The position numbers and the translations under genes are program-made. This document shows positions 1-64,000 of a stretch of 64,000 nucleotides of DNA, piece after piece; positions within the stretch are counted from its first letter, which is position 1, and every line of letters begins with the position of its first letter. Below the pieces are notes generated by a model, which saw only the letters and a program-made list of their open reading frames with translations, did no database searches and had not been told where the DNA came from. This stretch comes from Flavobacteriales bacterium (GTDB lineage Bacteria > Bacteroidota > Bacteroidia > Flavobacteriales_D > Crocinitomicaceae), in the NCBI GenBank assembly GCA_947447525.1, contig CANFJL010000008.1, positions 62,001 to 126,000 of the forward strand. The letters are read 5' to 3'.

Positions 1-33
1 TTTAATGCTCCACAAAGGGGGCCACTGACGCTC

Positions 34-59
34 CCTGACCCGCAATTCACTCAGTCAGG
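34..59. repeat. Small hairpin repeat (CCTGAC...GTCAGG)
   Basis: A short inverted repeat with 6-base arms, CCTGAC at 34-39 and GTCAGG at 54-59. Its flank and arms resemble the hairpin at 7209-7234, so the two may belong to one dispersed intergenic repeat family. It lies just downstream of the minus-strand gene ending at 91. It could act as a transcription end signal, but no clear U-tract follows it. Confidence 0.4.
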
Positions 60-90
60 AAAGACTTTATTATGAAAACCTAATGAGAAA

Positions 91-486
91 TTATTTTCTA
101 ATAAATATCGGTTTAATAGTATTCCAAACCACGATGGGGAAGAGATGCATTGGTATGGCGAAACCATAAATCAAATAGTAAAAACTTTCATCATCACTGT
201 CTGGCAAGGTTGCTTTAAAAACCCCCATGATACTTATAAAACTGATAATTGCAAATAAGAAACCAAAGGTAATATCACCGATTTTTGGTAATAATTTTAC
301 AAAAAGAGCATGACCAGCAGATGCTAAAATGCATCCTACGAAGCACGAAATAAAAATGGCGCTTGGTGGAATAACTGCGCTATAATCTATTACCGTCAAT
401 TCTTGATAAAGAGAACCATATAAATAGGAACCAAATCCAGATAAGGCTCCGGAAATAAGTGCAAGTAAGGTGTATTTTTTTATCAT
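91..486 (-). CDS. Small four-helix membrane protein of unknown function
   Basis: A 131-residue protein that I cannot assign to a named family with confidence. Four hydrophobic segments are visible, near residues 5-25, 38-66, 72-90 and 102-121, so it is probably an inner-membrane protein with little soluble part. It starts with ATG 4 bases after the stop of the YceI gene upstream, so it is very likely the last gene of the same transcript (DoxX, YceI, YceI, this gene). That context suggests a membrane role linked to lipid, quinone or redox stress, but this is inference only. A DUF6069-like family is one possibility from memory. Confidence 0.7.
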   Translation of the reverse strand: MIKKYTLLALISGALSGFGSYLYGSLYQELTVIDYSAVIPPSAIFISCFVGCILASAGHALFVKLLPKIGDITFGFLFAIISFISIMGVFKATLPDSDDESFYYLIYGFAIPMHLFPIVVWNTIKPIFIRK

Positions 487-490
487 TGTT

Positions 491-1021
491 TTATTTATTT
501 AATGTTACAGGAATTGTTGCAACTATTTTTAACATTTCGGATACATCATCTCCTTTTTTACCAACTCCAAAATCCGTTCTATCCACACTGAATTTACCAA
601 CAAATGTAGCTTTATTTCCTTTTTTAACAAATGTAAAAAGAATTGAGCAATCTTTTTTAACCCCGTGAATTTCAAGTTTTCCAATGGCTTTATATCCAGC
701 ATCTGTTTTTTCAATTTTTGAAGAAACAAATTCAATATTCGGATATTTATCAGCGTCAAACCATTCTTCACCTTTGGCGTGTTTGTTTTGAACACCATTT
801 CCTGTGCTGATGGATTCAACCTTGATTTTTAAGTCGAATTTTGAACTTGAAAGTTTAGTCGCATCGAAAATAATACTCCCTGACATTTCTTTAAAAACAC
901 CACTTACATCTTTGTTTGAAAAGGCAATATTGTGCTGCTCAGAAATCTTCCAGTTTTGCGCTTGTAAGGTTCCAATTGTTAAAATAAGAACCAACAAAGC
1001 AACTATTTTCGATGCTTTCAT
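491..1021 (-). CDS. YceI family lipid-binding periplasmic protein
   Basis: 176 residues with a signal peptide (about 1-21, ending in LQAQ) and then one YceI domain. YceI proteins are secreted lipocalin-like barrels that bind isoprenoid or amphiphilic ligands such as polyprenols and quinones. Family features seen are the opening strand WKISEQHNIAF, a NKHAKGEEWFDADKYPNI segment with the conserved D-x-x-x-x-P turn, the GKLEIHGVKKD hairpin and a late DRTDFGVG motif. It is the second of two adjacent YceI genes (19 bases between them) and only weakly similar to its neighbour, so this is an old rather than recent duplication. The start fits the signal peptide. Confidence 0.9.
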   Translation of the reverse strand: MKASKIVALLVLILTIGTLQAQNWKISEQHNIAFSNKDVSGVFKEMSGSIIFDATKLSSSKFDLKIKVESISTGNGVQNKHAKGEEWFDADKYPNIEFVSSKIEKTDAGYKAIGKLEIHGVKKDCSILFTFVKKGNKATFVGKFSVDRTDFGVGKKGDDVSEMLKIVATIPVTLNK

Positions 1022-1040
1022 CTTTCGCGATTTCTTACTA

Positions 1041-1616
1041 TTAGTTTTTAGATACCTCTAAATCAGCATTTAAGTAAATTTCGTCAGCAACCACAGAGTT
1101 TGGCATCGTTGCACCCACTCCGTAGTCTGATCGTTTAACCATTCCTGAAATTTTCAATCCAGCTAAATCTGCACCAGCTCTGTTTTTAGTTGTCCCATTA
1201 TGAACACCAGCTAAAACAACTGTTTTTGTAACACCGTGCATGGTGAAATTTCCTGTGATGACATAGTTGTTTCCTTTTGCTTTCTTCACAGATGTACTTT
1301 TAAAAGTGATTGTTGGATGTTTTTCAACATCGAAAAAATCAGCAGAACGCAAATGATCATCTCGCATAGAAAGATAAGTGTTGACTGTTTTAGCCTCAGC
1401 CGTTAATTCGATTGTTGCATCCGAAAAATCTGCATTTGGAGTCGTGATGTTCACATCGAATTTATCGAATTGACCAACAGTTTCAGAAATCTCCATGTGT
1501 TTTACAGTAAAACCCAATCGTGAGTGACCTGCGTCCAAAGACCAACTTCCTGCTTCTAAAACTACGAATGAAACCAATGCAAGTGCTGCGGATAATGTGA
1601 TAAGTATTTTTTTCAT
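1041..1616 (-). CDS. YceI family lipid-binding periplasmic protein
   Basis: The ATG at 1616 is chosen over an in-frame upstream start because the signal peptide MKKILITLSAALALVSF begins there, giving 191 residues. The mature protein shows the full YceI pattern: WSLDAGHSRLGFTVKHM at the N terminus, the DHLRSADFFDVEKHPTITF turn, GNFTMHGVTKT, and KRSDYGVGATMP near the end. Such proteins are soluble lipocalin-like carriers of polyisoprenoid or lipid ligands in the periplasm. It has its own putative promoter (TAACTTTG at 1653-1660), although DoxX upstream could also read through. Pairing with DoxX and an HxlR regulator suggests a stress-induced envelope or redox module. Confidence 0.93.
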   Translation of the reverse strand: MKKILITLSAALALVSFVVLEAGSWSLDAGHSRLGFTVKHMEISETVGQFDKFDVNITTPNADFSDATIELTAEAKTVNTYLSMRDDHLRSADFFDVEKHPTITFKSTSVKKAKGNNYVITGNFTMHGVTKTVVLAGVHNGTTKNRAGADLAGLKISGMVKRSDYGVGATMPNSVVADEIYLNADLEVSKN

Positions 1617-1652
1617 GTTTTTAAATTTTTTAATTAAAAGTTTATTTGTCTG

Positions 1653-1660
1653 CAAAGTTA
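1653..1660 (-). promoter_or_regulatory. Putative -7 element (TAACTTTG) for the YceI operon
   Basis: Read on the minus strand this is a perfect match to the Bacteroidota -7 consensus TAnnTTTG, 36 bases before the ATG at 1616. A TTC lies 17 bases further upstream, inside the small palindrome at 1671-1684, as a possible -33 element. The same octamer recurs before two other minus-strand genes in this window. Confidence 0.5.
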
Positions 1661-1670
1661 AATATTCTTT

Positions 1671-1684
1671 ACGATTTGAATCGT
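1671..1684. promoter_or_regulatory. Operator-like palindrome over the YceI -33 region
   Basis: ACGATT-TG-AATCGT is a perfect inverted repeat with 6-base arms and a 2-base centre. It covers the place where the -33 element of the YceI promoter should be. A regulator binding here would block that promoter. No binding protein can be named. Confidence 0.35.
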
Positions 1685-1688
1685 TGAC

Positions 1689-1716
1689 ATAGGTTAAGAA
1701 AGATTTCTTAACCTAT
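1689..1716. promoter_or_regulatory. 13-base-arm palindrome at the DoxX stop codon
   Basis: ATAGGTTAAGAAA (1689-1701) and TTTCTTAACCTAT (1704-1716) form a perfect inverted repeat with a 2-base centre, straddling the stop codon of the DoxX gene. As RNA it would fold into a strong hairpin after DoxX, but no U-tract follows on the minus strand. It could be a weak terminator or mRNA-end stabiliser, or an operator for the YceI promoter just downstream. Confidence 0.5.
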
Positions 1717-2081
1717 TTATTTCTCAATCGATTTGTTAATTCAGGGAATCTGTAAAAAGCTACTACCCACAAAAATGCTTGTATGATACATTGCGCGACA
1801 AAGGGTTGACCATGTTCCAAATGCGTTGCGATAGCTCCACCTATAAAGGCACATAACAGTAGGGTGCCAATAATGCCTGTACGGGGAAGAATAAATAAAA
1901 CTAAACATAGTATTTCAATAAAACCAAGCATCTTAAATGTGTTTGCATCCAGCCCCATGCTTGCAGCCATTTCCAAAGCCTTTTGATCTGCTGTAAACTT
2001 ACCTACGGCGCTTCCAAGAAATATAAAAGCTACCAAGCCTGTTAATGCCCAATAAATGATTTTTTTTGTTTTTTCTGACAT
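1713..2081 (-). CDS. DoxX family membrane protein
   Basis: 122 residues with four hydrophobic helices (about 8-25, 49-66, 70-88 and 94-110). The first helix ends in FLGSAVGKF, the usual DoxX opening, and an FIEILCLVLFILPRTG segment follows, typical of DoxX/SURF4-like proteins. DoxX proteins are inner-membrane proteins linked to thiosulfate:quinone oxidoreductase or, more broadly, to redox homeostasis; substrates are mostly unknown. The gene is divergent from an HxlR regulator with a tandem palindromic operator between them, so it is probably the regulator's main target. Two YceI genes and a small membrane protein lie downstream on the same strand. Confidence 0.88.
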   Translation of the reverse strand: MSEKTKKIIYWALTGLVAFIFLGSAVGKFTADQKALEMAASMGLDANTFKMLGFIEILCLVLFILPRTGIIGTLLLCAFIGGAIATHLEHGQPFVAQCIIQAFLWVVAFYRFPELTNRLRNK

Positions 2082-2144
2082 GTTTTTTGATTTAGATTAT
2101 TTTAATAAAGTGCAAAAATGAGAAAAATTACTTTCTAAAATATA

Positions 2145-2180
2145 GTAGTTACCTTTGGGTAAGTAGTTACCTCCGGGTAA
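2145..2180. promoter_or_regulatory. Tandem palindromic operator between doxX and the HxlR gene
   Basis: Two directly adjacent 18-base copies, 2145-2162 and 2163-2180, differ at only two central positions. Each contains TTACC-N4-GGTAA, an inverted repeat fit for a dimeric winged-helix regulator. The pair lies between divergent doxX (start 2081) and the HxlR-type gene (start 2204). HxlR regulators usually control the divergent neighbour and themselves, so autoregulation is the simplest reading. Confidence 0.7.
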
Positions 2181-2191
2181 TTTGTATGTCG

Positions 2192-2199
2192 TAATTTTG
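2192..2199 (+). promoter_or_regulatory. Putative -7 element (TAATTTTG) of the HxlR gene
   Basis: A perfect TAnnTTTG match ending four bases before the ATG at 2204. If used, transcription would begin at or about the start codon, giving a leaderless message. No good -33 partner sits at the usual distance; that region is taken up by the tandem operator. Confidence 0.3.
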
Positions 2200-2203
2200 T
2201 AAT

Positions 2204-2545
2204 ATGAGTCAGAAAGATCAAGTTTGTCAGTATAAATTAATGGCCTCAAGGGATGCCTTAGAAGTTATTCAGGGTAAGTGGCGCATTCCAATTATCATTG
2301 CCTTGACACATGGTACCAAAAGATTTGGAGAAATTCAAAAAGACATCAATGACATTTCACCGAAAATGCTTTCACAAGAGTTAAAGGCATTGGAAATGAA
2401 TAAGATTGTCAAAAGAACGCTGCACGATACCATGCCCATTGCAACAGATTATTCCTTAACACCACTTGGAGAATCCATGACCAACTTAATGGAAGAAATA
2501 TTGAAATGGGGCATCCATTTTCGAGAGGAAGTATTGAAGAATTAA
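2204..2545 (+). CDS. HxlR family winged-helix transcriptional regulator
   Basis: 113 residues, the normal length for HxlR/MarR-like regulators. The segment from about residue 14, DALEVIQGKWRIPIIIAL, matches the family's opening helix with the GKW core. RFGEIQKDI, ISPKMLSQELKALE and the wing (about 70-85) follow. The conserved N-terminal cysteine is present (Cys8, in QVCQYKL). Several characterised HxlR proteins (YodB, HypR, QorR) sense quinones, aldehydes or disulfide stress through this cysteine, so a redox or electrophile sensor is plausible. It is divergent from doxX and probably controls doxX and the YceI genes through the 2145-2180 site. Confidence 0.92.
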   Translation: MSQKDQVCQYKLMASRDALEVIQGKWRIPIIIALTHGTKRFGEIQKDINDISPKMLSQELKALEMNKIVKRTLHDTMPIATDYSLTPLGESMTNLMEEILKWGIHFREEVLKN

Positions 2546-2883
2546 ACAAAAGCCAATGATTATAATGCCAAAGCTCTCACTCTCATTTTCACACTGAAAG
2601 AAAAGCGCAAATACAAAATAGAGGCTAGAGTTACCCTTCGATGAACTCAGGGCGAGAAGGCTAGAGAGAGAAATAGAGTGAAAATGAGGAAAAGCTCGAT
2701 TTAGATTGTTTTGAGGAGATGGATAGGTTGGAGTAGTAAACAAAATTTATTGCTGAAACTTAAGACTCATTCTAATCAAATTAATTATTGGTAAACAACT
2801 TATGTTTAATTCTGCAAGATTTCTATTTAATAATCATCCTATATAGGAAAGGATAATTTTTACAATATCCAAAATTTTAGATT
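2546..2883. other. 338-base gene-free stretch with dispersed-repeat copy
   Basis: No credible gene. The first half (2573-2697) holds a copy of an intergenic repeat also found at 7073-7141. Inside it is a small hairpin, CCTTCG at 2635-2640 and CGAGAAGG at 2653-2660, around a CCCTTCG...CTCAGGG core of the sort widely seen as intergenic repeats in bacteria. The second half is AT-rich and carries a 12-base perfect palindrome, TCCTATATAGGA, at 2837-2848, 35 bases before the TonB receptor start. Confidence 0.6.
2573..2697. repeat. Dispersed intergenic repeat, copy 1, with inverted ends
   Basis: The stretch 2581-2616 matches 7081-7116 at 35 of 36 positions. The unit is bounded by an 11-base perfect inverted repeat, CTCATTTTCAC at 2582-2592 and GTGAAAATGAG at 2678-2688, so it resembles a small mobile or REP-like palindromic unit. 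The intervening sequence has AGAGGCTAGAG-type runs like those at 6917-7020. Confidence 0.6.
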
Positions 2884-5229
2884 ATGATTAGATTTATATT
2901 AATATTCTCAATTATTCCATTAATTGCCAATGCTCAAAACAATACTCAGGATATTCGGGGTATTGTCACAGATAAATTTTCTCAAAGCCTGTTAGTTGGG
3001 GTGAAAATTCAAATTACTTCCTTGCAAAAAGCAACAACTACTGATGCACTCGGGAAATATACACTAAAAGATATTTCGCCTGGTCGTTACGAGCTAATTG
3101 TTTCTTTTGCTGGCTATAAAAGCATCACCATTCCAAATATTGTGGTAACATCAGGGAAAGAAGTAATGATAGATATATCAATAGAAGAACTAATTAATCA
3201 AATTGAGGAGTTATCTATTACGGCAAACAACAAATATGGTACAATCAACAAGTTAGCAAATGTTAGTGCACGAACTTTCTCTATAGAAGAAGTTAATCGA
3301 TATGCCGGTGGGAGAAGTGATCCTGCCCGTTTGGCTGCAAATTTTGCTGGTGTTAGTACCCCTGATGATAGTAGAAATGATTTGGTTATCCGTGGAAACT
3401 CTCCAATTGGAGTATTGTGGAGGATTGATGGGATGAGTGTATCCAATCCAAATCATTTTGCCTCAGTAGGGACAACAGGTGGAGCCGTCAGCGCATTAAA
3501 TACTAATCTTTTAAAAAATTCAGACTTTTTCACTTCCGCCTTTCCATCTGAATACGGCAATGCAAATTCAGGTGTCTTCGATTTGGGTCTTAGAACAGGT
3601 AACAATAAAAAACGAGAAACGACAGTTCAAGCTGGAGTTATAACTGGCTTAGAATTGACCACAGAAGGTCCTTTCAATAAAAAGAGTGATGCGTCCTATT
3701 TGGTTGGTTATCGCTATTCGTTAGCTGGTATTGCTCAAGCACTTGGTGTTAATATAGGAACTACTGCGACCCCATCCTATCAAGATTTATCATTTAAAAT
3801 AAACAGCGGCAATACAAAATGGGGTAGATTTTCTATGTTTGGAATACTTGCTTCAAGTACAATCAATATTGGAGGTGGAACTGGGAATTCGCTATATGGG
3901 GGCGGTAATAAAGTTGACTTTGCAAGTAAAATTGGTCTTTGTGGTATCAATCATTTCAAACAATTGAATTCAAAATCGTATTTGTCAACAATAATTGGAA
4001 TCAATTATTCTTCCACTAAGCAAACATCATATGATTTTGACCCATTTTTAGACTCTAGTTTCGTGAGAGAAAAAAGTAATTTAGCAAAAACAACTTACTT
4101 TCTTAATGCAAGTTATAACTTGAAAATTAATTCTCGATGGTTCTTAAAAGTAGGATTTCAAGATGAAATAATGGGGCTAGATTTAAATTACAAAACAAAG
4201 GAACAATTATTTGCACCTGAGAAACAAATTTGGGATTATAAAAGCAGTACAAATTTAGTTCAAGGATATGCACATATTAAATATGGATTTTCTAAGAATT
4301 TAACACTTAATGCTGGTCTTCATGCCAACTATTTCCTACTAAATAATTCAACAGCAATTGAGCCTAGATTTGGACTGGTTTACAATGTTTCGCAGAAAAG
4401 CAGTTTTAATTTTGGCTATGGATTACATTCTCAATTACAACCCATTAATGTTTACTTCTTGCAATCCATCGATAATAACGGGAATACAGTTTACAATAAT
4501 AAAAACCTAGATTTCACTAAAAGCCATCATATTGTATTGGGTTACAATATCCAACCATTCTCAGACTGGCGTTTTAAAACAGAAATCTACTATCAATATA
4601 TTTATAATGTGCCAGTAACAAGTTATTCTAGTAGTTATTCCATGTTGAACACTGGATCAACATTCAAAACTGATTTAACTGATAGTTTAATTAATACTGG
4701 AACAGGAAAAAACTATGGAATTGAACTAACAGGAGAAAAATTCTTCAGTAATGGCTACTATGGACTATTTACAGCTTCACTATATAACTCAGAATATATT
4801 GGTAGTGATGGAATTAAGAGAAATACGGCATTCAATGGAAGATATGTATATAATATTTTAGCAGGGAAAGAGTGGAAAATCGGGAAAGCAAAGAGGAACT
4901 GTTTTACTTTGGACATTAAATTCACTAAGGCTGGTGGACGAGCTTATTCTCCAATTAATTTAAACTCTTCTATCGCTCAAGGACATGAGGTCATATCATC
5001 CGATTCGTATTCCAGTTTTTATTCTGATTACTATAGAATGGATATTAAAACTGGATTAACTTTAAATAGTTCTAAACATAAAATAGCGCAATCCATATCC
5101 TTGGATCTACAGAATTTAACGAACCATAAAAATGTATTTTCAGAAAGTTTTGACAGAAAAACCAATACTATTAGCACGACTTATCAATTAGGGTTTTTTC
5201 CTAATGTTGTTTACAAAATCCAATTTTGA
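2884..5229 (+). CDS. TonB-dependent outer-membrane receptor with carboxypeptidase-like N-terminal domain
   Basis: 781 residues with a signal peptide (1-17, ending IANAQ). Residues about 22-110 are a CarboxypepD_reg-like beta-sandwich (IRGIVTDKFSQSLLVGVKIQI, DALGKYTLKDISPGRYELIVSFAGY). A plug domain follows at about 125-245, with LVIRGNSPIGVLWRIDG and SAFPSEYGNANSGVFDLGLRTG. The rest is a beta-barrel ending in an aromatic residue (YKIQF). Such receptors import siderophores, cobalamin, sugars or peptides using TonB energy. No SusD-like partner or transport gene is adjacent, so the ligand cannot be named. It stands as a single transcription unit with a 12-base palindrome upstream. Confidence 0.92.
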   Translation: MIRFILIFSIIPLIANAQNNTQDIRGIVTDKFSQSLLVGVKIQITSLQKATTTDALGKYTLKDISPGRYELIVSFAGYKSITIPNIVVTSGKEVMIDISIEELINQIEELSITANNKYGTINKLANVSARTFSIEEVNRYAGGRSDPARLAANFAGVSTPDDSRNDLVIRGNSPIGVLWRIDGMSVSNPNHFASVGTTGGAVSALNTNLLKNSDFFTSAFPSEYGNANSGVFDLGLRTGNNKKRETTVQAGVITGLELTTEGPFNKKSDASYLVGYRYSLAGIAQALGVNIGTTATPSYQDLSFKINSGNTKWGRFSMFGILASSTINIGGGTGNSLYGGGNKVDFASKIGLCGINHFKQLNSKSYLSTIIGINYSSTKQTSYDFDPFLDSSFVREKSNLAKTTYFLNASYNLKINSRWFLKVGFQDEIMGLDLNYKTKEQLFAPEKQIWDYKSSTNLVQGYAHIKYGFSKNLTLNAGLHANYFLLNNSTAIEPRFGLVYNVSQKSSFNFGYGLHSQLQPINVYFLQSIDNNGNTVYNNKNLDFTKSHHIVLGYNIQPFSDWRFKTEIYYQYIYNVPVTSYSSSYSMLNTGSTFKTDLTDSLINTGTGKNYGIELTGEKFFSNGYYGLFTASLYNSEYIGSDGIKRNTAFNGRYVYNILAGKEWKIGKAKRNCFTLDIKFTKAGGRAYSPINLNSSIAQGHEVISSDSYSSFYSDYYRMDIKTGLTLNSSKHKIAQSISLDLQNLTNHKNVFSESFDRKTNTISTTYQLGFFPNVVYKIQF

Positions 5230-5386
5230 TTAATGAAAAATCTGTAACCTTTATTCGTTAAGTATAGCTAGAAACATAAAATTTTAGAAACGATACTCTG
5301 TTAGATTGACCAAGATAAAGCTCAATTTGAGATGGGTATGAGAAAGGACTATGAAGCATTCAGCCTGAAGCGTATCAGCTTTTATC

Positions 5387-6019
5387 TTATTTTTCAGATA
5401 TGGCAATGTACTTTTTTAATTCAGTTTGTTTTTCTGCTTGTTTTATTAAAAAATCTGCTACATCAGCTCTATTAATTCCGCCAATCTTAATTCCTTTGAA
5501 TAAGGTATTTTCAATACGGTATTTTTCTGTTAAGCCACCGTCTAATAGCCTTCCTGGCCTAACAACCGTCCAATTCAAATCTGAATTGGTGATGATTTCT
5601 TCCATTTTTGCTTTGTCATCATAAACATCTTTTAAAAGATATTTTAAAAACATTTTTACAAGCCAAGAAACATAATTTTTGCTTTCTCCAGCTCCAAATC
5701 CTGTAACAAAAATTAATGGAATCTCTATTTTGTTCTCCCGATGTATTTCGACAATCAATTTTGCGAAATCTGAAAAAAGGGTAGTTGCTTTCATATTCTT
5801 ACCTGTACCCAAGGTTATTATTAAAGCCTCTGCGTTTTGGATAGACTTTATTAGATCTGCTTTATTTGTTGCATCACCAAGTATCTTATTTATTGATTCT
5901 TTCTCTTCTATCTGAATTTCAGAACGAGAGAGGGTAGTGATCGAATGATTTCTATTTAATCCTCTTTTTACTGCTTCTAATCCAATTCCAGCCGAAGCGC
6001 CTATGATTGTTATGTTCAT
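5387..6019 (-). CDS. NAD(P)-binding Rossmann-fold protein (atypical SDR, NmrA/BVR-B-like)
   Basis: The ATG at 6019 gives MNITIIGASAGIG directly at the start, as expected for an N-terminal Rossmann beta strand; another in-frame ATG at 6034 would add five residues. GASAGIGLEAVKRGL is the dinucleotide-binding loop. DATNKADLIKSIQNAEALIITLG is the typical second half of the fold, and NSDLNWTVVRPGRLLDGG is the conserved atypical-SDR motif with RPG. INRADVADFLI near the C terminus is also usual. These proteins are flavin reductases, sugar-nucleotide epimerase relatives or NADPH sensors; the exact activity is not evident. It is monocistronic, with a putative promoter at 6084-6091. Confidence 0.85.
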   Translation of the reverse strand: MNITIIGASAGIGLEAVKRGLNRNHSITTLSRSEIQIEEKESINKILGDATNKADLIKSIQNAEALIITLGTGKNMKATTLFSDFAKLIVEIHRENKIEIPLIFVTGFGAGESKNYVSWLVKMFLKYLLKDVYDDKAKMEEIITNSDLNWTVVRPGRLLDGGLTEKYRIENTLFKGIKIGGINRADVADFLIKQAEKQTELKKYIAISEK

Positions 6020-6083
6020 TTTTGTTAATTTCAATTTTATCCAAATGCTAACTGGCTACCAAGCGCCAAAGGTTAACTTTAAA

Positions 6084-6091
6084 CAAAGTTA
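6084..6091 (-). promoter_or_regulatory. Putative -7 element (TAACTTTG) for the NAD(P)-binding protein gene
   Basis: On the minus strand this is a perfect TAnnTTTG match, 64 bases upstream of the ATG at 6019. It is the same octamer as before the YceI operon and odhA. No convincing -33 element was found at the usual spacing. Confidence 0.4.
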
Positions 6092-6218
6092 CAACTTATT
6101 CTGAACACACCTTATTCGTTTAAAATTCATCTCTTAAAACGGAGTTGTAGAATCTAATTTGGGAGGAATTAGGGGGATTTTCGTTTTTATCTAGACAAGG
6201 GTTATAGTACGTAATAAA

Positions 6219-6524
6219 TTAAGAAATGGCTTTCAAAAGTTTCTTAGGATCTTGGCGATTATCCCAAAATGCCATAACGATTATTTGATCAGAAGTAATT
6301 TTATAATACAGACTGAAATGCCCCATTGCTGATTCGCGCGCTTCATCAATTTCAGATTCCTTGAATGCATCTGGATTTTTGGAAATTACCTTTAGATGCT
6401 TTGCAGTTATATCAATCAATTTCTCCGCATAAGTTGTGCTCTTATTCCTATCTGTCCAATATCTTAATATCTCACGACGCTGTTTAGCTGCCGTTTCGGT
6501 CCAGACTATTTTCCTTTTAACCAT
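6219..6524 (-). CDS. RelE/ParE family toxin
   Basis: 101 residues, the usual size for this toxin superfamily. The opening VWTETAAKQRREILRYW, the NKSTTYAEKLIDITAKHLKVISKNP middle, and the closing beta hairpin (SLYYKITSDQIIVMAFWDNRQDPKKL) match RelE/ParE proteins, which either cleave ribosome-bound mRNA or poison gyrase. The C-terminal FWDNRQDP is the common family ending. It overlaps the antitoxin gene just upstream by 19 bases, the classic translationally coupled type II arrangement. Whether it is an RNase or a gyrase poison cannot be told from sequence alone. Confidence 0.9.
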   Translation of the reverse strand: MVKRKIVWTETAAKQRREILRYWTDRNKSTTYAEKLIDITAKHLKVISKNPDAFKESEIDEARESAMGHFSLYYKITSDQIIVMAFWDNRQDPKKLLKAIS

Positions 6525-6748
6525 TCAAGGTCATTTTTGTCAAGATCATTTTGAGATATTGTACGACCATTTTGAATGTCAGCTTCACTCATTTCAAGCA
6601 TCAACTTTTGCTCCTTGGTCAATTTAATTTTATTTTCCTGAACCGCACTATTATCAACCAAACGAAGCAAAGCCATCAAATAATCCTTATCTGATATTGC
6701 AAGCAGTTTATCAATAATTCCATTTCTAATTACATCAACTTGAGCCAT
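6506..6748 (-). CDS. Antitoxin partner of the RelE/ParE toxin
   Basis: 80 residues, encoded directly before and overlapping the toxin gene. The N-terminal part (IRNGIIDKLLAISDKDYLMALLRLVD) looks helical and may dimerise. The C-terminal part, with SEADIQNGRTISQNDLDKNDLEWLKGK, is the acidic, extended tail commonly seen in Bacteroidota antitoxins that wrap around RelE/ParE toxins. No clear helix-turn-helix is visible, so the DNA-binding fold is uncertain. The complex would normally repress its own promoter. Confidence 0.85.
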   Translation of the reverse strand: MAQVDVIRNGIIDKLLAISDKDYLMALLRLVDNSAVQENKIKLTKEQKLMLEMSEADIQNGRTISQNDLDKNDLEWLKGK

Positions 6749-6916
6749 TTATTTTTAATTTGTACTAAGGTAATACTTATGTCTAGTTTTTCCAAATGCC
6801 CTCTAACTTGTCACTAACCGCAATTGGTATGTTTTACTCAAAATTACAACTTAGCTGAATAATGTGAAACATAAATCAAATCGGACTTATCCAACCTAAA
6901 AATCAATAAAAAAAAA

Positions 6917-7020
6917 GCGAGAAACAGAAAGTAGATTTAGAGGCTAGAGTTAGAGTCTAGAGTTAGAGGCTAGAGCGAGAAACAGAAAGTAGAGTTAGAG
7001 CCTAGAGGTTAGAGTTAGAG
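6917..7020. repeat. Purine-rich tandem repeat (period about 58)
   Basis: Two 33-base copies, 6917-6949 and 6975-7007, agree at 31 positions and share a GCGAGAAACAGAAAGTAGA start. Between and after them the unit TTAGAGGCTAGAG recurs in variants, and GAGAAACAGAG reappears near 7018 and 7120. Variation of this kind suggests slippage-prone intergenic DNA. It is not a CRISPR array: copies differ, spacing is short and there are no unique spacers of constant length. Confidence 0.6.
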
Positions 7021-7072
7021 AAACAGAGCGAATATAAGAAAAAAGAAAAGTCAGATCGCTTCAGGATTCTTC

Positions 7073-7141
7073 GCTCTCGTTCTCATTTTCACTCTGAAAG
7101 AAAAGCGCAAATACAAGAGCGAGAAACAGAGTGAGAATGAG
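7073..7141. repeat. Dispersed intergenic repeat, copy 2, with inverted ends
   Basis: Near-identical core (7081-7116) to 2581-2616. The ends are again inverted: CTCATTTTCACTCTG at 7082-7096 against CAGAGTGAGAATGAG at 7127-7141, with one mismatch. The loop carries AAAGCGCAAATACAA in both copies, so loop as well as arms are conserved. This argues for a defined repeat unit rather than chance palindromes. Confidence 0.6.
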
Positions 7142-7151
7142 GGTAAAAAGA

Positions 7152-7182
7152 AAAAGCGCTATCACTTTCGTAATGCGCTTTT
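7152..7182 (-). terminator. Terminator-like hairpin next to the duplicated tRNA end
   Basis: AAAAGCGC (7152-7159) pairs with GCGCTTTT (7175-7182). On the minus strand a U-rich run follows directly. It sits just downstream, in tRNA orientation, of the 18-base copy of the tRNA 3' end, mirroring the tRNA-plus-terminator order at 7345-7449 with a different stem sequence. It may also serve the plus strand. Confidence 0.5.
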
Positions 7183-7186
7183 CTTT

Positions 7187-7204
7187 TTAGTAGCGGGGAC
7201 CGGA
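7187..7204 (-). repeat. 18-base duplicate of the initiator tRNA 3' end
   Basis: This stretch is identical to 7373-7390, which holds the last 14 bases of the initiator tRNA plus four bases beyond its 3' end. The copies lie 186 bases apart in the same orientation. Duplication of a tRNA 3' end is the usual footprint of a site-specific integrant (attL/attR) or of a partly deleted tandem tRNA. No integrase is encoded between or beside them. Confidence 0.65.
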
Positions 7205-7208
7205 ATAC

Positions 7209-7234
7209 CCTGACGCTCACTCCGTTCGGTCAGG
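7209..7234. repeat. Small hairpin repeat (CCTGAC...GTCAGG)
   Basis: CCTGAC at 7209-7214 and GTCAGG at 7229-7234 enclose a GCTCACTCCGTTCG loop that can extend the stem partly. The arms and nearby CTGACGCTC motif are shared with the hairpin at 34-59. It lies between the two tRNA-end copies. Confidence 0.45.
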
Positions 7235-7344
7235 ATGGACCTCAAAGGGTGTTTTACTAAGAAAACCAAATTGCTTTGCAATTCTATTTTTATGGCCTAT
7301 TACTTCATTCAATCCTGCGGCTTGACTCAGTTTAGGACATAAAA

Positions 7345-7371
7345 AAAACCTGAGTCATAGACTCAGGTTTT
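7345..7371 (-). terminator. Rho-independent terminator after the initiator tRNA
   Basis: AAAACCTGAGTC and GACTCAGGTTTT form a 12-base stem with a 3-base loop, followed on the minus strand by a run of eight U. It begins five bases beyond the 3' end of the tRNA gene, so it terminates the tRNA transcript. Confidence 0.8.
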
Positions 7372-7376
7372 CTTAG

Positions 7377-7449
<73 letters not shown>

Positions 7450-7475
7450 ATATGTTGGTGTGTTGGTATCGACCG

Positions 7476-7483
7476 CAAAGATA
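7476..7483 (-). promoter_or_regulatory. Putative -7 element (TATCTTTG) for the initiator tRNA
   Basis: A perfect TAnnTTTG match on the minus strand, 26 bases upstream of the mature tRNA 5' end at 7449. It lies in the short gap between the PorP/SprF stop codon and the tRNA. Confidence 0.5.
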
Positions 7484-7506
7484 CAACATTATGTGGAATT
7501 TAAAAA

Positions 7507-8427
7507 CTAATCAAAAAGTAAATTTGACTTTTTTAAATAATTACCATGGGTATTCAATTTGATTTTAAGTCCAATAGAATGACTGTTCAGGTTGACTTGT
7601 TGCACTGGACTCCAACCATTTTCAAATAAATAGTTAATAACTAAAGACTTATTGATCCGTCCACCTATACCAAATTGGAAAGCTTTGAGGGATGTTGTAC
7701 CAACAAATACATTAAATCGCTCCATATAGCTTAACTTGAATAAAAGAAAATAATTGATCGGCGTATGTGCTATGTATGAAATTCGAAGCGATGGAACCAA
7801 ACTTAGTTGTTTGTTTAAATCTACAATGGTTCTACCATAACAAGCATATTCCGTTCTAAAAGAGGAATTATTTCCAATGGGGCCCCAATTTTTGGTAATT
7901 AAATCTTCTAAATATAAGCCTAGCATGTATTTCTTTCCAACATAACTCAATCCAGCGCTTACTTGTGGAATAAATGCTTGTCCGGTACGCTGCACTATAT
8001 TGTCTTGAAGATTTGTCACCACTTTATCGGCATCATAACCCACTTGGATTCCCCCAAAACCAATGCCTAAACTCAAACGATTTTCGTCATTTGTTTGAAT
8101 ATTTGCCGCTCCAGCAACTTGTAGTTTAGTAAGTGAAAATGCCCCGATATTTTCTCTTTGAATTTGGATTCCCATTCCAAACATAGGAGCATCACTCTTA
8201 AAATCATTGAAAGGAATTGAAAGTGAAGTGTTCATTGTTTTAGGAGCTCCGTCAAACCCAACCCATTGCGTTTTAAGTCCTGTGAATAACTCAACATGCT
8301 GATTCAATCCATTGTGTGCGGGATTAATTCCTCCCCAATTCATTGCAAAACTATTCCAATTGGGTGTCATTTGTCCAAAACTGTTGGACAATAAAATTAG
8401 AAATAAGAAAGAAATTATATTCTTCAT
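7507..8427 (-). CDS. PorP/SprF family type IX secretion outer-membrane protein
   Basis: 306 residues with a signal peptide (1-18, ending SFGQ). The mature start (NWNSFAMNWGGINPAHNGLNQHVELFTGLKTQWVGFDGAPKTMNTSLSIPF) is the PorP/SprF signature: a NPA-type element, then QWVGFDGAP, then a first barrel strand. The remainder is a run of amphipathic beta strands. Family members such as SprF in Flavobacterium johnsoniae are needed for surface exposure of a partner substrate encoded beside them. Here the partner is the type B-sorted protein directly upstream (one base between the genes), so the two are surely co-transcribed. Confidence 0.93.
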   Translation of the reverse strand: MKNIISFLFLILLSNSFGQMTPNWNSFAMNWGGINPAHNGLNQHVELFTGLKTQWVGFDGAPKTMNTSLSIPFNDFKSDAPMFGMGIQIQRENIGAFSLTKLQVAGAANIQTNDENRLSLGIGFGGIQVGYDADKVVTNLQDNIVQRTGQAFIPQVSAGLSYVGKKYMLGLYLEDLITKNWGPIGNNSSFRTEYACYGRTIVDLNKQLSLVPSLRISYIAHTPINYFLLFKLSYMERFNVFVGTTSLKAFQFGIGGRINKSLVINYLFENGWSPVQQVNLNSHSIGLKIKLNTHGNYLKKSNLLFD

Positions 8428-8428
8428 C

Positions 8429-9259
8429 TTATCTAATAATTGAAATAGTTCCTTTTCTTATTCCCTTGTCTTGACCTAAATCTAAGATGTAAAAATACAC
8501 GCCTTCAGGTAGGGGCTTATCATTATAATTTCCAGTCCAAGAGTTGCCAATGGTGTAAGGACTTGATTTATATAATTCATGACCGAAACGATTCAAAATT
8601 ACCATAGCATTTTCAGGATAATTTTCGATCCCAGGAATGACCCAAGTTTCATTCAGGCCATCACTATTGGGTGAGAATGTATTGGGAATTTTAAAAGTGC
8701 CTTTTACAAAAACAGTTACATAATCGAACTTGACACAATTGGATAAAACTCCTTTCAATGTAAAGGTGGTCGTTTCTGTGGGTTGTGCAGTAGTCAATAA
8801 ATTAGTCGAAGAAAGAACTAAAAAAGGGGGTGACCACAAATAAGATTCAGCAGTGCCATTGGCTAGAAAATTAGCGACTTGACCTGAATCAATAAACAAA
8901 TCAGGGCCAGCGTCTAAGATAAAACTATGTACTTGAATTGGAGCGCTTACACTGGTTAATGTAATGATGCTATCTACTGCAAGCGTGCATGCTAAAGTCG
9001 CAGATAATATATCATTTTGATTAAAAAAAGATGAATTAAAAACACAATCCGATTCATTTGCAACCACGGCACCATTGATATACCATTGTACTTGTCCCAC
9101 GAGTGGACAATCTTGAATAATTAAAGAAAAACCCAAATCCTCCCCTTCACAAATCGTATCCGTTTGTGTAGATATTTGAATAAAAGGAGCTTGACTACAA
9201 CAAAGATTGTCTGTTGAAATAAGCGTTAACATTAAAATAACAAAAAGGACTGCTTTCAA
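8429..9259 (-). CDS. Secreted protein with T9SS type B (gliding-motility) C-terminal domain
   Basis: 276 residues from a TTG start at 9259; the reading frame has no ATG before the next upstream stop codon, and the signal peptide (KAVLFVILMLTLIS) follows at once. The C-terminal 85 residues are a CHU_C/type B sorting domain: IPNTFSPNSDGLNETWVIPG, then ILNRFGHELYKS, then NYNDKPLPEGVYFYILDL, ending KGTISIIR. This domain directs outer-membrane passage through the type IX system. The N-terminal part has an Ig-like pattern with a few cysteines (CEGEDLGF, CPLVGQVQWYINGAVV) but no recognised catalytic motif. The PorP/SprF gene follows after one base and is probably its dedicated anchor. Confidence 0.88.
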   Translation of the reverse strand: MKAVLFVILMLTLISTDNLCCSQAPFIQISTQTDTICEGEDLGFSLIIQDCPLVGQVQWYINGAVVANESDCVFNSSFFNQNDILSATLACTLAVDSIITLTSVSAPIQVHSFILDAGPDLFIDSGQVANFLANGTAESYLWSPPFLVLSSTNLLTTAQPTETTTFTLKGVLSNCVKFDYVTVFVKGTFKIPNTFSPNSDGLNETWVIPGIENYPENAMVILNRFGHELYKSSPYTIGNSWTGNYNDKPLPEGVYFYILDLGQDKGIRKGTISIIR

Positions 9260-9408
9260 ATTATGTTTTTGATTATCAATGAATTATAAAAATATTTACT
9301 AAGATTTTACGCATTAAATTGCTCTACTATTTGTGTATCAATTTTTTATTCTGACTTTTGGCACTAAATTAGGTTTTCAATACGAAGATAAAACTAAAAG
9401 ACGGAAAC

Positions 9409-12400
9409 ATGAGAAACATTTACCTAACATTTATTGCGCTATTCTATTTTGCTAATGTATTCGCACAACATGGGGATTATGAGAACACCTCTAAATGGTT
9501 TTTAGGATTGAATGCAGGAGCGACTTGGAATTCAACCGACGTTAAAAATAAAACTGCTTCTGGATGGGGATTAACCCTCGGTAAATCCTATAATTATGAC
9601 TACGGTAAAATTTTAAGTTTTGATCTTCGCGCCCGATACTTGCGTGGATATTGGTATGGACAAGATTATGACACCACCAATTTGGACAACTATACAGGAA
9701 CAAGTTTAAACTATTATGATTCATTAACAGGATATTCTGTCAACAACTTCCAGGCCGATGTACATCGCTTGGCTTTTGAATTGGTCATCCATGCGAATAG
9801 AATTAGAGAAAGAACAGGCTTTGATCCGTATATCTTTGGTGGAGTGGGCTTTACTTGGCATCAAACCTATGGCGACTTATACGATAGTACTTATTACGAT
9901 TATGCTAGTTTGGTACAAGACGGAACCTTAAGTTCTATGTTGACAACTACTTTAGATGGGATTTATGATACGCCATTAGATGGAAGTAGTACCAAGACAA
10001 AAGTAAACTTTATGCCGAGTCTTGGCTTTGGATTAGGATATCAAATTGGGAAAAGAACCACTTTTGGGATTGAACACAAGACTACTTTTACAAGAGGAGA
10101 CTCCTTTGATGGTTTCATTTCACAAACTCCAAGAGCAAGAAATGATTGGTATCATTATACCTCTGCTTATATCCAATTTAGATTTAAGACGCACACCTAC
10201 ACTACAACAGAACCAATAAATAGTTCTTCGAATATTAATAATTATAACACTCCATGCCCGAAGCCGGTAATCACGATTGGTAATAGCACTGTAACGGTTA
10301 ATGCAAGCACTTATAATTTAACGGCCAACATTACAGAAGTAAATTCTGAAAATGAAATTAGCCTAATGAATATGATGGTGAGTAATGGCATAGCAGTTCC
10401 CTTTACTTATAATGCAAGCACCCACCAACTTCAAGCAAGTGTAACATTAGTGCCGGGCAACAATTCTTTTACTATAAAGGTTCAAAACAATTGTGGATCT
10501 GAAATAAAAAATATTACCGTAATTTACAATAATTGTATCCCTCCAAGCATTAGCATCACTAATCCTGCGAACAATAATTTAACTGTTACAAGTCCAAATT
10601 TTGTTTTTTCTTCCTTAATTCATGGCATCAGTAATCAACAAGCAATTACCTTATTTGTGAATAACACGCAGATAACTAATTACACTTTTAATACAAGTAC
10701 AGGACTGCTACAATGTAATTTAATGTTGAATGCTGGAGCAAATATCATCCATGTTGATGTACGCAACAGTTGCGGAAACGCAAGCGAAAACACTACGGTT
10801 ATTTATAACGATTGTATAACTCCTAGTTTTCAGTTGGCATTACCTTCAAGTACAGGTACCACAACAAGTACAAGTACCTACACTGCGAAAATAAATGCTG
10901 TTGGATTCAAAAACAGCAGTGAAATAACCATTAGTCAAAATGGAACTAGAATTAGCAATTTTAGCTTTATCAACAGTACCATTACACTGCCCTTGCAATT
11001 ATCAAGTGGTATGAATACCATTACCATCAATGGAACGAACCTTTGTGGATCAGATGCCATATCTTTTACTATTAATTATCAAAATTGTAATGCACCTGTT
11101 ATCACTTTAGTCAACCCTACTCAGTTAAATACTACCAGTAATTTGCAAGCAATGAGGGTGAAATTAAAAGTAGAAAATTGCACCAAGAACAATATGCATT
11201 TATTGCTTAATAATGTCTCAATTTCGAATTTCACATTTAATGAAACCACTAAAATAGTAGAAGCAAGTTTGGTGTTAAGTCCAGGAAATAACATCTTCTT
11301 AATTAATGCTAGCAATAATTGTGGGCTTGATGCAGCGACCTTAAATATTAATTACAATGATTGTAAAAGTCCCATTGTTACGATTAATGGAGCCAACAAT
11401 ACCACACAAAATATTGCGTCATTTGTTCTGAGTGCATCAATTCAAAATATGAATAGTGCTCAAGGGATTACACTTACATTGAATGGTACGCCAATCAATT
11501 TCAATTTATTGAATGGGCAATTAACCAGTTACACCAATCTACAACCTGGTATGAATGCATTTGTTTTAAGTGCAGTTAATGGTTGTGGAAATCAAAGTCA
11601 AACACTAAATGTAAACTATAATAACTGCACTGCACCCGTTATTACACTAGTGGCTCCATCCATTACAGGAACAACGGTTGGTAATGCCAATTACAATTTT
11701 CAAGCTTTAGTAAGTAATGTGACCAATCAACAAAACATCAGTGTCAAATTGAATAATGTTACTGTTCCATCTAGTTTATTAAATGGGGTATTGGTTGCTT
11801 CTTTAATACTTATTGAGGGAAACAATACAGTGGTAGTTGCAGTTAGTAACGCTTGTGGAAATGATACAGAAACCTTCAATATCCTTTACAGTAAATGTAA
11901 AGCACCAATAGTGCACCTTACGAGTCCTGGTATATTAATGACGAGCACCAACCAGAATAACCTTCAATTTGCAGGATCTGTGGAGAACATTGCAAGTCCA
12001 CAAGAAATGACAATCCGATTGAATGGTCAAATTGTTCCGTTTACCTATCTAAATGGGCAATTTTCCGGAAGTGTCAGTTTAATAAATGGCGCTAACATCA
12101 TACTCGTTACGGCAACCAATAGTTGTGGTACCGATATTGCACAACACAGCATTATTTACAATAATTGCACCGCCCCAAGTATTATCAATCCAACACCTTC
12201 TGCACTTAATACAATCACATTATCACCCCAAATTACAATAAGTGCACAATTACAAAACATTAGTGCCGCACAGCAAATTTCACTCCTACTCAATGGGGTA
12301 AGTCAAAACTTTACTTTTGTGAACAACCAAGTTAATGCAAGCTTAAACTTGAGCACTGGAAACAACATGATCGTATTAAGTTGTACCAATAATTGCGGAA

Positions 12401-14715
12401 CAGATATTAAGAACTGGAATACTACTTATAATCCTTGTATTCCTCCAATAGTAACTATTACTAATCCAAGTAATTCAGGAACAGTAGTAAATACAGCTAG
12501 TTATAATTTTACAGCAACGGCTACCAACATTCAAAATACGCAACAAATCAGTGTAACATTAAATGGTAGTGCCGTCAATAATTTTACTTACAATAATGGA
12601 ACTATTAACGCTAATTTAACTTTAGCGGCTGGATTGAATACCATAATTGTTCAAGCAAATACAGGTTGTGGATTGGTTTCAGAAAATAGTACGGTCAATT
12701 TTAATAATTGCGTAGCCCCTAATATTATTTTAGGGAATATGAATACCACCACAAGCACTGCACCTTACTTAGTACAAGCGAATCTTCAAAACATGAGCAC
12801 TAATCAAGGAATCATTTTTACTCAAAATGGCACTGCCATTTCAAATTACACTTTTTCAGCGGGTCAATTGAGTGCAAATGTTACCCTTTCCCCAGGACAA
12901 AACACTTTTTTCTTAAATGTTTCCAATGCCTGTGGAAATGACCAAGAGAACTTTATAGTCAATTACAACAATTGTGTTGCACCGAGCATTACGATACAAA
13001 ATACGGGAAACACTAATGTTCTTGTGCCTTCCTATACCTTAAATGCAAGTGTTAATAACATGCCATCTGCACAAGGTGTCAGCTTAAGCTTGAATGGAAA
13101 TCAATTGACCAACTTTACATTTAACAACAATCAATTGGCTGCAGCTGTTAATTTACTGGCAGGAATTAACACATTCGTTATCAGCGCACAAAATTCTTGT
13201 GGGACAGATTCAGAAACTATAACAGTAAATTATGATAATTGTAAAACACCTGTTGTAATTATCAATGCAAATAGTGGATTAACAGTTAACTCAGGAACAT
13301 ACAATCTTCAGGCCCAAGTGAGCAATATGAATTCTATTCAGGGAGTACTGTTGACTTTCAATGGGCAAAATATCATTAATTTCACTTACAATAATGGAGT
13401 TGTTTTAGCGCAAGTTAACCTCATTCCTGGAGCAAATAGTTTCGTGTTGAGTGCTCAAAATGACTGCGGTAGAGATTCTCAAATCCTTGATGTGACCTAT
13501 TTAAACTGTGTTGCACCAAATGTTACCATAACAAGTGGTTCGGGTGTGACAGTTTCAAATAATGCCTTTAATTTACAAGCGCAGATAAGTAATATGAGTT
13601 CCACCCAAGGTATTAGCGTTCAACAAAACGGACAAAATATCAGTAACTATACCTTTGTAAATGGACTTTTGATTGCCAATGTCACACTAAGCAATGGATT
13701 AAATACTTTTAACATCAATGCTCAAAACGCTTGTGGAACAGATGCTGCAACAAGTACAATAACTTACCAAGAATGTTTAGCTCCTACGGTACAAATTAAT
13801 GCTGCCATTCCAAATAATTCTAGTACCACCAACGGAACTTTGACGATAAATGCCAGTATTGGAAATTATGATCCACTTACCACCATTTTAGTGACTAAAA
13901 ACGGAAATGTTGTGAATGGATATGCAAATAATAATGGTCAAATTTCAGGTACTTTAAATATAGCAATAGGGACAACCATTATTGTAGTTTCAGCCAGTAA
14001 TGCTTGTGGTTCAGACAGTGAAACGTACACCATTGAAAGATGTAAAATTCCAACCCTGACCTTAGTTACTCCTGGTTCGATTGCAACAACAGTACAATCC
14101 AGTGCTTATTTCATACAAATGAATGCAGAAAATGTTGGGGATATTAGCATGATTAATGCTACTCAAAATGGAGCGCCACTTGGAGGAATGACCTTATCGA
14201 ATACCATCTATGGAGGCATGGTAAGCTTACAGCCTGGAATCAATACGTTTAATGTTCAAGTTGCAACGGGTTGTGGAACAGCACAATTGTCCTTTACGAT
14301 CAACTACACCGTTCAAAACAATGGCAATACAATTTCACCAAATGGACAGGGTCAAAATTTGAATGGTGGAAATTCAGATTCAAATGGATCGGGGAATCAA
14401 AACAACAATGGAGGTAATAGTGATAACAATTCAGATGGCGATGGATTGTTAAAAACGAATAACGGTTCAGAAAAAATACAGACTCCAAGCACACCAATTA
14501 AACCTGCTGCTCCAAAACCAACAGTAGTTACTCCAACTCCAGTGACGCCTGCACCTGTAAAACCAACCGTGGTGACACCAGATCCAGTGAAACCTGCTGC
14601 TCCAAAACCAACGGTTGTGACTCCTGCACCTGCAAAACCGACAGTTATTACACCTGCACCTGTTACTCCTGAAAAACCTCCCGTTAAAAATGAAAAATCC
14701 GGTGGTGGAAAATAA
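9409..14715 (+). CDS. Giant surface protein: outer-membrane barrel, 15 Ig-like repeats, Pro/Lys-rich tail
   Basis: 1768 residues. A signal peptide (1-19, ending NVFA) is followed by about 250 residues of alternating aromatic strands (WFLGLNAGATW, LSFDLRARYLRGYWYG, YIFGGVGFTWHQTYG, PSLGFGLGYQIGKRTTFGIEH), which read as a small outer-membrane beta-barrel. Residues about 283-1637 hold 15 repeats of roughly 90 residues. Each begins C-x-x-P, carries an LNG-x-x-x-N-F-T-Y/F strand and ends N-x-C-G; the two cysteines per unit suggest one disulfide per Ig-like domain. The last 130 residues are Asn/Gly/Ser-rich, then repeats of KPTVVTP type. No T9SS sorting domain is visible. Likely an adhesin or cell-surface stalk; no enzyme motif seen. 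A terminator follows at 14738-14759. Confidence 0.85.
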   Translation: MRNIYLTFIALFYFANVFAQHGDYENTSKWFLGLNAGATWNSTDVKNKTASGWGLTLGKSYNYDYGKILSFDLRARYLRGYWYGQDYDTTNLDNYTGTSLNYYDSLTGYSVNNFQADVHRLAFELVIHANRIRERTGFDPYIFGGVGFTWHQTYGDLYDSTYYDYASLVQDGTLSSMLTTTLDGIYDTPLDGSSTKTKVNFMPSLGFGLGYQIGKRTTFGIEHKTTFTRGDSFDGFISQTPRARNDWYHYTSAYIQFRFKTHTYTTTEPINSSSNINNYNTPCPKPVITIGNSTVTVNASTYNLTANITEVNSENEISLMNMMVSNGIAVPFTYNASTHQLQASVTLVPGNNSFTIKVQNNCGSEIKNITVIYNNCIPPSISITNPANNNLTVTSPNFVFSSLIHGISNQQAITLFVNNTQITNYTFNTSTGLLQCNLMLNAGANIIHVDVRNSCGNASENTTVIYNDCITPSFQLALPSSTGTTTSTSTYTAKINAVGFKNSSEITISQNGTRISNFSFINSTITLPLQLSSGMNTITINGTNLCGSDAISFTINYQNCNAPVITLVNPTQLNTTSNLQAMRVKLKVENCTKNNMHLLLNNVSISNFTFNETTKIVEASLVLSPGNNIFLINASNNCGLDAATLNINYNDCKSPIVTINGANNTTQNIASFVLSASIQNMNSAQGITLTLNGTPINFNLLNGQLTSYTNLQPGMNAFVLSAVNGCGNQSQTLNVNYNNCTAPVITLVAPSITGTTVGNANYNFQALVSNVTNQQNISVKLNNVTVPSSLLNGVLVASLILIEGNNTVVVAVSNACGNDTETFNILYSKCKAPIVHLTSPGILMTSTNQNNLQFAGSVENIASPQEMTIRLNGQIVPFTYLNGQFSGSVSLINGANIILVTATNSCGTDIAQHSIIYNNCTAPSIINPTPSALNTITLSPQITISAQLQNISAAQQISLLLNGVSQNFTFVNNQVNASLNLSTGNNMIVLSCTNNCGTDIKNWNTTYNPCIPPIVTITNPSNSGTVVNTASYNFTATATNIQNTQQISVTLNGSAVNNFTYNNGTINANLTLAAGLNTIIVQANTGCGLVSENSTVNFNNCVAPNIILGNMNTTTSTAPYLVQANLQNMSTNQGIIFTQNGTAISNYTFSAGQLSANVTLSPGQNTFFLNVSNACGNDQENFIVNYNNCVAPSITIQNTGNTNVLVPSYTLNASVNNMPSAQGVSLSLNGNQLTNFTFNNNQLAAAVNLLAGINTFVISAQNSCGTDSETITVNYDNCKTPVVIINANSGLTVNSGTYNLQAQVSNMNSIQGVLLTFNGQNIINFTYNNGVVLAQVNLIPGANSFVLSAQNDCGRDSQILDVTYLNCVAPNVTITSGSGVTVSNNAFNLQAQISNMSSTQGISVQQNGQNISNYTFVNGLLIANVTLSNGLNTFNINAQNACGTDAATSTITYQECLAPTVQINAAIPNNSSTTNGTLTINASIGNYDPLTTILVTKNGNVVNGYANNNGQISGTLNIAIGTTIIVVSASNACGSDSETYTIERCKIPTLTLVTPGSIATTVQSSAYFIQMNAENVGDISMINATQNGAPLGGMTLSNTIYGGMVSLQPGINTFNVQVATGCGTAQLSFTINYTVQNNGNTISPNGQGQNLNGGNSDSNGSGNQNNNGGNSDNNSDGDGLLKTNNGSEKIQTPSTPIKPAAPKPTVVTPTPVTPAPVKPTVVTPDPVKPAAPKPTVVTPAPAKPTVITPAPVTPEKPPVKNEKSGGGK

Positions 14716-14737
14716 AAATAGTAGACTTAAGAAAATT

Positions 14738-14759
14738 AAAGGGGCGCTTGCCCCTTTTT
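14738..14759 (+). terminator. Rho-independent terminator after the giant repeat protein
   Basis: AAAGGGGC and GCCCCTTT form a strong stem around a four-base GCTT loop, followed by a T-run, starting 23 bases after the stop codon at 14715. Confidence 0.85.
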
Positions 14760-14794
14760 CTTTGTTATTACTTTCAAAATTCAATCCATTTTAT

Positions 14795-14802
14795 TAACTT
14801 CG
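14795..14802 (+). promoter_or_regulatory. Putative -7 element (TAACTTCG) of ppiD
   Basis: A near match to TAnnTTTG (one change, T to C), 24 bases before the ATG at 14826. A TTTC lies 19 bases upstream at 14772-14775 as a -33 candidate. It is placed between a terminator and the next gene, where a promoter is needed. Confidence 0.4.
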
Positions 14803-14825
14803 CGAACTTAAAAATATATTGAATA

Positions 14826-17051
14826 ATGGCAATTATTGGAAAAATTAGAGAAAAATCAGGTCTATTAGTTGGAATAATAGGTTTAGCATTGTTAGCTTTC
14901 ATTCTATCTGACTACAAGAGTATGATGGGTGGTTCGGAAGGCGAATTTGGAATTGGTTTGGTTTATGGAGATAAAGTTGACATCAACAATTACGGAGCAT
15001 TAAGCAGTCGTGTACAAGACCAAGATAGAGCACAAGCTGAAAAAGAGCAAAAACCATTTGGAGAAACTGAAATGGAGGCGGCTAGTGATAAAGCTTGGAA
15101 TTTCATGGTGGATTCTATGTTACTTCAAAAAGAATATGATGCATTAGGGATCAGCGTTTCAGACAAAGAATTTAATTCTTATCTAATGGCTTCTGATGGA
15201 TTTACTCCTTTACAAGATTTAGCTTCCTTTTTTACAGACTCCGTAACTGGAGCTATTTCAGACCAATCTATTATGTTGGGTCGTCAAAAACTACAACAAA
15301 CTTTAAATCAATTAAAAACTAGTAAAGAGCCTCAAGCTAAGAGTCAATGGGAAGGAACTAAAAAATACTATACTGACAGAAGAAAGCAAGAAAAATACTT
15401 TGCACTTGTTGGACAAGGTGTATATGTAACCAAGTTAGAGGCTGAGGAAGAGTATTTTGCTCAAAAAGAAATTAAAAACATCTCATTTGTACAAAGACGA
15501 TATACTGAAATCAATGATGCTGATATTAAAGTTAAAGAATCTGAAATTCAAGCATTCTATGACGCACACAAATCAGATAAAAAATACATGAATCGTTCTT
15601 CCAACCGTGAGGTTAAGGTTTTTTCTGTGATTATTTCACCCTCTAAAAAAGACACTTTAGCGTTCTCTAAAATAGTTATGAAGTTAAAAGCAGATTTTTC
15701 TGCATCAACAAATGATTCCATTTTAGTGATGAAGGAAAGTGATATGAAACAATACTTTGGAGACAAAAGAGCAACGGCTGTGCCTGAAGGTCATGAAAAA
15801 GCAAATAGATTCTTAACCTACCCAAGAGATTATGACACGATCTTTAAGTTGGCTAAAGTCGGACAAATTGTTGGTCCATATGCTGTAAATGAAAGCATGA
15901 TGATTTCCAAGGTAATTGGATTTACTCCAACTCATATTAAAGCAAGACACCTTTTAATTTCAACAAATGGCTCTAAGGATGCAAAAGTACTAGCAGCAAA
16001 GCAGAGAACTGCAGATAGCCTTGTTAAATTGATGAACAAAGATAATTTTGCTGAATTTGTAACAAAATTTAGTGATGATCCAGGTTCGAAAACTACAGGT
16101 GGGGTATATGAGAATTTCTTAGAAGGAGAAATGGTTAAAGAATTCGGTTCTTTCTGTGCTACTAATCCAATTGGAAAAATTGGAGTTGTAAAAACAGATT
16201 TTGGTTTTCATATTATTGAAGTAATGGAGCGTGACGCTAGTGTTTTTCCTGTACTTACTACCATTCAAAAAACATTTAAAGCTTCTGAAGAAACTATATC
16301 AAATAAAGAAAGTGAAGTAAATGATATCTTGTATGAGTTAGATAAGAAAATTTCCAAAGTCGAAGATCCTATCAAAAAAATAGATTTGTTCGATACAATT
16401 GTTCGTAAAGCTGGTTATTTCGCATCTCCTATGTTAATTGAAGATGATAATGCTAAAGTCTACGGAATGACAACAAGTATGGCGGCTGACAAAATATTAG
16501 AATTAGCTTATTCAGAAAATGTAGCTGTAGGTTCTTTAACTTCTTATCCAATTAAGGATAAAGATAAATATGTTATAGCAATTGTTTCTGCTATTAAAGA
16601 GAAAGGCGAGCCTTTATATGAGCATGTTAAAAAGCAAATGGAAAAGGAAATTATTGAAGAAAAGAAAGCGAAACGACTCATGAATCAAATGGCTAAGAAA
16701 AGCTTGACAGAATTAGCGCGTATAGGTAATACAACCGTTATGGATGCACAAGTAACTTTTGGTAATCCATCTATTGGCAATGCTGGTTACGAGCCAGAAA
16801 TTGTAGGCGCTTTATTCTCAGTGATTAAAGATGGTAAAACTACCTTACCACTTAAAGGTAAGACTGGTGTTTATGTTATCAAAGTAAAATCAACAACTAA
16901 AGCAGCTGCTACCTCAAATTATAATGCAGAAAGAGATCAACTTTTAAATACTTTAAAAGGATCCGTTCAAGGTCAAGTATTAACTGCATTGAAAAAGAAA
17001 GCAGAAGTGGTTGATAATAGAAAATTATACAATATAAGAGTTCGTTTGTAA
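14826..17051 (+). CDS. ppiD: PpiD-type membrane-anchored peptidyl-prolyl isomerase/foldase
   Basis: 741 residues. One membrane helix at about 12-28 (LLVGIIGLALLAFILSD) follows a short cytoplasmic start, so the body is periplasmic. A SurA/PpiD-like helical domain extends to about residue 350. A parvulin rotamase domain covers about 370-470 (HIKARHLLIST, FAEFVTKFSDDPGSKTTGG, GKIGVVKTDFGFHIIEV). The C-terminal part returns to mixed helix and strand, with a second degenerate parvulin-like segment possible. PpiD-type proteins chaperone outer-membrane and secreted proteins as they leave the Sec channel. It is monocistronic, with its own promoter and a bidirectional terminator after it. Confidence 0.92.
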   Translation: MAIIGKIREKSGLLVGIIGLALLAFILSDYKSMMGGSEGEFGIGLVYGDKVDINNYGALSSRVQDQDRAQAEKEQKPFGETEMEAASDKAWNFMVDSMLLQKEYDALGISVSDKEFNSYLMASDGFTPLQDLASFFTDSVTGAISDQSIMLGRQKLQQTLNQLKTSKEPQAKSQWEGTKKYYTDRRKQEKYFALVGQGVYVTKLEAEEEYFAQKEIKNISFVQRRYTEINDADIKVKESEIQAFYDAHKSDKKYMNRSSNREVKVFSVIISPSKKDTLAFSKIVMKLKADFSASTNDSILVMKESDMKQYFGDKRATAVPEGHEKANRFLTYPRDYDTIFKLAKVGQIVGPYAVNESMMISKVIGFTPTHIKARHLLISTNGSKDAKVLAAKQRTADSLVKLMNKDNFAEFVTKFSDDPGSKTTGGVYENFLEGEMVKEFGSFCATNPIGKIGVVKTDFGFHIIEVMERDASVFPVLTTIQKTFKASEETISNKESEVNDILYELDKKISKVEDPIKKIDLFDTIVRKAGYFASPMLIEDDNAKVYGMTTSMAADKILELAYSENVAVGSLTSYPIKDKDKYVIAIVSAIKEKGEPLYEHVKKQMEKEIIEEKKAKRLMNQMAKKSLTELARIGNTTVMDAQVTFGNPSIGNAGYEPEIVGALFSVIKDGKTTLPLKGKTGVYVIKVKSTTKAAATSNYNAERDQLLNTLKGSVQGQVLTALKKKAEVVDNRKLYNIRVRL

Positions 17052-17067
17052 ATCTTATTGTTCCCAT

Positions 17068-17107
17068 AAAAAAAAATCCTATAGTTTAAACTTTAGGATT
17101 TTTTTTT
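17068..17107. terminator. Bidirectional terminator between ppiD and the acetyltransferase
   Basis: AATCCTATAG...CTTTAGGATT forms a hairpin with one mismatch, flanked by an A-run on one side and a T-run on the other. It therefore works as a terminator in both directions. It separates two convergent genes. Confidence 0.8.
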
Positions 17108-17132
17108 ACCCAAACATTTAGTAAGAAGTTAT

Positions 17133-17606
17133 TTAAGGTTCAAAAAACAAACGACCATTGATCCAAGAAGGATCTAGGACAGCATTGTTTTTCTTATAGA
17201 AGTTAATTGCTGGAGTATTCCAATCCAAAACTTGCCAATCCATCCGTGCTACTTTGTGCTCCTTGGCTACCTCCACAACTGCATCAAATAAGATCTGACC
17301 AATTCCATCACTTCTATAGGCATCTTTAACATAAAGATCTTCTAGATAGACACATTTACCTTTCCAAGTTGAGTAAGAAAAGAAATATAAAGCAAATGCT
17401 ATGACTTCATGTAGATTTTTATCCTCTACTACAAATGCATGACAAACCTTAGCTTGAAACAAATCAATTTTGATTTGATTTGGTGTATTTATTACTGCTA
17501 GAGGTTCCTTTTCAAATACAGCAAGTTCGGTTATTAAACCATGAATTGCAGTTTCATCCCCTGGAAGAGCAATGCGTAAATTGTATTTATTATTGAACTC
17601 CTGCAA
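17133..17606 (-). CDS. GNAT family N-acetyltransferase (diamine/SSAT-like)
   Basis: 157 residues. The core GNAT features are visible: a central strand VYLEDLYVKDAYR, the acetyl-CoA loop RSDGIGQILFDAV, and a late DWNTPAINFYKKNNAV helix. The YSTWKGKCVYLEDLYV and VLDWN motifs are close to those of spermidine/spermine (diamine) N-acetyltransferases, so a small polyamine-like or amino-acid-like substrate is likely, though not certain. Translation appears to start at a TTG at 17606, inside the end of sprA (17-base overlap), so it is probably expressed as the last gene of the odhA-to-sprA series. Its role is likely unrelated to secretion. Confidence 0.88.
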   Translation of the reverse strand: MQEFNNKYNLRIALPGDETAIHGLITELAVFEKEPLAVINTPNQIKIDLFQAKVCHAFVVEDKNLHEVIAFALYFFSYSTWKGKCVYLEDLYVKDAYRSDGIGQILFDAVVEVAKEHKVARMDWQVLDWNTPAINFYKKNNAVLDPSWINGRLFFEP

Positions 17607-20600
17607 GGTTAAATCGAACTTTAATCCCTGTATTTAAATTTCCAGTTGGATAACTTGTTGCTACTTTAGGTTTATTAATGTTTTGATCATAAAATAAAGT
17701 CACGGTTAAATTTTGAGAAAGATTATAATCAATATTAAACTTAAAGGCAATTATTTTAGCTCCGGCTGTAGCTTGATTTGTATTCTCTACCACCTTTCTA
17801 ATCACAGTTGAATTATCTCTAAAGGAGAAATTAATTCCCGCGTTCATATCACTAGCCGGTATTTTTTTAATCAATTTTAATTTAGTGATTTTAGATTGTA
17901 GTCCGACTACAATTTCTTGTCCCATTATTTCTGTAACTTGATTGTTATTCAGCGATAAGGTAGATTGTCTATCCTTTTTATATTCAAATTTAGTTGTTAA
18001 GGATTGGCCGAAAAGTAACCAAGTTGCATCTAATCCAATTAATGGAGAGAACTGTTCACTGATAGTAACATTTTGAATTTGCATTCCAGAAATAAAATTA
18101 TTATTTAAATCCAAACCATTTGCATTTCCATTATTATCAAATGTTGCACTTAGGTTAGACTGCATGCCATTTACAGTTACTGTTGAGTTATAGGCATGTC
18201 GAAGAACAAAAGACTTCACATAATCCTTTGCAAATGGGAATTTAGAAAGACCGTTATAAGTAACACTCCAATTTGGTAAAGGTGAATTTTTAAGTGGGTT
18301 TACATGTTGTTCATTTACGCTTGTATTTCCGTAGGCTGTTAAAAATGCCCCCAAGACAACTTCCTGTTGACTTCCACTATATCCACTATAATAACCAGAA
18401 GCGGCCATACTTGAATTAGGATTTTGAGCTCCAATAACTTGAGAAACAGCAACCCTATTCGCTAATAAATCAGCGAAAACTTGAGAAGAATTGTCTCTAG
18501 CGTTAGCAACAAAAGCAGTTGCCCATGTGATTGTTGAGTAGGTTAAGTTCGCTGTTTCAAACCTACTTTGTCCCTCAAACTGAGAAGTAAGAGAATTCCA
18601 TCGATAAAACTCACCTGAATTTTTACCATAATTCCTATTCATTTTCAACTCAATATTCAGATCTTTAATCGGTTCCAAACTAGCTCTTAAATTAAGAGTG
18701 GTTGCATGCGTAGTAGTAAATTGCTTATTTAAATTCTCATTTTGCACCAACCAACCATTTCCTGCCGCAGCATTGGCAATATTATAACCATTCGATTGAC
18801 CCCAGACATCGTAGCCTTGACGACCAAATACAAAACCACTTAGCTGAGTGCTACTGCCATTCATACCAAGGATTCGTGAGTCTTGATTGTAACCAGGCAA
18901 TAAGGTTCCGTCATTTACCGTGTAAGTTCCAGATATATTCCTAACGGTCATCACAAGCCTTGCAGCAAAACCACCAATTGGATTAACTTTTTCTTTTTGA
19001 CGCTTTTCTTTTAATTTATTTCGTTCAAACTTCCTCAGCTTTCGTTCAAACTTGCGGCGTTCTTTTTTGGTCATGTCTTCTAAAGGCTTTGGAGGTTGCA
19101 AGGTGGCTTCTGGTGCCTTAGGTTTATCTCCTGGCTTTGTGCCTCCGGGATTATTTCCGCCTACATCCTTTGAATTGATTGCCCCTCTTGAATTTCTTCC
19201 ATCTGAAAGCACCCGTTTGAAATAAGGAATCTTATTGTAGAGAGTAACAAAATTGGCTTGAGAAGTCATATTTATAGATCGATTATTTTGAATAATATTT
19301 CCATATTCTGCTTGTCCAAGTGGTGCGCGCTGCCAATTGTAAGTACCCGTATATTTTGCATTTGCAGTTAACCAATCTGTAATAGGTAATTTGTCGAAAG
19401 GCAAAGAATAACTCAAATTATAATTATGACTGTAGTCCATTGTTTTACCAAAGGTTGACATCTGAGAACGAATAGAATCTTTAAACTCTGTAAAACCATT
19501 GGGATCCAATTTACGGTCTACCCTATTATTACCTTCAACAAAAATTGATTTATTGGTCGCTGTGAAACTAGCTTTCAAATTCTTAGTGATATCATAGCCA
19601 ATATTATAATTCCTTGTCCAATCAAAACGTTTCAAAAATACGGGTTGAAATTCATAATTAGGTACTAGATTATTTCTAACTTGTCTTTCATTATAGATTC
19701 TAGAATAATCATTCGTAAAGGAAATATTCTTTGGCATTAAATAGACATTAAAGTCTTTAACGAGTTGCAGCCATTTGGACTTCTGCACAGGTTTCCATTT
19801 TTTGAAAGGTTCAATAGCCTTTCCGGTGAATGTGTAATTGTAATTTAATGCACCTGTCCATGTTTTGGTTTTATCATAATTGATGTTAAAATCCCTTTTT
19901 AAATTCTCAGCATAAGCATAACTCGCCGACCAGTTAGAAATTCTATAGAAATGAGCTTTTGCTCCTGCTTTCGCTTCTTTACGGACATTGGTAAAGTTGT
20001 AAGATCTTCTTTCCGTAAAATCTTGTCCCATTTTCGCACGTTGTTTGCGCGTTATTGGATCATAATCCGCTAGTTTAATATCAGGATTAAATGGATCATA
20101 TTCAGGATTGATAATGCCTAATGAATATCCATAAAAGAAAGGTAAAGACATCCTTGCTTGTTTACCAAAGAATTGACCCAATTGAACATTTGAATTTAAG
20201 TCAACTCCTATTTTTTGATTTCTTTGACGTTCTTGAACACGACTTTCAACGCTTCCCCAATTGATTCCAGAATAATTTCCAGATGCAGAAACAGTAGCAA
20301 AATCAGCCACTTGGACTTGCATTTGCCCAACCGCAGCTGAACCACCTTCACTGACAAAATCAGTAAGTCTTAATTCATTAATCCAAACAATGGCACAATC
20401 CGCTTGACCATCATCTGGCAAAGTATTAGTGGGATCATTTTTTAATGGATTTCTAACGCCAACCATAATGGTGCGCATGGCTTGCAAGTTAGGACTACCT
20501 TTAATTTTGATTTTTCTAGTTGCATTCGCAGGATCTTGTTTGACATATTCTAACAAATAGGAAATTCCTGTTGCACCTTGTTCAATTTTGGAGTTCCTGT

Positions 20601-23600
20601 CTTTTTTTAGATTGAGTAAATCGTCAAAAACAATTTCCATATTATTTCCTTCGGGCCAAATAGATTCAGGAGTTGTTGAACCCCAAGGAGTAACCTCCAT
20701 TGGTAATTCGTACTCATAATAGTTCTCTACAAAATCAGTTCCCAATCGAACAAACAAGGTCAAATCATTTGTATGCAAAGGTCTCAAAGGATCCACCTCT
20801 TCAGCATGAATAAACATTTTTAATTTCTTGTAAGTTCTAACATCAAATTGGACATTTTTGTAAGCAGCTCTTGCGTCTCCATCTTGCAAATTACAGACTT
20901 CGAGAACTAAAGATTGTTCGTTAAGCTGTCTTTGATATGTTTGAGATGGATCAATTTCACGTGTTATACCTGGAGGAATTTCATATTTAATTGGAGTACG
21001 TTGATCATTTTCTTCAACATTTACTGCAGCAATATTAAAGGTAGTAAGATTTGGATCTTGTTGTACACTTAAACCAGGATGCGTCAAATCATTGTTATAC
21101 CGCCTCCATTCGCCACGAATCAATTCTAGTTTTGCAAAGCGCAATTGAACCTCTTCATCGAATCCCTTCATAAAAATACGCATAAATCTAATCGAACGGA
21201 AATCTTGAATTCCATTTACTTTTTTCTCAAAATCACGTAAAGGAATTTTTACTTGATACCAATGTTCCGTTTTTGTGCCGTTTTGATACAATTGCATATT
21301 GGTGATATAATTTTTCCCAACTGCCATATCATTTGGTCGTATACTCATTTTGTATTGGAAATAGCTCTCCGATTCAGATAAGTTATTGTCTTGATTGATA
21401 TCCTCTAAATCGGGCATGTTGGTGGCTTGCGTTGGATATGCAGCAGCGTTGGCAGTATCCGACATTTCTGTTGTTGGGGAATTACCTTGCATTCCATTAT
21501 ATTTCTTGTAACGTTTTAAGATATTTGCTTTTTCCGTATCATAATTATCATCTAAGTAATAATTATAATTATCATTTGATGGATCTGAAATCATTCTTGC
21601 TTTAACATCTGGCGTAAGATCAGGTTGATTTTGAACCCATGTAACATAAGAACTAAAAGAAGTTCTTTCATTGACATCATTCCATCCATCAATACCAACA
21701 TCCTGATTTAATCTAGAAGCTGGATCAGTATCAAAAGCATTTACAACTACCTGTTGTGTAGAAACTCTTGACCATAAAGTAGTATCAAGATTATCTACCG
21801 CTGATGTTCCCAGAGCAGGAAGACCATTTTCAAAACTTTTTCTAGAATCTGGGAGGATATCTTCAGATACATTTCCAAGATTAAAATAAAGATCACCCCC
21901 GTTATGTGTTGCATTGGGATTCACATTTTCGGCATCTTCATTAAATGGATCGAGGACCCAAAACTGAATAAATTCAATATTCGTTTGTTCAAAATCATTC
22001 GTTGTTAAAGCTCGCATAATACCACCCCATCTATTTTCAGGATTGGTGAAGGTGCCATCAGGATTTACTGTATTGGTGGTGTCATAATTATTCATTCCTC
22101 TTTCAGAAGGATAATAATATAAGTCTAGAACAGAAATATTAGGAATCGAACCATATTGCTGCTGAAGATTTGGAAAAATATCTTTTTGATTCACCAAACG
22201 CATTCTACTATCTGCCAACATAGAAGCATCTTGTTTTATATGATCAGGTGTTAGAGAATTACTTTGATAAAACAAAGGATCAATCATATACCAAGCAATT
22301 TTAGATCTTTTATATCCAGCACTAAGATTTTTAATAGTGGCTTCAGGAAACAAGTCTGGTTGACCTTGTGGAATTGACGCCAAACGCCAAGCTGTAACAG
22401 ACTTAAGGTCTATAGCACTTTGACTTGCTTCAAAATCATCAATATATGAAGTTCCAGATTTATTTATCACCCTTGGCTGACCAGGAATAATGGTAGCTAC
22501 CTCTCCAGTAAAAGAAAATGTAGACATTTGATTCGTTGAAATAACCGGCAACATATCCACCAATTTTGTAAGGAAAGGCACATTAGTCCGAATGGCAAAG
22601 TCGGCACCTAAAACATTATTCTTAAATGGCTCACTACCGAAATCGACCTTTTGAGTTACAGGTCTTTCGGTCATGCGCACCCAGGTTGCGCCCACTTTAA
22701 ATTTATTGTTAAATCTATATTGATAGCGACCTCCAATTAAGGAGCGCGCTTGAAAACCAAAAACGGAATTACTTTCAATCGCAATTTTTATTGGCGTATT
22801 GGACTCCAAAATTCCTGAATTTAGAATTTTCACTCTTCCAAGATTATAATCGACCGTATAGTCTGTGCCTTCTATCAACTTAATTCCTCCTGCTGTAACC
22901 GAAACTGCTCCTTGAGGGACATTCAATGCATTTAATGGAATGTCAGAACTCACTGAGGACTGATACTCGCCTTTAAATACAAATCGATTTTTACTTGGTA
23001 TCTGTTGTGCAGCTGTTTTGGTTGAATCGTACAATTCATAGAAAGACACTTTATCTATCGTTAATTGAGGAATACCTGCAGCGGTAAGTTTAGCTGCTAA
23101 AGTTTTTCCAAAAGGCTCAATGGTAGAGAAAAAGATACGGCCATTTTTACGATTGATCGTCCCACCATTATCAATTTTATTGTTAACCACATTAAAAGGA
23201 GCAAAATCAAAAACACCATCAGAAAACGGCTGGTTATTTTGATTGATCTTATCCATATCAAGAAGCGTAACCAACTGCTGATCATCAACACCATTCAATG
23301 GGAAAATTGGAAGGAGCACAGATGTTTCTGGATTATTATAAAGAACATCAACTCTAAATCCAAGTTGATCCACTTGATATGCGCCTATTGAATAGACATT
23401 TTTCATCATCAAATCCCAAACCTTATTTCTTGGATTTGTAATAGTCGGTTTAAGTAATTTCAAAAATAAAGATTGTGATCCATTAGATCCATCCGTTGAA
23501 AATTCACCTACTTGATAAGTATCACCGCGGTAGGTATATTCGTAAGCGACGCCTAATACCTCATCATTATTTAATGGGTTATTTAATGAAATGTAACCCA

Positions 23601-24924
23601 AAAGAGCATTATAAGTAAATTCTTGTTCCGTTAACTTACGAGCATTTTCTATTTTCTCATAGTGAATGGCTTGCATAAAGGGACCTGGAGCAGTAACCTG
23701 TGAACTCAAAACACTTACTGCATTTGAGAAACCTCTTACTAATGGTTGACTTACTGCCCATTCGTAAAGATTATTGGCTTCATTATCCGGTTCAATTGCT
23801 GTTTGATTTCCGCCAGGAGTTCCTTGCCAGTTTTGTTGTTTACCTTCACCTAAGTCAGCAAAGGCAATTATATTTCGAGTATTTTCGGTGTTATTCGTTC
23901 TGTTGGTGATCCATACCTCAATTCTTGTAATATAGCGTGTTGAATTAACTACAGGTAATGTCGACATCGCAGAATCATAATGTTGTTGATGGTATAAATT
24001 AAGGAAGTAATGACGATTTGCTTCATAATTATCAGCTGTCAATTCAAATTTCTGCACTTGAGATTTTCCAGTAATATTAATTTCTTGTCTTTTTCCTTTG
24101 GATGAGGCTGCGATTAAATCTACAGTTGCACGTCCAAATTTCAATTGAGTTTTGGCACCAAAAAGCGTCTGTGATCCTTGAATTAAAGAGGTAGGCAATG
24201 TTAAACTAACTTGTCCTAAAGCTACTTTCTGAAGAATTTGATCCTCATTACCTGTATGCTCTAATTTAGATACATTTTCGAAATCAAACGATGCTTGAGT
24301 ACTATATTTTGCGCCGATTTTTAATTTAGTTCCAATTTGACCAACGATATCCATATTGATATTTTGCTGGAAATCAAAGCGTGTTATTTTTCTTTGACGC
24401 ATAGGCAAAATCGGATTGTCATAGCGTGATGAGTTTACACCAAATTGAACTTCTACATTTCCTTGAGGACGGATGGTAATTTCATCTGATCCAAAGAAAT
24501 TCTCAAATGCTTTACTTCCAATTTTTATTGGCAATTCAAAAGATCGACCAATTACAGATTCTTCTTCAATAATTTCTTGCCAATTTTGAACTGTTGATTT
24601 GCTGTTTTCATAATTCAGATATTCCTCCAAGGTCATTGCTGAAGGATAACGATAATTTAATCCTTGACCAAGTGTTTCTCTAAATACATAAGTACCCGTA
24701 ATCGGATCATAAACAATTGTTTGATTTAATTTAGTGGGATCTCCTAAATCAAAATTCTGTGTACTATTTTGATACGGATTAAATGGATTAAAAATCGGAA
24801 ATGGAAGTGTTGGTGTATTTTGAGAAAAAGCAAATTCAGATGTGAAAAGCAGGAGCATTACCAAAAGCACAATAGGCCTCAGTGTAAAAACTTGTTTTTT
24901 CAAATGAGAATAATTCTTTATCAA
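17590..24924 (-). CDS. sprA: SprA, outer-membrane translocon of the type IX secretion system
   Basis: 2444 residues, the usual SprA length (about 2400). A signal peptide (about 12-34, LRPIVLLVMLLLFTSEFAFSQ) is followed by a proline/asparagine-rich start. SprA hallmarks follow, including the IRPQGNVEVQFGVNSSRYDNPILP segment, INMDIVGQIGTKLKIGAKYSTQASFDFEN, and the GKTLAAKLT region. The rest is a very large beta-barrel with the final strand GIKVRFNLAGVQ. In Flavobacterium johnsoniae, SprA forms a giant 36-strand barrel through which T9SS substrates cross the outer membrane; it is also needed for gliding. It follows ruvA by one base, so the two are co-transcribed. A KKERRKFERKLRKFER basic loop lies at about 1950. 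Confidence 0.96.
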   Translation of the reverse strand: MIKNYSHLKKQVFTLRPIVLLVMLLLFTSEFAFSQNTPTLPFPIFNPFNPYQNSTQNFDLGDPTKLNQTIVYDPITGTYVFRETLGQGLNYRYPSAMTLEEYLNYENSKSTVQNWQEIIEEESVIGRSFELPIKIGSKAFENFFGSDEITIRPQGNVEVQFGVNSSRYDNPILPMRQRKITRFDFQQNINMDIVGQIGTKLKIGAKYSTQASFDFENVSKLEHTGNEDQILQKVALGQVSLTLPTSLIQGSQTLFGAKTQLKFGRATVDLIAASSKGKRQEINITGKSQVQKFELTADNYEANRHYFLNLYHQQHYDSAMSTLPVVNSTRYITRIEVWITNRTNNTENTRNIIAFADLGEGKQQNWQGTPGGNQTAIEPDNEANNLYEWAVSQPLVRGFSNAVSVLSSQVTAPGPFMQAIHYEKIENARKLTEQEFTYNALLGYISLNNPLNNDEVLGVAYEYTYRGDTYQVGEFSTDGSNGSQSLFLKLLKPTITNPRNKVWDLMMKNVYSIGAYQVDQLGFRVDVLYNNPETSVLLPIFPLNGVDDQQLVTLLDMDKINQNNQPFSDGVFDFAPFNVVNNKIDNGGTINRKNGRIFFSTIEPFGKTLAAKLTAAGIPQLTIDKVSFYELYDSTKTAAQQIPSKNRFVFKGEYQSSVSSDIPLNALNVPQGAVSVTAGGIKLIEGTDYTVDYNLGRVKILNSGILESNTPIKIAIESNSVFGFQARSLIGGRYQYRFNNKFKVGATWVRMTERPVTQKVDFGSEPFKNNVLGADFAIRTNVPFLTKLVDMLPVISTNQMSTFSFTGEVATIIPGQPRVINKSGTSYIDDFEASQSAIDLKSVTAWRLASIPQGQPDLFPEATIKNLSAGYKRSKIAWYMIDPLFYQSNSLTPDHIKQDASMLADSRMRLVNQKDIFPNLQQQYGSIPNISVLDLYYYPSERGMNNYDTTNTVNPDGTFTNPENRWGGIMRALTTNDFEQTNIEFIQFWVLDPFNEDAENVNPNATHNGGDLYFNLGNVSEDILPDSRKSFENGLPALGTSAVDNLDTTLWSRVSTQQVVVNAFDTDPASRLNQDVGIDGWNDVNERTSFSSYVTWVQNQPDLTPDVKARMISDPSNDNYNYYLDDNYDTEKANILKRYKKYNGMQGNSPTTEMSDTANAAAYPTQATNMPDLEDINQDNNLSESESYFQYKMSIRPNDMAVGKNYITNMQLYQNGTKTEHWYQVKIPLRDFEKKVNGIQDFRSIRFMRIFMKGFDEEVQLRFAKLELIRGEWRRYNNDLTHPGLSVQQDPNLTTFNIAAVNVEENDQRTPIKYEIPPGITREIDPSQTYQRQLNEQSLVLEVCNLQDGDARAAYKNVQFDVRTYKKLKMFIHAEEVDPLRPLHTNDLTLFVRLGTDFVENYYEYELPMEVTPWGSTTPESIWPEGNNMEIVFDDLLNLKKDRNSKIEQGATGISYLLEYVKQDPANATRKIKIKGSPNLQAMRTIMVGVRNPLKNDPTNTLPDDGQADCAIVWINELRLTDFVSEGGSAAVGQMQVQVADFATVSASGNYSGINWGSVESRVQERQRNQKIGVDLNSNVQLGQFFGKQARMSLPFFYGYSLGIINPEYDPFNPDIKLADYDPITRKQRAKMGQDFTERRSYNFTNVRKEAKAGAKAHFYRISNWSASYAYAENLKRDFNINYDKTKTWTGALNYNYTFTGKAIEPFKKWKPVQKSKWLQLVKDFNVYLMPKNISFTNDYSRIYNERQVRNNLVPNYEFQPVFLKRFDWTRNYNIGYDITKNLKASFTATNKSIFVEGNNRVDRKLDPNGFTEFKDSIRSQMSTFGKTMDYSHNYNLSYSLPFDKLPITDWLTANAKYTGTYNWQRAPLGQAEYGNIIQNNRSINMTSQANFVTLYNKIPYFKRVLSDGRNSRGAINSKDVGGNNPGGTKPGDKPKAPEATLQPPKPLEDMTKKERRKFERKLRKFERNKLKEKRQKEKVNPIGGFAARLVMTVRNISGTYTVNDGTLLPGYNQDSRILGMNGSSTQLSGFVFGRQGYDVWGQSNGYNIANAAAGNGWLVQNENLNKQFTTTHATTLNLRASLEPIKDLNIELKMNRNYGKNSGEFYRWNSLTSQFEGQSRFETANLTYSTITWATAFVANARDNSSQVFADLLANRVAVSQVIGAQNPNSSMAASGYYSGYSGSQQEVVLGAFLTAYGNTSVNEQHVNPLKNSPLPNWSVTYNGLSKFPFAKDYVKSFVLRHAYNSTVTVNGMQSNLSATFDNNGNANGLDLNNNFISGMQIQNVTISEQFSPLIGLDATWLLFGQSLTTKFEYKKDRQSTLSLNNNQVTEIMGQEIVVGLQSKITKLKLIKKIPASDMNAGINFSFRDNSTVIRKVVENTNQATAGAKIIAFKFNIDYNLSQNLTVTLFYDQNINKPKVATSYPTGNLNTGIKVRFNLAGVQ

Positions 24925-24925
24925 A

Positions 24926-25501
24926 TCACAAAACTTTTAATGCTTCCTTAATTAATTTTTCAAGAGGATCAGAACCACTATCCACCCTATCTAAGGCTTT
25001 TTCTGCAGCTTTTTTATCGAAGCCCAGTGAAACCAGGGCTGTTAACGCATCAAAACGGTTTGTATTGTTTGCACTGAACATGTTTTCTGATCTTTCTGCA
25101 ATTTTTAACACTTTTCCTTTTAAATCAATGATGACACGTTGAGCTGTTTTAGCTCCAATTCCTTTAATACTTTGAATTGTTTGAACATCTTCCGATTGAA
25201 TTGCGTGTGCAATTTCTTCAGGAACCAAGGAGGAAAGCATGATCATCGCAATATTAGGTCCAATTCCAGAAACGCTTATCAAATAAGTAAACATTTCTCT
25301 TTCTTCTTTTGTGGCAAAACCATATAAAATATGGGCATCTTCTCTAACAATTAATTTAGTAAATATTTTAACTGCCTCTTCATTGCCAAGAGATGTAAAC
25401 GTTGTGAGAGAAATTTTAACTTCATATCCAACCCCATTACAATCCACAACCAATTCAGTAGGGTTTTTTTCAATAAGCTTACCATTCAATTGCGTTATCA
25501 T
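24926..25501 (-). CDS. ruvA: Holliday junction branch-migration protein RuvA
   Basis: 191 residues, normal for RuvA. It has the N-terminal OB-fold (MITQLNGKLIEKNPTELVVDCNGVGYEV), the acidic-pin domain, and two helix-hairpin-helix motifs (VSGIGPNIAMIML at about 75-87 and IKGIGAKTAQRVI at about 112-124). The C-terminal domain, which contacts the RuvB motor, is present (RFDALTALVSLGFDKKAAEKAL). RuvA tetramers clamp four-way DNA junctions so RuvB can drive branch migration. It lies two bases after maeB and one base before sprA; ruvC is elsewhere in the window (51661) and ruvB is not present. Confidence 0.97.
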   Translation of the reverse strand: MITQLNGKLIEKNPTELVVDCNGVGYEVKISLTTFTSLGNEEAVKIFTKLIVREDAHILYGFATKEEREMFTYLISVSGIGPNIAMIMLSSLVPEEIAHAIQSEDVQTIQSIKGIGAKTAQRVIIDLKGKVLKIAERSENMFSANNTNRFDALTALVSLGFDKKAAEKALDRVDSGSDPLEKLIKEALKVL

Positions 25502-25503
25502 AC

Positions 25504-27768
25504 TTACTTATTTTGGGCGTCAATTACTGCTATTTTAACCATATTCACTATTTCTCTAACCGAAGAACCCAGTTGAACGACATGAATTGCTTTTTTCAAA
25601 CCAATTAGAATTGGTCCAATAGCATCACCATCCGTCATCTGCTGTAATAATTTATAGGCTATGTTTCCAGAGGATAGATTCGGAAATATAAGCGTATTTA
25701 CATCCTTATTTGCTAAGGTAGAAAATGGAAATTTCTCATTCATTAAATCTGAATTTAAGGCAAAATTTGCCTGAACCTCCCCATCTACGATTAAGCTAGG
25801 ATTCGTTTCATGTAATATAGTGGCTGCTTTACCCATTTTTTCTGAATCATCACCAGGGGATGAACCAAAATTAGAATAACTCAATAAAGCAATTCTAGGT
25901 GTGATTTTCAACTTACGAATTGTTTTGGCAACATTTTGAGTTATTTCAGCAATTTGAGCTGCATTAGGATTTAGATTTACGGTAGTATCCGCTAAGAACA
26001 TAGGGCCTCTTTTTGTATTTAAAATATACATTCCTGCCACTAAATTCACATCCTTTTCAACCCCAATAATCTGCAATAAGGGTTTCAATGCAGAGCGATA
26101 ACTCCTTGTCAAACCCGTAATCATCGCATCCGCTAAACCTTGATCTACAAGCATAGCGCCAAAGTGATTGCGCGCGCGCATCAATTCAATGGCCTCATAT
26201 TCAGTGATTCCCTTCCGCTTGCGACGCTCAAAAAACTCTTTCCCAAATTGCGTACGCCTTTCTTCTTCAGCATCTTCTTTAGGATCGATAATCGTTACTT
26301 CAGGCAATTCGATTGCATACTCCTCAATTAGAGAAAGAATTATTGATTTTTTTCCCAATAAAATTGGGAAAGCTACCCCTTCCTCATATGCAATTTGGGC
26401 TGCTTTTAATATTTTTACATTATCAGCCTCAGCAAATACTACAGTTTTAGGATTTCCTTGTGCCTTTGTTGTGATATTTCTAACCAGTTTATTATCTAAA
26501 CCTAATCTGCTTTTAAGCTCGTCTTCGTATGCTTCCCAATTTAATATTGGATTTTTTGCCACTCCAGAATCCATAGCAGCTTTTGCTACTGCAGGAGCTA
26601 CATAATAGATAAGTCTTGGATCAAGAGGCTTAGGTATAATTTGTTCGCGACCAAAAGAAATATTTTTTTCACCATAAGCTTCAATAACCTCTTCTGGAAT
26701 CGTTTCCTTAGCCAAAGATGCAATTGCTTTTACTGCTGCTAACTTCATTTCCTCATTAATAGTTGTTGCTCTAACATCTAGTGCACCTCTAAAAATGTAT
26801 GGAAATCCAAGTACATTATTAACTTGATTAGGATGGTCTGAACGACCGGTTGCCATGATGATATCCTTTCTCACGGACATAGCATCCTTATAATTTATTT
26901 CTGGTTCAGGATTGGCTAATGCGAATACGATTGGATCTTTTGCCATGTCCTTAATCATTTCTTTTGAAACTAATCCAGCTTTAGATAAACCTAAAAAAAC
27001 ATCCATATTTTTGAATGCTTTTTCAAAGGGTACTGATTTCTTGTGTACGGCAAACATTTTCTTTAATTCATCCAAGTCTGTCCTTTCTTGACAAATCAGC
27101 CCTTTAGAATCATACATGTAAATATTTTCCAATTGCGCTCCTAAAGAATAATAGAGTTGAGCACAAGACATTGCAGCTGCACCAGCACCTGAAACTAATA
27201 TTTTTACTTTTTGAATTTTCTTTCCAGCCAATTCAAGCGCATTTAATAAGGCTGCCGATGAAATAATTGCCGTTCCATGTTGATCATCGTGCATTACTGG
27301 GATATCCAATTCTGCTTTTAATCTGCGTTCAATTTCAAAAGCTTCGGGAGCCTTAATATCTTCTAAATTTATGCCGCCGAAAGTAGGAGCAATTGCTTTA
27401 ACGGTTTGAATAAAAAGCTCTGGATCTGAGGCGTCTACTTCTATGTCAAACACATCGATATCAGCAAAGATTTTAAAAAGTAAACCTTTACCTTCCATAA
27501 CAGGTTTTGACGCTAAGGGACCAATATCTCCTAAACCTAGTACTGCAGTTCCATTACTTATAACAGCAACCAAATTTGATTTGCTTGTATATTTATAGAC
27601 ATCATCTGGATTTTCTGCGATTTTCAAACATGGTTCGGCCACTCCAGGAGAATAGGCCAATGACAAATCTCTTTGAGAAGCATACGGTTTAGTTGGGACA
27701 ACTTCAATCTTACCAGGGCGGCCTGAAGAATGATAATCCAAGGCGTCTTGTTTTCTTATTTTTGACAT
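25504..27768 (-). CDS. maeB: NADP-dependent malic enzyme with C-terminal phosphotransacetylase-like domain
   Basis: 754 residues, the length of MaeB-type two-domain enzymes. Residues about 18-400 are the malic enzyme: [15 protein letters not shown], the metal-binding [28 protein letters not shown], and a [15 protein letters not shown] dinucleotide loop. Residues about 430-754 are a phosphotransacetylase-like domain ([57 protein letters not shown]), which in homologues is regulatory (acetyl-CoA sensing). It decarboxylates malate to pyruvate, yielding NADPH. It sits between odhB and ruvA; maeB-ruvA-sprA is, from memory, a conserved order in flavobacteria. Confidence 0.96.
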
Positions 27769-27812
27769 TAAAAAATTTCGTTAAGCACTATTAATTTGAA
27801 TGATTTATATGC

Positions 27813-29063
27813 TTACAATCCTAAAAGGACTTGATAAGGATCTTTCGAGCCAAACAACATTCTTTCTGGATTTTCCAGCATTTCTTTGACTTTCACCAAG
27901 AATCCAACAGATTCTTTTCCATCGATAATACGATGATCGTAAGACAAAGCTAAATACATAATTGGTCTTATTTCAACCTTTCCATTTACCGCAACTGGTC
28001 TTTCAACCACATTGTGCATTCCTAGAATTGCTGATTGAGGAGGGTTAATGATTGGTGTAGAAAGCATGGATCCAAAAACTCCTCCATTTGTGATCGTAAA
28101 AGTTCCACCTGACATTTCATCTGGAGTCATTTTTCCATCTCTAGCTTTGATTGCGAGCCTCTTGATTTCTTTTTCTATTTCAGCCAAAGACATCTGCTCT
28201 GCATTACGAACTATAGGAACCATCAAGCCTTTAGGGGAAGAAACAGCTATCCCAATATCAGCATATTGATGCATAATCATTTCATTGCCATCTATTTGAG
28301 CGTTTACTGCAGGATATAAATTTAATGCTTCTGTTACAGCCTTCGTAAAAAAGGACATAAATCCTAAATTAACCTCATGATGTTTTGCGAAAGCTTCTTT
28401 ATATTTTGCTCTTAAATCCATGATGGGCTTCATATCTACTTCATTAAAAGTAGTAAGCATAGCAGTTTCATTTTTTACATGAACTAAACGTTCAGCAATT
28501 TTTCTGCGCAGCATTGACATTTTTTCTCTCGTTTGAGTTCTTGACCCGCCCCAACCTTGCATCGATTGACTGTCAAAACCAGCAGAAAGCGCCTGATTAA
28601 CATCGCTTTTTGTGATGCGACCATCTTTTCCTGTCGGAACAACTTGCGCTGACGAAATATTATTTTCACTCATTATTTTTGCCGCTGCGGGAGACGGAGA
28701 TCCTGCTGCGTAAGTTGTTTCATTTACAATTGGATCTGGATTCGGTGTTTTTTCAACTGCAATTGAAGGTGTAGCTTTGGTTTCTTTTTCAATCGTTTTA
28801 CTTGGGGCATTTGCAGGTGCAGGTGCAGAAGTGTCGATCAAACAAACTACTTGTCCCACCTTAACCACCTCTCCTTCTGCAGCCTTCAAGGTAATTACAC
28901 CACTCTCTTCAGCAGGTAATTCCAAAGTTGCTTTATCTGAATCTACCTCAGCAATTGCTTGATCTTTGGTAACATAATCCCCATCAGCAACAAGCCATGT
29001 TGCAATTTCCACCTCTGATATTGATTCACCAGGACTAGGTACTTTCATTTCTAAATTCGCCAT
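27813..29063 (-). CDS. odhB: Dihydrolipoyllysine succinyltransferase (E2 of 2-oxoglutarate dehydrogenase)
   Basis: 416 residues. The lipoyl domain (1-75) carries Lys44 in [11 protein letters not shown], the site of lipoylation. A peripheral subunit-binding domain lies at about 125-165 ([32 protein letters not shown]). The catalytic core (about 185-416) ends with the active-site motif [13 protein letters not shown] (His377, Asp381). It transfers the succinyl group to CoA within the 2-oxoglutarate dehydrogenase complex. It is 15 bases after odhA; the E3 subunit is not in this window. sucB is a synonym. Confidence 0.97.
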
Positions 29064-29078
29064 AGTTTCTAATTAATA

Positions 29079-31796
29079 TTATTTTGTTTTTGCAAATGCA
29101 AATAAAGCATCATATAAATGTTTCAATCGTTTTTCGTGTAATTTTTTTGAACCTTCAGCACTGGCTGCACTGGCTGGACGGAAAATTCCTTTCAAATTCA
29201 CTGACTTCAAGTTTAAGGACATATATGCCCAAGCCCCCATGTTTTCAGGTTCTTCTTGAGCCCACAAAACTTGTTTGGCCTTATATTTAGCCAAGACAGA
29301 GTCAATTTGTTTTTGAGGTAAAGGATATAATTGTTCAATACGAACAAAGGCATAATTGTCTATTCCCAATTCCTTTGCTTTTGTTTTTGCTTCGTAATAG
29401 AATTTTCCAGAGCAAAGCACAACAGTATCAACAAGATTTAATTTAGCAGTTGCATCATCAATAACTTCTTGAAATGATCCCTTTGCCATTTCATCCAAAG
29501 AGGAAACTGCATCTGGAAAACGCAATAATAATTTTGGAGAAAATACCACTAAAGGTTTTCTGAATTCTCGTTTCAATTGCCTTCTCAACAAATGAAAGTG
29601 ATTGGCCGGAGTAGAAGTATTAACAATTTGCATATTTAAATCGGCACATTGTTGAAGAAAACGCTCCATTCTTCCACTCGAATGTTCTGCACCCTGACCC
29701 TCATAACCATGAGGTAATAATAATACTAGTCCACTTTGTGTTGCCCATTTATCTTCGCCGGCAGAAATAAACTGATCTATCATTATTTGAGCGCCATTGA
29801 AGAAATCGCCAAATTGAGCTTCCCAAATAGTCAAACCATTTGGAGTTGCTAATGAGTATCCATATTCAAAACCAAGTACACCATATTCAGAAAGAAGGGA
29901 ATTATATATAGAGAAAGGCGCTTGGTCTTTACCTAATAAATTCAGCGTGATGATTTCCTCTTCAGTATCTTCAGTAATTACAACAGCATGTCGGTGAGAA
30001 AAAGTTCCTCTTTCAACATCTTGACCAGAAATTCTAACAGGATGACCTTCAGCAAGTACTGTAGCATAAGCTAACATTTCTGCAGATCCCCAATCCAGTT
30101 TATTTTGGGTGATTGCATTTAATCGGTCTTCAAATATTTTAGCAATCTTTCTAAAGTATTTCTTTCCTTCGGGAAGCGTTCCTAGCTTTTTCCCTAAATC
30201 CAATAGTGTTTTCATTGAAACACCAGTAGCTGGAGAAGCATCAAAATCTGCTGTATTTCCGTGGCGGTAACCAGACCAAGTTTGACTTAAAAAGTCATAA
30301 ACTAATGCTTTATCATTTTTCTTAGATTCCTCAAATTCTTGTGTTAAGAAATCCATATATTCAGACTCAACTAGAGCAGCATCTTCCGAAGTTATATGTC
30401 CTTCTTTTTGAAGTTGATCAAAATAAATTTCTTTAGGATTTGGATGTTTTGCAATTAAATTATAAAGAGACGGTTGCGTAAATTTAGGCTCATCACCTTC
30501 ATTATGCCCATATTTTCTGTAGCACAGTAAATCAATAAAAATATCTCGCTTAAATATTTGTCTGTATTCCACAGCAATCTCAATGGCTTGCACTACAGCT
30601 TCCACATCATCACCATTTACATGAAACACAGGACAGCGCGTTGTTTTCGCGACATCTGTACAATACGTTGAAGATCGACCATCTAAATAATTTGTGGTAA
30701 AACCAACTTGATTATTCACGACAATATGAACTGTTCCCCCAACTTTATAACCATCTAAATGCGCCATTTGAATGGTCTCGTAAACAATTCCTTGACCTGC
30801 AACAGCAGCATCTCCATGAATTAGAACTGGACAAACTTTTAATTCGTCATGAAAAACATGATCAATTTTAGCCCTTGCAATCCCTTCAACAACTGTGCTA
30901 ACTGCTTCAAGATGTGATGGATTGGGCGATAAGGTAACACCGATTTCTTTGCCATTAGACAAAGTCATGTGAGAAGTGAAGCCTTGATGATACTTAACAT
31001 CTCCATCAAATGCAGAATCAAAATCAAATTCTTTACCCTCAAATTCAGAGAAAATATCTCGAGGTCGTTTTTGGAAAATATTAGTCAAGGTATTCAATCG
31101 ACCTCTATGCGCCATCCCCATTACAAAATAGGAAATTCCTAAATCAGATCCGCGATTCACTAATGCGTGAAGCGCTGGGATAAGTGATTCGCCCCCTTCA
31201 ATTGAAAACCTTTTTTGACCGACAAATTTCTTTCCTAGAAAAGATTCAAAACCTGTGGCTTGATTTAATTTATGATAAATATCTAATTTTTCAGCCTTTG
31301 TAAAAACATGTTTATCAATTGCCTCCATTTTATTTTTAATCCATTCCAGTCTTTTCGGAGTTCGGATGTACATATATTCAACACCAATAGACTGACAATA
31401 ACTTAATTTTAAATGATCTATAATCTTCTGAAGTGTAGTTGCACCAAGTCCTAACTCACTACCAGCTTGAAAAGTTAAAGAAAGATCAGAATCCTCTAAG
31501 CCATAATTAACTAAATCTAAAGTTGGTGCATATTTTCTTCTTTCCCTAACAGGGTTAGTTTGGGTGAATAAATGTCCGCGAGTTCGGTAGGCGTTGATAA
31601 GATTCAATACCTTAAATTCCTTTTGGAAATTCTCTGGAATTACTGATTCCTCATCATAATTTGTCTTTGCAAATTCAAATCCTTCGAAAAACTTCTTCCA
31701 CCCTTCGTCAACACTTTCAGGATCTTTTCGATACTGATTGTAGAGAAATTCAATTGCATTTATATCGGCATTACCGACGTAAGAAACCTTATCCAT
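29079..31796 (-). CDS. odhA: 2-oxoglutarate dehydrogenase E1 component
   Basis: 905 residues, normal for OdhA/SucA. The N-terminal region (VSYVGNADINAIEFLYNQYRKDPESVDEGWKKFF) is the usual E1o start for binding to the complex. HRGRLNTL and GDAAVAGQGIVYETIQM with GGTVHIVVNNQVGFTT carry the ThDP and magnesium site. The later transketolase-like pyrimidine domain (SHRHAVV, LLLPHGYEGQGAEHSSGRMERFL) and closing LWAQEEPENMGAW are typical. It decarboxylates 2-oxoglutarate and passes the succinyl group to OdhB. It is the first gene of the minus-strand series, with a putative promoter at 31824-31831 overlapped by a palindrome. sucA is a synonym. Confidence 0.97.
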   Translation of the reverse strand: MDKVSYVGNADINAIEFLYNQYRKDPESVDEGWKKFFEGFEFAKTNYDEESVIPENFQKEFKVLNLINAYRTRGHLFTQTNPVRERRKYAPTLDLVNYGLEDSDLSLTFQAGSELGLGATTLQKIIDHLKLSYCQSIGVEYMYIRTPKRLEWIKNKMEAIDKHVFTKAEKLDIYHKLNQATGFESFLGKKFVGQKRFSIEGGESLIPALHALVNRGSDLGISYFVMGMAHRGRLNTLTNIFQKRPRDIFSEFEGKEFDFDSAFDGDVKYHQGFTSHMTLSNGKEIGVTLSPNPSHLEAVSTVVEGIARAKIDHVFHDELKVCPVLIHGDAAVAGQGIVYETIQMAHLDGYKVGGTVHIVVNNQVGFTTNYLDGRSSTYCTDVAKTTRCPVFHVNGDDVEAVVQAIEIAVEYRQIFKRDIFIDLLCYRKYGHNEGDEPKFTQPSLYNLIAKHPNPKEIYFDQLQKEGHITSEDAALVESEYMDFLTQEFEESKKNDKALVYDFLSQTWSGYRHGNTADFDASPATGVSMKTLLDLGKKLGTLPEGKKYFRKIAKIFEDRLNAITQNKLDWGSAEMLAYATVLAEGHPVRISGQDVERGTFSHRHAVVITEDTEEEIITLNLLGKDQAPFSIYNSLLSEYGVLGFEYGYSLATPNGLTIWEAQFGDFFNGAQIMIDQFISAGEDKWATQSGLVLLLPHGYEGQGAEHSSGRMERFLQQCADLNMQIVNTSTPANHFHLLRRQLKREFRKPLVVFSPKLLLRFPDAVSSLDEMAKGSFQEVIDDATAKLNLVDTVVLCSGKFYYEAKTKAKELGIDNYAFVRIEQLYPLPQKQIDSVLAKYKAKQVLWAQEEPENMGAWAYMSLNLKSVNLKGIFRPASAASAEGSKKLHEKRLKHLYDALFAFAKTK

Positions 31797-31808
31797 CCTG
31801 TTTTAATG

Positions 31809-31828
31809 CTTTGTTTTACCAAACAAAG
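31809..31828. promoter_or_regulatory. Operator-like palindrome in the odhA promoter
   Basis: CTTTGTTT-TACC-AAACAAAG is a perfect 8-base inverted repeat with a 4-base centre. It overlaps the putative -7 element (31824-31831) and the predicted transcription start. A protein bound here would block transcription; alternatively the RNA hairpin would sit in the 5' leader. Confidence 0.45.
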
Positions 31829-31831
31829 TTA
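31824..31831 (-). promoter_or_regulatory. Putative -7 element (TAACTTTG) of odhA
   Basis: Perfect TAnnTTTG match on the minus strand, 27 bases upstream of the ATG at 31796. No strong -33 motif is seen at 17-22 bases. It would drive the odhA-odhB series and perhaps the genes beyond. Confidence 0.5.
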
Positions 31832-31970
31832 CGGTTTTTAGGTGGGAAAACCATTAAAAAATTCAATTTTTATACAACAATTTAAGTACTTTAAAATGAT
31901 TTTAGCTGCCGACTAATTGTATGAGAATATGATAACTTCTCAAAGCATCAACACTTCTGGTTAATCAGAA

Positions 31971-32357
31971 TTACTTGGGGCTTCGAGCAAGTTTATAAAT
32001 TAATATTACAAAGCCAATGATCATAATCAATCCTCCTATTGGAGTCACTGGACCAAGGAAACGAATAGAAAACGGGAGTAATTCTTTTATGGCGAGGAGA
32101 TAAATAGAACCGGAAAATAAAGCCAATCCAAGAGCCATAAGAACACAAATCCTTTGAATTGAAAAGGTAAATTTATCAGCATTAAGACCTAATATTAAAA
32201 TAGCAATAGAAATGTAAAATTGATATCTAATTCCGACCTCGAAGCTCTCAACTGAATTCTTATCCACTAATTGTTTTAATCCATGCGCACCAAAAGCACC
32301 AAGAATAATAGCCAGCGAAAAGAGTGCAGCAGCAAAAATGACGGTATTTTTTTTCAT
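31971..32357 (-). CDS. DUF423 family membrane protein (YgdD-like)
   Basis: The ATG at 32357 is preferred because the first helix starts there (MKKNTVIFAAALFSLAIILGAFGAHGL); a longer in-frame reading would overlap the divergent gene's start region. The 128 residues hold four membrane helices. The GAFGAHGLKQLVD motif after helix one, FEVGIRYQFYISIAILILG in helix two and FLGPVTPIGGLIMIIGF in helix four are the DUF423 signature. Function is unknown in the family. It is divergent from a lipoprotein gene, with two head-to-head -7 elements and a palindrome between. Confidence 0.93.
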   Translation of the reverse strand: MKKNTVIFAAALFSLAIILGAFGAHGLKQLVDKNSVESFEVGIRYQFYISIAILILGLNADKFTFSIQRICVLMALGLALFSGSIYLLAIKELLPFSIRFLGPVTPIGGLIMIIGFVILIYKLARSPK

Positions 32358-32361
32358 TTTA

Positions 32362-32379
32362 TTTGATTTTAAAATCAAA
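32362..32379. promoter_or_regulatory. 18-base perfect palindrome between divergent promoters
   Basis: TTTGATTTTAAAATCAAA is a perfect palindrome just upstream of the DUF423 start codon, next to its putative -7 element. It may be an operator, though AT-rich palindromes also arise by chance. Confidence 0.35.
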
Positions 32380-32383
32380 ATTA
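32376..32383 (-). promoter_or_regulatory. Putative -7 element (TAATTTTG) of the DUF423 gene
   Basis: Perfect TAnnTTTG match on the minus strand, 18 bases before the ATG at 32357. It overlaps the edge of the 18-base palindrome. Confidence 0.45.
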
Positions 32384-32398
32384 AGCATCTTAAATGAT

Positions 32399-32406
32399 TA
32401 TCTTTG
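32399..32406 (+). promoter_or_regulatory. Putative -7 element (TATCTTTG) of the lipoprotein-mrp-nfu unit
   Basis: Perfect TAnnTTTG match ending three bases before the ATG at 32410. This spacing would put the transcription start at the start codon, giving a leaderless message. Confidence 0.35.
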
Positions 32407-32409
32407 TGT

Positions 32410-32985
32410 ATGATTAGCAGTAAAAAATATTTTTTGTTTTTTTGTTCGTTCACCCTGCTTTTATTTTCGTCTTGTGACTTGACGGATGATAATTTAAAAC
32501 AAAAAGGTTCAACAGGAATTGATCCTGATGAATATTATCAATTCAAAGAAATTGACTTAAGACCAACCGATTTAGAAGCCTCTATTTTTATTCCTGATGA
32601 AACCGCTGGTATAGGAGCATCTTTCAAAGCTAATGTTTTACATGTTGAGGATTTTAAATGGATGGTCAGTGCGGGGCCTAATTTTGAATTATTCATTGAG
32701 GATTATGGTGACTTTAATTCATTAATGTCAGAATTCAGGTCCAAAATAAAAAGTAAAAATTTATTCAAAATTTCTATTCTTTATGACCAAGATAGTTTAG
32801 TGATTTACAAGAGAGAAATAATGAATGATCGACGGATTCGCGCTTCAAGAATTAGGCATCAAAGTTATCATATATATGGGGTTAAGCGCATCAATGGTTA
32901 CAATTACGAAATAAAAAATCGCGAAGCAGGCAACACCTTGAAGGTCGTTAAATTCATGGAAAAATCAATTAAGTCATTAAAATAA
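32410..32985 (+). CDS. Putative lipoprotein of unknown function
   Basis: The ATG at 32410 gives 191 residues; a TTG six bases earlier would add two residues but lies inside the putative promoter. A hydrophobic signal (about 6-20) ends in LLFSSC, a lipobox, so the mature protein would be lipid-anchored at Cys22 or so. The mature part is hydrophilic, with alternating strands and helices, and shows no recognised domain. It lies six bases before mrp on the same strand, so it is probably co-transcribed with mrp and nfu; that does not by itself link its role to Fe-S assembly. Confidence 0.85.
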   Translation: MISSKKYFLFFCSFTLLLFSSCDLTDDNLKQKGSTGIDPDEYYQFKEIDLRPTDLEASIFIPDETAGIGASFKANVLHVEDFKWMVSAGPNFELFIEDYGDFNSLMSEFRSKIKSKNLFKISILYDQDSLVIYKREIMNDRRIRASRIRHQSYHIYGVKRINGYNYEIKNREAGNTLKVVKFMEKSIKSLK

Positions 32986-32991
32986 TTAAGA

Positions 32992-34068
32992 ATGAAAATT
33001 ACAAGGGAGGCGGTATTAGCGGTGTTAGGCAAAATAACAGAACCAGAATTAAAGAAGGATTTACTGAGTGCAAACCTAGTCGAACAACTAGAGATTGAGG
33101 ATAACAAAGTAGTTTTAACAGTTGCTATTTCTAATCCAGCATTACATGCAAGAAAAAGAATGCAAGAAGCGATTGAATTTAATCTGAAAAGAGAATTTGG
33201 AGCTGAACTCCTAATCAATTGCACCATTAACGGAAAAGTCAAAGAATTGCGCGCTTCTAATAGATCAATTTTACCCCAAGTAAAGAAAATAATTGCCATT
33301 GCTTCAGGAAAAGGAGGTGTTGGAAAATCAACTATTACGACCAATTTAGCAGGCGGCTTAACCAAAAAAGGATTCAAAGTAGGAATAATAGATGCCGATA
33401 TTTATGGGCCATCCATTCCCACTATGTTTGATGTTGTTGGTGAAAGACCTGTTATGGTAACAGTTGGTGAGCAACAACTGATGGAGCCAGTACAAAGTCT
33501 TGGAGTAAAAATTCTATCCATTGGTTTCTTCACGGATCAGGATAATGCTGTAGTGTGGAGAGGACCAATGGCTGCAAAGGCTTTAACTCAAATGATAACC
33601 GATGCTAATTGGGGGGAACTTGATTATTTATTGATTGACTTGCCTCCTGGGACAGGAGATATTCATTTATCTTTGGTTCAAACGGCTCCATTAGATGGCG
33701 TAGTAATCGTAAGTACACCACAAGAAGTTGCTTTAGCCGATGCTCGAAGGGGGATTAATATGTTTAAAATGGAAGGCATGAAGGTGCCTATCATTGGTGT
33801 AGTAGAAAACATGGCTTGGTTTACACCTGCTGAATTACCAGACCATCAATACTTTATTTTTGGTAGAGATGGCGCTAAAAATTTAGCTGAAGGAATGAAT
33901 GTTCCATTCCTAGGTGCTATTCCTTTGGTTCAAAGTGTGCGTGAGGCAGGTGACGCTGGCCGTCCGGCAGTATTTCAATCAGGTTCGCCTAGCGAAATTG
34001 CATTTATGGAATTAGTTGATACCTTTATATCGAAAATAGTTGAAATTGAAGATGCAAAAAGTAATTAA
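32992..34068 (+). CDS. mrp: Mrp/NBP35 family P-loop ATPase, Fe-S cluster carrier
   Basis: 358 residues. Residues about 1-85 form an MIP18/DUF59 domain. The ATPase follows with a deviant Walker A at about 104 (ASGKGGVGKST), then DADIYGPSIPTMF and DYLLIDLPPGTGDIHLSL. These proteins deliver iron-sulfur clusters. The CxxC that holds the bridging cluster in Salmonella ApbC is absent: the matching region reads VENMAWFTPAELPDHQYFIFG. From memory this substitution is common in Bacteroidota, so it is a lineage trait and not decay. The nfu gene starts three bases after the stop codon, so the pair is co-transcribed. Confidence 0.94.
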   Translation: MKITREAVLAVLGKITEPELKKDLLSANLVEQLEIEDNKVVLTVAISNPALHARKRMQEAIEFNLKREFGAELLINCTINGKVKELRASNRSILPQVKKIIAIASGKGGVGKSTITTNLAGGLTKKGFKVGIIDADIYGPSIPTMFDVVGERPVMVTVGEQQLMEPVQSLGVKILSIGFFTDQDNAVVWRGPMAAKALTQMITDANWGELDYLLIDLPPGTGDIHLSLVQTAPLDGVVIVSTPQEVALADARRGINMFKMEGMKVPIIGVVENMAWFTPAELPDHQYFIFGRDGAKNLAEGMNVPFLGAIPLVQSVREAGDAGRPAVFQSGSPSEIAFMELVDTFISKIVEIEDAKSN

Positions 34069-34071
34069 GCA

Positions 34072-34323
34072 ATGGCTAAATTAAATAAAGAATCAATCAA
34101 AGAAAAAGTGTTGTTTGCGATGGAGCAAATTCGACCATTTCTCAATGCTGATGGAGGAGATGTTGAATTCGTAGACATTACTGATGAAGCTGTTGTTCAG
34201 GTTCGGTTGACAGGCGCTTGCCAAGATTGTTCTATGAGCAGTATGACTTTAAAAGCAGGCATTGAAGAAGCAGTTATCAAAGTAGCTCCTGAGGTTACCG
34301 GTGTTGTTGCGCTTGAATATTAG
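34072..34323 (+). CDS. NifU-like Fe-S scaffold protein (Nfu domain)
   Basis: 83 residues consisting of a single C-terminal NifU domain. The signature includes IRPFLNADGGDVEFVDI and the cluster-binding GACQDCSMSSMTLKAGIE with its CxxC. Nfu proteins hold a [4Fe-4S] cluster at a dimer interface and pass it to client enzymes. Pairing with mrp upstream points to an Fe-S delivery unit. The stop is two bases from that of the convergent aldehyde dehydrogenase gene, leaving no space for a terminator. Confidence 0.95.
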   Translation: MAKLNKESIKEKVLFAMEQIRPFLNADGGDVEFVDITDEAVVQVRLTGACQDCSMSSMTLKAGIEEAVIKVAPEVTGVVALEY

Positions 34324-34325
34324 AA

Positions 34326-35771
34326 TTAATCGACCTTTACAAAAATGTTTTTTGCTTCGGTAAAGAACCTTAATGCTTCCCATCCGCCTTCTCTTCCAAC
34401 ACCAGATGCTTTTACACCACCGAAAGGCGTTCTAAGATCTCTCACCAACCAGGCATTTATCCAAACAATTCCCATTTCTAATTGGTCTGCAACACGATGT
34501 GCTTTTTTCAAATTTGTCGTCCAAACAGAAGATGCTAAACCATATTTAGTCGAATTTGCCGCCGCAAGGACCTCTTCTTCCGTTTCAAAAACAGAAATAG
34601 TCACTACTGGTCCAAAAATTTCTTCTTGATTCGTACGACAATCATAGGGTAATCCCTCAATGATGGTTGGGGCTAAGTAATATCCTTTATCATAAGGTAC
34701 AGGTAAAAATACTCGATTTCCTCCTGTGCGAATTTGTCCCCCTTCCTCTTTTGCAAGCTGGATGTACGAAAGTACTTTCTCCATGTGTTGCTCAGAAACA
34801 ATAGCACCCAAGTGCGCCTTTGGATCTTGGGGAAAGGAAACAATTGATTTGTTAATTTTTTCAATAAATGCATTTTTGAATTTCTCATAAATACCTTTTT
34901 GTACAAATATTCTAGATCCACACAAGCAAATTTGTCCCTGATTGGCAAAAGAGGAACGAACAGTAGTGGTCAAGGCATCATCAAAATCACAATCGTCAAA
35001 AATAATCGTAGGATTTTTACCGCCCAATTCCAATGAAAGTTTTTTAAACATAGGCGCTGCTGTTCGAGCTATATGTTCGCCAGTTGCTGTTCCACCAGTA
35101 AAAGAAATCGCTTTAACTTTTGGGTGACGCACGATTGCATCTCCGATTTGTGAACCTTTACCGTTTAAGATATTAAGAACTCCAGCGGGCAAACCAGCGT
35201 CAGTTGCAATTTCGCCTAAAAGCGTTGCCGTGTAAGGGGTGATTTCACTAGGTTTTGCTATTACACAATTCCCCGCGGCCAAAGCAGGAGCAATTTTCCA
35301 AGTAAACAAATACAGAGGCAAATTCCATGGTGAAATACATCCTACTATTCCAATGGGTTTTCGTGTGGTATAATTAATCCCAACTCCTTCCATGTAATGA
35401 GACTCTGAAGCAAAATGAAGAATCGCAGTTGCGAAAAAATGGAAATTAGAAACAGCGCGAGGAATATCTACATGACGTGCAAGCGTAATTGGTTTACCAT
35501 TGTCTTTTGATTCTGCTGCAACAAACTCCTCCATTCGTTTTTCAATCCCTTCAGAAAAGCGAATCAAAATTTTACTTCTTTCTTCGCTAGACATCGAGGA
35601 CCAAATAGGAAATGCTGACTCAGCAGCAGTAATTGCAAGGTCTAAATCCTGTTCATCTGAATCTGGTATTAGACAATAAACTTCACCTGTTGAAGGATCA
35701 AAATTGTCAAAATATTTTAAATCCACTGGAGCTAGATATGCGCCATTGATATAGTTGCTTAATTTTTCCAT
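34326..35771 (-). CDS. Aldehyde dehydrogenase, 2-(hydroxy/amino)muconic semialdehyde dehydrogenase-like (ALDH8)
   Basis: 481 residues. The catalytic cysteine is Cys282 in NQGQICLCGSRIFVQ and the general base is in KLSLELGGKNP. SPWNLPLYLFTWKIAPALAAGN and ISFTGGTATGEHIA form the NAD site. The motif around the active cysteine, with CLCGSRIFVQKGIYEKF, is close to that of ALDH8A1 and bacterial AmnC/XylG-type enzymes, which oxidise muconic semialdehydes in tryptophan (kynurenine) or aromatic breakdown. No other pathway gene is adjacent, so the substrate is inferred from family resemblance only. Confidence 0.9.
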   Translation of the reverse strand: MEKLSNYINGAYLAPVDLKYFDNFDPSTGEVYCLIPDSDEQDLDLAITAAESAFPIWSSMSSEERSKILIRFSEGIEKRMEEFVAAESKDNGKPITLARHVDIPRAVSNFHFFATAILHFASESHYMEGVGINYTTRKPIGIVGCISPWNLPLYLFTWKIAPALAAGNCVIAKPSEITPYTATLLGEIATDAGLPAGVLNILNGKGSQIGDAIVRHPKVKAISFTGGTATGEHIARTAAPMFKKLSLELGGKNPTIIFDDCDFDDALTTTVRSSFANQGQICLCGSRIFVQKGIYEKFKNAFIEKINKSIVSFPQDPKAHLGAIVSEQHMEKVLSYIQLAKEEGGQIRTGGNRVFLPVPYDKGYYLAPTIIEGLPYDCRTNQEEIFGPVVTISVFETEEEVLAAANSTKYGLASSVWTTNLKKAHRVADQLEMGIVWINAWLVRDLRTPFGGVKASGVGREGGWEALRFFTEAKNIFVKVD

Positions 35772-35809
35772 TCCTAAATTTATCCTGCAAATTTGAGAAA
35801 AAGAAACTA

Positions 35810-36403
35810 CTAATGCACACTTTCAAGTTCAAATGCTACTTCATTTTTCCTGCCAATCAATTGCCAAGGGGGATTGTAACCAAAATAATATCCTTTTCCT
35901 TTAATTTCAAATCCCTCTCTAAGAAGTGCTTTTTTTAATTCAATAAACCTCTCATTAATCTTTTTGTCGTTTACAAATCCTGAGAAAGTGAGCACTGCTA
36001 GTAGTTTGGGCTCTTGTTTCACAAAGGATATATTTTCATCTATAGGCGTCGGCATAGTGCCTTTAGCATTGCTTTGAGGCACAACAAAAGAAAGTGTTGA
36101 AGCCGAGTCTGCATGATATATAACCGGTGCCGTCATGGCGATTTTTTCATTTGTTTGGTTTTTACCAAAAATATAAGAGGCAATTGTTCTAAAACCTTCA
36201 CTCGATTTTTGATCAAAACTCGATGGTCCTAAATTGGTAGTTGCAAGAAGCATGGCTTCATATTGCCTCAATTCAAAATCTTTATAAGTTTTTACAACTT
36301 CATATTTTGGGGTTTCTATATCACTATTTTTCATGGCACTAATGATTTGGAAAACAAAAAATACAGAAACAATAATTATTAGAGTGAGGAGTACTTTATT
36401 CAT
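35810..36403 (-). CDS. SOUL family heme-binding protein
   Basis: Start chosen at the ATG at 36403, where a membrane anchor begins (MNKVLLTLIIIVSVFFVFQIISAM); a longer reading runs back inside msrA. The 197-residue protein has the SOUL pattern: YEVVKTYKDFELRQYEAMLLATT, the FRTIASYIFGKNQTNEKIAMTAPVI segment, LSFVVPQ, and a late YFGYNPPWQLIGRKNEVAFEL. SOUL/HBP proteins bind heme or porphyrin; the anchor would place it in the periplasm or on the membrane. It overlaps msrA by eight bases, so translation is coupled. Confidence 0.92.
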   Translation of the reverse strand: MNKVLLTLIIIVSVFFVFQIISAMKNSDIETPKYEVVKTYKDFELRQYEAMLLATTNLGPSSFDQKSSEGFRTIASYIFGKNQTNEKIAMTAPVIYHADSASTLSFVVPQSNAKGTMPTPIDENISFVKQEPKLLAVLTFSGFVNDKKINERFIELKKALLREGFEIKGKGYYFGYNPPWQLIGRKNEVAFELESVH

Positions 36404-36995
36404 GGAGAGGAATTTTAGTTTTCTTTTTAAAGGCTTTAATTCTGGGCAGACCAACTGATCTTACATAAGGATTATCAGGATTCAATTTTTCAAAGTCTTG
36501 GTGGTAATATTCGGCTGGATAAAATTTAGAAAAAAGTACTACTTCGGTACTAATATTTGAATGAATTCCTTTTGATTTTAGCTGTTTAATATACGTCCAT
36601 GCCGCTTCTTTTTCAGCCTCATTTTGATAAAAAATTGCAGAACGATATTGCGTACCACGATCTGGCCCTTGTTGATTTTTGGTGGAAGGATCATGCGAAT
36701 CAAAGAAGGCTCTGATTAATTTTTCATAACTCACAAGATGGGGATAATAAACCACTTTTACTGCTTCAGCATGTCCTGTTTTTCCAGAACACACTTGCTC
36801 GTAGGTTGGATTCTTTGTTGACCCTCCCGTATAACCAGATTCGACAGATTTTACGCCTACAATCAATTCAAACAGTGCCTCTGTACACCAAAAACAACCA
36901 CTTGCGAAATAAGCTGTTTTGGTTTCCTTCTTTTGGGAGAACCCAAAGGATTGGAAGAAAATAAAAAATATTAAAAACAAGAATCCCTTTTGCAT
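36396..36995 (-). CDS. msrA: Exported peptide methionine-S-sulfoxide reductase MsrA
   Basis: 199 residues with a signal peptide (1-20, FLFLIFFIFFQSFGFSQ), so it acts in the periplasm. The catalytic motif GCFWC places the active cysteine at residue 34. GYTGG, NPTYEQVCSGKTGHAEAV, FFDSHDPSTKNQQGPDRGTQYRSAIF and YHQDF are all present. It repairs oxidised methionine in exported proteins. A SOUL heme-binding protein overlaps downstream, suggesting a joint answer to oxidant or heme stress; this link is inference. Confidence 0.96.
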   Translation of the reverse strand: MQKGFLFLIFFIFFQSFGFSQKKETKTAYFASGCFWCTEALFELIVGVKSVESGYTGGSTKNPTYEQVCSGKTGHAEAVKVVYYPHLVSYEKLIRAFFDSHDPSTKNQQGPDRGTQYRSAIFYQNEAEKEAAWTYIKQLKSKGIHSNISTEVVLFSKFYPAEYYHQDFEKLNPDNPYVRSVGLPRIKAFKKKTKIPLHE

Positions 36996-37040
36996 ATTAA
37001 ATTAACTAATGAAATTACATTTTGTTCATTTACAAGGTGA

Positions 37041-39815
37041 TTAATAACCACTTATCTTCCCTTTATGCTCCGCCGGGATTCCTTCAATCATCCAAATTGG
37101 TGCTGCTTGATTCATTAAATAATGATCAAAGAATTGTCTCATTCTTATACTTAGGTCAATTTTATTGGGCAAACGCGTTAGATTATGGTCATCTTCATTA
37201 TAATTGAGCAGCCAACAAGGTTTTTCTAAGCGACGCATTCCATTAAAAAGTTCAAGTCCTTGGTACCATGGAACGGAACCATCGGAATCATTCGACATGA
37301 TTAACAGCGGCGTATTTACTTTTGGCAAGTGAAACAAAGGTGAGTTTTCTATATACAATTCAGGTGCTTCCCAAATTGTTTTTCCTATTCTACTTTGAGA
37401 AGATTCATATTGAAACTGACGATTAATTCCTGTGCCCCAGCGAATGCCTCCATAAGCAGAAAACATATTTGCTACGGGAGCCCCAGCCATTGCTGCAGCA
37501 TAACGATTTGTCATTGTGATAACTTGTGCCGTTTGATAGCCTCCCCAACTTTGACCTTGAAGTCCCATTTTTGTAGAATCAATTGGAAAATTCTTTAGTA
37601 AATAATCCGTTCCACTCATAATTGCATTGTAAGCTGATTTTGCTGGATGTCCTAATTTATAGCGAATGTCAGGCACAAAAACGAGATAACCAGCTGAGGC
37701 ATATTCCGTAATATTTATGGTACTTGCGGAAGGTTTTGGCGTGATGTGATTGTGCAAGGTAGCTGCATTTAATTCATAATAATAAATCAATAAAGGATAT
37801 TTTTTATCGGGAGAATAATCTTCAGGTTTGTAGAGTAGTCCCTCTAATTGAGTCCCATCATAAGATTGCCACTTCAATAAAGAAACAGTAGCCCAATTAT
37901 AGTCTTTTTGCTGAGGATTGGTATGCGTAATCGTTTGCTCCTTATTGAAATTTGAATCTAATACCATGAGTTCAGGATACTCAATAAGTGTCATTTTTTT
38001 TAATACTATCCGTTCGCTATTTTTAGATCTGGTGCAATAATTTATTAGAAATGGGCCTTCATATACTAACTTAAAATCTCTATGGCCATCATGAGAAAAA
38101 AGTTGATGGATGCTAGAAGTTTTCGTTTTTAAATCAAACCCTTGAATATAGTTGTTCACCCAATCCAAATACAAACTATCGGTAGACCATTTTTTAATTC
38201 TAAACTCAATTTGATTCTTCTTGCCTTCAAAATCAGTCAAACAAGTTAAGGTATTGGTTGAAATTACATACTCCCAAACATCATATTCACTGGTCAATAC
38301 CAAGGTGTCTTCCCCTTTCATAAATTCAATACCGGAAATTGGTCCGGGACATTGAGCCTGTCCATTAACATCTTCTTGCCAAACAACATCTTTTGCTTGA
38401 CAGGTAATACATTTAGAAGTATTGAAAGTGCTATCCCATAAATAAAACTGTTGCTGCGTTGGGTTGTAAAAACCAAAATATCGACCACTTGGTGATAGAT
38501 CTCCTTGAAATAAGGCCGCTTTTTGTAAAAGAATAGATTTACCCGTTAGTAAATTCACGCTGTAATAATCCGTTAAAGCAGGTATTTTCCATTGAGCCTC
38601 TATGGAATAAGGCGCTTGAACTTCACCTAATACGAAATTTCTATTCCAATCTTTACTAGGCAAAATAAGGGATAATGTATCATTACTTATTTGATTTACC
38701 TCAGCACTTTGAATATCTAAAGAATATAAATCATTTTTTTTCAATGTTTCCTTAAGTTCAACCAATTGTTGTGATTGAAGATGTTCATCTCTGTAATGCC
38801 AAATATCAAGGTTCACTTTTTCACTTGCCAAGAGGGTGTCTTTAATTTCTGCTTTGACGCGATCAGCAACTCCAAAAAAGAGATGTGAACCATCAGAGGA
38901 GAATTGCAAGTTTCTAAATTCACTTATTCCTTTTCCGAAAGGCAATTTTGTTGAACTCGTATCACCCAATTGAATGAATTGCGAGCGATTGGAACTGTTT
39001 TCGTAGAGATAAAGATTAAATTGCTTTGTTTTTGCAGTGTCTACAGAATTCAAAAATGCTATATGAGATTTATCAAAATTCCAAACGGGCAATTGATACA
39101 TAGTCCGAGAGGGAAAATCAATTTTATTTTTGGAAGAAAAATTATAAATATGTAATTCGAATGAATCTTTTTTCACTTTTTGATGTGAAATCCATGCCAA
39201 TTCTTCACCATCATCGGAGAAGTTGAAGTTGGTGGCTTGTTTCGCAGTAAATTCAATTTGAATAGAATTATTCAAGACTTTTAAATCAAAGCCATCAGTT
39301 TTAACAGGAGGTTCGGGCTTTTTCCAAAAGAAAAATTTGCATTTTTTTGCAGTTGAAGACGCTGCAACTTCCTCCTGAGTAAAGGCAATCCTTCCACCAT
39401 GTTCAGCAACTTTATATTGTTTGATTTTTGGAACGGATAACTTTTCCAAGGAAGATAAATCAATAATTAACAAAGAATCTTTAGGCCATTTTTTCTTATC
39501 AATTTTATTTAATTCACACTTCCTCAAAGTATCAAAACCTGGGGTTATTTTAATTAAAAGTAATTTACTGTCTGCGTTAAATTTTGGATCTTTTCCACGA
39601 AAAACAGTATCAGATTTTTGGGTATTGATATTGAAATAACAAACAAAACCATCGCCAATTAGAGGACTAGTTTCATAAGCAATCCAGACCCCATCATTGG
39701 AAATTTGTTGTTTTTCAATTTTATTCCATTGGTAATAGGCATTGTGGTCAATGATTTTTTTCTGAGCCAATAGACAAACGGGAAATAATAGCAGAAGTAA
39801 TAATAATTTTTTCAC
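37041..39815 (-). CDS. Secreted S9 family (prolyl oligopeptidase-like) serine peptidase
   Basis: A GTG at 39815 is chosen as the start: it begins a clean signal peptide (KKLLLLLLLFPVCLLAQ) and sits one base beyond the transporter stop codon. The 924 residues comprise a degenerate beta-propeller (to about 640) and an alpha/beta hydrolase domain. Ser756 lies in GQSWGG, the acid is in SNDSDGSVPW, and His lies in NEDDHNL. It probably cleaves peptides in the periplasm or outside the cell. It ends a five-gene minus-strand unit starting with the methyltransferase at 43133. Confidence 0.88.
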   Translation of the reverse strand: MKKLLLLLLLFPVCLLAQKKIIDHNAYYQWNKIEKQQISNDGVWIAYETSPLIGDGFVCYFNINTQKSDTVFRGKDPKFNADSKLLLIKITPGFDTLRKCELNKIDKKKWPKDSLLIIDLSSLEKLSVPKIKQYKVAEHGGRIAFTQEEVAASSTAKKCKFFFWKKPEPPVKTDGFDLKVLNNSIQIEFTAKQATNFNFSDDGEELAWISHQKVKKDSFELHIYNFSSKNKIDFPSRTMYQLPVWNFDKSHIAFLNSVDTAKTKQFNLYLYENSSNRSQFIQLGDTSSTKLPFGKGISEFRNLQFSSDGSHLFFGVADRVKAEIKDTLLASEKVNLDIWHYRDEHLQSQQLVELKETLKKNDLYSLDIQSAEVNQISNDTLSLILPSKDWNRNFVLGEVQAPYSIEAQWKIPALTDYYSVNLLTGKSILLQKAALFQGDLSPSGRYFGFYNPTQQQFYLWDSTFNTSKCITCQAKDVVWQEDVNGQAQCPGPISGIEFMKGEDTLVLTSEYDVWEYVISTNTLTCLTDFEGKKNQIEFRIKKWSTDSLYLDWVNNYIQGFDLKTKTSSIHQLFSHDGHRDFKLVYEGPFLINYCTRSKNSERIVLKKMTLIEYPELMVLDSNFNKEQTITHTNPQQKDYNWATVSLLKWQSYDGTQLEGLLYKPEDYSPDKKYPLLIYYYELNAATLHNHITPKPSASTINITEYASAGYLVFVPDIRYKLGHPAKSAYNAIMSGTDYLLKNFPIDSTKMGLQGQSWGGYQTAQVITMTNRYAAAMAGAPVANMFSAYGGIRWGTGINRQFQYESSQSRIGKTIWEAPELYIENSPLFHLPKVNTPLLIMSNDSDGSVPWYQGLELFNGMRRLEKPCWLLNYNEDDHNLTRLPNKIDLSIRMRQFFDHYLMNQAAPIWMIEGIPAEHKGKISGY

Positions 39816-39816
39816 A

Positions 39817-40722
39817 TCATTTATTTTTAAAATTAGCAAAATACACCCCAATAAAAATAACAAGCATAAGCATAATTTTTATGCCTGTTATCACCGAAGC
39901 ATAATTCTCGGACCATCCAATAGAAGCGAACAAAATAGTAAAGAAAATAACCATTACTGGCTGAGCATAAATATAAGTACTTGATGCAGTTGGCGACAAA
40001 TAGCGCAGGCCATACATCGTTAATAGATAAGTAAAAAAAGTAACTCCGACAATCACATACACAATCTTCCAAATAAATTCAACTGGGATTTGCATAAAAT
40101 TGGTAGCCAAAGTTTCTGGAATTGTGGGTGGGAAAATTAAGACAAATCCTAAACCAAAGGTAAATACCCAGGTTATAACGGTCAAGGGTTTATATTTACT
40201 CATTAGTGGTTTTGCAATGACTAGATATATGGCATAACTCAAGGAATTTAACACTAAAAATACATCTCCTAAAATAGAGCCACTTGAAGTTACGGCGCTA
40301 TTCATAGTAAGCGCTATTGTGCCTGAAGCACCTAAAAAGATTCCAAAAGATTGAAGTAAAGAGATTTTTTCTTTTCGAAGGAAATAGGATAGAATAACGA
40401 CCATAATTGGATTAAATGCCATTATGATTCCTGCGTTAAATGCAGAGGAAAGGTGCAGTCCGTGGAAAAAGAACAATTGATTGATAGCTACACCAAATAA
40501 TCCACAAGCAGCTAATAATCCAATGTCTTTTTTGAGAATCTTTTCAAAATAAAAAAACCGATAAAGGACCCAAAAAAGAAGACAGGCGCCACTTACCCTC
40601 AACAATATAAAAACAGTTGGGGTCAAATACAAAGGCATGACGCCTTTTGCGAGAATATGACTTGCTGCATATAAGAGATTGACAATAAATAAGGCCAAAT
40701 GTGCTTTCCAGACAGACTTCAT
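39817..40722 (-). CDS. EamA/DMT family transporter
   Basis: The start at 40722 gives an ATGA overlap with the preceding stop codon; an ATG six residues earlier is also possible. The 301-residue protein has ten hydrophobic helices in two EamA halves. The first half holds AASHILAKGVMPLYLTPTVFILLRVSGACLLF, and the second is repeated from about residue 145. NAGIIMAFNPIMVVILSYFLRKEKI is the usual end of the first half. Family members export amino acids, nucleotides or related metabolites; the substrate is not evident. It is coupled to the Sufu-like gene before it and the S9 peptidase after it. Confidence 0.9.
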   Translation of the reverse strand: MKSVWKAHLALFIVNLLYAASHILAKGVMPLYLTPTVFILLRVSGACLLFWVLYRFFYFEKILKKDIGLLAACGLFGVAINQLFFFHGLHLSSAFNAGIIMAFNPIMVVILSYFLRKEKISLLQSFGIFLGASGTIALTMNSAVTSSGSILGDVFLVLNSLSYAIYLVIAKPLMSKYKPLTVITWVFTFGLGFVLIFPPTIPETLATNFMQIPVEFIWKIVYVIVGVTFFTYLLTMYGLRYLSPTASSTYIYAQPVMVIFFTILFASIGWSENYASVITGIKIMLMLVIFIGVYFANFKNK

Positions 40723-41330
40723 TTTCCGAAAAATTTCCATTGTCTTTTCAAAACAGAACTTCTAAAATCATCCAGTTTTTCTGTTACACCTTGGTGCTTA
40801 AACTTATCCAACAATTTAAGTGTTCCTTTTCCTTGTTTATAATCCATTTCGTCTGAAAAAATTGGAATAAGTGCCAAAAATCTAATCGTCTTTTCTTCCA
40901 AAGTAATCGGCGTTAAAAATTTTGATAATGCTATTGGATTCGAGATAATGAAATGATTTTGAAGCATGGTACTAGAGAGGCTTTTCATTTCTTTTCCGCA
41001 TGGCAGTGTGTGCCCATTTCCCAACCAAGTTTCTTTTTCAATTACATATTTCTTAATTCTTTCTAGCCAAATAAAAACCCAATTCATTGACGGATTATCG
41101 AGCGCTGAACTGTCCCAATAACTGGGTAAATAAAAATAAATTTCATTAAATTCTTCCCCTACATGCTTTTCATGCACACGCATCTTAAAATCAGAAAGGT
41201 TATTGGTGAGTAAGACACTTCCTGAAAATTGAATTGAATCTATCAGAATAAAGTCACCGTAATCATTGTGAAGTTCTTTTATATGATTTGCGTGAAAACG
41301 CGTTTCTAATTCTTTTAATAATGTATGCAT
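40719..41330 (-). CDS. Suppressor-of-fused (Sufu) domain-like protein
   Basis: 203 residues, no signal peptide. The middle (EIYFYLPSYWDSSALDNPSMNWVFIWLERIKKYVIEKETWLGNGHTLPCG) resembles bacterial proteins annotated as Sufu-domain: a YxxLPxxW element, a WxxxWLxRIxKxVxEKxTW helix and a GHTLPxG motif. Such proteins are often immunity or chaperone-like factors in bacteria; their function is poorly known. The C terminus is helical and basic. The call rests on motif memory, so a different family remains possible. It lies 18 bases after the di-haem peroxidase gene and overlaps the transporter gene. Confidence 0.6.
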   Translation of the reverse strand: MHTLLKELETRFHANHIKELHNDYGDFILIDSIQFSGSVLLTNNLSDFKMRVHEKHVGEEFNEIYFYLPSYWDSSALDNPSMNWVFIWLERIKKYVIEKETWLGNGHTLPCGKEMKSLSSTMLQNHFIISNPIALSKFLTPITLEEKTIRFLALIPIFSDEMDYKQGKGTLKLLDKFKHQGVTEKLDDFRSSVLKRQWKFFGK

Positions 41331-41348
41331 TTGGTAAAGATAATCTTG

Positions 41349-42353
41349 CTATTGGAATGGAGGTAAAATAAAATCCTTCTTCTGATTAAAATTGACCGTA
41401 TAACTGGTATCCGTCAAGGAACATAAAAAAGAAATAAGGTCTGTTTTATTTTGATGCGAAATCCGAAACGGATGTATTTTTTTATCTTGATTTACCCCTT
41501 TATTTCCGCCTTGGCTATAATGAGATACTACTGCTTCTAGGGTCTGTAAAGATCCATCATGCATATAGGGAAAAGTCAATTCAACATTTCTCAAAGAAGG
41601 AATTTTAAACTTTCCGATATCTTTATTATTACTCGTAATTCTATAACGACCTTTATCCTTGCCATATATTTTATACAAGCCATTATTGGCCGTTTCAAAA
41701 GTAGTAAACAAGGGAGGAGGATGACATCCTATACAAGCAAAATCATTACTAAACAGTTTTAATCCTCTTTTAGCTGAAGCTGAAAGAGCATCTTTGTCTC
41801 CTGCCATATAAAGATCGTACTTAGATTTTGTTGAAAATAAAGAGCGTTCAAACGCTGACAAACTTCTTGTCAATACCCACGCATCAAATGGACGATCATA
41901 TACTTCCTTTGCGGCATTAGCGTAAAAGGGAATCCGAGCAAGTTTTTTAATTAATTTGGGTAAATCATTGCCCATTTCTCTATGATCTTTTAAAGGAACT
42001 AGCGCTTGCATTTCAAGCGTTGGAACCTGTCCGTCATACATTAATGTAGGGGAGAAACTTACATTTAATAAGGAAGGAGCATTCCGAAAAGCGGTACGCC
42101 CGTATACTCCTCGACTTAGCTTTTTTCGATCTGTGAAGGCGAAAGCTACTTGGTGACAAGAAGCGCAAGAAATGGAATTGTTGATAGACAAGCGTTTGTC
42201 AAAAAATAACTTTTTTCCTAAGGCTATGGCTTCCAATGAAGCATTTGTGCGGGTTGAAATTGTGTATTTATTTCCAGGATGACAAGAGTGAAAGCAAAGG
42301 GCGAAACCAATTATAAAGGCACCTATTGAGTATAAATACTTTAATTTTTTCAT
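41349..42353 (-). CDS. Di-haem cytochrome c peroxidase (CCP/MauG family)
   Basis: 334 residues with an N-terminal hydrophobic segment (about 8-24), so it is exported and may be anchored. Two haem c sites are visible: CASCH at residues 63-67 and CIGCH at 207-211. The intervening RNAPSLLNVSFSPTLMYDGQVPTLEMQALVPLKDHREMG and later IPSLRNVELTFPYMHDGSLQTLEAVV are CCP/MauG signatures. Such enzymes reduce hydrogen peroxide using electrons from small cytochromes, or modify proteins oxidatively. It follows the methyltransferase by six bases in a tight minus-strand unit. Confidence 0.94.
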   Translation of the reverse strand: MKKLKYLYSIGAFIIGFALCFHSCHPGNKYTISTRTNASLEAIALGKKLFFDKRLSINNSISCASCHQVAFAFTDRKKLSRGVYGRTAFRNAPSLLNVSFSPTLMYDGQVPTLEMQALVPLKDHREMGNDLPKLIKKLARIPFYANAAKEVYDRPFDAWVLTRSLSAFERSLFSTKSKYDLYMAGDKDALSASAKRGLKLFSNDFACIGCHPPPLFTTFETANNGLYKIYGKDKGRYRITSNNKDIGKFKIPSLRNVELTFPYMHDGSLQTLEAVVSHYSQGGNKGVNQDKKIHPFRISHQNKTDLISFLCSLTDTSYTVNFNQKKDFILPPFQ

Positions 42354-42359
42354 CTCCGC

Positions 42360-43133
42360 TTATACCTTTCTGGCAATGTAGAGCATTTCATCTTGTGAGA
42401 TACAAAAAGAAGCAATTTGTTCGCTGCTGTAATGCTGTTTAATGTCAAATACATCAACTTGAAATCCTGCTTTCTCTAACCATTGTGGATAATCCCTACC
42501 AAACAATCGCACATGATCATATTGCCAGAAATGGATTTCTCTTTGTTCGGGAGAAGTAATACTAGAGTCCTCATAAGTTACCTCTCGGGTCATGTCTTGA
42601 GGAACTTGCATTATTGCCCAAGCTCCTGGCTTCATTACTCTATAGAATTCTTTCATGCATTTTATCGGATCATCAACATGCTCCATCACATGATTGCAAA
42701 ATAAAACATCAAAACGATTGGATTCTAATGGAATATCATGAACGTCAAAATGCATGTCTGCAATCGGAGACATTAAATCTGCCGTGAGATACTCTAAGTT
42801 TTTTTGCTTTTTGAATTTATGAAGAAAACACTGTTCCGGAGCAATATGAAGTACTGATAATTTTTCAGCAGTGAAAAAATTAGATTCTTTGGTCAGATAA
42901 AGCCACATCAATCGGTGTCTTTCAAGGGTTAAATCATAAGGACAAAGAACATTTTCTCTGTGTGCTACATTAGAACCGTAGGACAAAAATTTAGAAAATG
43001 ATTTTTCACAAACTGGACATTTTACTTGATCGCCTTTATACAATAAGGGTGCAAATACTTTAAAGATATAACTCAAACGAATGAGCATAGGTCTTGGAAG
43101 CTTATTGATTAAAAACTTGTATAATTTTTTCAC
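42360..43133 (-). CDS. Class I SAM-dependent methyltransferase with N-terminal zinc-knuckle motif
   Basis: 257 residues starting at a GTG at 43133. A CPVC (Cys39, Cys42) and a later CPYD suggest a small metal-binding knuckle. The methyltransferase part has a weakened motif I (VLHIAPEQCFLHKF), FDVHDIPLESNRFDVLFCNHVMEHVDDPIKCMKEFYRVMKPGAWAIMQVP, and the SAM-dependent Methyltransf_11 pattern. Substrate unknown; proteins of this build often act on sugars or cofactors in surface glycan pathways. It is the first gene of the five-gene unit ending with the S9 peptidase. Confidence 0.85.
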   Translation of the reverse strand: MKKLYKFLINKLPRPMLIRLSYIFKVFAPLLYKGDQVKCPVCEKSFSKFLSYGSNVAHRENVLCPYDLTLERHRLMWLYLTKESNFFTAEKLSVLHIAPEQCFLHKFKKQKNLEYLTADLMSPIADMHFDVHDIPLESNRFDVLFCNHVMEHVDDPIKCMKEFYRVMKPGAWAIMQVPQDMTREVTYEDSSITSPEQREIHFWQYDHVRLFGRDYPQWLEKAGFQVDVFDIKQHYSSEQIASFCISQDEMLYIARKV

Positions 43134-43238
43134 AGCGTAAATTTAACGAAAAAGAGCGGAGATTGTTTAAATTGATTTGATTCGACTGGAACAAATTCGC
43201 CAATCACGATTTACTAGTATCTTTATCAAAAAAATAAA

Positions 43239-45350
43239 ATGAAAAAAAGAAATACAGTAAGGTTTGACCTTTTAATGTGTTTACTAATAATTTCGAATTT
43301 GACAAGCGCACAAATGAATCCAAAACCAAAAGCTACCAAAATACCACATACATTAACCACGCACAATCATCAAAGAGTAGATAATTATTTTTGGATGAGA
43401 GATCGTGATAGCAAGGAAGTTTTAGACTATTTGGCTGCTGAAAATAATTTTTCGAAAGACTATTTCGCACCGCTATCACCCTTGGTTGATTCTTTAATGA
43501 TTGAATTTGATCATCGAATTAATCCTAATGAAATAAGTGCGCCCTTTATTTTAAATAAGAAAACCTATCAAGTGAAAAATAAAGCTGGACTAGATTACCA
43601 GCAAATATTTGAAGTTAAAGGCGTTTTTTCACACCTATTTTTTGATGAAAATCAAAGAGCGCAAGGACATTCCTTCTATGAATTATCTGATTGGGCCCCA
43701 TCTCCTGATAATTCCATCCTAGCAGTTTGTGAGGACTTTGTTGGGCGCAGGAAATACGATGTTCATTTTCGAGAAGAGAAAAATGGAAATTATTTAAAGG
43801 ATGTCATCAAAGGGACTAGTGGACATATAGTTTGGGGGAATGACAACAAAACCATTTTTTATATCAAAAAGGACCCGACTACACTCCGCGAGTATCAAGT
43901 ATATCGACATGTACTTGGAACAGACAGTAAAAAAGATGTGCTGATTTATGAAGAATTAGACGATAAGTTTAGTGTTGATATAGAAAAATCACTTACTCAA
44001 AAATTCATCTTCATCAATACCTATAGTTCAACATGCAATGAGGTATTATACATAGACGCTTCTGCACCTGAAACAAAACCAACAGTATTTATAAATCGTA
44101 GTGAGGGACATTTGTATGAAATAGGAGATCATTTAGAAGGATTTTATATTCTAAGCAATTCCAATGCGCCCAATAAAAGAGTTTTGTTCGCCAGTCAAAT
44201 ACCCCATCATATCTCAGATTGTAAAGAATATATTCCAAACCATTCAGAAGTAATGATTGAAAGTATTACCGTTTTTAATAATCAAATAGTGTTGGAACAA
44301 AGAGAGAATGGTTTACTAAAACTGAAGATCAAAACAATTTCAACAGGGGCAGAATCCTACATTGATTTCAAAGAGGAAACTTACTATGTTGGATTAGGTT
44401 TAAATGATGATTACAACGCTGATTTTCTTTTTTACAGTTATAATTCCTTAACTACACCTTCAAGTATTTTTCAATATAATTTTAATGCTGGCAACTCCAA
44501 AATTTGGTATCAGAAACAGCTGTTAGATCCCTTATTTAGCTCGGACAATTATGAATCCAAAAGAATTTGGGCACAAGCCAATGACGGGACTAAAATTCCG
44601 ATAAGTATTGTCTACAAAAAGGGAACGGATTTAAGTAATGCTCCGTGTTTATTATACGGATATGGTTCCTATGGATATACCTACCCTGATGTTTTTAGTG
44701 CAACGCGACTGAGTTTGTTAGATCGTGGATTCGTATATGCCATTGCGCACATAAGAGGCAGTAAATACATGGGTGAAGCATGGTATGAAAACGGTAAATT
44801 TTTGAAGAAAATAAATACCTTCACTGACTTCATCAATGCAGCAGAATATATGGGTCAAATGGGATATTGTGATCAGGATAAAATATTTGCACAAGGAGGA
44901 AGTGCGGGGGGATTACTTATGGGAGCAATTAGTAATATGGCTCCATATTTATGGAAAGGAGTTGTCAGTCAAGTTCCTTTTGTCGATGTCCTCACTACCA
45001 TGTTAGATGAATCAATTCCATTGACAAGTGTTGAATGGGAAGAATGGGGGAATCCAAATAATCCAGATTTCTATACCTATTTACTCCATTATTCGCCTTA
45101 CGACAATATCAAAAAGATGCATTATCCAGCGATGTATATTACGACAGGGTATCATGATTCTCAAGTACAATATTGGGAGCCAATGAAATATGTAGCAAAA
45201 TTAAGGGAACTTAAAACAGACGATCAACCATTAGTTTTTGAATGTAATATGGAAGCAGGACATGGTGGAGGATCCGGTAGAACGAGTGAAAGATTAGAAA
45301 TAGCAAAAGTTTATGCATTTATTTTGGATTTGGAGGGGATTACTCAGTAG
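43239..45350 (+). CDS. Oligopeptidase B-like serine peptidase (S9A), exported
   Basis: 703 residues with a signal peptide (about 8-24). It has a seven-bladed propeller region and then a catalytic domain with Ser555 in GGSAGG, Asp in YHDSQVQYWEP and His in EAGHGGGSGR. AHIRGSKYMGEAWYENGKFLKK and FIAAEYM-like NAAEYM segments match oligopeptidase B/PtrB. These enzymes cut short peptides after basic residues. A signal peptide is unusual for the E. coli form but frequent in Bacteroidota. It overlaps a DUF4421 gene. A near-match -7 element (TATCTTTA, 43218-43225) precedes the start. Confidence 0.92.
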   Translation: MKKRNTVRFDLLMCLLIISNLTSAQMNPKPKATKIPHTLTTHNHQRVDNYFWMRDRDSKEVLDYLAAENNFSKDYFAPLSPLVDSLMIEFDHRINPNEISAPFILNKKTYQVKNKAGLDYQQIFEVKGVFSHLFFDENQRAQGHSFYELSDWAPSPDNSILAVCEDFVGRRKYDVHFREEKNGNYLKDVIKGTSGHIVWGNDNKTIFYIKKDPTTLREYQVYRHVLGTDSKKDVLIYEELDDKFSVDIEKSLTQKFIFINTYSSTCNEVLYIDASAPETKPTVFINRSEGHLYEIGDHLEGFYILSNSNAPNKRVLFASQIPHHISDCKEYIPNHSEVMIESITVFNNQIVLEQRENGLLKLKIKTISTGAESYIDFKEETYYVGLGLNDDYNADFLFYSYNSLTTPSSIFQYNFNAGNSKIWYQKQLLDPLFSSDNYESKRIWAQANDGTKIPISIVYKKGTDLSNAPCLLYGYGSYGYTYPDVFSATRLSLLDRGFVYAIAHIRGSKYMGEAWYENGKFLKKINTFTDFINAAEYMGQMGYCDQDKIFAQGGSAGGLLMGAISNMAPYLWKGVVSQVPFVDVLTTMLDESIPLTSVEWEEWGNPNNPDFYTYLLHYSPYDNIKKMHYPAMYITTGYHDSQVQYWEPMKYVAKLRELKTDDQPLVFECNMEAGHGGGSGRTSERLEIAKVYAFILDLEGITQ

Positions 45351-46341
45351 CCTCTTTCTTCTTATTGGTTCAACTTTTATTTTTGCACAAGATAATGAAG
45401 CGTATATAGAAGAATTTCGTGACTCCAAGGTCGCCTATTCAGATATTGGATTTAGTTCAGCTCCTTTTAATTTGTCCTATCCTTATAGCATTGGAATCAA
45501 TAAAGTAAAATTTAAAAATAACTACCAGCCTTTTCTTGGATTGGCTTTTGCATATAAGTGGTTTTCATTCCGTTTTGCTTTTCCAGTGCTATCAAATGCA
45601 CGACCTACTATTGATTTTGGGACTACAAGACAATACAATTTAGGATTTGATTATACCCACAAAAAACTATATTTCGATTTAGAATTTAAATATCTTTTGG
45701 GTTATTCCATTCAAGATACCTACGATTGGGATGCTAACACAAGTGTTGTACACCCCAATACCATTAGACCCAATAATGAATCCTCCAACTTATCCATAAA
45801 CAGTTGGTATTTTCACAATACACACTTTAAAATGAGTGCTTTACAAGGAAAAAGGGCTCATTTTAAGAAAGAGGTACAGACTTGGTATGTTAAAGGAACT
45901 TTTAATGTTTTTGGAATTAATAATAATGGACAGAGCATCTTACCACAACCACTTCAAGATCCAAATAATTCAAAAACAAGTGCTAGTTCGTTTTCTTCAT
46001 TAGATATTGGAGCGGTACCTGGATATGCTTATGCCAACAGAATAAAAAATTGGCAATTTTCAGGTTGGATAGGTGTTGGAGCAGTAGTACAAGCAAAAGT
46101 GTATACTTTTCAAAATAATATCAATGGTTTTTTGGGATTAGCACCGCGCTACGATATCAGATTTATCACAGGTTACTCCAATGCAGACTATTTTATTTAT
46201 TTCGTAACAGATTTTGATAATAAATCAATCCGGTTTAACGACTTAGTCTATAAGCAATATTATTACAGCTTGAAACTTGTGGGAGGAATTCGTTTTGACC
46301 ATCCAAAGGTTAAGGTGTCAAAAGACAAAAAACAACTTTAA
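45313..46341 (+). CDS. DUF4421 family outer-membrane-like protein
   Basis: 342 residues, overlapping the preceding peptidase gene by 38 bases. The ATG at 45313 begins a signal peptide-like segment ending STFIFAQ. The mature part has many aromatic alternating strands (FLGLAFAYKWFSFRFAFPV, YNLGFDYTHKKLYFDLEFKYLLGY, WQFSGWIGVGAVVQAKVY), as in small outer-membrane barrels of DUF4421. No enzymatic motif. It stops five bases before hutU ends on the opposite strand, with no terminator space between. Confidence 0.8.
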   Translation: MHLFWIWRGLLSSLFLLIGSTFIFAQDNEAYIEEFRDSKVAYSDIGFSSAPFNLSYPYSIGINKVKFKNNYQPFLGLAFAYKWFSFRFAFPVLSNARPTIDFGTTRQYNLGFDYTHKKLYFDLEFKYLLGYSIQDTYDWDANTSVVHPNTIRPNNESSNLSINSWYFHNTHFKMSALQGKRAHFKKEVQTWYVKGTFNVFGINNNGQSILPQPLQDPNNSKTSASSFSSLDIGAVPGYAYANRIKNWQFSGWIGVGAVVQAKVYTFQNNINGFLGLAPRYDIRFITGYSNADYFIYFVTDFDNKSIRFNDLVYKQYYYSLKLVGGIRFDHPKVKVSKDKKQL

Positions 46342-46346
46342 GAAAG

Positions 46347-48353
46347 TTATTCGATGTTCAAATTATCGAGAATGGAGTCTTCAACAATATTGGGAAGGGT
46401 AACCTGAAGTAAAGGCTCTGCTTCCATGGCGCGTTTAATGGCAAAAGTTGCATTTTCATTTCTTGCCCAATTGCGTCTAGCGACACCATTGTTAACATCC
46501 CAATGCAACATCATGTTTAGATTTCTATCGGCAGAAAGGGAACCATCCAAGAGCATTCCAAAGCCACCATTGATGACTTCACCCCAGCCAACTCCACCAC
46601 CATTGTGAATGGAAACCCAAGTTGCGCCTCTAAAACTGTCGCCTATCACATTCTGGATGGCCATATCTGCGGTAAATCTTGATCCATCATAAATATTGGA
46701 TGTTTCTCTAAACGGAGAATCTGTACCAGATACATCATGATGGTCTCTCCCCAGAACCACTGGGCCAATAAGTCCTTGTTTGATTGCTAGATTAAAAGCT
46801 GCAGCAATTTTCATTCTACCTTCAGCATCTGCGTAGAGAATTCTTGCTTGAGAACCTACAACCAATTTATTGGCTTGAGCACCTTTAATCCATTGAATAT
46901 TATCTGCCATTTGCTGTTGAATTTCAGCTGGACTTTCCTGCATCATTTCTTCCAAGACTTGGCAGGCAATTTCATCAGTTTTTTCCAAATCCTTTGGATC
47001 ACCAGAAGCACAAACCCATCTAAAAGGTCCAAATCCAAAATCAAAACATAAAGGACCTAAAATATCTTGAACATAGGAAGGATATTTAAAGTCTATCCCA
47101 TTTTTTGCCATTACATCTGCACCAGCTCGAGATGATTCTAATAAGAACGCATTTCCATAATCAAAGAAATAGGTGCCATTTTTAGCATTCTTATTCACTG
47201 CATCAGCATGTCTTCTCAAACTTTTATAAACTGCAGCTTTAAATTCAACCGGTGATTCGGCCATCATGGTATTGGCCTCTTCAAAACTCATTCCAACAGG
47301 ATAGTAACCTCCTGCAAATGGATTATGCAAAGAGGTTTGATCGGACCCTAAATCAATTTTAATTCCCTCTCGATCAAAAGCTTCCCAAACATCTATTATA
47401 TTTCCTAAATAGGCAATGGAAACAACTTCTTCCTTTTTCTTTGCGAGTTGAACCCTTTCACATAACAAATGAATGTCGGAAATCACTTCATCCACCCAAC
47501 CTTGTGAGTGACGCGTATGCACTGCTTTCGGATTAACCTCAGCGGTTACACTAATGACACCTGCAATATTTCCTGCCTTTGGTTGAGCTCCTGACATGCC
47601 GCCTAATCCGGAGGTAACGAATAACTTTCCTTTAATATCTTCTCGATTTTTCGAAATTCTTCGAAGCGCATTCAAAACAGTAATGGTGGTTCCATGAACT
47701 ATTCCTTGCGGACCAATATACATGAAAGAACCAGCAGTCATTTGACCATATTGAGTAACTCCTATGGCATTAAATTTTTCCCAATCATCGGGTTGACTAT
47801 AATTCGGAATCATCATTCCATTGGTAACTACTACACGAGGGGCATTGATATGAGATGGAAATAAACCCATTGGATGCCCGGAATACATTACTAATGTTTG
47901 TTCTTCCGTCATCTCTGCAAGGTATTTCATTGTCAAAAGATATTGAATCCAATTTTGAAATACAGCACCATTCCCACCATAAGTAATGAGTTCATGAGGA
48001 TGTTGCGCTACAGCTGGATTTAGATTATTCTGAATCATCAACATAATCGCTTTTGCTTGTGCACATGCGCCTGGATATTCGTCTATTGGTCGCGCAAACA
48101 TTTCATAATCAGGACGAAAACGGTGCATATAAATTCTACCGAAAGTCTTCAATTCAGATAAAAATTCAGGTGCTAATATCGCATGATGTTTCTTTGGAAA
48201 ATATCTTAAAGCATTTTGAACAGCCAGTCTTTTTTCAACAAGAGAAAGTACATCCTTACGCTTTGGAGCATGATTTACTTCTGGATTATAAGGTTTAGGA
48301 GCAGGGAGTTGCGCTGGAATCCCCTCTAATATTGCAGCTTGAAATGTGGTCAT
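46347..48353 (-). CDS. hutU: Urocanate hydratase
   Basis: Start at the ATG at 48353 gives 668 residues; an upstream in-frame ATG lies before the putative promoter. The length fits the longer Bacteroidota form (Pseudomonas enzyme about 556). Seen motifs include LVMYSGHPMGLFPSH, the NAD-binding VTQYGQMTAGSFMYIGPQGIVHGTT, GGMSGAQPKAGNIAG, CFDFGFGPFRWVCASGDPKDLEKTD and the C-terminal GGGVGWGEVINGGFGM. It converts urocanate to imidazolonepropionate in histidine breakdown, using tightly bound NAD as an electrophile. The other hut genes (hutH, hutI, hutG) are not in the window. It has its own putative promoter at 48372-48379. Confidence 0.96.
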   Translation of the reverse strand: MTTFQAAILEGIPAQLPAPKPYNPEVNHAPKRKDVLSLVEKRLAVQNALRYFPKKHHAILAPEFLSELKTFGRIYMHRFRPDYEMFARPIDEYPGACAQAKAIMLMIQNNLNPAVAQHPHELITYGGNGAVFQNWIQYLLTMKYLAEMTEEQTLVMYSGHPMGLFPSHINAPRVVVTNGMMIPNYSQPDDWEKFNAIGVTQYGQMTAGSFMYIGPQGIVHGTTITVLNALRRISKNREDIKGKLFVTSGLGGMSGAQPKAGNIAGVISVTAEVNPKAVHTRHSQGWVDEVISDIHLLCERVQLAKKKEEVVSIAYLGNIIDVWEAFDREGIKIDLGSDQTSLHNPFAGGYYPVGMSFEEANTMMAESPVEFKAAVYKSLRRHADAVNKNAKNGTYFFDYGNAFLLESSRAGADVMAKNGIDFKYPSYVQDILGPLCFDFGFGPFRWVCASGDPKDLEKTDEIACQVLEEMMQESPAEIQQQMADNIQWIKGAQANKLVVGSQARILYADAEGRMKIAAAFNLAIKQGLIGPVVLGRDHHDVSGTDSPFRETSNIYDGSRFTADMAIQNVIGDSFRGATWVSIHNGGGVGWGEVINGGFGMLLDGSLSADRNLNMMLHWDVNNGVARRNWARNENATFAIKRAMEAEPLLQVTLPNIVEDSILDNLNIE

Positions 48354-48371
48354 TTTACTAAAAATAATGTG

Positions 48372-48379
48372 CAAATTTA
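48372..48379 (-). promoter_or_regulatory. Putative -7 element (TAAATTTG) of hutU
   Basis: Perfect TAnnTTTG match on the minus strand, 18 bases upstream of the ATG at 48353. A TTG lies 22 bases further upstream (48402-48404) as a -33 candidate. Confidence 0.45.
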
Positions 48380-48416
48380 ACGAATCAATTTTATCAATAA
48401 GCAATTATAAACAGGC

Positions 48417-49133
48417 TTATTGAGCAGTACCAATTAAAAACAAAACCGGAATTTTAGTTAAATCAAAAGTTTTTTCTTTCCAATCGGCTACGGACATGGT
48501 TTGAATTCTCTGCCCTGAAGTCGTTAGGTTGGATGCAATACACAATTGGGTGATATCAGCACATCCACTAAGTATATCTTCTAAAACATGCATATTTCGG
48601 TAAGGAGTGTCCATGAAAATATGCGTAACACCAGTTCTCCGTGTATCCATTTCCATATCCTTCAACTTCTTCATTCTGTCTTTTCGTTCTTTGGGTAAGT
48701 AGCCATGAAAAGTGAAATTTTGACCTGAAAAACCACTTCCAATCAATCCTAATAGAATAGAAGAAGGGCCGACTAATGGAACCACTTCAATATTTTGACT
48801 GTGTGCTAAATACACTAGATCTGCCCCTGGATCAGCAATACCGGCGCAACCAGCCTCAGAAATAATACCGACGTTCTCACCATTAGTGAGCAAGAGTAAT
48901 ATATTCATCAACTCACTTTCTTTTGTTTTACGAGTAATTATAGTGAATTGACTGTCATCAATTGGGAATTCTCTATCCATTTTCCTCAGTAAACGGCGTG
49001 CTGATTTTATTTCTTCTACAGCGAAAAAGCGCAATGATGTCGCAATTTTGATTACCTCTGCAGGGATAATATCGAGCACTGATTCCCCTCCTAGAGTATT
49101 AGGAATTAAATATAATTTACCTGTTTTTATCAT
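48417..49133 (-). CDS. RsmI-like SAM-dependent methyltransferase (tetrapyrrole methylase fold)
   Basis: 238 residues. KLYLIPNTLGGESVLDIIP, EEIKSARRLLRK, the SAM-binding ISEAGCAGIADPGADLVYLAHSQNIEVVPLVGPSSILLGLIGSGF and LPKERKDRMKKL follow RsmI, which 2'-O-methylates C1402 of 16S rRNA. In classic RsmI the corresponding sequence is SDAGTPLISDPG and the fold is longer (about 280); this one is shorter, so it may be a paralogue with a changed target. It overlaps the tyrosine phosphatase gene by 17 bases. Confidence 0.85.
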   Translation of the reverse strand: MIKTGKLYLIPNTLGGESVLDIIPAEVIKIATSLRFFAVEEIKSARRLLRKMDREFPIDDSQFTIITRKTKESELMNILLLLTNGENVGIISEAGCAGIADPGADLVYLAHSQNIEVVPLVGPSSILLGLIGSGFSGQNFTFHGYLPKERKDRMKKLKDMEMDTRRTGVTHIFMDTPYRNMHVLEDILSGCADITQLCIASNLTTSGQRIQTMSVADWKEKTFDLTKIPVLFLIGTAQ

Positions 49134-49587
49134 CTAATATTTTGTTTTTTATGGCTTCAGTTGCCCGGTCAAGTAGTTCATAGACTTCTTTAAATGCATC
49201 CATTCCATCATAATACGGATCCGGTACATCAAGATCTTCGTTGGGTGAAATTTCATTCAAGATCAAAAGTACTTTTTGTTTGTCTCTTTCGTGCCTTGCT
49301 TTGGAAATAATTTCTTTATAATTTGCTTTATCCATCGCATAAATTAAATCAAAATCTTCAAAATCCTGAGTCGAAAATTGACGGGCTTTTAAATCATTTA
49401 TGGGAGTTCCTTGTATCTTTCCTGTTTGAACCATTCGATAATCCGGTGATTTCCCGATATGGAAATTTGCAGTTCCAGCTGAATCAACTTTACCGGTTAA
49501 ATTTGCTTCTAAAAGTTTTCTGCGCATCAATCCCTCAGCCATTGGTGAGCGACAAATATTACCTAAACAAACCATTAGAATTCGCAT
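49117..49587 (-). CDS. Low-molecular-weight protein tyrosine phosphatase
   Basis: The ATG at 49587 puts the active-site loop right at the N terminus, as in the family (156 residues); an upstream in-frame start would add 16 residues. The P-loop is CLGNICRS (Cys7, Arg13), and the general acid lies in DPYYDG near the end. Other features are AGTANFHIGKSPDYRM and FDLIYAMDKANYKEI. In bacteria such enzymes regulate polysaccharide export kinases or arsenate/stress responses. Here it sits behind a glycosyltransferase and flippase-like gene, which suggests surface polysaccharide control; this is inference. Confidence 0.93.
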   Translation of the reverse strand: MRILMVCLGNICRSPMAEGLMRRKLLEANLTGKVDSAGTANFHIGKSPDYRMVQTGKIQGTPINDLKARQFSTQDFEDFDLIYAMDKANYKEIISKARHERDKQKVLLILNEISPNEDLDVPDPYYDGMDAFKEVYELLDRATEAIKNKILDDKNR

Positions 49588-49635
49588 AAGGCGAAGGTAC
49601 GACAATCTAGCAAATGAAGAGCGCCCAAAGCACAA

Positions 49636-50736
49636 TTACTGCAAAGACCTTCCCTTCCATTCAGTTCTAAAAAATGGAATAAGCAACAAAATAAATAAGG
49701 AATAGAAGGGAAATAAGAAGGAATAAAGAGGAAATAACAACCAAGTTTTTAGGCGTTTGAACTTGGCGAAATAAGGTAAAAATATAAGGCTGTCAATTAC
49801 AATTTTAAAGCAAAAGATGAATATTGCTAAAGTCCAATTGTGCTGTATTAAAAAAAATACGATGACTGCAATAAATAACAATAGAAAACCCAATTGAATA
49901 AAGCCAAAAAGATTACTTAAATAATCCTTTACTCTGGGAGTTTTAGACAGCCACCGCAAGCGTTGATTCACATACTCGCTAGCATTCATAGGACTTGAAG
50001 AATACACCCTCAAATTTAAAGCACTTAGGATTTTGATGTCTTTCTTTGCGTCAATAAAATCCTTTAATAAAAATATATCATCACCACTGGCAACATCCTT
50101 GTGCAATTCAAATTGATCAACACGATCAAACACTGCCTTATTAAAAAGTAAATTAGCACCACTGGCCACTATTGGTCTATGAAAAACAGCTAATCCAACA
50201 TTGAAAGCGTTCAATATGAGGGTATCAAATTCTAGAATCCTAGAAATGAAATTTGGAGCGGTGATTAAAAGGGGTAATATATACAAATCGCTTTGTGGAA
50301 TTTGCCGAAAAGAATCAAAATAATTTTGCTCAAAACAAACATCAGCATCCATTGTCAGAATATAGGCGGTTTTTACATCCGAGAAAGCTTTCCTTAACGC
50401 ATATTTTTTTCCTCCATTCTCCTCCATTCGAATAATTCTGAAATTAATTTCTTGTAGTTCCTTCTCAATAATAGTGGCTCCATAATCAGTTGAATGGTCA
50501 TCGACAAAAATGATTTCAAAGGGAAGTGACTTGCTATTTTTAATGCTGTTCAAAAGCGCTTGTATTCTGAGAGATTCATTTCTGAAAGGTATGACCAGCG
50601 TAATTTGATCTAATAAATCAATTGCAGAAGCGTATGATTCTCTTTCCTGCTTTCCCTGCAAATAGTTGCCAATTATCACATAAACAAACAATAAGATTGC
50701 ATAGAGTAGGAATCCAATAAACAAATAAAAAATCAT
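49636..50736 (-). CDS. Family 2 glycosyltransferase, membrane-anchored
   Basis: 366 residues. One helix at the N terminus (about 1-22) and several at the C terminus (about 275-350). The GT-A core has IPFRNES, FVDDHSTDYG, the DxD-like DADVCF, a GDDIFLL acceptor motif and the QRLRW motif, which together mark processive or membrane-bound GT2 enzymes. It likely adds sugar to a lipid-linked surface glycan. It begins with an ATGA overlap to the flippase-like gene upstream. Confidence 0.92.
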   Translation of the reverse strand: MIFYLFIGFLLYAILLFVYVIIGNYLQGKQERESYASAIDLLDQITLVIPFRNESLRIQALLNSIKNSKSLPFEIIFVDDHSTDYGATIIEKELQEINFRIIRMEENGGKKYALRKAFSDVKTAYILTMDADVCFEQNYFDSFRQIPQSDLYILPLLITAPNFISRILEFDTLILNAFNVGLAVFHRPIVASGANLLFNKAVFDRVDQFELHKDVASGDDIFLLKDFIDAKKDIKILSALNLRVYSSSPMNASEYVNQRLRWLSKTPRVKDYLSNLFGFIQLGFLLLFIAVIVFFLIQHNWTLAIFIFCFKIVIDSLIFLPYFAKFKRLKTWLLFPLYSFLFPFYSLFILLLIPFFRTEWKGRSLQ

Positions 50737-51647
50737 TTAGATTTCATTTTAAGTTGAAATGCCGCCCATAGGTTAGGTAAAATAAGGTTGATTACCCAGG
50801 TGCTCAGAGATGCAAATAATACCGGAGTTGCTTCAAAACCAACTAAAGTTAATACGGCAACGGCAATAGATTCTCTAATAATAATTTTACCTAGGAAAAG
50901 TGATGGCGCTAAGGTAACTAATAGAAAAACAACTGAAATCCAAATGCAAATAATTAAAGAGAATTGATTGGAAAAAGCAGATAAAGCCAGTGAAAATTGC
51001 AGTAAAAAAACGAGATAACGCAAAGCAGAAAATCCAAAAAGAGAATTCATAGACGGACCGTTTTTCAAGGCTAAGGCTGCCGTTTGGGCTCTTTGCAAAG
51101 GTAAAAATTGAAGGATTGGCCTACAAAAAATAAAAAGTGCAAGAGGGAGACTAATTAAGGTTATGGTGAGCGCCAATTGCCAAGTAGACAAATAGTGCTG
51201 ATGATGATCAAAATGTAGATATAATAATCCTAATCCACCAATGGTGATGCTTATAACGAACTGAGCATAATTTCCCATCATCGTATAAACAGTCAATCTC
51301 CAACGATCAGATTTAGGGTAATACATATTGCGGCCTATAAAATTACCCACCATTGCTGGAGTAAGAAATCCTGTGAGCATTCCTGCATAGAAAGCTGATT
51401 TATTATTGGAGTCATTTTCATCTTTCATGGAAGAAACCATCATCTTGAATTTTTTCCATTCCAACCACCAATTAAGTGGCATTAACAACACAAGGAAGAC
51501 CAGAGGAAAATAATTAATTGAGGGGATCTCATGCCAAGAGAATTTTTTATTTTGCATTTGGAAATAAAAAACAAGAAGGACAGCAACGAAAGCTAGAATT
51601 CGCAGTAAAGGACCTGAAATTGACTTAATTTGCTTAGTTTTATACAC
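50733..51647 (-). CDS. Flippase-like integral membrane protein (LPG synthase TM domain family)
   Basis: GTG at 51647 is preferred as the start because an upstream ATG would place about 110 bases inside ruvC on the other strand; the result is 304 residues. At least seven hydrophobic helices and the family motif around GMLTGFLTPAMVGNFIGRNMYYPK are visible, as in the UPF0104/LPG-synthase TM family. Such proteins flip or transfer lipid-linked groups; substrate not evident. Directly followed by a GT2 gene. Divergent from ruvC with only 13 bases between starts. Confidence 0.78.
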   Translation of the reverse strand: MYKTKQIKSISGPLLRILAFVAVLLVFYFQMQNKKFSWHEIPSINYFPLVFLVLLMPLNWWLEWKKFKMMVSSMKDENDSNNKSAFYAGMLTGFLTPAMVGNFIGRNMYYPKSDRWRLTVYTMMGNYAQFVISITIGGLGLLYLHFDHHQHYLSTWQLALTITLISLPLALFIFCRPILQFLPLQRAQTAALALKNGPSMNSLFGFSALRYLVFLLQFSLALSAFSNQFSLIICIWISVVFLLVTLAPSLFLGKIIIRESIAVAVLTLVGFEATPVLFASLSTWVINLILPNLWAAFQLKMKSK

Positions 51648-51660
51648 AGTAACCCAAAAA

Positions 51661-52218
51661 ATGGTTGAAGATAAAATAATTTTAGGAATTGACCCTGGAA
51701 CTACTGTAATGGGGTATGGAATTATCCATATACAAAAAAACAAAATGTCCATGCTGAATTTTGGAATCATCCAACTCAGTAAACTTGAAAATCATCCGGA
51801 AAAACTAAAGCGAATTTTAGACCGTTTAAATGGTTTAATTATGGAATATAAACCGGATGAAATGGCCATTGAAGCTCCTTTTTTCGGGAAGAATGTACAA
51901 TCAATGTTAAAACTAGGAAGGGCCCAAGGAGTTGCAATTGCAGCATGTCTCAATCACAATGTGCCGTTTGAAGAATATGCACCTAGAAGGGTGAAACAAG
52001 CTATTACAGGAAGCGGAAGTGCTTCAAAAGAACAAGTAGCTGCTATGTTACAAACCTTGTTGAATTTTGATGAAATGCCTAAATATTTAGATGCCACAGA
52101 TGGATTAGCTGTTGCTGTATGTCACCACTTCTCTAAAGGAGTTGGAGAACATAATAAAGCAAAAGGTGGGGGTTGGAAAGCCTTTATTAATGCAGATCCA
52201 AAAAGAGTAAAAAAATGA
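51661..52218 (+). CDS. ruvC: Crossover junction endodeoxyribonuclease RuvC
   Basis: 185 residues. The catalytic acidic residues are seen in GIDPGTTVMGYG (first Asp), AIEAPFFGKN (Glu) and YLDATDGLAVAVCHH (final Asp pair). KNVQSMLKLGRAQGVAIAA and YAPRRVKQAITGSGSASKEQV are the usual middle motifs. RuvC resolves Holliday junctions moved by RuvAB; ruvA is at 24926 in this window. The next gene starts inside its stop codon (ATGA). Confidence 0.97.
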   Translation: MVEDKIILGIDPGTTVMGYGIIHIQKNKMSMLNFGIIQLSKLENHPEKLKRILDRLNGLIMEYKPDEMAIEAPFFGKNVQSMLKLGRAQGVAIAACLNHNVPFEEYAPRRVKQAITGSGSASKEQVAAMLQTLLNFDEMPKYLDATDGLAVAVCHHFSKGVGEHNKAKGGGWKAFINADPKRVKK

Positions 52219-52574
52219 GAAAGAGCACCAAACAAAGAAATATCCTTCCTCTTAGACAGTTTTTAAATCGACTTTTTAATTACGGGATTTTCGCCTTGAT
52301 CATGCTGATTTTCTCATTAGGATTAGGGGTTATTGGATATCATTATTTCGGTAAATTAAATTGGATTGATAGTTTATACAACGCTTCTATGATATTAACA
52401 GGTATGGGGCCTGTAGATAAAATGAATGGTAATGAAGCCAAGGTATTCGCATCACTCTATGCCTTATTTAGTGGAGTGGTCTTTTTGACAACGGTTGCGA
52501 TTTTTCTTTCCCCTATTGCGCATCGCTTGTTGCATATTTTACATGTTGACGAAGAAGATAATGAAGAAAATTAG
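52215..52574 (+). CDS. Potassium-channel-like two-helix membrane protein with altered pore motif
   Basis: 119 residues: basic N terminus, a first helix (about 22-42), a re-entrant-like loop and a second helix (about 77-99), ending in an acidic tail. The loop WIDSLYNASMILTGMGPVD aligns in layout with the pore of ion channels (W-x-D-x-x-Y...T-x-G-x-G), but the filter TVGYGD is replaced by TGMGPVD (residues 62-68). It may therefore be a non-selective or non-conducting channel relative. Stop and start overlap its neighbours ruvC and rnhA, so all three are co-translated. Confidence 0.7.
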   Translation: MRKSTKQRNILPLRQFLNRLFNYGIFALIMLIFSLGLGVIGYHYFGKLNWIDSLYNASMILTGMGPVDKMNGNEAKVFASLYALFSGVVFLTTVAIFLSPIAHRLLHILHVDEEDNEEN

Positions 52575-53040
52575 CATTTTTACTGATGGTTCCTCACGCG
52601 GAAATCCAGGTCCTGGTGGATATGGGATTGTGCTGAAATACAAAGATCTTGAAAAGGAAATCTCAGGCGGATTTAGAAGAACCACAAATAATAGAATGGA
52701 ACTCATGGCATTAATCGTTGCACTTGAAAGCCTGCAAACAGATCAATACCCTATAGAAGTTTATTCAGATTCGAAATATGTTATAGATGCCATTACCAAA
52801 GGTTGGGTATTTACTTGGCGCACTAAAAATTTCAAAGGGAAAAAAAATAAAGATTTATGGCTGCGTTATCTAGACTTGCACCCCAAGTTTAAATTGTCCT
52901 ACAATTGGGTCAAAGGGCATGCTGGACATCCAGAAAATGAAAGATGTGATGTACTTGCTGTTGAAGCTGCATTAACAAATAATAAAGCTATTGACAAGGC
53001 TTTCGAACAAACCGAAGCAGAAGAAGAAAAATTACTCTGA
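52561..53040 (+). CDS. rnhA: Ribonuclease HI
   Basis: Start at the ATG at 52561 gives 159 residues; upstream in-frame starts lie inside the channel-like gene. The four catalytic carboxylates are visible: Asp9 in FTDGSSRGNPGPGGYG, Glu in RMELMALI, Asp in YSDSKYV, and Asp in ENERCDVLA. WVKGHAGHPENERCD is the C-terminal signature. It degrades RNA in RNA-DNA hybrids, removing R-loops and primers. No hybrid-binding domain precedes it. Its end overlaps the convergent PKD-protein gene by nine bases. Confidence 0.97.
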   Translation: MKKISIFTDGSSRGNPGPGGYGIVLKYKDLEKEISGGFRRTTNNRMELMALIVALESLQTDQYPIEVYSDSKYVIDAITKGWVFTWRTKNFKGKKNKDLWLRYLDLHPKFKLSYNWVKGHAGHPENERCDVLAVEAALTNNKAIDKAFEQTEAEEEKLL

Positions 53041-56000
53041 TCTAATTAAAGTAATAAATCCATGTTTGTCAATCATGGTTCCTCCTAACATTTCTCCTGT
53101 AATGTGATAAAAATATACGCCATCGGTATAAGGTGTGTTTCCTTGATCAGTACCATCCCATAAAGCAAGTCCGGTTTGATCTTTTTGATCAACCACAACA
53201 TTACCCCAACGATTTAAGATCACGATATTATAAGATTTAAAGGCTGGAAAGGGCAAACAAACCACATCATTAATTCCATCACCATTGGGAGTAAATACAT
53301 TCGGTACCCAAATATCTGGATCATTAACATTAACGGTGACACTATAAGTATCCGTACATCCTAAAGCATCAGTAACTAAAAGCGTGAAAACATAGGGTCC
53401 GCCAATACTAAATGAAGCCGATTGGGGATTGTTATTGTTGTAAATAAGGGTTGAATCTGTCCCTAAGTTCCAGGCCCAGCTGACAATGTTAGATCCTGTA
53501 AAGGTAGATGCATCCACCACATTAATTACTTCATTAATATCTGCAGGATTGGGCAGCGCTGTAAATATGGCATTTAATCCATCATCTTGAACAGTTATAG
53601 GATCGAGTATAAAAAGAATTTCACAGCCATCAGAATTCAACAAAGTCACACTTGGAGTATAAGTGCCTAATGTCTCATAGTTATATTGGAAATTCAAATC
53701 ATTATAAATAATATTCCCATCACCCATATTCCAAATTAATGAATCAATATTGAGTGGATTAGAGATTAAGAAATTAGCACCTTGAGCACAAATACTTGCG
53801 TTTTGAATCCAATCTGGAAGTCCTTGTGGACCACCAATGGTCACATAATTAAGAATAGTAGTGTCATCTGTACATCCGTATTGATCAGTGATGGATAAAT
53901 TCAAATCAAAAGATCCATTGGTCACTAAAGTATTAGAAGGGTTTTCCAGAATAGAATTATTTCCATTTCCGAAGGACCAATTCCAAGCTGAAATACTTCC
54001 ATAGGATTCTGAAGAATCTTGAAATAAACAAAATAAAGGCGGACAATCATATTCACCTGTAGTATTTAACACAGCGCCAGAGAAGGTATAATTAGGAATT
54101 GCATGAGGAGTAGAAACAATTACCGGTTGCGTCAGGGTATCTTTACATCCATTTCCATCTGTAACAATCAAACTTAAATTAAAACTAGTGCTTAATGAGC
54201 CATTATTAATTGGAGGAAGTGAAATAGATACTAAAGCATTGGTATCTGTTGAAATAGAATTGCCCTCTAAAAGCCATTCATAACTTATTGGCCCTACTCC
54301 ACTGGAAGAATTATTGGTTAGAACTGAGTCTTGATTACAAATCACATTAGAAATGGTATAGAATGCAGAAGGTTGTGTGATGGTAATAGGAATATTAGCG
54401 GCTGATGATTGGCAACCAAAAGCATCCGTTGCGATCATTGATGCATAAAAAATACCCGTACCAACAAAAGTATGCGTAATTGGAGTTCCTACCGTATTGG
54501 TCACTAAAGTGGTAGAATCATCCGAAAACGTAGTAGTAAAATAAGACAATGGAGCTCCATTTCCTATCGCCAAAGATCCATTATTAAAAATGACGGGGAA
54601 AGGGGAACATCCATGATCATCAAGCGCAGACATTATTCCAAAAGGAAGCGCTAAGACTTTTACTGGATGAGAAATAGTGGCAACACACCCTACACTATTA
54701 CTTACGCTTAAGGTTATGTTATAATTCCCAGAAGTTGGATAAGTATAGGTTGGATTAGGTCCGTTGTGAATTACATTACCATTTCCAGTGTTATAAAACC
54801 AATCTACTAATGGATGCGTTGAAAAAGTGGTACTGGCATCAAATAAAGATAGAGAACTGTTTTTACAGACAGAATCATTAGATAAATTAAAGGCCGGAAT
54901 TAATTGAGAAATATTAACGGTTTGGGTAATACTATCGCTACAACCAGTTGTGTAATTGTGAATGACTTGTTCAACAGTGTAGGAACCATAGGTCGGAAAA
55001 GAATGGGACGCATTTCCATGATTTGGACCATCAAGGGTTGCATTATTAATATTGGTATTAGGGCCACCTGTATTCCATTCCCAAGTCATTGCGACATTAT
55101 CAGTAACTTCTCCATGAATTGATGTGTCTGTAAAAGGCAATACTACCGGAAAAGAAGATGGATTACAAACAAGATTGTTTACCGTAAATTTTGCAATAGG
55201 CGCTAAAATATACACTGCCGAATCAATGGTTAAGGAATCAATACATCCCCGAAAATTGACAATTAGCGTAACATCAAAGTATCCAGTATCAGAAGAAAAT
55301 TGATAGGATGGATTTTCAATGGTTGAATTTCCTTCCTGAAAATCCCATAAATAAGAAACCTCGTTAGTCAAATGGGGTGTGGAAATGACAGAAGTATTGT
55401 TAAATTGAATATCCGTTTTTGCGCAAGAAACAAGTGGACTATAATTAAAATTGACCAAGTCAATATGCCCGACCGTTATATAATCATTCATTAGAACGGT
55501 ATCAACACATCCACTTTGAGTGGTTACGACTAAACTAACATCAAAAAGACCAATTGGATACGTTTGAGGTGGGGGAATATGCCCATTATAGGTCTGACCA
55601 TTACCAAAATTCCATTGCCATGAAACAATTGGATTCGAAGGACTCGGTGTAACTGATGTATCAATAAATTGAACCACTAAGGGATTACATCCACCTGTAT
55701 CAAGTGCGTAAAACCCCGATTGAACATTAATAATATGAATGACATCATTTAGGGTAGTGGTTCCAGAACATCCTGATGGAGTTGTAACAGAAAGAGTCAC
55801 GTCAAAAAATCCATTTTGAGCGTAAACTTGGGCTGGAGGATTTTGTCCTGTGAAAGTTTGACCATTACCAAAAGTCCAATTATAGGTACCTGCGACTCCA
55901 GTGGTATTGGTGAAATTAATACTTGCTGGGGCACAATTTGTAGTAGGATTGGCCGTGAAACTTGGAGTAACAGCACCTTGAATCGTTATTTGTTGGCTGG

Positions 56001-56784
56001 CACTTCCCGCACAACCTGATACCGTATTCTGTGAAGACAATTGCACTGTATAAGTCCCTGGGGCTGTAAATGTAAATGAAGGATTCTGAAGTGTACTTGT
56101 CCCAAGACCAACTACATTCCAATTCCATGTATTTGCGCCTGCAGTAGAGTTGTCATTAAAAGAAATCGGATTGCCTACACAACCTACCAATGGAGCATTT
56201 ATAGCAGTTTGAAAATTAGAGATGTTAATTGGATTAGATTGAACCGAAGAACAACCATTTGTGGTATTGGTAACGGTTAAACTTATGGTGTAAAGACCTG
56301 CAGTATTATAGATTACTGGAGCTGGATTGTTTTGTGTTGAATTTTGAGTGTTTCCGAAATTCCAACTGTAGGAATAATTAGCCCCTTGCGAAGACGTATT
56401 GTTAAAAGTTAATGTTAATGGGACGGTACAACCTGCGCCTAAAATATTAAAGCCTACGTTGGGAGAAGGAAGTACTGTTATGTAATTTGGTTTAATCTCT
56501 GAATCTACATTTCCGTTGGCATTGGTCGTAACCAATGTTACAGAATAGGTTCCTGCAATAGAATAAACATGCGTTGCATTAGAGGTTGTTGCAGCAGTAC
56601 CATCACCAAAATCCCAAGCGTTACTTGTTATCGCAGGTCCACCATTTGCAGAAGAGGTATTGGTGAAATTAACGGGTACGCCAGCGCATACACTTAGAGG
56701 TAGAGCACTGAAGTTAGCTATTGGATTTTGGGCTAGAAGGACAGAAGTGCAAAAAGCAAAAACAATTAATAAAATACTTCTCAT
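53032..56784 (-). CDS. Large PKD-repeat surface protein with T9SS type B sorting domain
   Basis: 1250 residues with a signal peptide (1-18, ending SVLLAQ). Most of it is a chain of about a dozen PKD domains, each with W-x-F/W-G-D/N-G-type cores (for example NAWDFGDGTAATTSNATHVYSIAGTYSVTL and WNWSFGNGNNSILENPS). The last 90 residues are a type B gliding-motility domain: VPNVFTPNGDGINDVVCLPFPAF, VILNRWGNVVVDQ, DGVYFYHITGE, ending FITLIRSE. It is thus a T9SS substrate, probably an adhesin or matrix protein. No catalytic domain was seen. It stands alone on its transcript. Confidence 0.92.
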   Translation of the reverse strand: MRSILLIVFAFCTSVLLAQNPIANFSALPLSVCAGVPVNFTNTSSANGGPAITSNAWDFGDGTAATTSNATHVYSIAGTYSVTLVTTNANGNVDSEIKPNYITVLPSPNVGFNILGAGCTVPLTLTFNNTSSQGANYSYSWNFGNTQNSTQNNPAPVIYNTAGLYTISLTVTNTTNGCSSVQSNPINISNFQTAINAPLVGCVGNPISFNDNSTAGANTWNWNVVGLGTSTLQNPSFTFTAPGTYTVQLSSQNTVSGCAGSASQQITIQGAVTPSFTANPTTNCAPASINFTNTTGVAGTYNWTFGNGQTFTGQNPPAQVYAQNGFFDVTLSVTTPSGCSGTTTLNDVIHIINVQSGFYALDTGGCNPLVVQFIDTSVTPSPSNPIVSWQWNFGNGQTYNGHIPPPQTYPIGLFDVSLVVTTQSGCVDTVLMNDYITVGHIDLVNFNYSPLVSCAKTDIQFNNTSVISTPHLTNEVSYLWDFQEGNSTIENPSYQFSSDTGYFDVTLIVNFRGCIDSLTIDSAVYILAPIAKFTVNNLVCNPSSFPVVLPFTDTSIHGEVTDNVAMTWEWNTGGPNTNINNATLDGPNHGNASHSFPTYGSYTVEQVIHNYTTGCSDSITQTVNISQLIPAFNLSNDSVCKNSSLSLFDASTTFSTHPLVDWFYNTGNGNVIHNGPNPTYTYPTSGNYNITLSVSNSVGCVATISHPVKVLALPFGIMSALDDHGCSPFPVIFNNGSLAIGNGAPLSYFTTTFSDDSTTLVTNTVGTPITHTFVGTGIFYASMIATDAFGCQSSAANIPITITQPSAFYTISNVICNQDSVLTNNSSSGVGPISYEWLLEGNSISTDTNALVSISLPPINNGSLSTSFNLSLIVTDGNGCKDTLTQPVIVSTPHAIPNYTFSGAVLNTTGEYDCPPLFCLFQDSSESYGSISAWNWSFGNGNNSILENPSNTLVTNGSFDLNLSITDQYGCTDDTTILNYVTIGGPQGLPDWIQNASICAQGANFLISNPLNIDSLIWNMGDGNIIYNDLNFQYNYETLGTYTPSVTLLNSDGCEILFILDPITVQDDGLNAIFTALPNPADINEVINVVDASTFTGSNIVSWAWNLGTDSTLIYNNNNPQSASFSIGGPYVFTLLVTDALGCTDTYSVTVNVNDPDIWVPNVFTPNGDGINDVVCLPFPAFKSYNIVILNRWGNVVVDQKDQTGLALWDGTDQGNTPYTDGVYFYHITGEMLGGTMIDKHGFITLIRSE

Positions 56785-56860
56785 GCTAGTAATAAGTCTT
56801 AATATAGATAATCAAGACTCTAAAGTACAAAAAAAAGTTGCCTTCTTGCAAGAATTTGGA

Positions 56861-59530
56861 TTATTCTTGAATAATCGAATGGTACCAAACTTTATCCTTA
56901 TTAAAATCGCCTCCTCTGCGCATGATTACATCTTCAACTTGCTCTTTTGATATTTTACCAAGTCCAAAATACTTCGCTTGAGGATGTGCAAAGTACCAAC
57001 CACTTACCGAAGAAACAGGCAACATTGCTAAATTTTCCGTTAAAGATATTCCAGTATTTAATTCGACTTTTAACAATTCAAATAAACCAATTTTCTCCAG
57101 GTGGTCTGGACAAGCTGGATAACCGGGCGCAGGTCTTATTCCTTGGTATTTTTCAGCAATTAATTCATCGTTTTCCAATGATTCAGATGCGGCATATGCC
57201 CAAATTTCTTTTCGTACATACTCATGCATATATTCAGCAAATGCTTCAGCCAAACGATCCGCTAATGACTTAAGGAGAATAGAACTATAATCATCATGAT
57301 CCTCTTCAAATTGTTTTAACTTATCTTCAATTCCATGGCCAGTTGTTACTGCAAAACCTCCTATGTAATCTTGAATTCCTTTTTCTTTAGGTGCAATAAA
57401 GTCAGCTAAAGCATAATTGTTTTGACCACTTGCTTTCTTCGTTTGTTGTCGTAAAGTTCTTTGGGTATATGCCAATCCTCCATCAAGATCATATATTTCT
57501 ATATCATCTCCAATGGCATTGGCAGGAAATATCCCGACCACTGCTTTAGAGCCCAACCATTTTTCTTCAATGATTTGTTGGAGCATATTTTGCGCATCAT
57601 TAAATAAACTTTGCGCTTGAATTCCTACCACCTCATCACTTAATATCTCTGGGTATTTGCCGTGAAGTTCCCATGTTCTAAAAAAAGGCGTCCAATCGAT
57701 ATAAGGAACCAATAGTTTCAAATCAAAATCTGAAAAGGTAGTAATGCCTATATTTTTCGGTTTAAAGATATTATCGAAGTTTAGCTTGGCGGAATTGCTG
57801 CGTGCTTCCTGTAAAGAAATTAATTTCTTGTTCTGATAATGATTGGCATGATGTACACGCATTTTTTCATATTCTTCTTGCAAGTTGAGGATATACTGAT
57901 CTTTTTTCTGACCTAATAATTGCTCTACAACTGTTACTGCTCTTGAGGCATCAAGGACATGAATGGTTTGACCTTTGGAATAATGTTGATCTATTTTAAC
58001 TGCTGTATGCACTTTGGAGGTGGTTGCACCACCAATTAATAGAGGGATTGATAAACCCCTTTCTTCCATTTCTTTAGCAACAGTAACCATCTCGTCTAGT
58101 GAGGGCGTAATCAATCCACTTAATCCAATAACATCTGCATTCTGATCAATCGCTGCTTGGATAATTTTATCCGCGGTAACCATGACGCCTAAATCAATAA
58201 CTTCATAATTATTACATGCCAAGACCACACCCACAATATTTTTTCCAATATCATGAACATCCCCTTTAACAGTTGCCATAATAATTTTTCCTGCACTGCT
58301 CCTTTTTCCACCTTTCTCTAATTCAATAAATGGCAACAAATAGGCAACAGCTTTTTTCATTACCCTTGCTGATTTAACAACCTGAGGTAAAAACATTTTA
58401 CCACTTCCAAAAAGGTCTCCCACTTCATTCATGCCATCCATTAAGGGGCCTTCAATAACTTCAATAGGTCTATCATATAAAAGTCTACATGCTTCAACAT
58501 CTTCATCTATAAATTCAACCAAACCTTTTACTAATGCATGTTTAAGCCTAACTTGAACAGGATTGTCCCTCCAAGAGAGATCAATTTCTTTCTTCTTGCC
58601 GTCACCTTTTACGGTTTCTGCAAGTTCCAATAATCTTTCGGTGGCATCAGTTCTTCTATTCAATAAGACATCTTCTACATGTAATAATAAAACTGGATCA
58701 ATTTCTGCATACACCTCCAACATATTTGGATTCACAATGCCCATAGTCATTCCATGCTGTATTGCATGATAAAGAAAAGCAGAATGCATCGCTTCCCTTA
58801 CCTTATTATTTCCGCGAAAAGAAAAAGAAACATTGGAAACGCCTCCGCTCACCTGAGCTCCTGGAAGATTTTCTTTGATCCATTTACAGGCATTGAAAAA
58901 GTCTACTGCATTATTGTTGTGTTCCTCCATTCCGGTTGCAACAGGAAAAATATTGGGGTCAAAAATAATATCGGTAGGTTCAAAACCAACTTCATTTACG
59001 AGGATATCATAGGATTTTTCACATATATCAATTCGACGCTGAAACGAATCTGCTTGACCAAGCTCATCGAATGCCATAACGACTACTGCCGCGCCAAAAC
59101 GTTTAATTTTTTTGGCGTAAAGTATAAAAGCAGCAGCGCCTTCTTTCAAGGAAATCGAATTTACTACTCCTTTACCTTGAATGCATTTTAATCCAGCTTC
59201 AATAATCTCCCACTTAGAACTATCGATCATAACAGGAACTCGAGCGATATCAGGTTCTGAAGCGATTAAATTTAAAAATTTTACCATTTCAGCGGCACCG
59301 TCAATCATGCCCTCGTCCATATTGATGTCAATAATCTGAGCTCCCCCCTCAACTTGCTCTCTAGCCACCGCCACTGCAGCATCATAGTCGCCCTCTCTTA
59401 TCATGCGCAAGAATGCCTTTGAGCCAGTAACATTGGTGCGTTCACCGATATTAATGAAATTACTTTCAGGACTAACAATCAAAGGTTCTAATCCTGATAA
59501 TTGTAGTGTTTTTATTTTATTAGTATTCAT
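56861..59530 (-). CDS. metH: Methionine synthase, cobalamin-binding and activation part (split MetH, C-terminal piece)
   Basis: Starting at the ATG at 59530 (sharing one base with the previous stop, TGATG) this piece has 889 residues; a TTG one codon earlier also exists. Domain order: pterin/methyltetrahydrofolate domain ([24 protein letters not shown]), cap, cobalamin domain with the DVHDIGKN ligand motif near residue 425, then the SAM-binding reactivation domain ([12 protein letters not shown]). It methylates homocysteine using methyl-B12. The homocysteine domain is on the gene directly upstream, so the enzyme must assemble from two chains, a known Bacteroidota arrangement. Confidence 0.95.
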
Positions 59531-60522
59531 CAAGAAAAGTTATTTGGAATGGGTCTTGGCGCATATTGAGCCGCTAAAGTTGCAATAGCTTTTATATGTT
59601 CTGGCGTGGTGCCGCAACAACCACCTATAATATTTAACAAGCCTTTATCTAAATATTCTTTAATTTGAACCGCCATTAATGTGGCTGTTTCATCATATTC
59701 ACCAAATTCATTAGGTAAACCAGCATTGGGATGAGCACTAACCGCAAATGGAGATTTTTCATCTAAGATTTGAAGATAAGGACGCATTAAACTTGCACCA
59801 AGCGCACAATTTAATCCAATGCTGAGCAAAGGCATGTGAGATAATGAAATTAAAAATGCCTCTGTAGTTTGCCCTGTCAGTGTTCTACCACTTTGATCTG
59901 TGATTGTTCCAGAAACCATTATTGGAATTTGTTCTTTTCTTTCTATAAACACTTCATCAATGGCAAAAAGCGCGGCCTTTGCATTCAGTGTATCAAAAAC
60001 AGTTTCAACCAAAAGTAAATCTACTCCTCCATCCATAAGCGCATTTACTTGCTGTGCATACGCTACAACCAATTCATCAAAACTCACACCACGGTATCCA
60101 GGATCATTAACATCTGGAGAGATAGAGGCCGTTTTATTGGTGGGACCAATGGAACCAGCAACAAATCTTGGCTTATCAGTAAATTCATTTGCTACCTCTT
60201 TCGCTATTTTTGCTGACGCAAAATTGAGCTCATAAACAAAAGAAGATAGATTATAATCTGCTTGCGCGATTGTGGTACCCGAAAAAGTGTTGGTTTCAAT
60301 AATATCAGCTCCAGCTTCAAAGTATTGACGGTGTATTTCTTTAATTATATTCGGTCGCGTTAAGGAAAGTAAATCATTATTTCCCTTTAACGAACTTGGG
60401 TGCTGCTCAAAATAATTGTTTCGGAAGTCTTGTTCTTCCAATGTATATCTTTGAATCATGGTGCCCATAGCACCATCTAGGATTAATATTCTTTCCTGCA
60501 GTAATTTCCAAATTAAGCTCAT
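59530..60522 (-). CDS. metH: Methionine synthase, homocysteine-binding part (split MetH, N-terminal piece)
   Basis: 330 residues corresponding to the first domain of Met[22 protein letters not shown] is the barrel start. The zinc site is built from GLNCALG and [11 protein letters not shown] (a Cys and a Cys-Cys), so homocysteine activation is intact. [14 protein letters not shown] and [27 protein letters not shown] are also typical. It lies under a SAM-I riboswitch (60565-60670), so high SAM should turn it down. It runs directly into the C-terminal piece by a TGATG junction, which keeps the two chains in proportion. Confidence 0.95.
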
Positions 60523-60564
60523 TCCAATTTTATTTTATACTGAAGAAAGACCTGTTTTAGTCTG

Positions 60565-60670
60565 AAACTTATCTTCTTTCACAAGTGAAATCGGAATTGG
60601 CACCTTTTCAAATGTAGCTAGGTTGCCAAGGTATCATAGGGCCTATCCCTCCACCTTTCTTCATAAGTTT
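60565..60670 (-). promoter_or_regulatory. SAM-I riboswitch (S-box) controlling the metH pair
   Basis: On the minus strand, AAACTTAT (60670-60663) pairs with ATAAGTTT (60572-60565) as the closing stem. The interior has the S-box core: GAAGAAAGGTGGAGGG, then GGCCC-TATGATACC, TTGGCAACC, and later AAGGTGCCAATTCCG. This matches the consensus bases that form the SAM pocket and pseudoknot. Downstream of it, GAAAGA near 60580 can pair with TCTTTC near 60545, a candidate switching stem, but no U-tract follows, so control may be at translation. Confidence 0.93.
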
Positions 60671-60688
60671 AATCGATAAATCGATGAG

Positions 60689-60696
60689 CAAAAGTA
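60689..60696 (-). promoter_or_regulatory. Putative -7 element (TACTTTTG) of the metH operon
   Basis: Perfect TAnnTTTG match on the minus strand, 18 bases upstream of the first riboswitch stem. The aptamer would thus begin about 10 to 15 bases after the transcription start. A TTG lies 24 bases upstream, rather far for a -33 element. Confidence 0.5.
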
Positions 60697-60734
60697 ATCT
60701 TTTTCCTTGGAAAAGAGATTCAATTATTGATTTT

Positions 60735-61829
60735 TTAACATAATGAATAACGATTTCCTGGAAACGCTTTTATCACCCCATTTAATTCCATTCCCATTAA
60801 TAAAAAACTAAGCGCACTTAATTTGAATCCACTTTTAACAGCAATAACATCAATATGAGAAAGCTCAATCGAAAGTAAAACATCATATATTTTTTGCTCA
60901 TCAAAAGATAAATCAAAGGTCAATCGAGATTGTATCGGTTTCTTCACGATTTTTTGCCAGTTCATTAATTTCAAAAAGCCTGCAGCATCTTGAATTAAGT
61001 GCGCTTTTTGTTCGGCAATAAGATGATTACAACCTTTTGAATAGATTCGATCCACATCACCCGGAAAAGTAAAGACATCTCTATTGTAATCATTGGCTAA
61101 ATTCGCAGTAATCATTGACCCTCCTTTTATTTGACTTTCAATTACGATGGTAGCGTCAGAAATCCCTGCCACAATTCTATTGCGTCGTGGAAAATTTTCA
61201 CGATCTGGTTTGGTGTCCATTTTAAATTCAGATAATAGACAACCTTCCTCTAGCATTTGATTGGCTACTTTTTTATGCTGTGCTGGATAAATTCTGTCTA
61301 GCCCATGACCGAGGACACCCATGGTTTTAATGTTATGCTTTAAACAAAGATGGTGGGTATGAATATCAACTCCATATGCTAAACCACTTACGACCACAAT
61401 GTCTTCGGCTTTAATGTCTTGTATAAATTGATCTAAAATATTTTGGCCATAGGAACTCATGTTCCTTGTACCCACAATAGAAATTATTTTACTGGGATTG
61501 AAATCAAATGTACCCTTGTAGTATAGTACAATAGGAGCGTCAATACATTGCTTCAACCTTCGGGGATAATTTTCATCTAAAAAGAATAAAATGTTGATTC
61601 CTTTTTTTTCGTTTTTCAATAGTTCTGCCTCTGCTATTCCTAAAGCATTCATTCTATTCATATTTTGAATTTGATTAAATGTAAATCCACTTAAATGCTT
61701 TAATTCATTATCACTTAAGGAGAATAATTTCTCCAAGCAGCCAGTCTTGGAGATCAAATGTGCTAATTTAACCGGACCAATGCCCTCTAAATTACCCGCT
61801 GCGATTTTATATAAATTTTGATTATTCAT
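60735..61829 (-). CDS. dprA: DNA-processing protein DprA
   Basis: 364 residues. A SAM-like N-terminal domain (to about 75) is followed by the Rossmann-like DprA core: SKIISIVGTRNMSSYG, VVSGLAYGVDIHTH, MGVLGHGLDRIYPAQHKKVA, FPRRNRIVAGISDATIVIE and GGSMITANLA. The C-terminal winged-helix domain is present (about 300-364, LSFDEQKIYDVLL and LLMGMELNGVIKAFPGNRYSL). DprA loads RecA on incoming single-stranded DNA during natural transformation. No other competence gene is near; it stops 39 bases before the promoter of the metH unit. Confidence 0.96.
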   Translation of the reverse strand: MNNQNLYKIAAGNLEGIGPVKLAHLISKTGCLEKLFSLSDNELKHLSGFTFNQIQNMNRMNALGIAEAELLKNEKKGINILFFLDENYPRRLKQCIDAPIVLYYKGTFDFNPSKIISIVGTRNMSSYGQNILDQFIQDIKAEDIVVVSGLAYGVDIHTHHLCLKHNIKTMGVLGHGLDRIYPAQHKKVANQMLEEGCLLSEFKMDTKPDRENFPRRNRIVAGISDATIVIESQIKGGSMITANLANDYNRDVFTFPGDVDRIYSKGCNHLIAEQKAHLIQDAAGFLKLMNWQKIVKKPIQSRLTFDLSFDEQKIYDVLLSIELSHIDVIAVKSGFKLSALSFLLMGMELNGVIKAFPGNRYSLC

Positions 61830-61860
61830 TAAAAAAATATTGTTTACTTTACATTAAGTT

Positions 61861-64000
61861 ATGAATAATTCTACTATAAATTATAAGGTTTATTTTCTTT
61901 TTTTAAGTGTTTTTTTAGCAGCAAATGCTTTTGGGCAAGTAAGTGGTAAAGTAATCGATTCGAATACAAAAGAAGGAGTCTATGGAGTGAAAATTAGTTC
62001 CATTCATGGGGAAAGGGCGCTCACCAATGCTGAAGGAACTTTTGTTATAAATATTAAAAAATTTCCCGCTGAACTTTATTTTTCGTGCGGAAGTTATTTA
62101 AATGACACCTTATCTATTTCTGACGATACTCCTTTTGAAATGCGTTTAACAAAACCTATTCAGGAAATAAATACTATTGTTGTAACAGCAGGAAAAAGAG
62201 ATCAGAAAATTGAAGAGATTACCATGTCCATGGAAATTTTAAAGCCTGAGTTGCTGAATAACAAAGGATATTCTAATCTAGAGCAAGCCGTTGATCAAAG
62301 CCCTGGGGTTTATGCAATGGATGGTCAAGTAAGTATTCGAGGTGGAGGTGGTTATGCCTATGGAGCGGGGAGTCGGGTGATGCTTTTGTGGAATGGTGTA
62401 CCCATGCTATCTCCTGATGTTGGTGATGCAAAATGGAATGCTGTACCGATGGAACAAGCATCACAGATTGAAATTATAAAAGGAGCATCATCAGTACTCT
62501 ATGGAAGTGGTGCGCTGAATGGAATTATTGCATTAAACGAAAAAGAACCTACTAAAACAGGCGAATTCAAAGCTAAAGTTCAATCTGGTATTTATGGTGA
62601 CCCCAAAAGAGCTTCTTTGCAATATTGGCACACCAACCCTACCTTTCATTTAGCAGATATTTATTATGGAAAAGCGATTAAAAATATGGGCTTCACCATT
62701 GGAACAAATGCGGTAATTGATGAAGGATTTAGACAAGGTGAAACAGAGAAACGATTCAGATTAAATGGATCATTCTATGTCAAGCCAAGCAAACACGAGC
62801 AAATGAAATTGGGTGTTAGTTACAATCTACAACATCAAGATGTTGGGGTTTTTGTACTCTGGAAAAATGATACGAATTGTTATCAAGCAATGGATAATAC
62901 TATTTCAAGACAAAAAGCTATCCGATTTAGCATTGATCCCTATATTAAGTTTACGGATAAACATAATAACAAACACCATTTTAAATCCCGTTATTATATT
63001 GTGACCACAGGGAACGACCAGAAAGTTTATGATGCTTCCTTTGCTCAAATGTTTTATCTAGATTACCAAATACAGCACAAAATTAATGCACAAAACAACA
63101 TTACTTTTGGAGCTACGAACACCAATAATGTGGTGAAAAGTTGGGTATTTGGTGACCACTTAAGCGAAAGTGCTGCTACTTACGCGCAATTAGAAACCAA
63201 ATTAAAAAAATGGGATTTTTCTGGTGGACTGAGATTTGAGTATTGCCAATTAGATACCCTTTTGCCAGATTCTAAAATGAAAATTAATGCGAATCATTCC
63301 ATTCCAATTCAACCGATATTCCGTTATGGATTGCATTATGCAGCAACAAAGTCTACGCATTTCCGAGCTTCTTTTGGACAAGGAATTCGATTTCCTTCCA
63401 TAGCAGAAAGATTTGTCTCTACTTCAGTCGGAGGAGTAATCATTTTTAAAAATCCATCTTTAAGACCTGAATCAGGTTGGGCAGCTGAAATTGGAGCCAA
63501 ACAGATTGTTAAAATTGGGACCTGGAAAGGAATGATTGATGTTGCTGGATTCGTAAATCAATACAGTAACATGACCGAATTTGTTTTTGGTCTATACAAA
63601 CCTGATACCATGGGAAGTTTACAAACAAGCAATCCTGATGCTTTAAATTACTTTTATAATTGGGTAGGATTTCAAGCACAAAATGCTGAAAAAGCAAGGA
63701 TAAGTGGATTAGAATTTTCATTTAATAGTACTGGTAAAATTAAAGAGGTAGAATTGACGACTTTATTAGGATATACTTACATGAATCCAATTAGTTTGAA
63801 TTTAGATCCTAGTTATCGTCAGACATTTTCTGACACCACCAGCAATATGCTCAAATATCGATTCAGACATTTAGCGAAAGCAGACATTCAAATGACCTAT
63901 AAAGGTATTAGTTTAGGCTTTTCAAGCAGATATAACAGTTACATGAGTAATATAGACAGGGTGTTTGAATCTGGGGTATTGGGGCAAGAATTATTAGTTG
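61861..64000 (+). CDS. TonB-dependent receptor, truncated by the window end
   Basis: At least 713 residues are encoded before the window ends, with no stop codon, so the gene continues. A signal peptide (about 8-26, ending ANAFGQ) is followed by a CarboxypepD_reg-like domain (VSGKVIDSNTKEGVYGVKI; 26-105), then a plug (SNLEQAVDQSPGVYAMDGQVSIRGGGGYAYG, IEIIKGASSVLYGSGALNGIIAL) and barrel strands. The RGGGGYAYG-x-GSRV and GASSVLYGSGALNG motifs are typical of ferric-siderophore or vitamin receptors. Ligand not evident. A near-match -7 element (TACTTTAC) lies in the 31 bases between dprA and this start. Confidence 0.9.
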   Translation, partial: MNNSTINYKVYFLFLSVFLAANAFGQVSGKVIDSNTKEGVYGVKISSIHGERALTNAEGTFVINIKKFPAELYFSCGSYLNDTLSISDDTPFEMRLTKPIQEINTIVVTAGKRDQKIEEITMSMEILKPELLNNKGYSNLEQAVDQSPGVYAMDGQVSIRGGGGYAYGAGSRVMLLWNGVPMLSPDVGDAKWNAVPMEQASQIEIIKGASSVLYGSGALNGIIALNEKEPTKTGEFKAKVQSGIYGDPKRASLQYWHTNPTFHLADIYYGKAIKNMGFTIGTNAVIDEGFRQGETEKRFRLNGSFYVKPSKHEQMKLGVSYNLQHQDVGVFVLWKNDTNCYQAMDNTISRQKAIRFSIDPYIKFTDKHNNKHHFKSRYYIVTTGNDQKVYDASFAQMFYLDYQIQHKINAQNNITFGATNTNNVVKSWVFGDHLSESAATYAQLETKLKKWDFSGGLRFEYCQLDTLLPDSKMKINANHSIPIQPIFRYGLHYAATKSTHFRASFGQGIRFPSIAERFVSTSVGGVIIFKNPSLRPESGWAAEIGAKQIVKIGTWKGMIDVAGFVNQYSNMTEFVFGLYKPDTMGSLQTSNPDALNYFYNWVGFQAQNAEKARISGLEFSFNSTGKIKEVELTTLLGYTYMNPISLNLDPSYRQTFSDTTSNMLKYRFRHLAKADIQMTYKGISLGFSSRYNSYMSNIDRVFESGVLGQELLV

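Follow-up and report, generated by a model that had tools for sequence, protein, structure and literature searches.

On which side of the outer membrane does a long chain of Ig-like domains lie when it is attached to a small membrane barrel, and what might such a chain be for? We have analyzed this question for one gene in a 64,000-nucleotide stretch of DNA from a relative of the flavobacteria, referred to below as the window. The ORF at 9409-14715 (+) encodes 1768 aa. An earlier note had described its product as an outer-membrane barrel joined to 15 Ig-like repeats and had proposed that it forms a surface stalk of an unrecognised class. The architecture is borne out by AlphaFold2 and by a repeat HMM; the surface location is not favoured by the observations presented here. 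We consider that there is about an even chance that this barrel-Ig protein is an OmpA-derived, length-tolerant link between the outer membrane and the cell wall, and that it works with type-B/PorP complexes.

Layout and conservation of the protein

The protein begins with a signal peptide (residues 1-20, 9409-9468 (+)), read from the sequence; Q20 is invariant in a 53-row alignment and cleavage would follow AQ. An eight-stranded OmpA-type outer-membrane barrel (residues 21-262, 9469-10194 (+)) is identified by AlphaFold2, Foldseek and profile homology. It is followed by a disordered linker (residues 263-282, 10195-10254 (+)), where the AlphaFold2 pLDDT falls below 50 at residues 264-280. The array of 15 Ig-like repeats, with one cysteine pair each, occupies residues 283-1635 (10255-14313 (+)) according to the repeat alignment, AlphaFold2 models of the first three and last two repeats, and the cysteine pattern. 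The remainder is a tail (residues 1636-1768, 14314-14712 (+)), disordered in AlphaFold2, which is Asn/Gly-rich and then Lys/Pro/Thr-rich and ends in KSGGGK; the Lys/Pro/Thr tail pointed out in the earlier note is indeed present.

Domain models recognise little of this protein. Its sole Pfam match is to Glucodextran_B, below the cut-off (24 vs 27 bits), and its sole NCBIfam match is to PorG (NF052316), at 27.2 bits against a cut-off of 130 bits. No T9SS sorting domain, either CHU_C or type A, is found in the Pfam and NCBIfam scans, as had been noticed before. PF00691 is absent from the whole protein in a Pfam scan with E values up to 1, and the Pfam scan also yields no recognised wall-binding domain and no TPR, beta-propeller or OmpA domain of the PorE type. 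A PDB search with the protein sequence gave no match, and a viral structure search gave nothing useful.

A chance ORF is ruled out, because dN/dS is 0.07-0.12 over the barrel and the repeats and because 167 of 200 family genomes contain a match to the barrel. When the regions are compared separately with two close relatives, dN/dS is 0.07-0.08 for the barrel, 0.10-0.12 for the repeats, 0.08-0.17 for the tail and 0.25-0.26 for the 20-residue linker. The 200 genomes are a draw from a larger family, and the match nearly always occurs once per genome; it is present in 134 of 146 good family genomes and in 22 of 24 genera. Most of the matched family frames listed exceed 800 aa; a minority, which may include frames cut by contig ends, are shorter. 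In the order, 97 of 199 genomes have a match (this draw overlaps that of the family), and in the phylum draw, at E 1e-20, 4 of 296 do, each of them belonging to the same class. Conservation in the family is thus clear, and the protein is apparently undescribed: no description was found in the literature searched, a scope that took in few subscription papers, and it is unnamed in the available portions of PMC9143113, PMC12618676, PMC12635249, PMC9870892, PMC11885536 and PMC5879114. The claim of an unrecognised class holds to that extent and is limited to that scope.

The 15 repeats, delimited by the cysteine pattern and the repeat HMM over residues 283-1635, are ~90 aa long, Asn/Thr/Ser-rich and weakly charged, with a mean pairwise identity of 0.34 (range 0.20-0.50). 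The earlier note had seen two cysteines per repeat; one stands at the beginning and the other ahead of the last strand, and together they account for 30 of the 33 cysteines. Across 1234 repeats from 111 proteins, a set that includes duplicate and incomplete proteins, a repeat has both cysteines or neither in 1218 cases; for pairs taken across adjoining repeats, agreement is 1061 of 1108. These counts favour a bond inside each repeat, and on this pattern a disulphide within each repeat is likely. Agreement is found in 111/111 first repeats and in 102/111 last repeats, where a single cysteine occurs in 9 of the 111. Cys283, which follows the barrel, is present in 39 of 53 homologues and absent in 14. 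Repeat number ranges from 4 to 22 (median 14) among 67 distinct complete family members, a set without L119, which lacks the start of the barrel, and without incomplete ORFs or identical copies. A role as an envelope-spanning length ruler was rejected on the basis of this range.

Barrel topology and the course of the chain

The earlier note had suggested a homologue search, which gave the variable repeat number above, and a structure prediction of the first 280 residues and of one repeat. An AlphaFold2 model of residues 1-540, computed with a 53-row alignment (53 of the 57 available sequences), consists of a barrel followed by beta-sandwich repeats. Its mean pLDDT is 85.2, and since pTM is only 0.46 the relative placement of the domains is not fixed by the model. 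The eight barrel strands are residues 30-41, 50-61, 70-85, 113-128, 138-155, 198-213, 217-227 and 247-258; the beta-sandwich repeats start at residue 283, with the Ig domains mostly at pLDDT 85-95. In a second run, from the penultimate repeat to the C-terminus, the two repeats were modelled at pLDDT ~95. The turns on the side of the termini are 8, 9 and 3 residues long and the loops on the opposite side 8, 27, 42 and 19 residues. These modelled lengths support the orientation of OmpA, with both termini on the short-turn side. Foldseek against the PDB returned an OmpA structure, 9fzd, as the top match (TM 0.71 on target), with titin Ig domains close behind. The barrel strands are more conserved than most of the loops.

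Kinship with OmpA is well supported by profile searches. A profile of 37 barrels, a subset of the 53 aligned sequences, matched 58 of 295 genomes of the class at E 1e-10 or better; eight candidates were scored per genome in the class and phylum searches. Strong class matches lie mostly in ORFs of ~1000-2600 aa, with a few shorter, and most weak matches in ORFs of ~280-620 aa. Ten weak-match loci were fetched: as read from sequence, seven encode a barrel, a TSP3-like segment and an OmpA-like domain, and the remaining three a barrel with TSP3-like and EF-hand-like segments. When six weak homologues were scanned with Pfam, PF00691 scored above its gathering threshold behind the barrel in four (L194, L196, L197 and L199), TSP_3 was just above the cut-off in L202, and EF-hand was below it in L200 and L202. 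Because these weaker barrel homologues carry an OmpA domain at the position of the Ig array, the array should start in the periplasm, and from the AlphaFold2 model and homology together we regard this as likely.

Ig domains are spaced at ~4 nm and the periplasm measures 20-30 nm. A straight rod of 15 domains, ~60 nm, exceeds the periplasm on these general values, in agreement with the earlier note, and the chain would therefore lie obliquely, fold back or follow the wall.

The tail has no predicted secondary structure, with pLDDT below 70 in AlphaFold2. Its net charge is positive in 54 and negative in 10 of the 67 distinct complete family members, and 47 of these 67 have at least two Gly at the end with at most one residue after them. 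In a 23-row alignment the terminal Gly-Gly-Gly-Lys/Arg is constant (23/23) while the rest of the tail varies; most of these rows were chosen for their GGGK or GGGR ends, which biases that count, and 47 of 67 is the fairer figure. As a genome-wide signal the ending was rejected: a pattern covering AAR and AGR codons only has four matches in the protein's own genome vs five for a control. The other three matches end frames of 10-22 aa, and the barrel-Ig gene is the only long ORF of that genome that ends in the pattern. In Lpp the C-terminal Lys is covalently attached to peptidoglycan; an attachment of this kind was also rejected, as Lys and Arg alternate at the end.

Several distant homologues lack the tail, including all four f32 members, and it is missing also in several homologues without an adjoining PorE; tail loss therefore speaks neither for nor against a link with PorE. 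The homologues L041, L134, L157 and L239 end in Ala/Lys coils, which by analogy recall TolA, a periplasm-spanning element. In L134, L140, L145, L157, L232 and L236 the Ig repeats are succeeded by a short Cys/His module in arrays (ITICH...W.AHQAHGD..G.C, with a degenerate version). Pfam names no module of the Cys/His type in L041 and L210, the two such proteins scanned.

Gene neighbourhood

The divergent neighbour of the barrel-Ig gene, at 8429-9259 (-), encodes a small protein that carries the T9SS secretion domain CHU_C (PF13585, 84.9 bits), and adjoining it at 7507-8427 (-) is a PorP/SprF-type outer-membrane carrier (PF11751, 121.2 bits). Downstream, at 14826-17051 (+), lies a PpiD/SurA-like peptidyl-prolyl isomerase identified by Pfam. 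It is probably a housekeeping gene, and it comes next in 50 of the 65 distinct loci where an ORF is visible on that side. A 2444-aa ORF (17590-24924 (-)), putatively encoding the T9SS translocon SprA, is found nearby, beyond a GNAT gene; a ParE-like toxin gene (PF05016) is located at 6219-6524 (-).

A comparison was made with 100 loci of the family, of which 93 are distinct after removal of seven duplicates and 90 have a visible upstream ORF. The 80 named loci are the best 80 of 192 and lean to close relatives, while 20 more were hand-picked across genera; neighbours were assigned from their longest open frames and by BLAST against a small set of references, with Pfam applied to a few only. 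A divergent CHU_C gene is found directly upstream in 54 of the 90 loci, and CHU_C together with the PorP/SprF carrier in 51. The adjacent CHU_C gene is missing in 36, among which L134 is counted, where the pair comes after a short frame that encodes a barrel. In 18 of 45 family loci the gene after PorP is that of an OmpA-like lipoprotein. In L091, L109, L138 and others near the window's locus, the pair is not upstream, genes of ~513 aa (presumably a glycyl-tRNA synthetase) and ~295 aa are found instead, and the barrel-Ig gene stays.

A second arrangement, with CHU_C, PorP, PorE-like and barrel-Ig genes in one direction, is seen in all four f32 and both f53 strong-match loci fetched, the gap from PorE to barrel being 44-111 nt. 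The PorE-like neighbours of L205 and L210, the two scanned, have PD40 and OmpA domains and TPR matches, that of L205 being below the cut-off for TPR. Altogether, among 30 loci outside the family, six are one-directional, two have the divergent pair (L239 and L241) and 22 have neither; these 22 include L227 and L229, which show no upstream gene, and L207, with a PorP-like gene two genes away.

Protein and pair do not always travel together. Among 17 genus relatives, chosen partly because in many of them the pair does not adjoin the gene, four have carriers of 44-57% identity beside the barrel-Ig gene; in the other 13 the best carrier has 23-28% identity, with none in one case. In G184 a 425-aa CHU_C frame lies beside a PorP-like frame away from the barrel-Ig gene. 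Four g2 genomes have the CHU_C/PorP pair and lack the barrel match, and in one of them, L215, CHU_C, PorP and OmpA-like lipoprotein genes stand in a row. The barrel-Ig protein and the CHU_C/PorP pair occur one without the other in some lineages.

Many of the PorP/SprF carriers beside a barrel-Ig gene (L160, L215 and L133, for example) have tail cysteines ~9 residues apart and end in CPLF or CPLFE. The window's own carrier lacks this twin-cysteine tail. It recalls the C-tail of SprF that is bonded to GldK, as given in the part of PMC12635249 available.

Proposed function and related systems

In the proposed link to the cell wall, the eight-stranded barrel would sit in the outer membrane with both ends periplasmic, as model and homology support. 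The usual wall-binding domain of OmpA would be replaced by the Ig chain, each domain probably stapled by a disulphide, and the chain would end in the disordered, mostly basic tail. We infer that the array stays in the periplasm, where it would run obliquely, folded or along the wall and not straight across, that the tail with its Gly-Gly-Gly-Lys/Arg end may bind the cell wall or a periplasmic partner, and that the protein would serve a type-B/PorP complex. Gene order suggests as partners the PorP/SprF carrier, its type-B T9SS surface protein and, in some lineages, the PorE-like wall-binder; on the same evidence, the surface complex would gain a length-tolerant link to the cell interior. The OmpA-like barrel, the homologues with PF00691, the cysteine pairing, the basic tails and TolA-like coils, and the order of the partner genes all speak for this reading. 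Against it count the lack of a known wall-binding domain, the negative or absent tails, the last repeats with a single cysteine, a rod longer than the periplasm and a repeat number that is variable, as in surface adhesins. The family loci without CHU_C, the outside loci with neither arrangement, and the occurrence of pair and protein each alone also weigh against it.

An alternative to a periplasmic chain is the surface stalk, in which the Ig array would lie outside the cell, having passed through or beside its own barrel or through the T9SS without a normal sorting domain. A ~60 nm rod of variable repeat number, composed of Asn/Thr/Ser-rich, weakly charged domains and encoded beside T9SS genes, would suit such a location, and the extra Cys/His modules of some homologues might do so too. 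We nevertheless judge the stalk unlikely, since an eight-stranded OmpA-type barrel with its termini on the short-turn side should lack room for a polypeptide hairpin and the known inverse autotransporters have 12 strands. Moreover, in homologous proteins OmpA domains come after the barrel, the linker is modelled as disordered, some homologues have TolA-like ends, and a sorting domain is absent. A periplasmic chain might instead be a general spacer from the outer membrane to the cell wall, functionally independent of the T9SS pair, its neighbourhood being historical. The separate occurrence of pair and protein and the 22 of 30 outside loci with neither arrangement agree with this. Yet like partners recur in two gene orders, the divergent one in the family and in two further families of the order, the one-directional one in f32 and f53, and a purely general spacer appears unlikely.

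Very unlikely, in our estimation, is a PorG-like component of the T9SS track, whose post-barrel cysteine would form a mixed disulphide with GldK and couple the barrel to the moving track. In its favour, NCBIfam offers no matching model other than PorG, PMC12635249 describes bonds from C-tail cysteines of PorG and SprF to GldK, and 39 of 53 homologues have a cysteine behind the barrel. However, the match is far below 130 bits, another gene of the same genome reaches 153.8 bits with two more at 87.7 and 83.7 bits, and the model also gives a sub-cut-off match in E. coli among 14 controls. Cys283, moreover, goes with Cys362 as for an intra-repeat bond, and is absent in 14 of the 53. A second PorG (27.2 vs 130 bits, with the other genome gene at 153.8 bits) was among the candidates rejected, together with T9SS-dependent export of the protein as a substrate (Pfam and NCBIfam give no sorting domain; tail disordered) and an inverse autotransporter (eight strands in the AlphaFold2 model).

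A more specific form of the proposed wall link is possible, and we offer it tentatively: the protein may be a fourth subunit of the surface-anchor complexes of type-B substrate, PorP and PorE. It would then be a periplasmic chain resembling titin and stapled by disulphides, its C-terminal Gly-Gly-Gly-Lys/Arg would dock on either the cell wall or the T9SS/gliding machinery, and the complex would be held or pulled via an elastic link. With the wall link, a conserved and apparently unnamed component would join those that hold T9SS-secreted surface proteins, and the OmpA plan would be shown to allow a long Ig chain in place of its wall-binding domain. It also presents a testable case, the arrangement inside the periplasm of a protein longer than the periplasm.

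Among known systems, the inverse autotransporters (intimin/invasin; type Ve) likewise have an N-terminal barrel followed by Ig-like repeats, but their barrel is 12-stranded, whereas that of the barrel-Ig protein has eight strands and a linker that is disordered in the model. The PorE-PorP-PG1035 complex of Porphyromonas gingivalis resembles the present system in its CHU_C and PorP/SprF neighbours and, in f32 and f53, in the PorE-like one. According to PMC9143113, type-B substrates are held by PorP-like proteins and PorE is described as peptidoglycan-binding; PMC12618676 describes type-B substrates as paired with carriers, a PorE homologue being added in five F. johnsoniae operons. The barrel-Ig protein is not among the components of the PorE-PorP-type B CTD complex named in the available portions of the two papers. 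T9SS PorG shares a small outer-membrane barrel, a periplasmic C-tail and a weak model match, but the barrel-Ig protein falls far below the cut-off that another gene of the genome passes; for PorG and SprF, PMC12635249 gives disulphides from periplasmic C-tail cysteines to GldK. The closest relation is to the OmpA family, with which the barrel-Ig protein shares the eight-stranded barrel fold, the orientation and, by profile, also descent; where OmpA has PF00691, the barrel-Ig proteins have instead 4-22 Ig repeats and, in most family members, also a tail.
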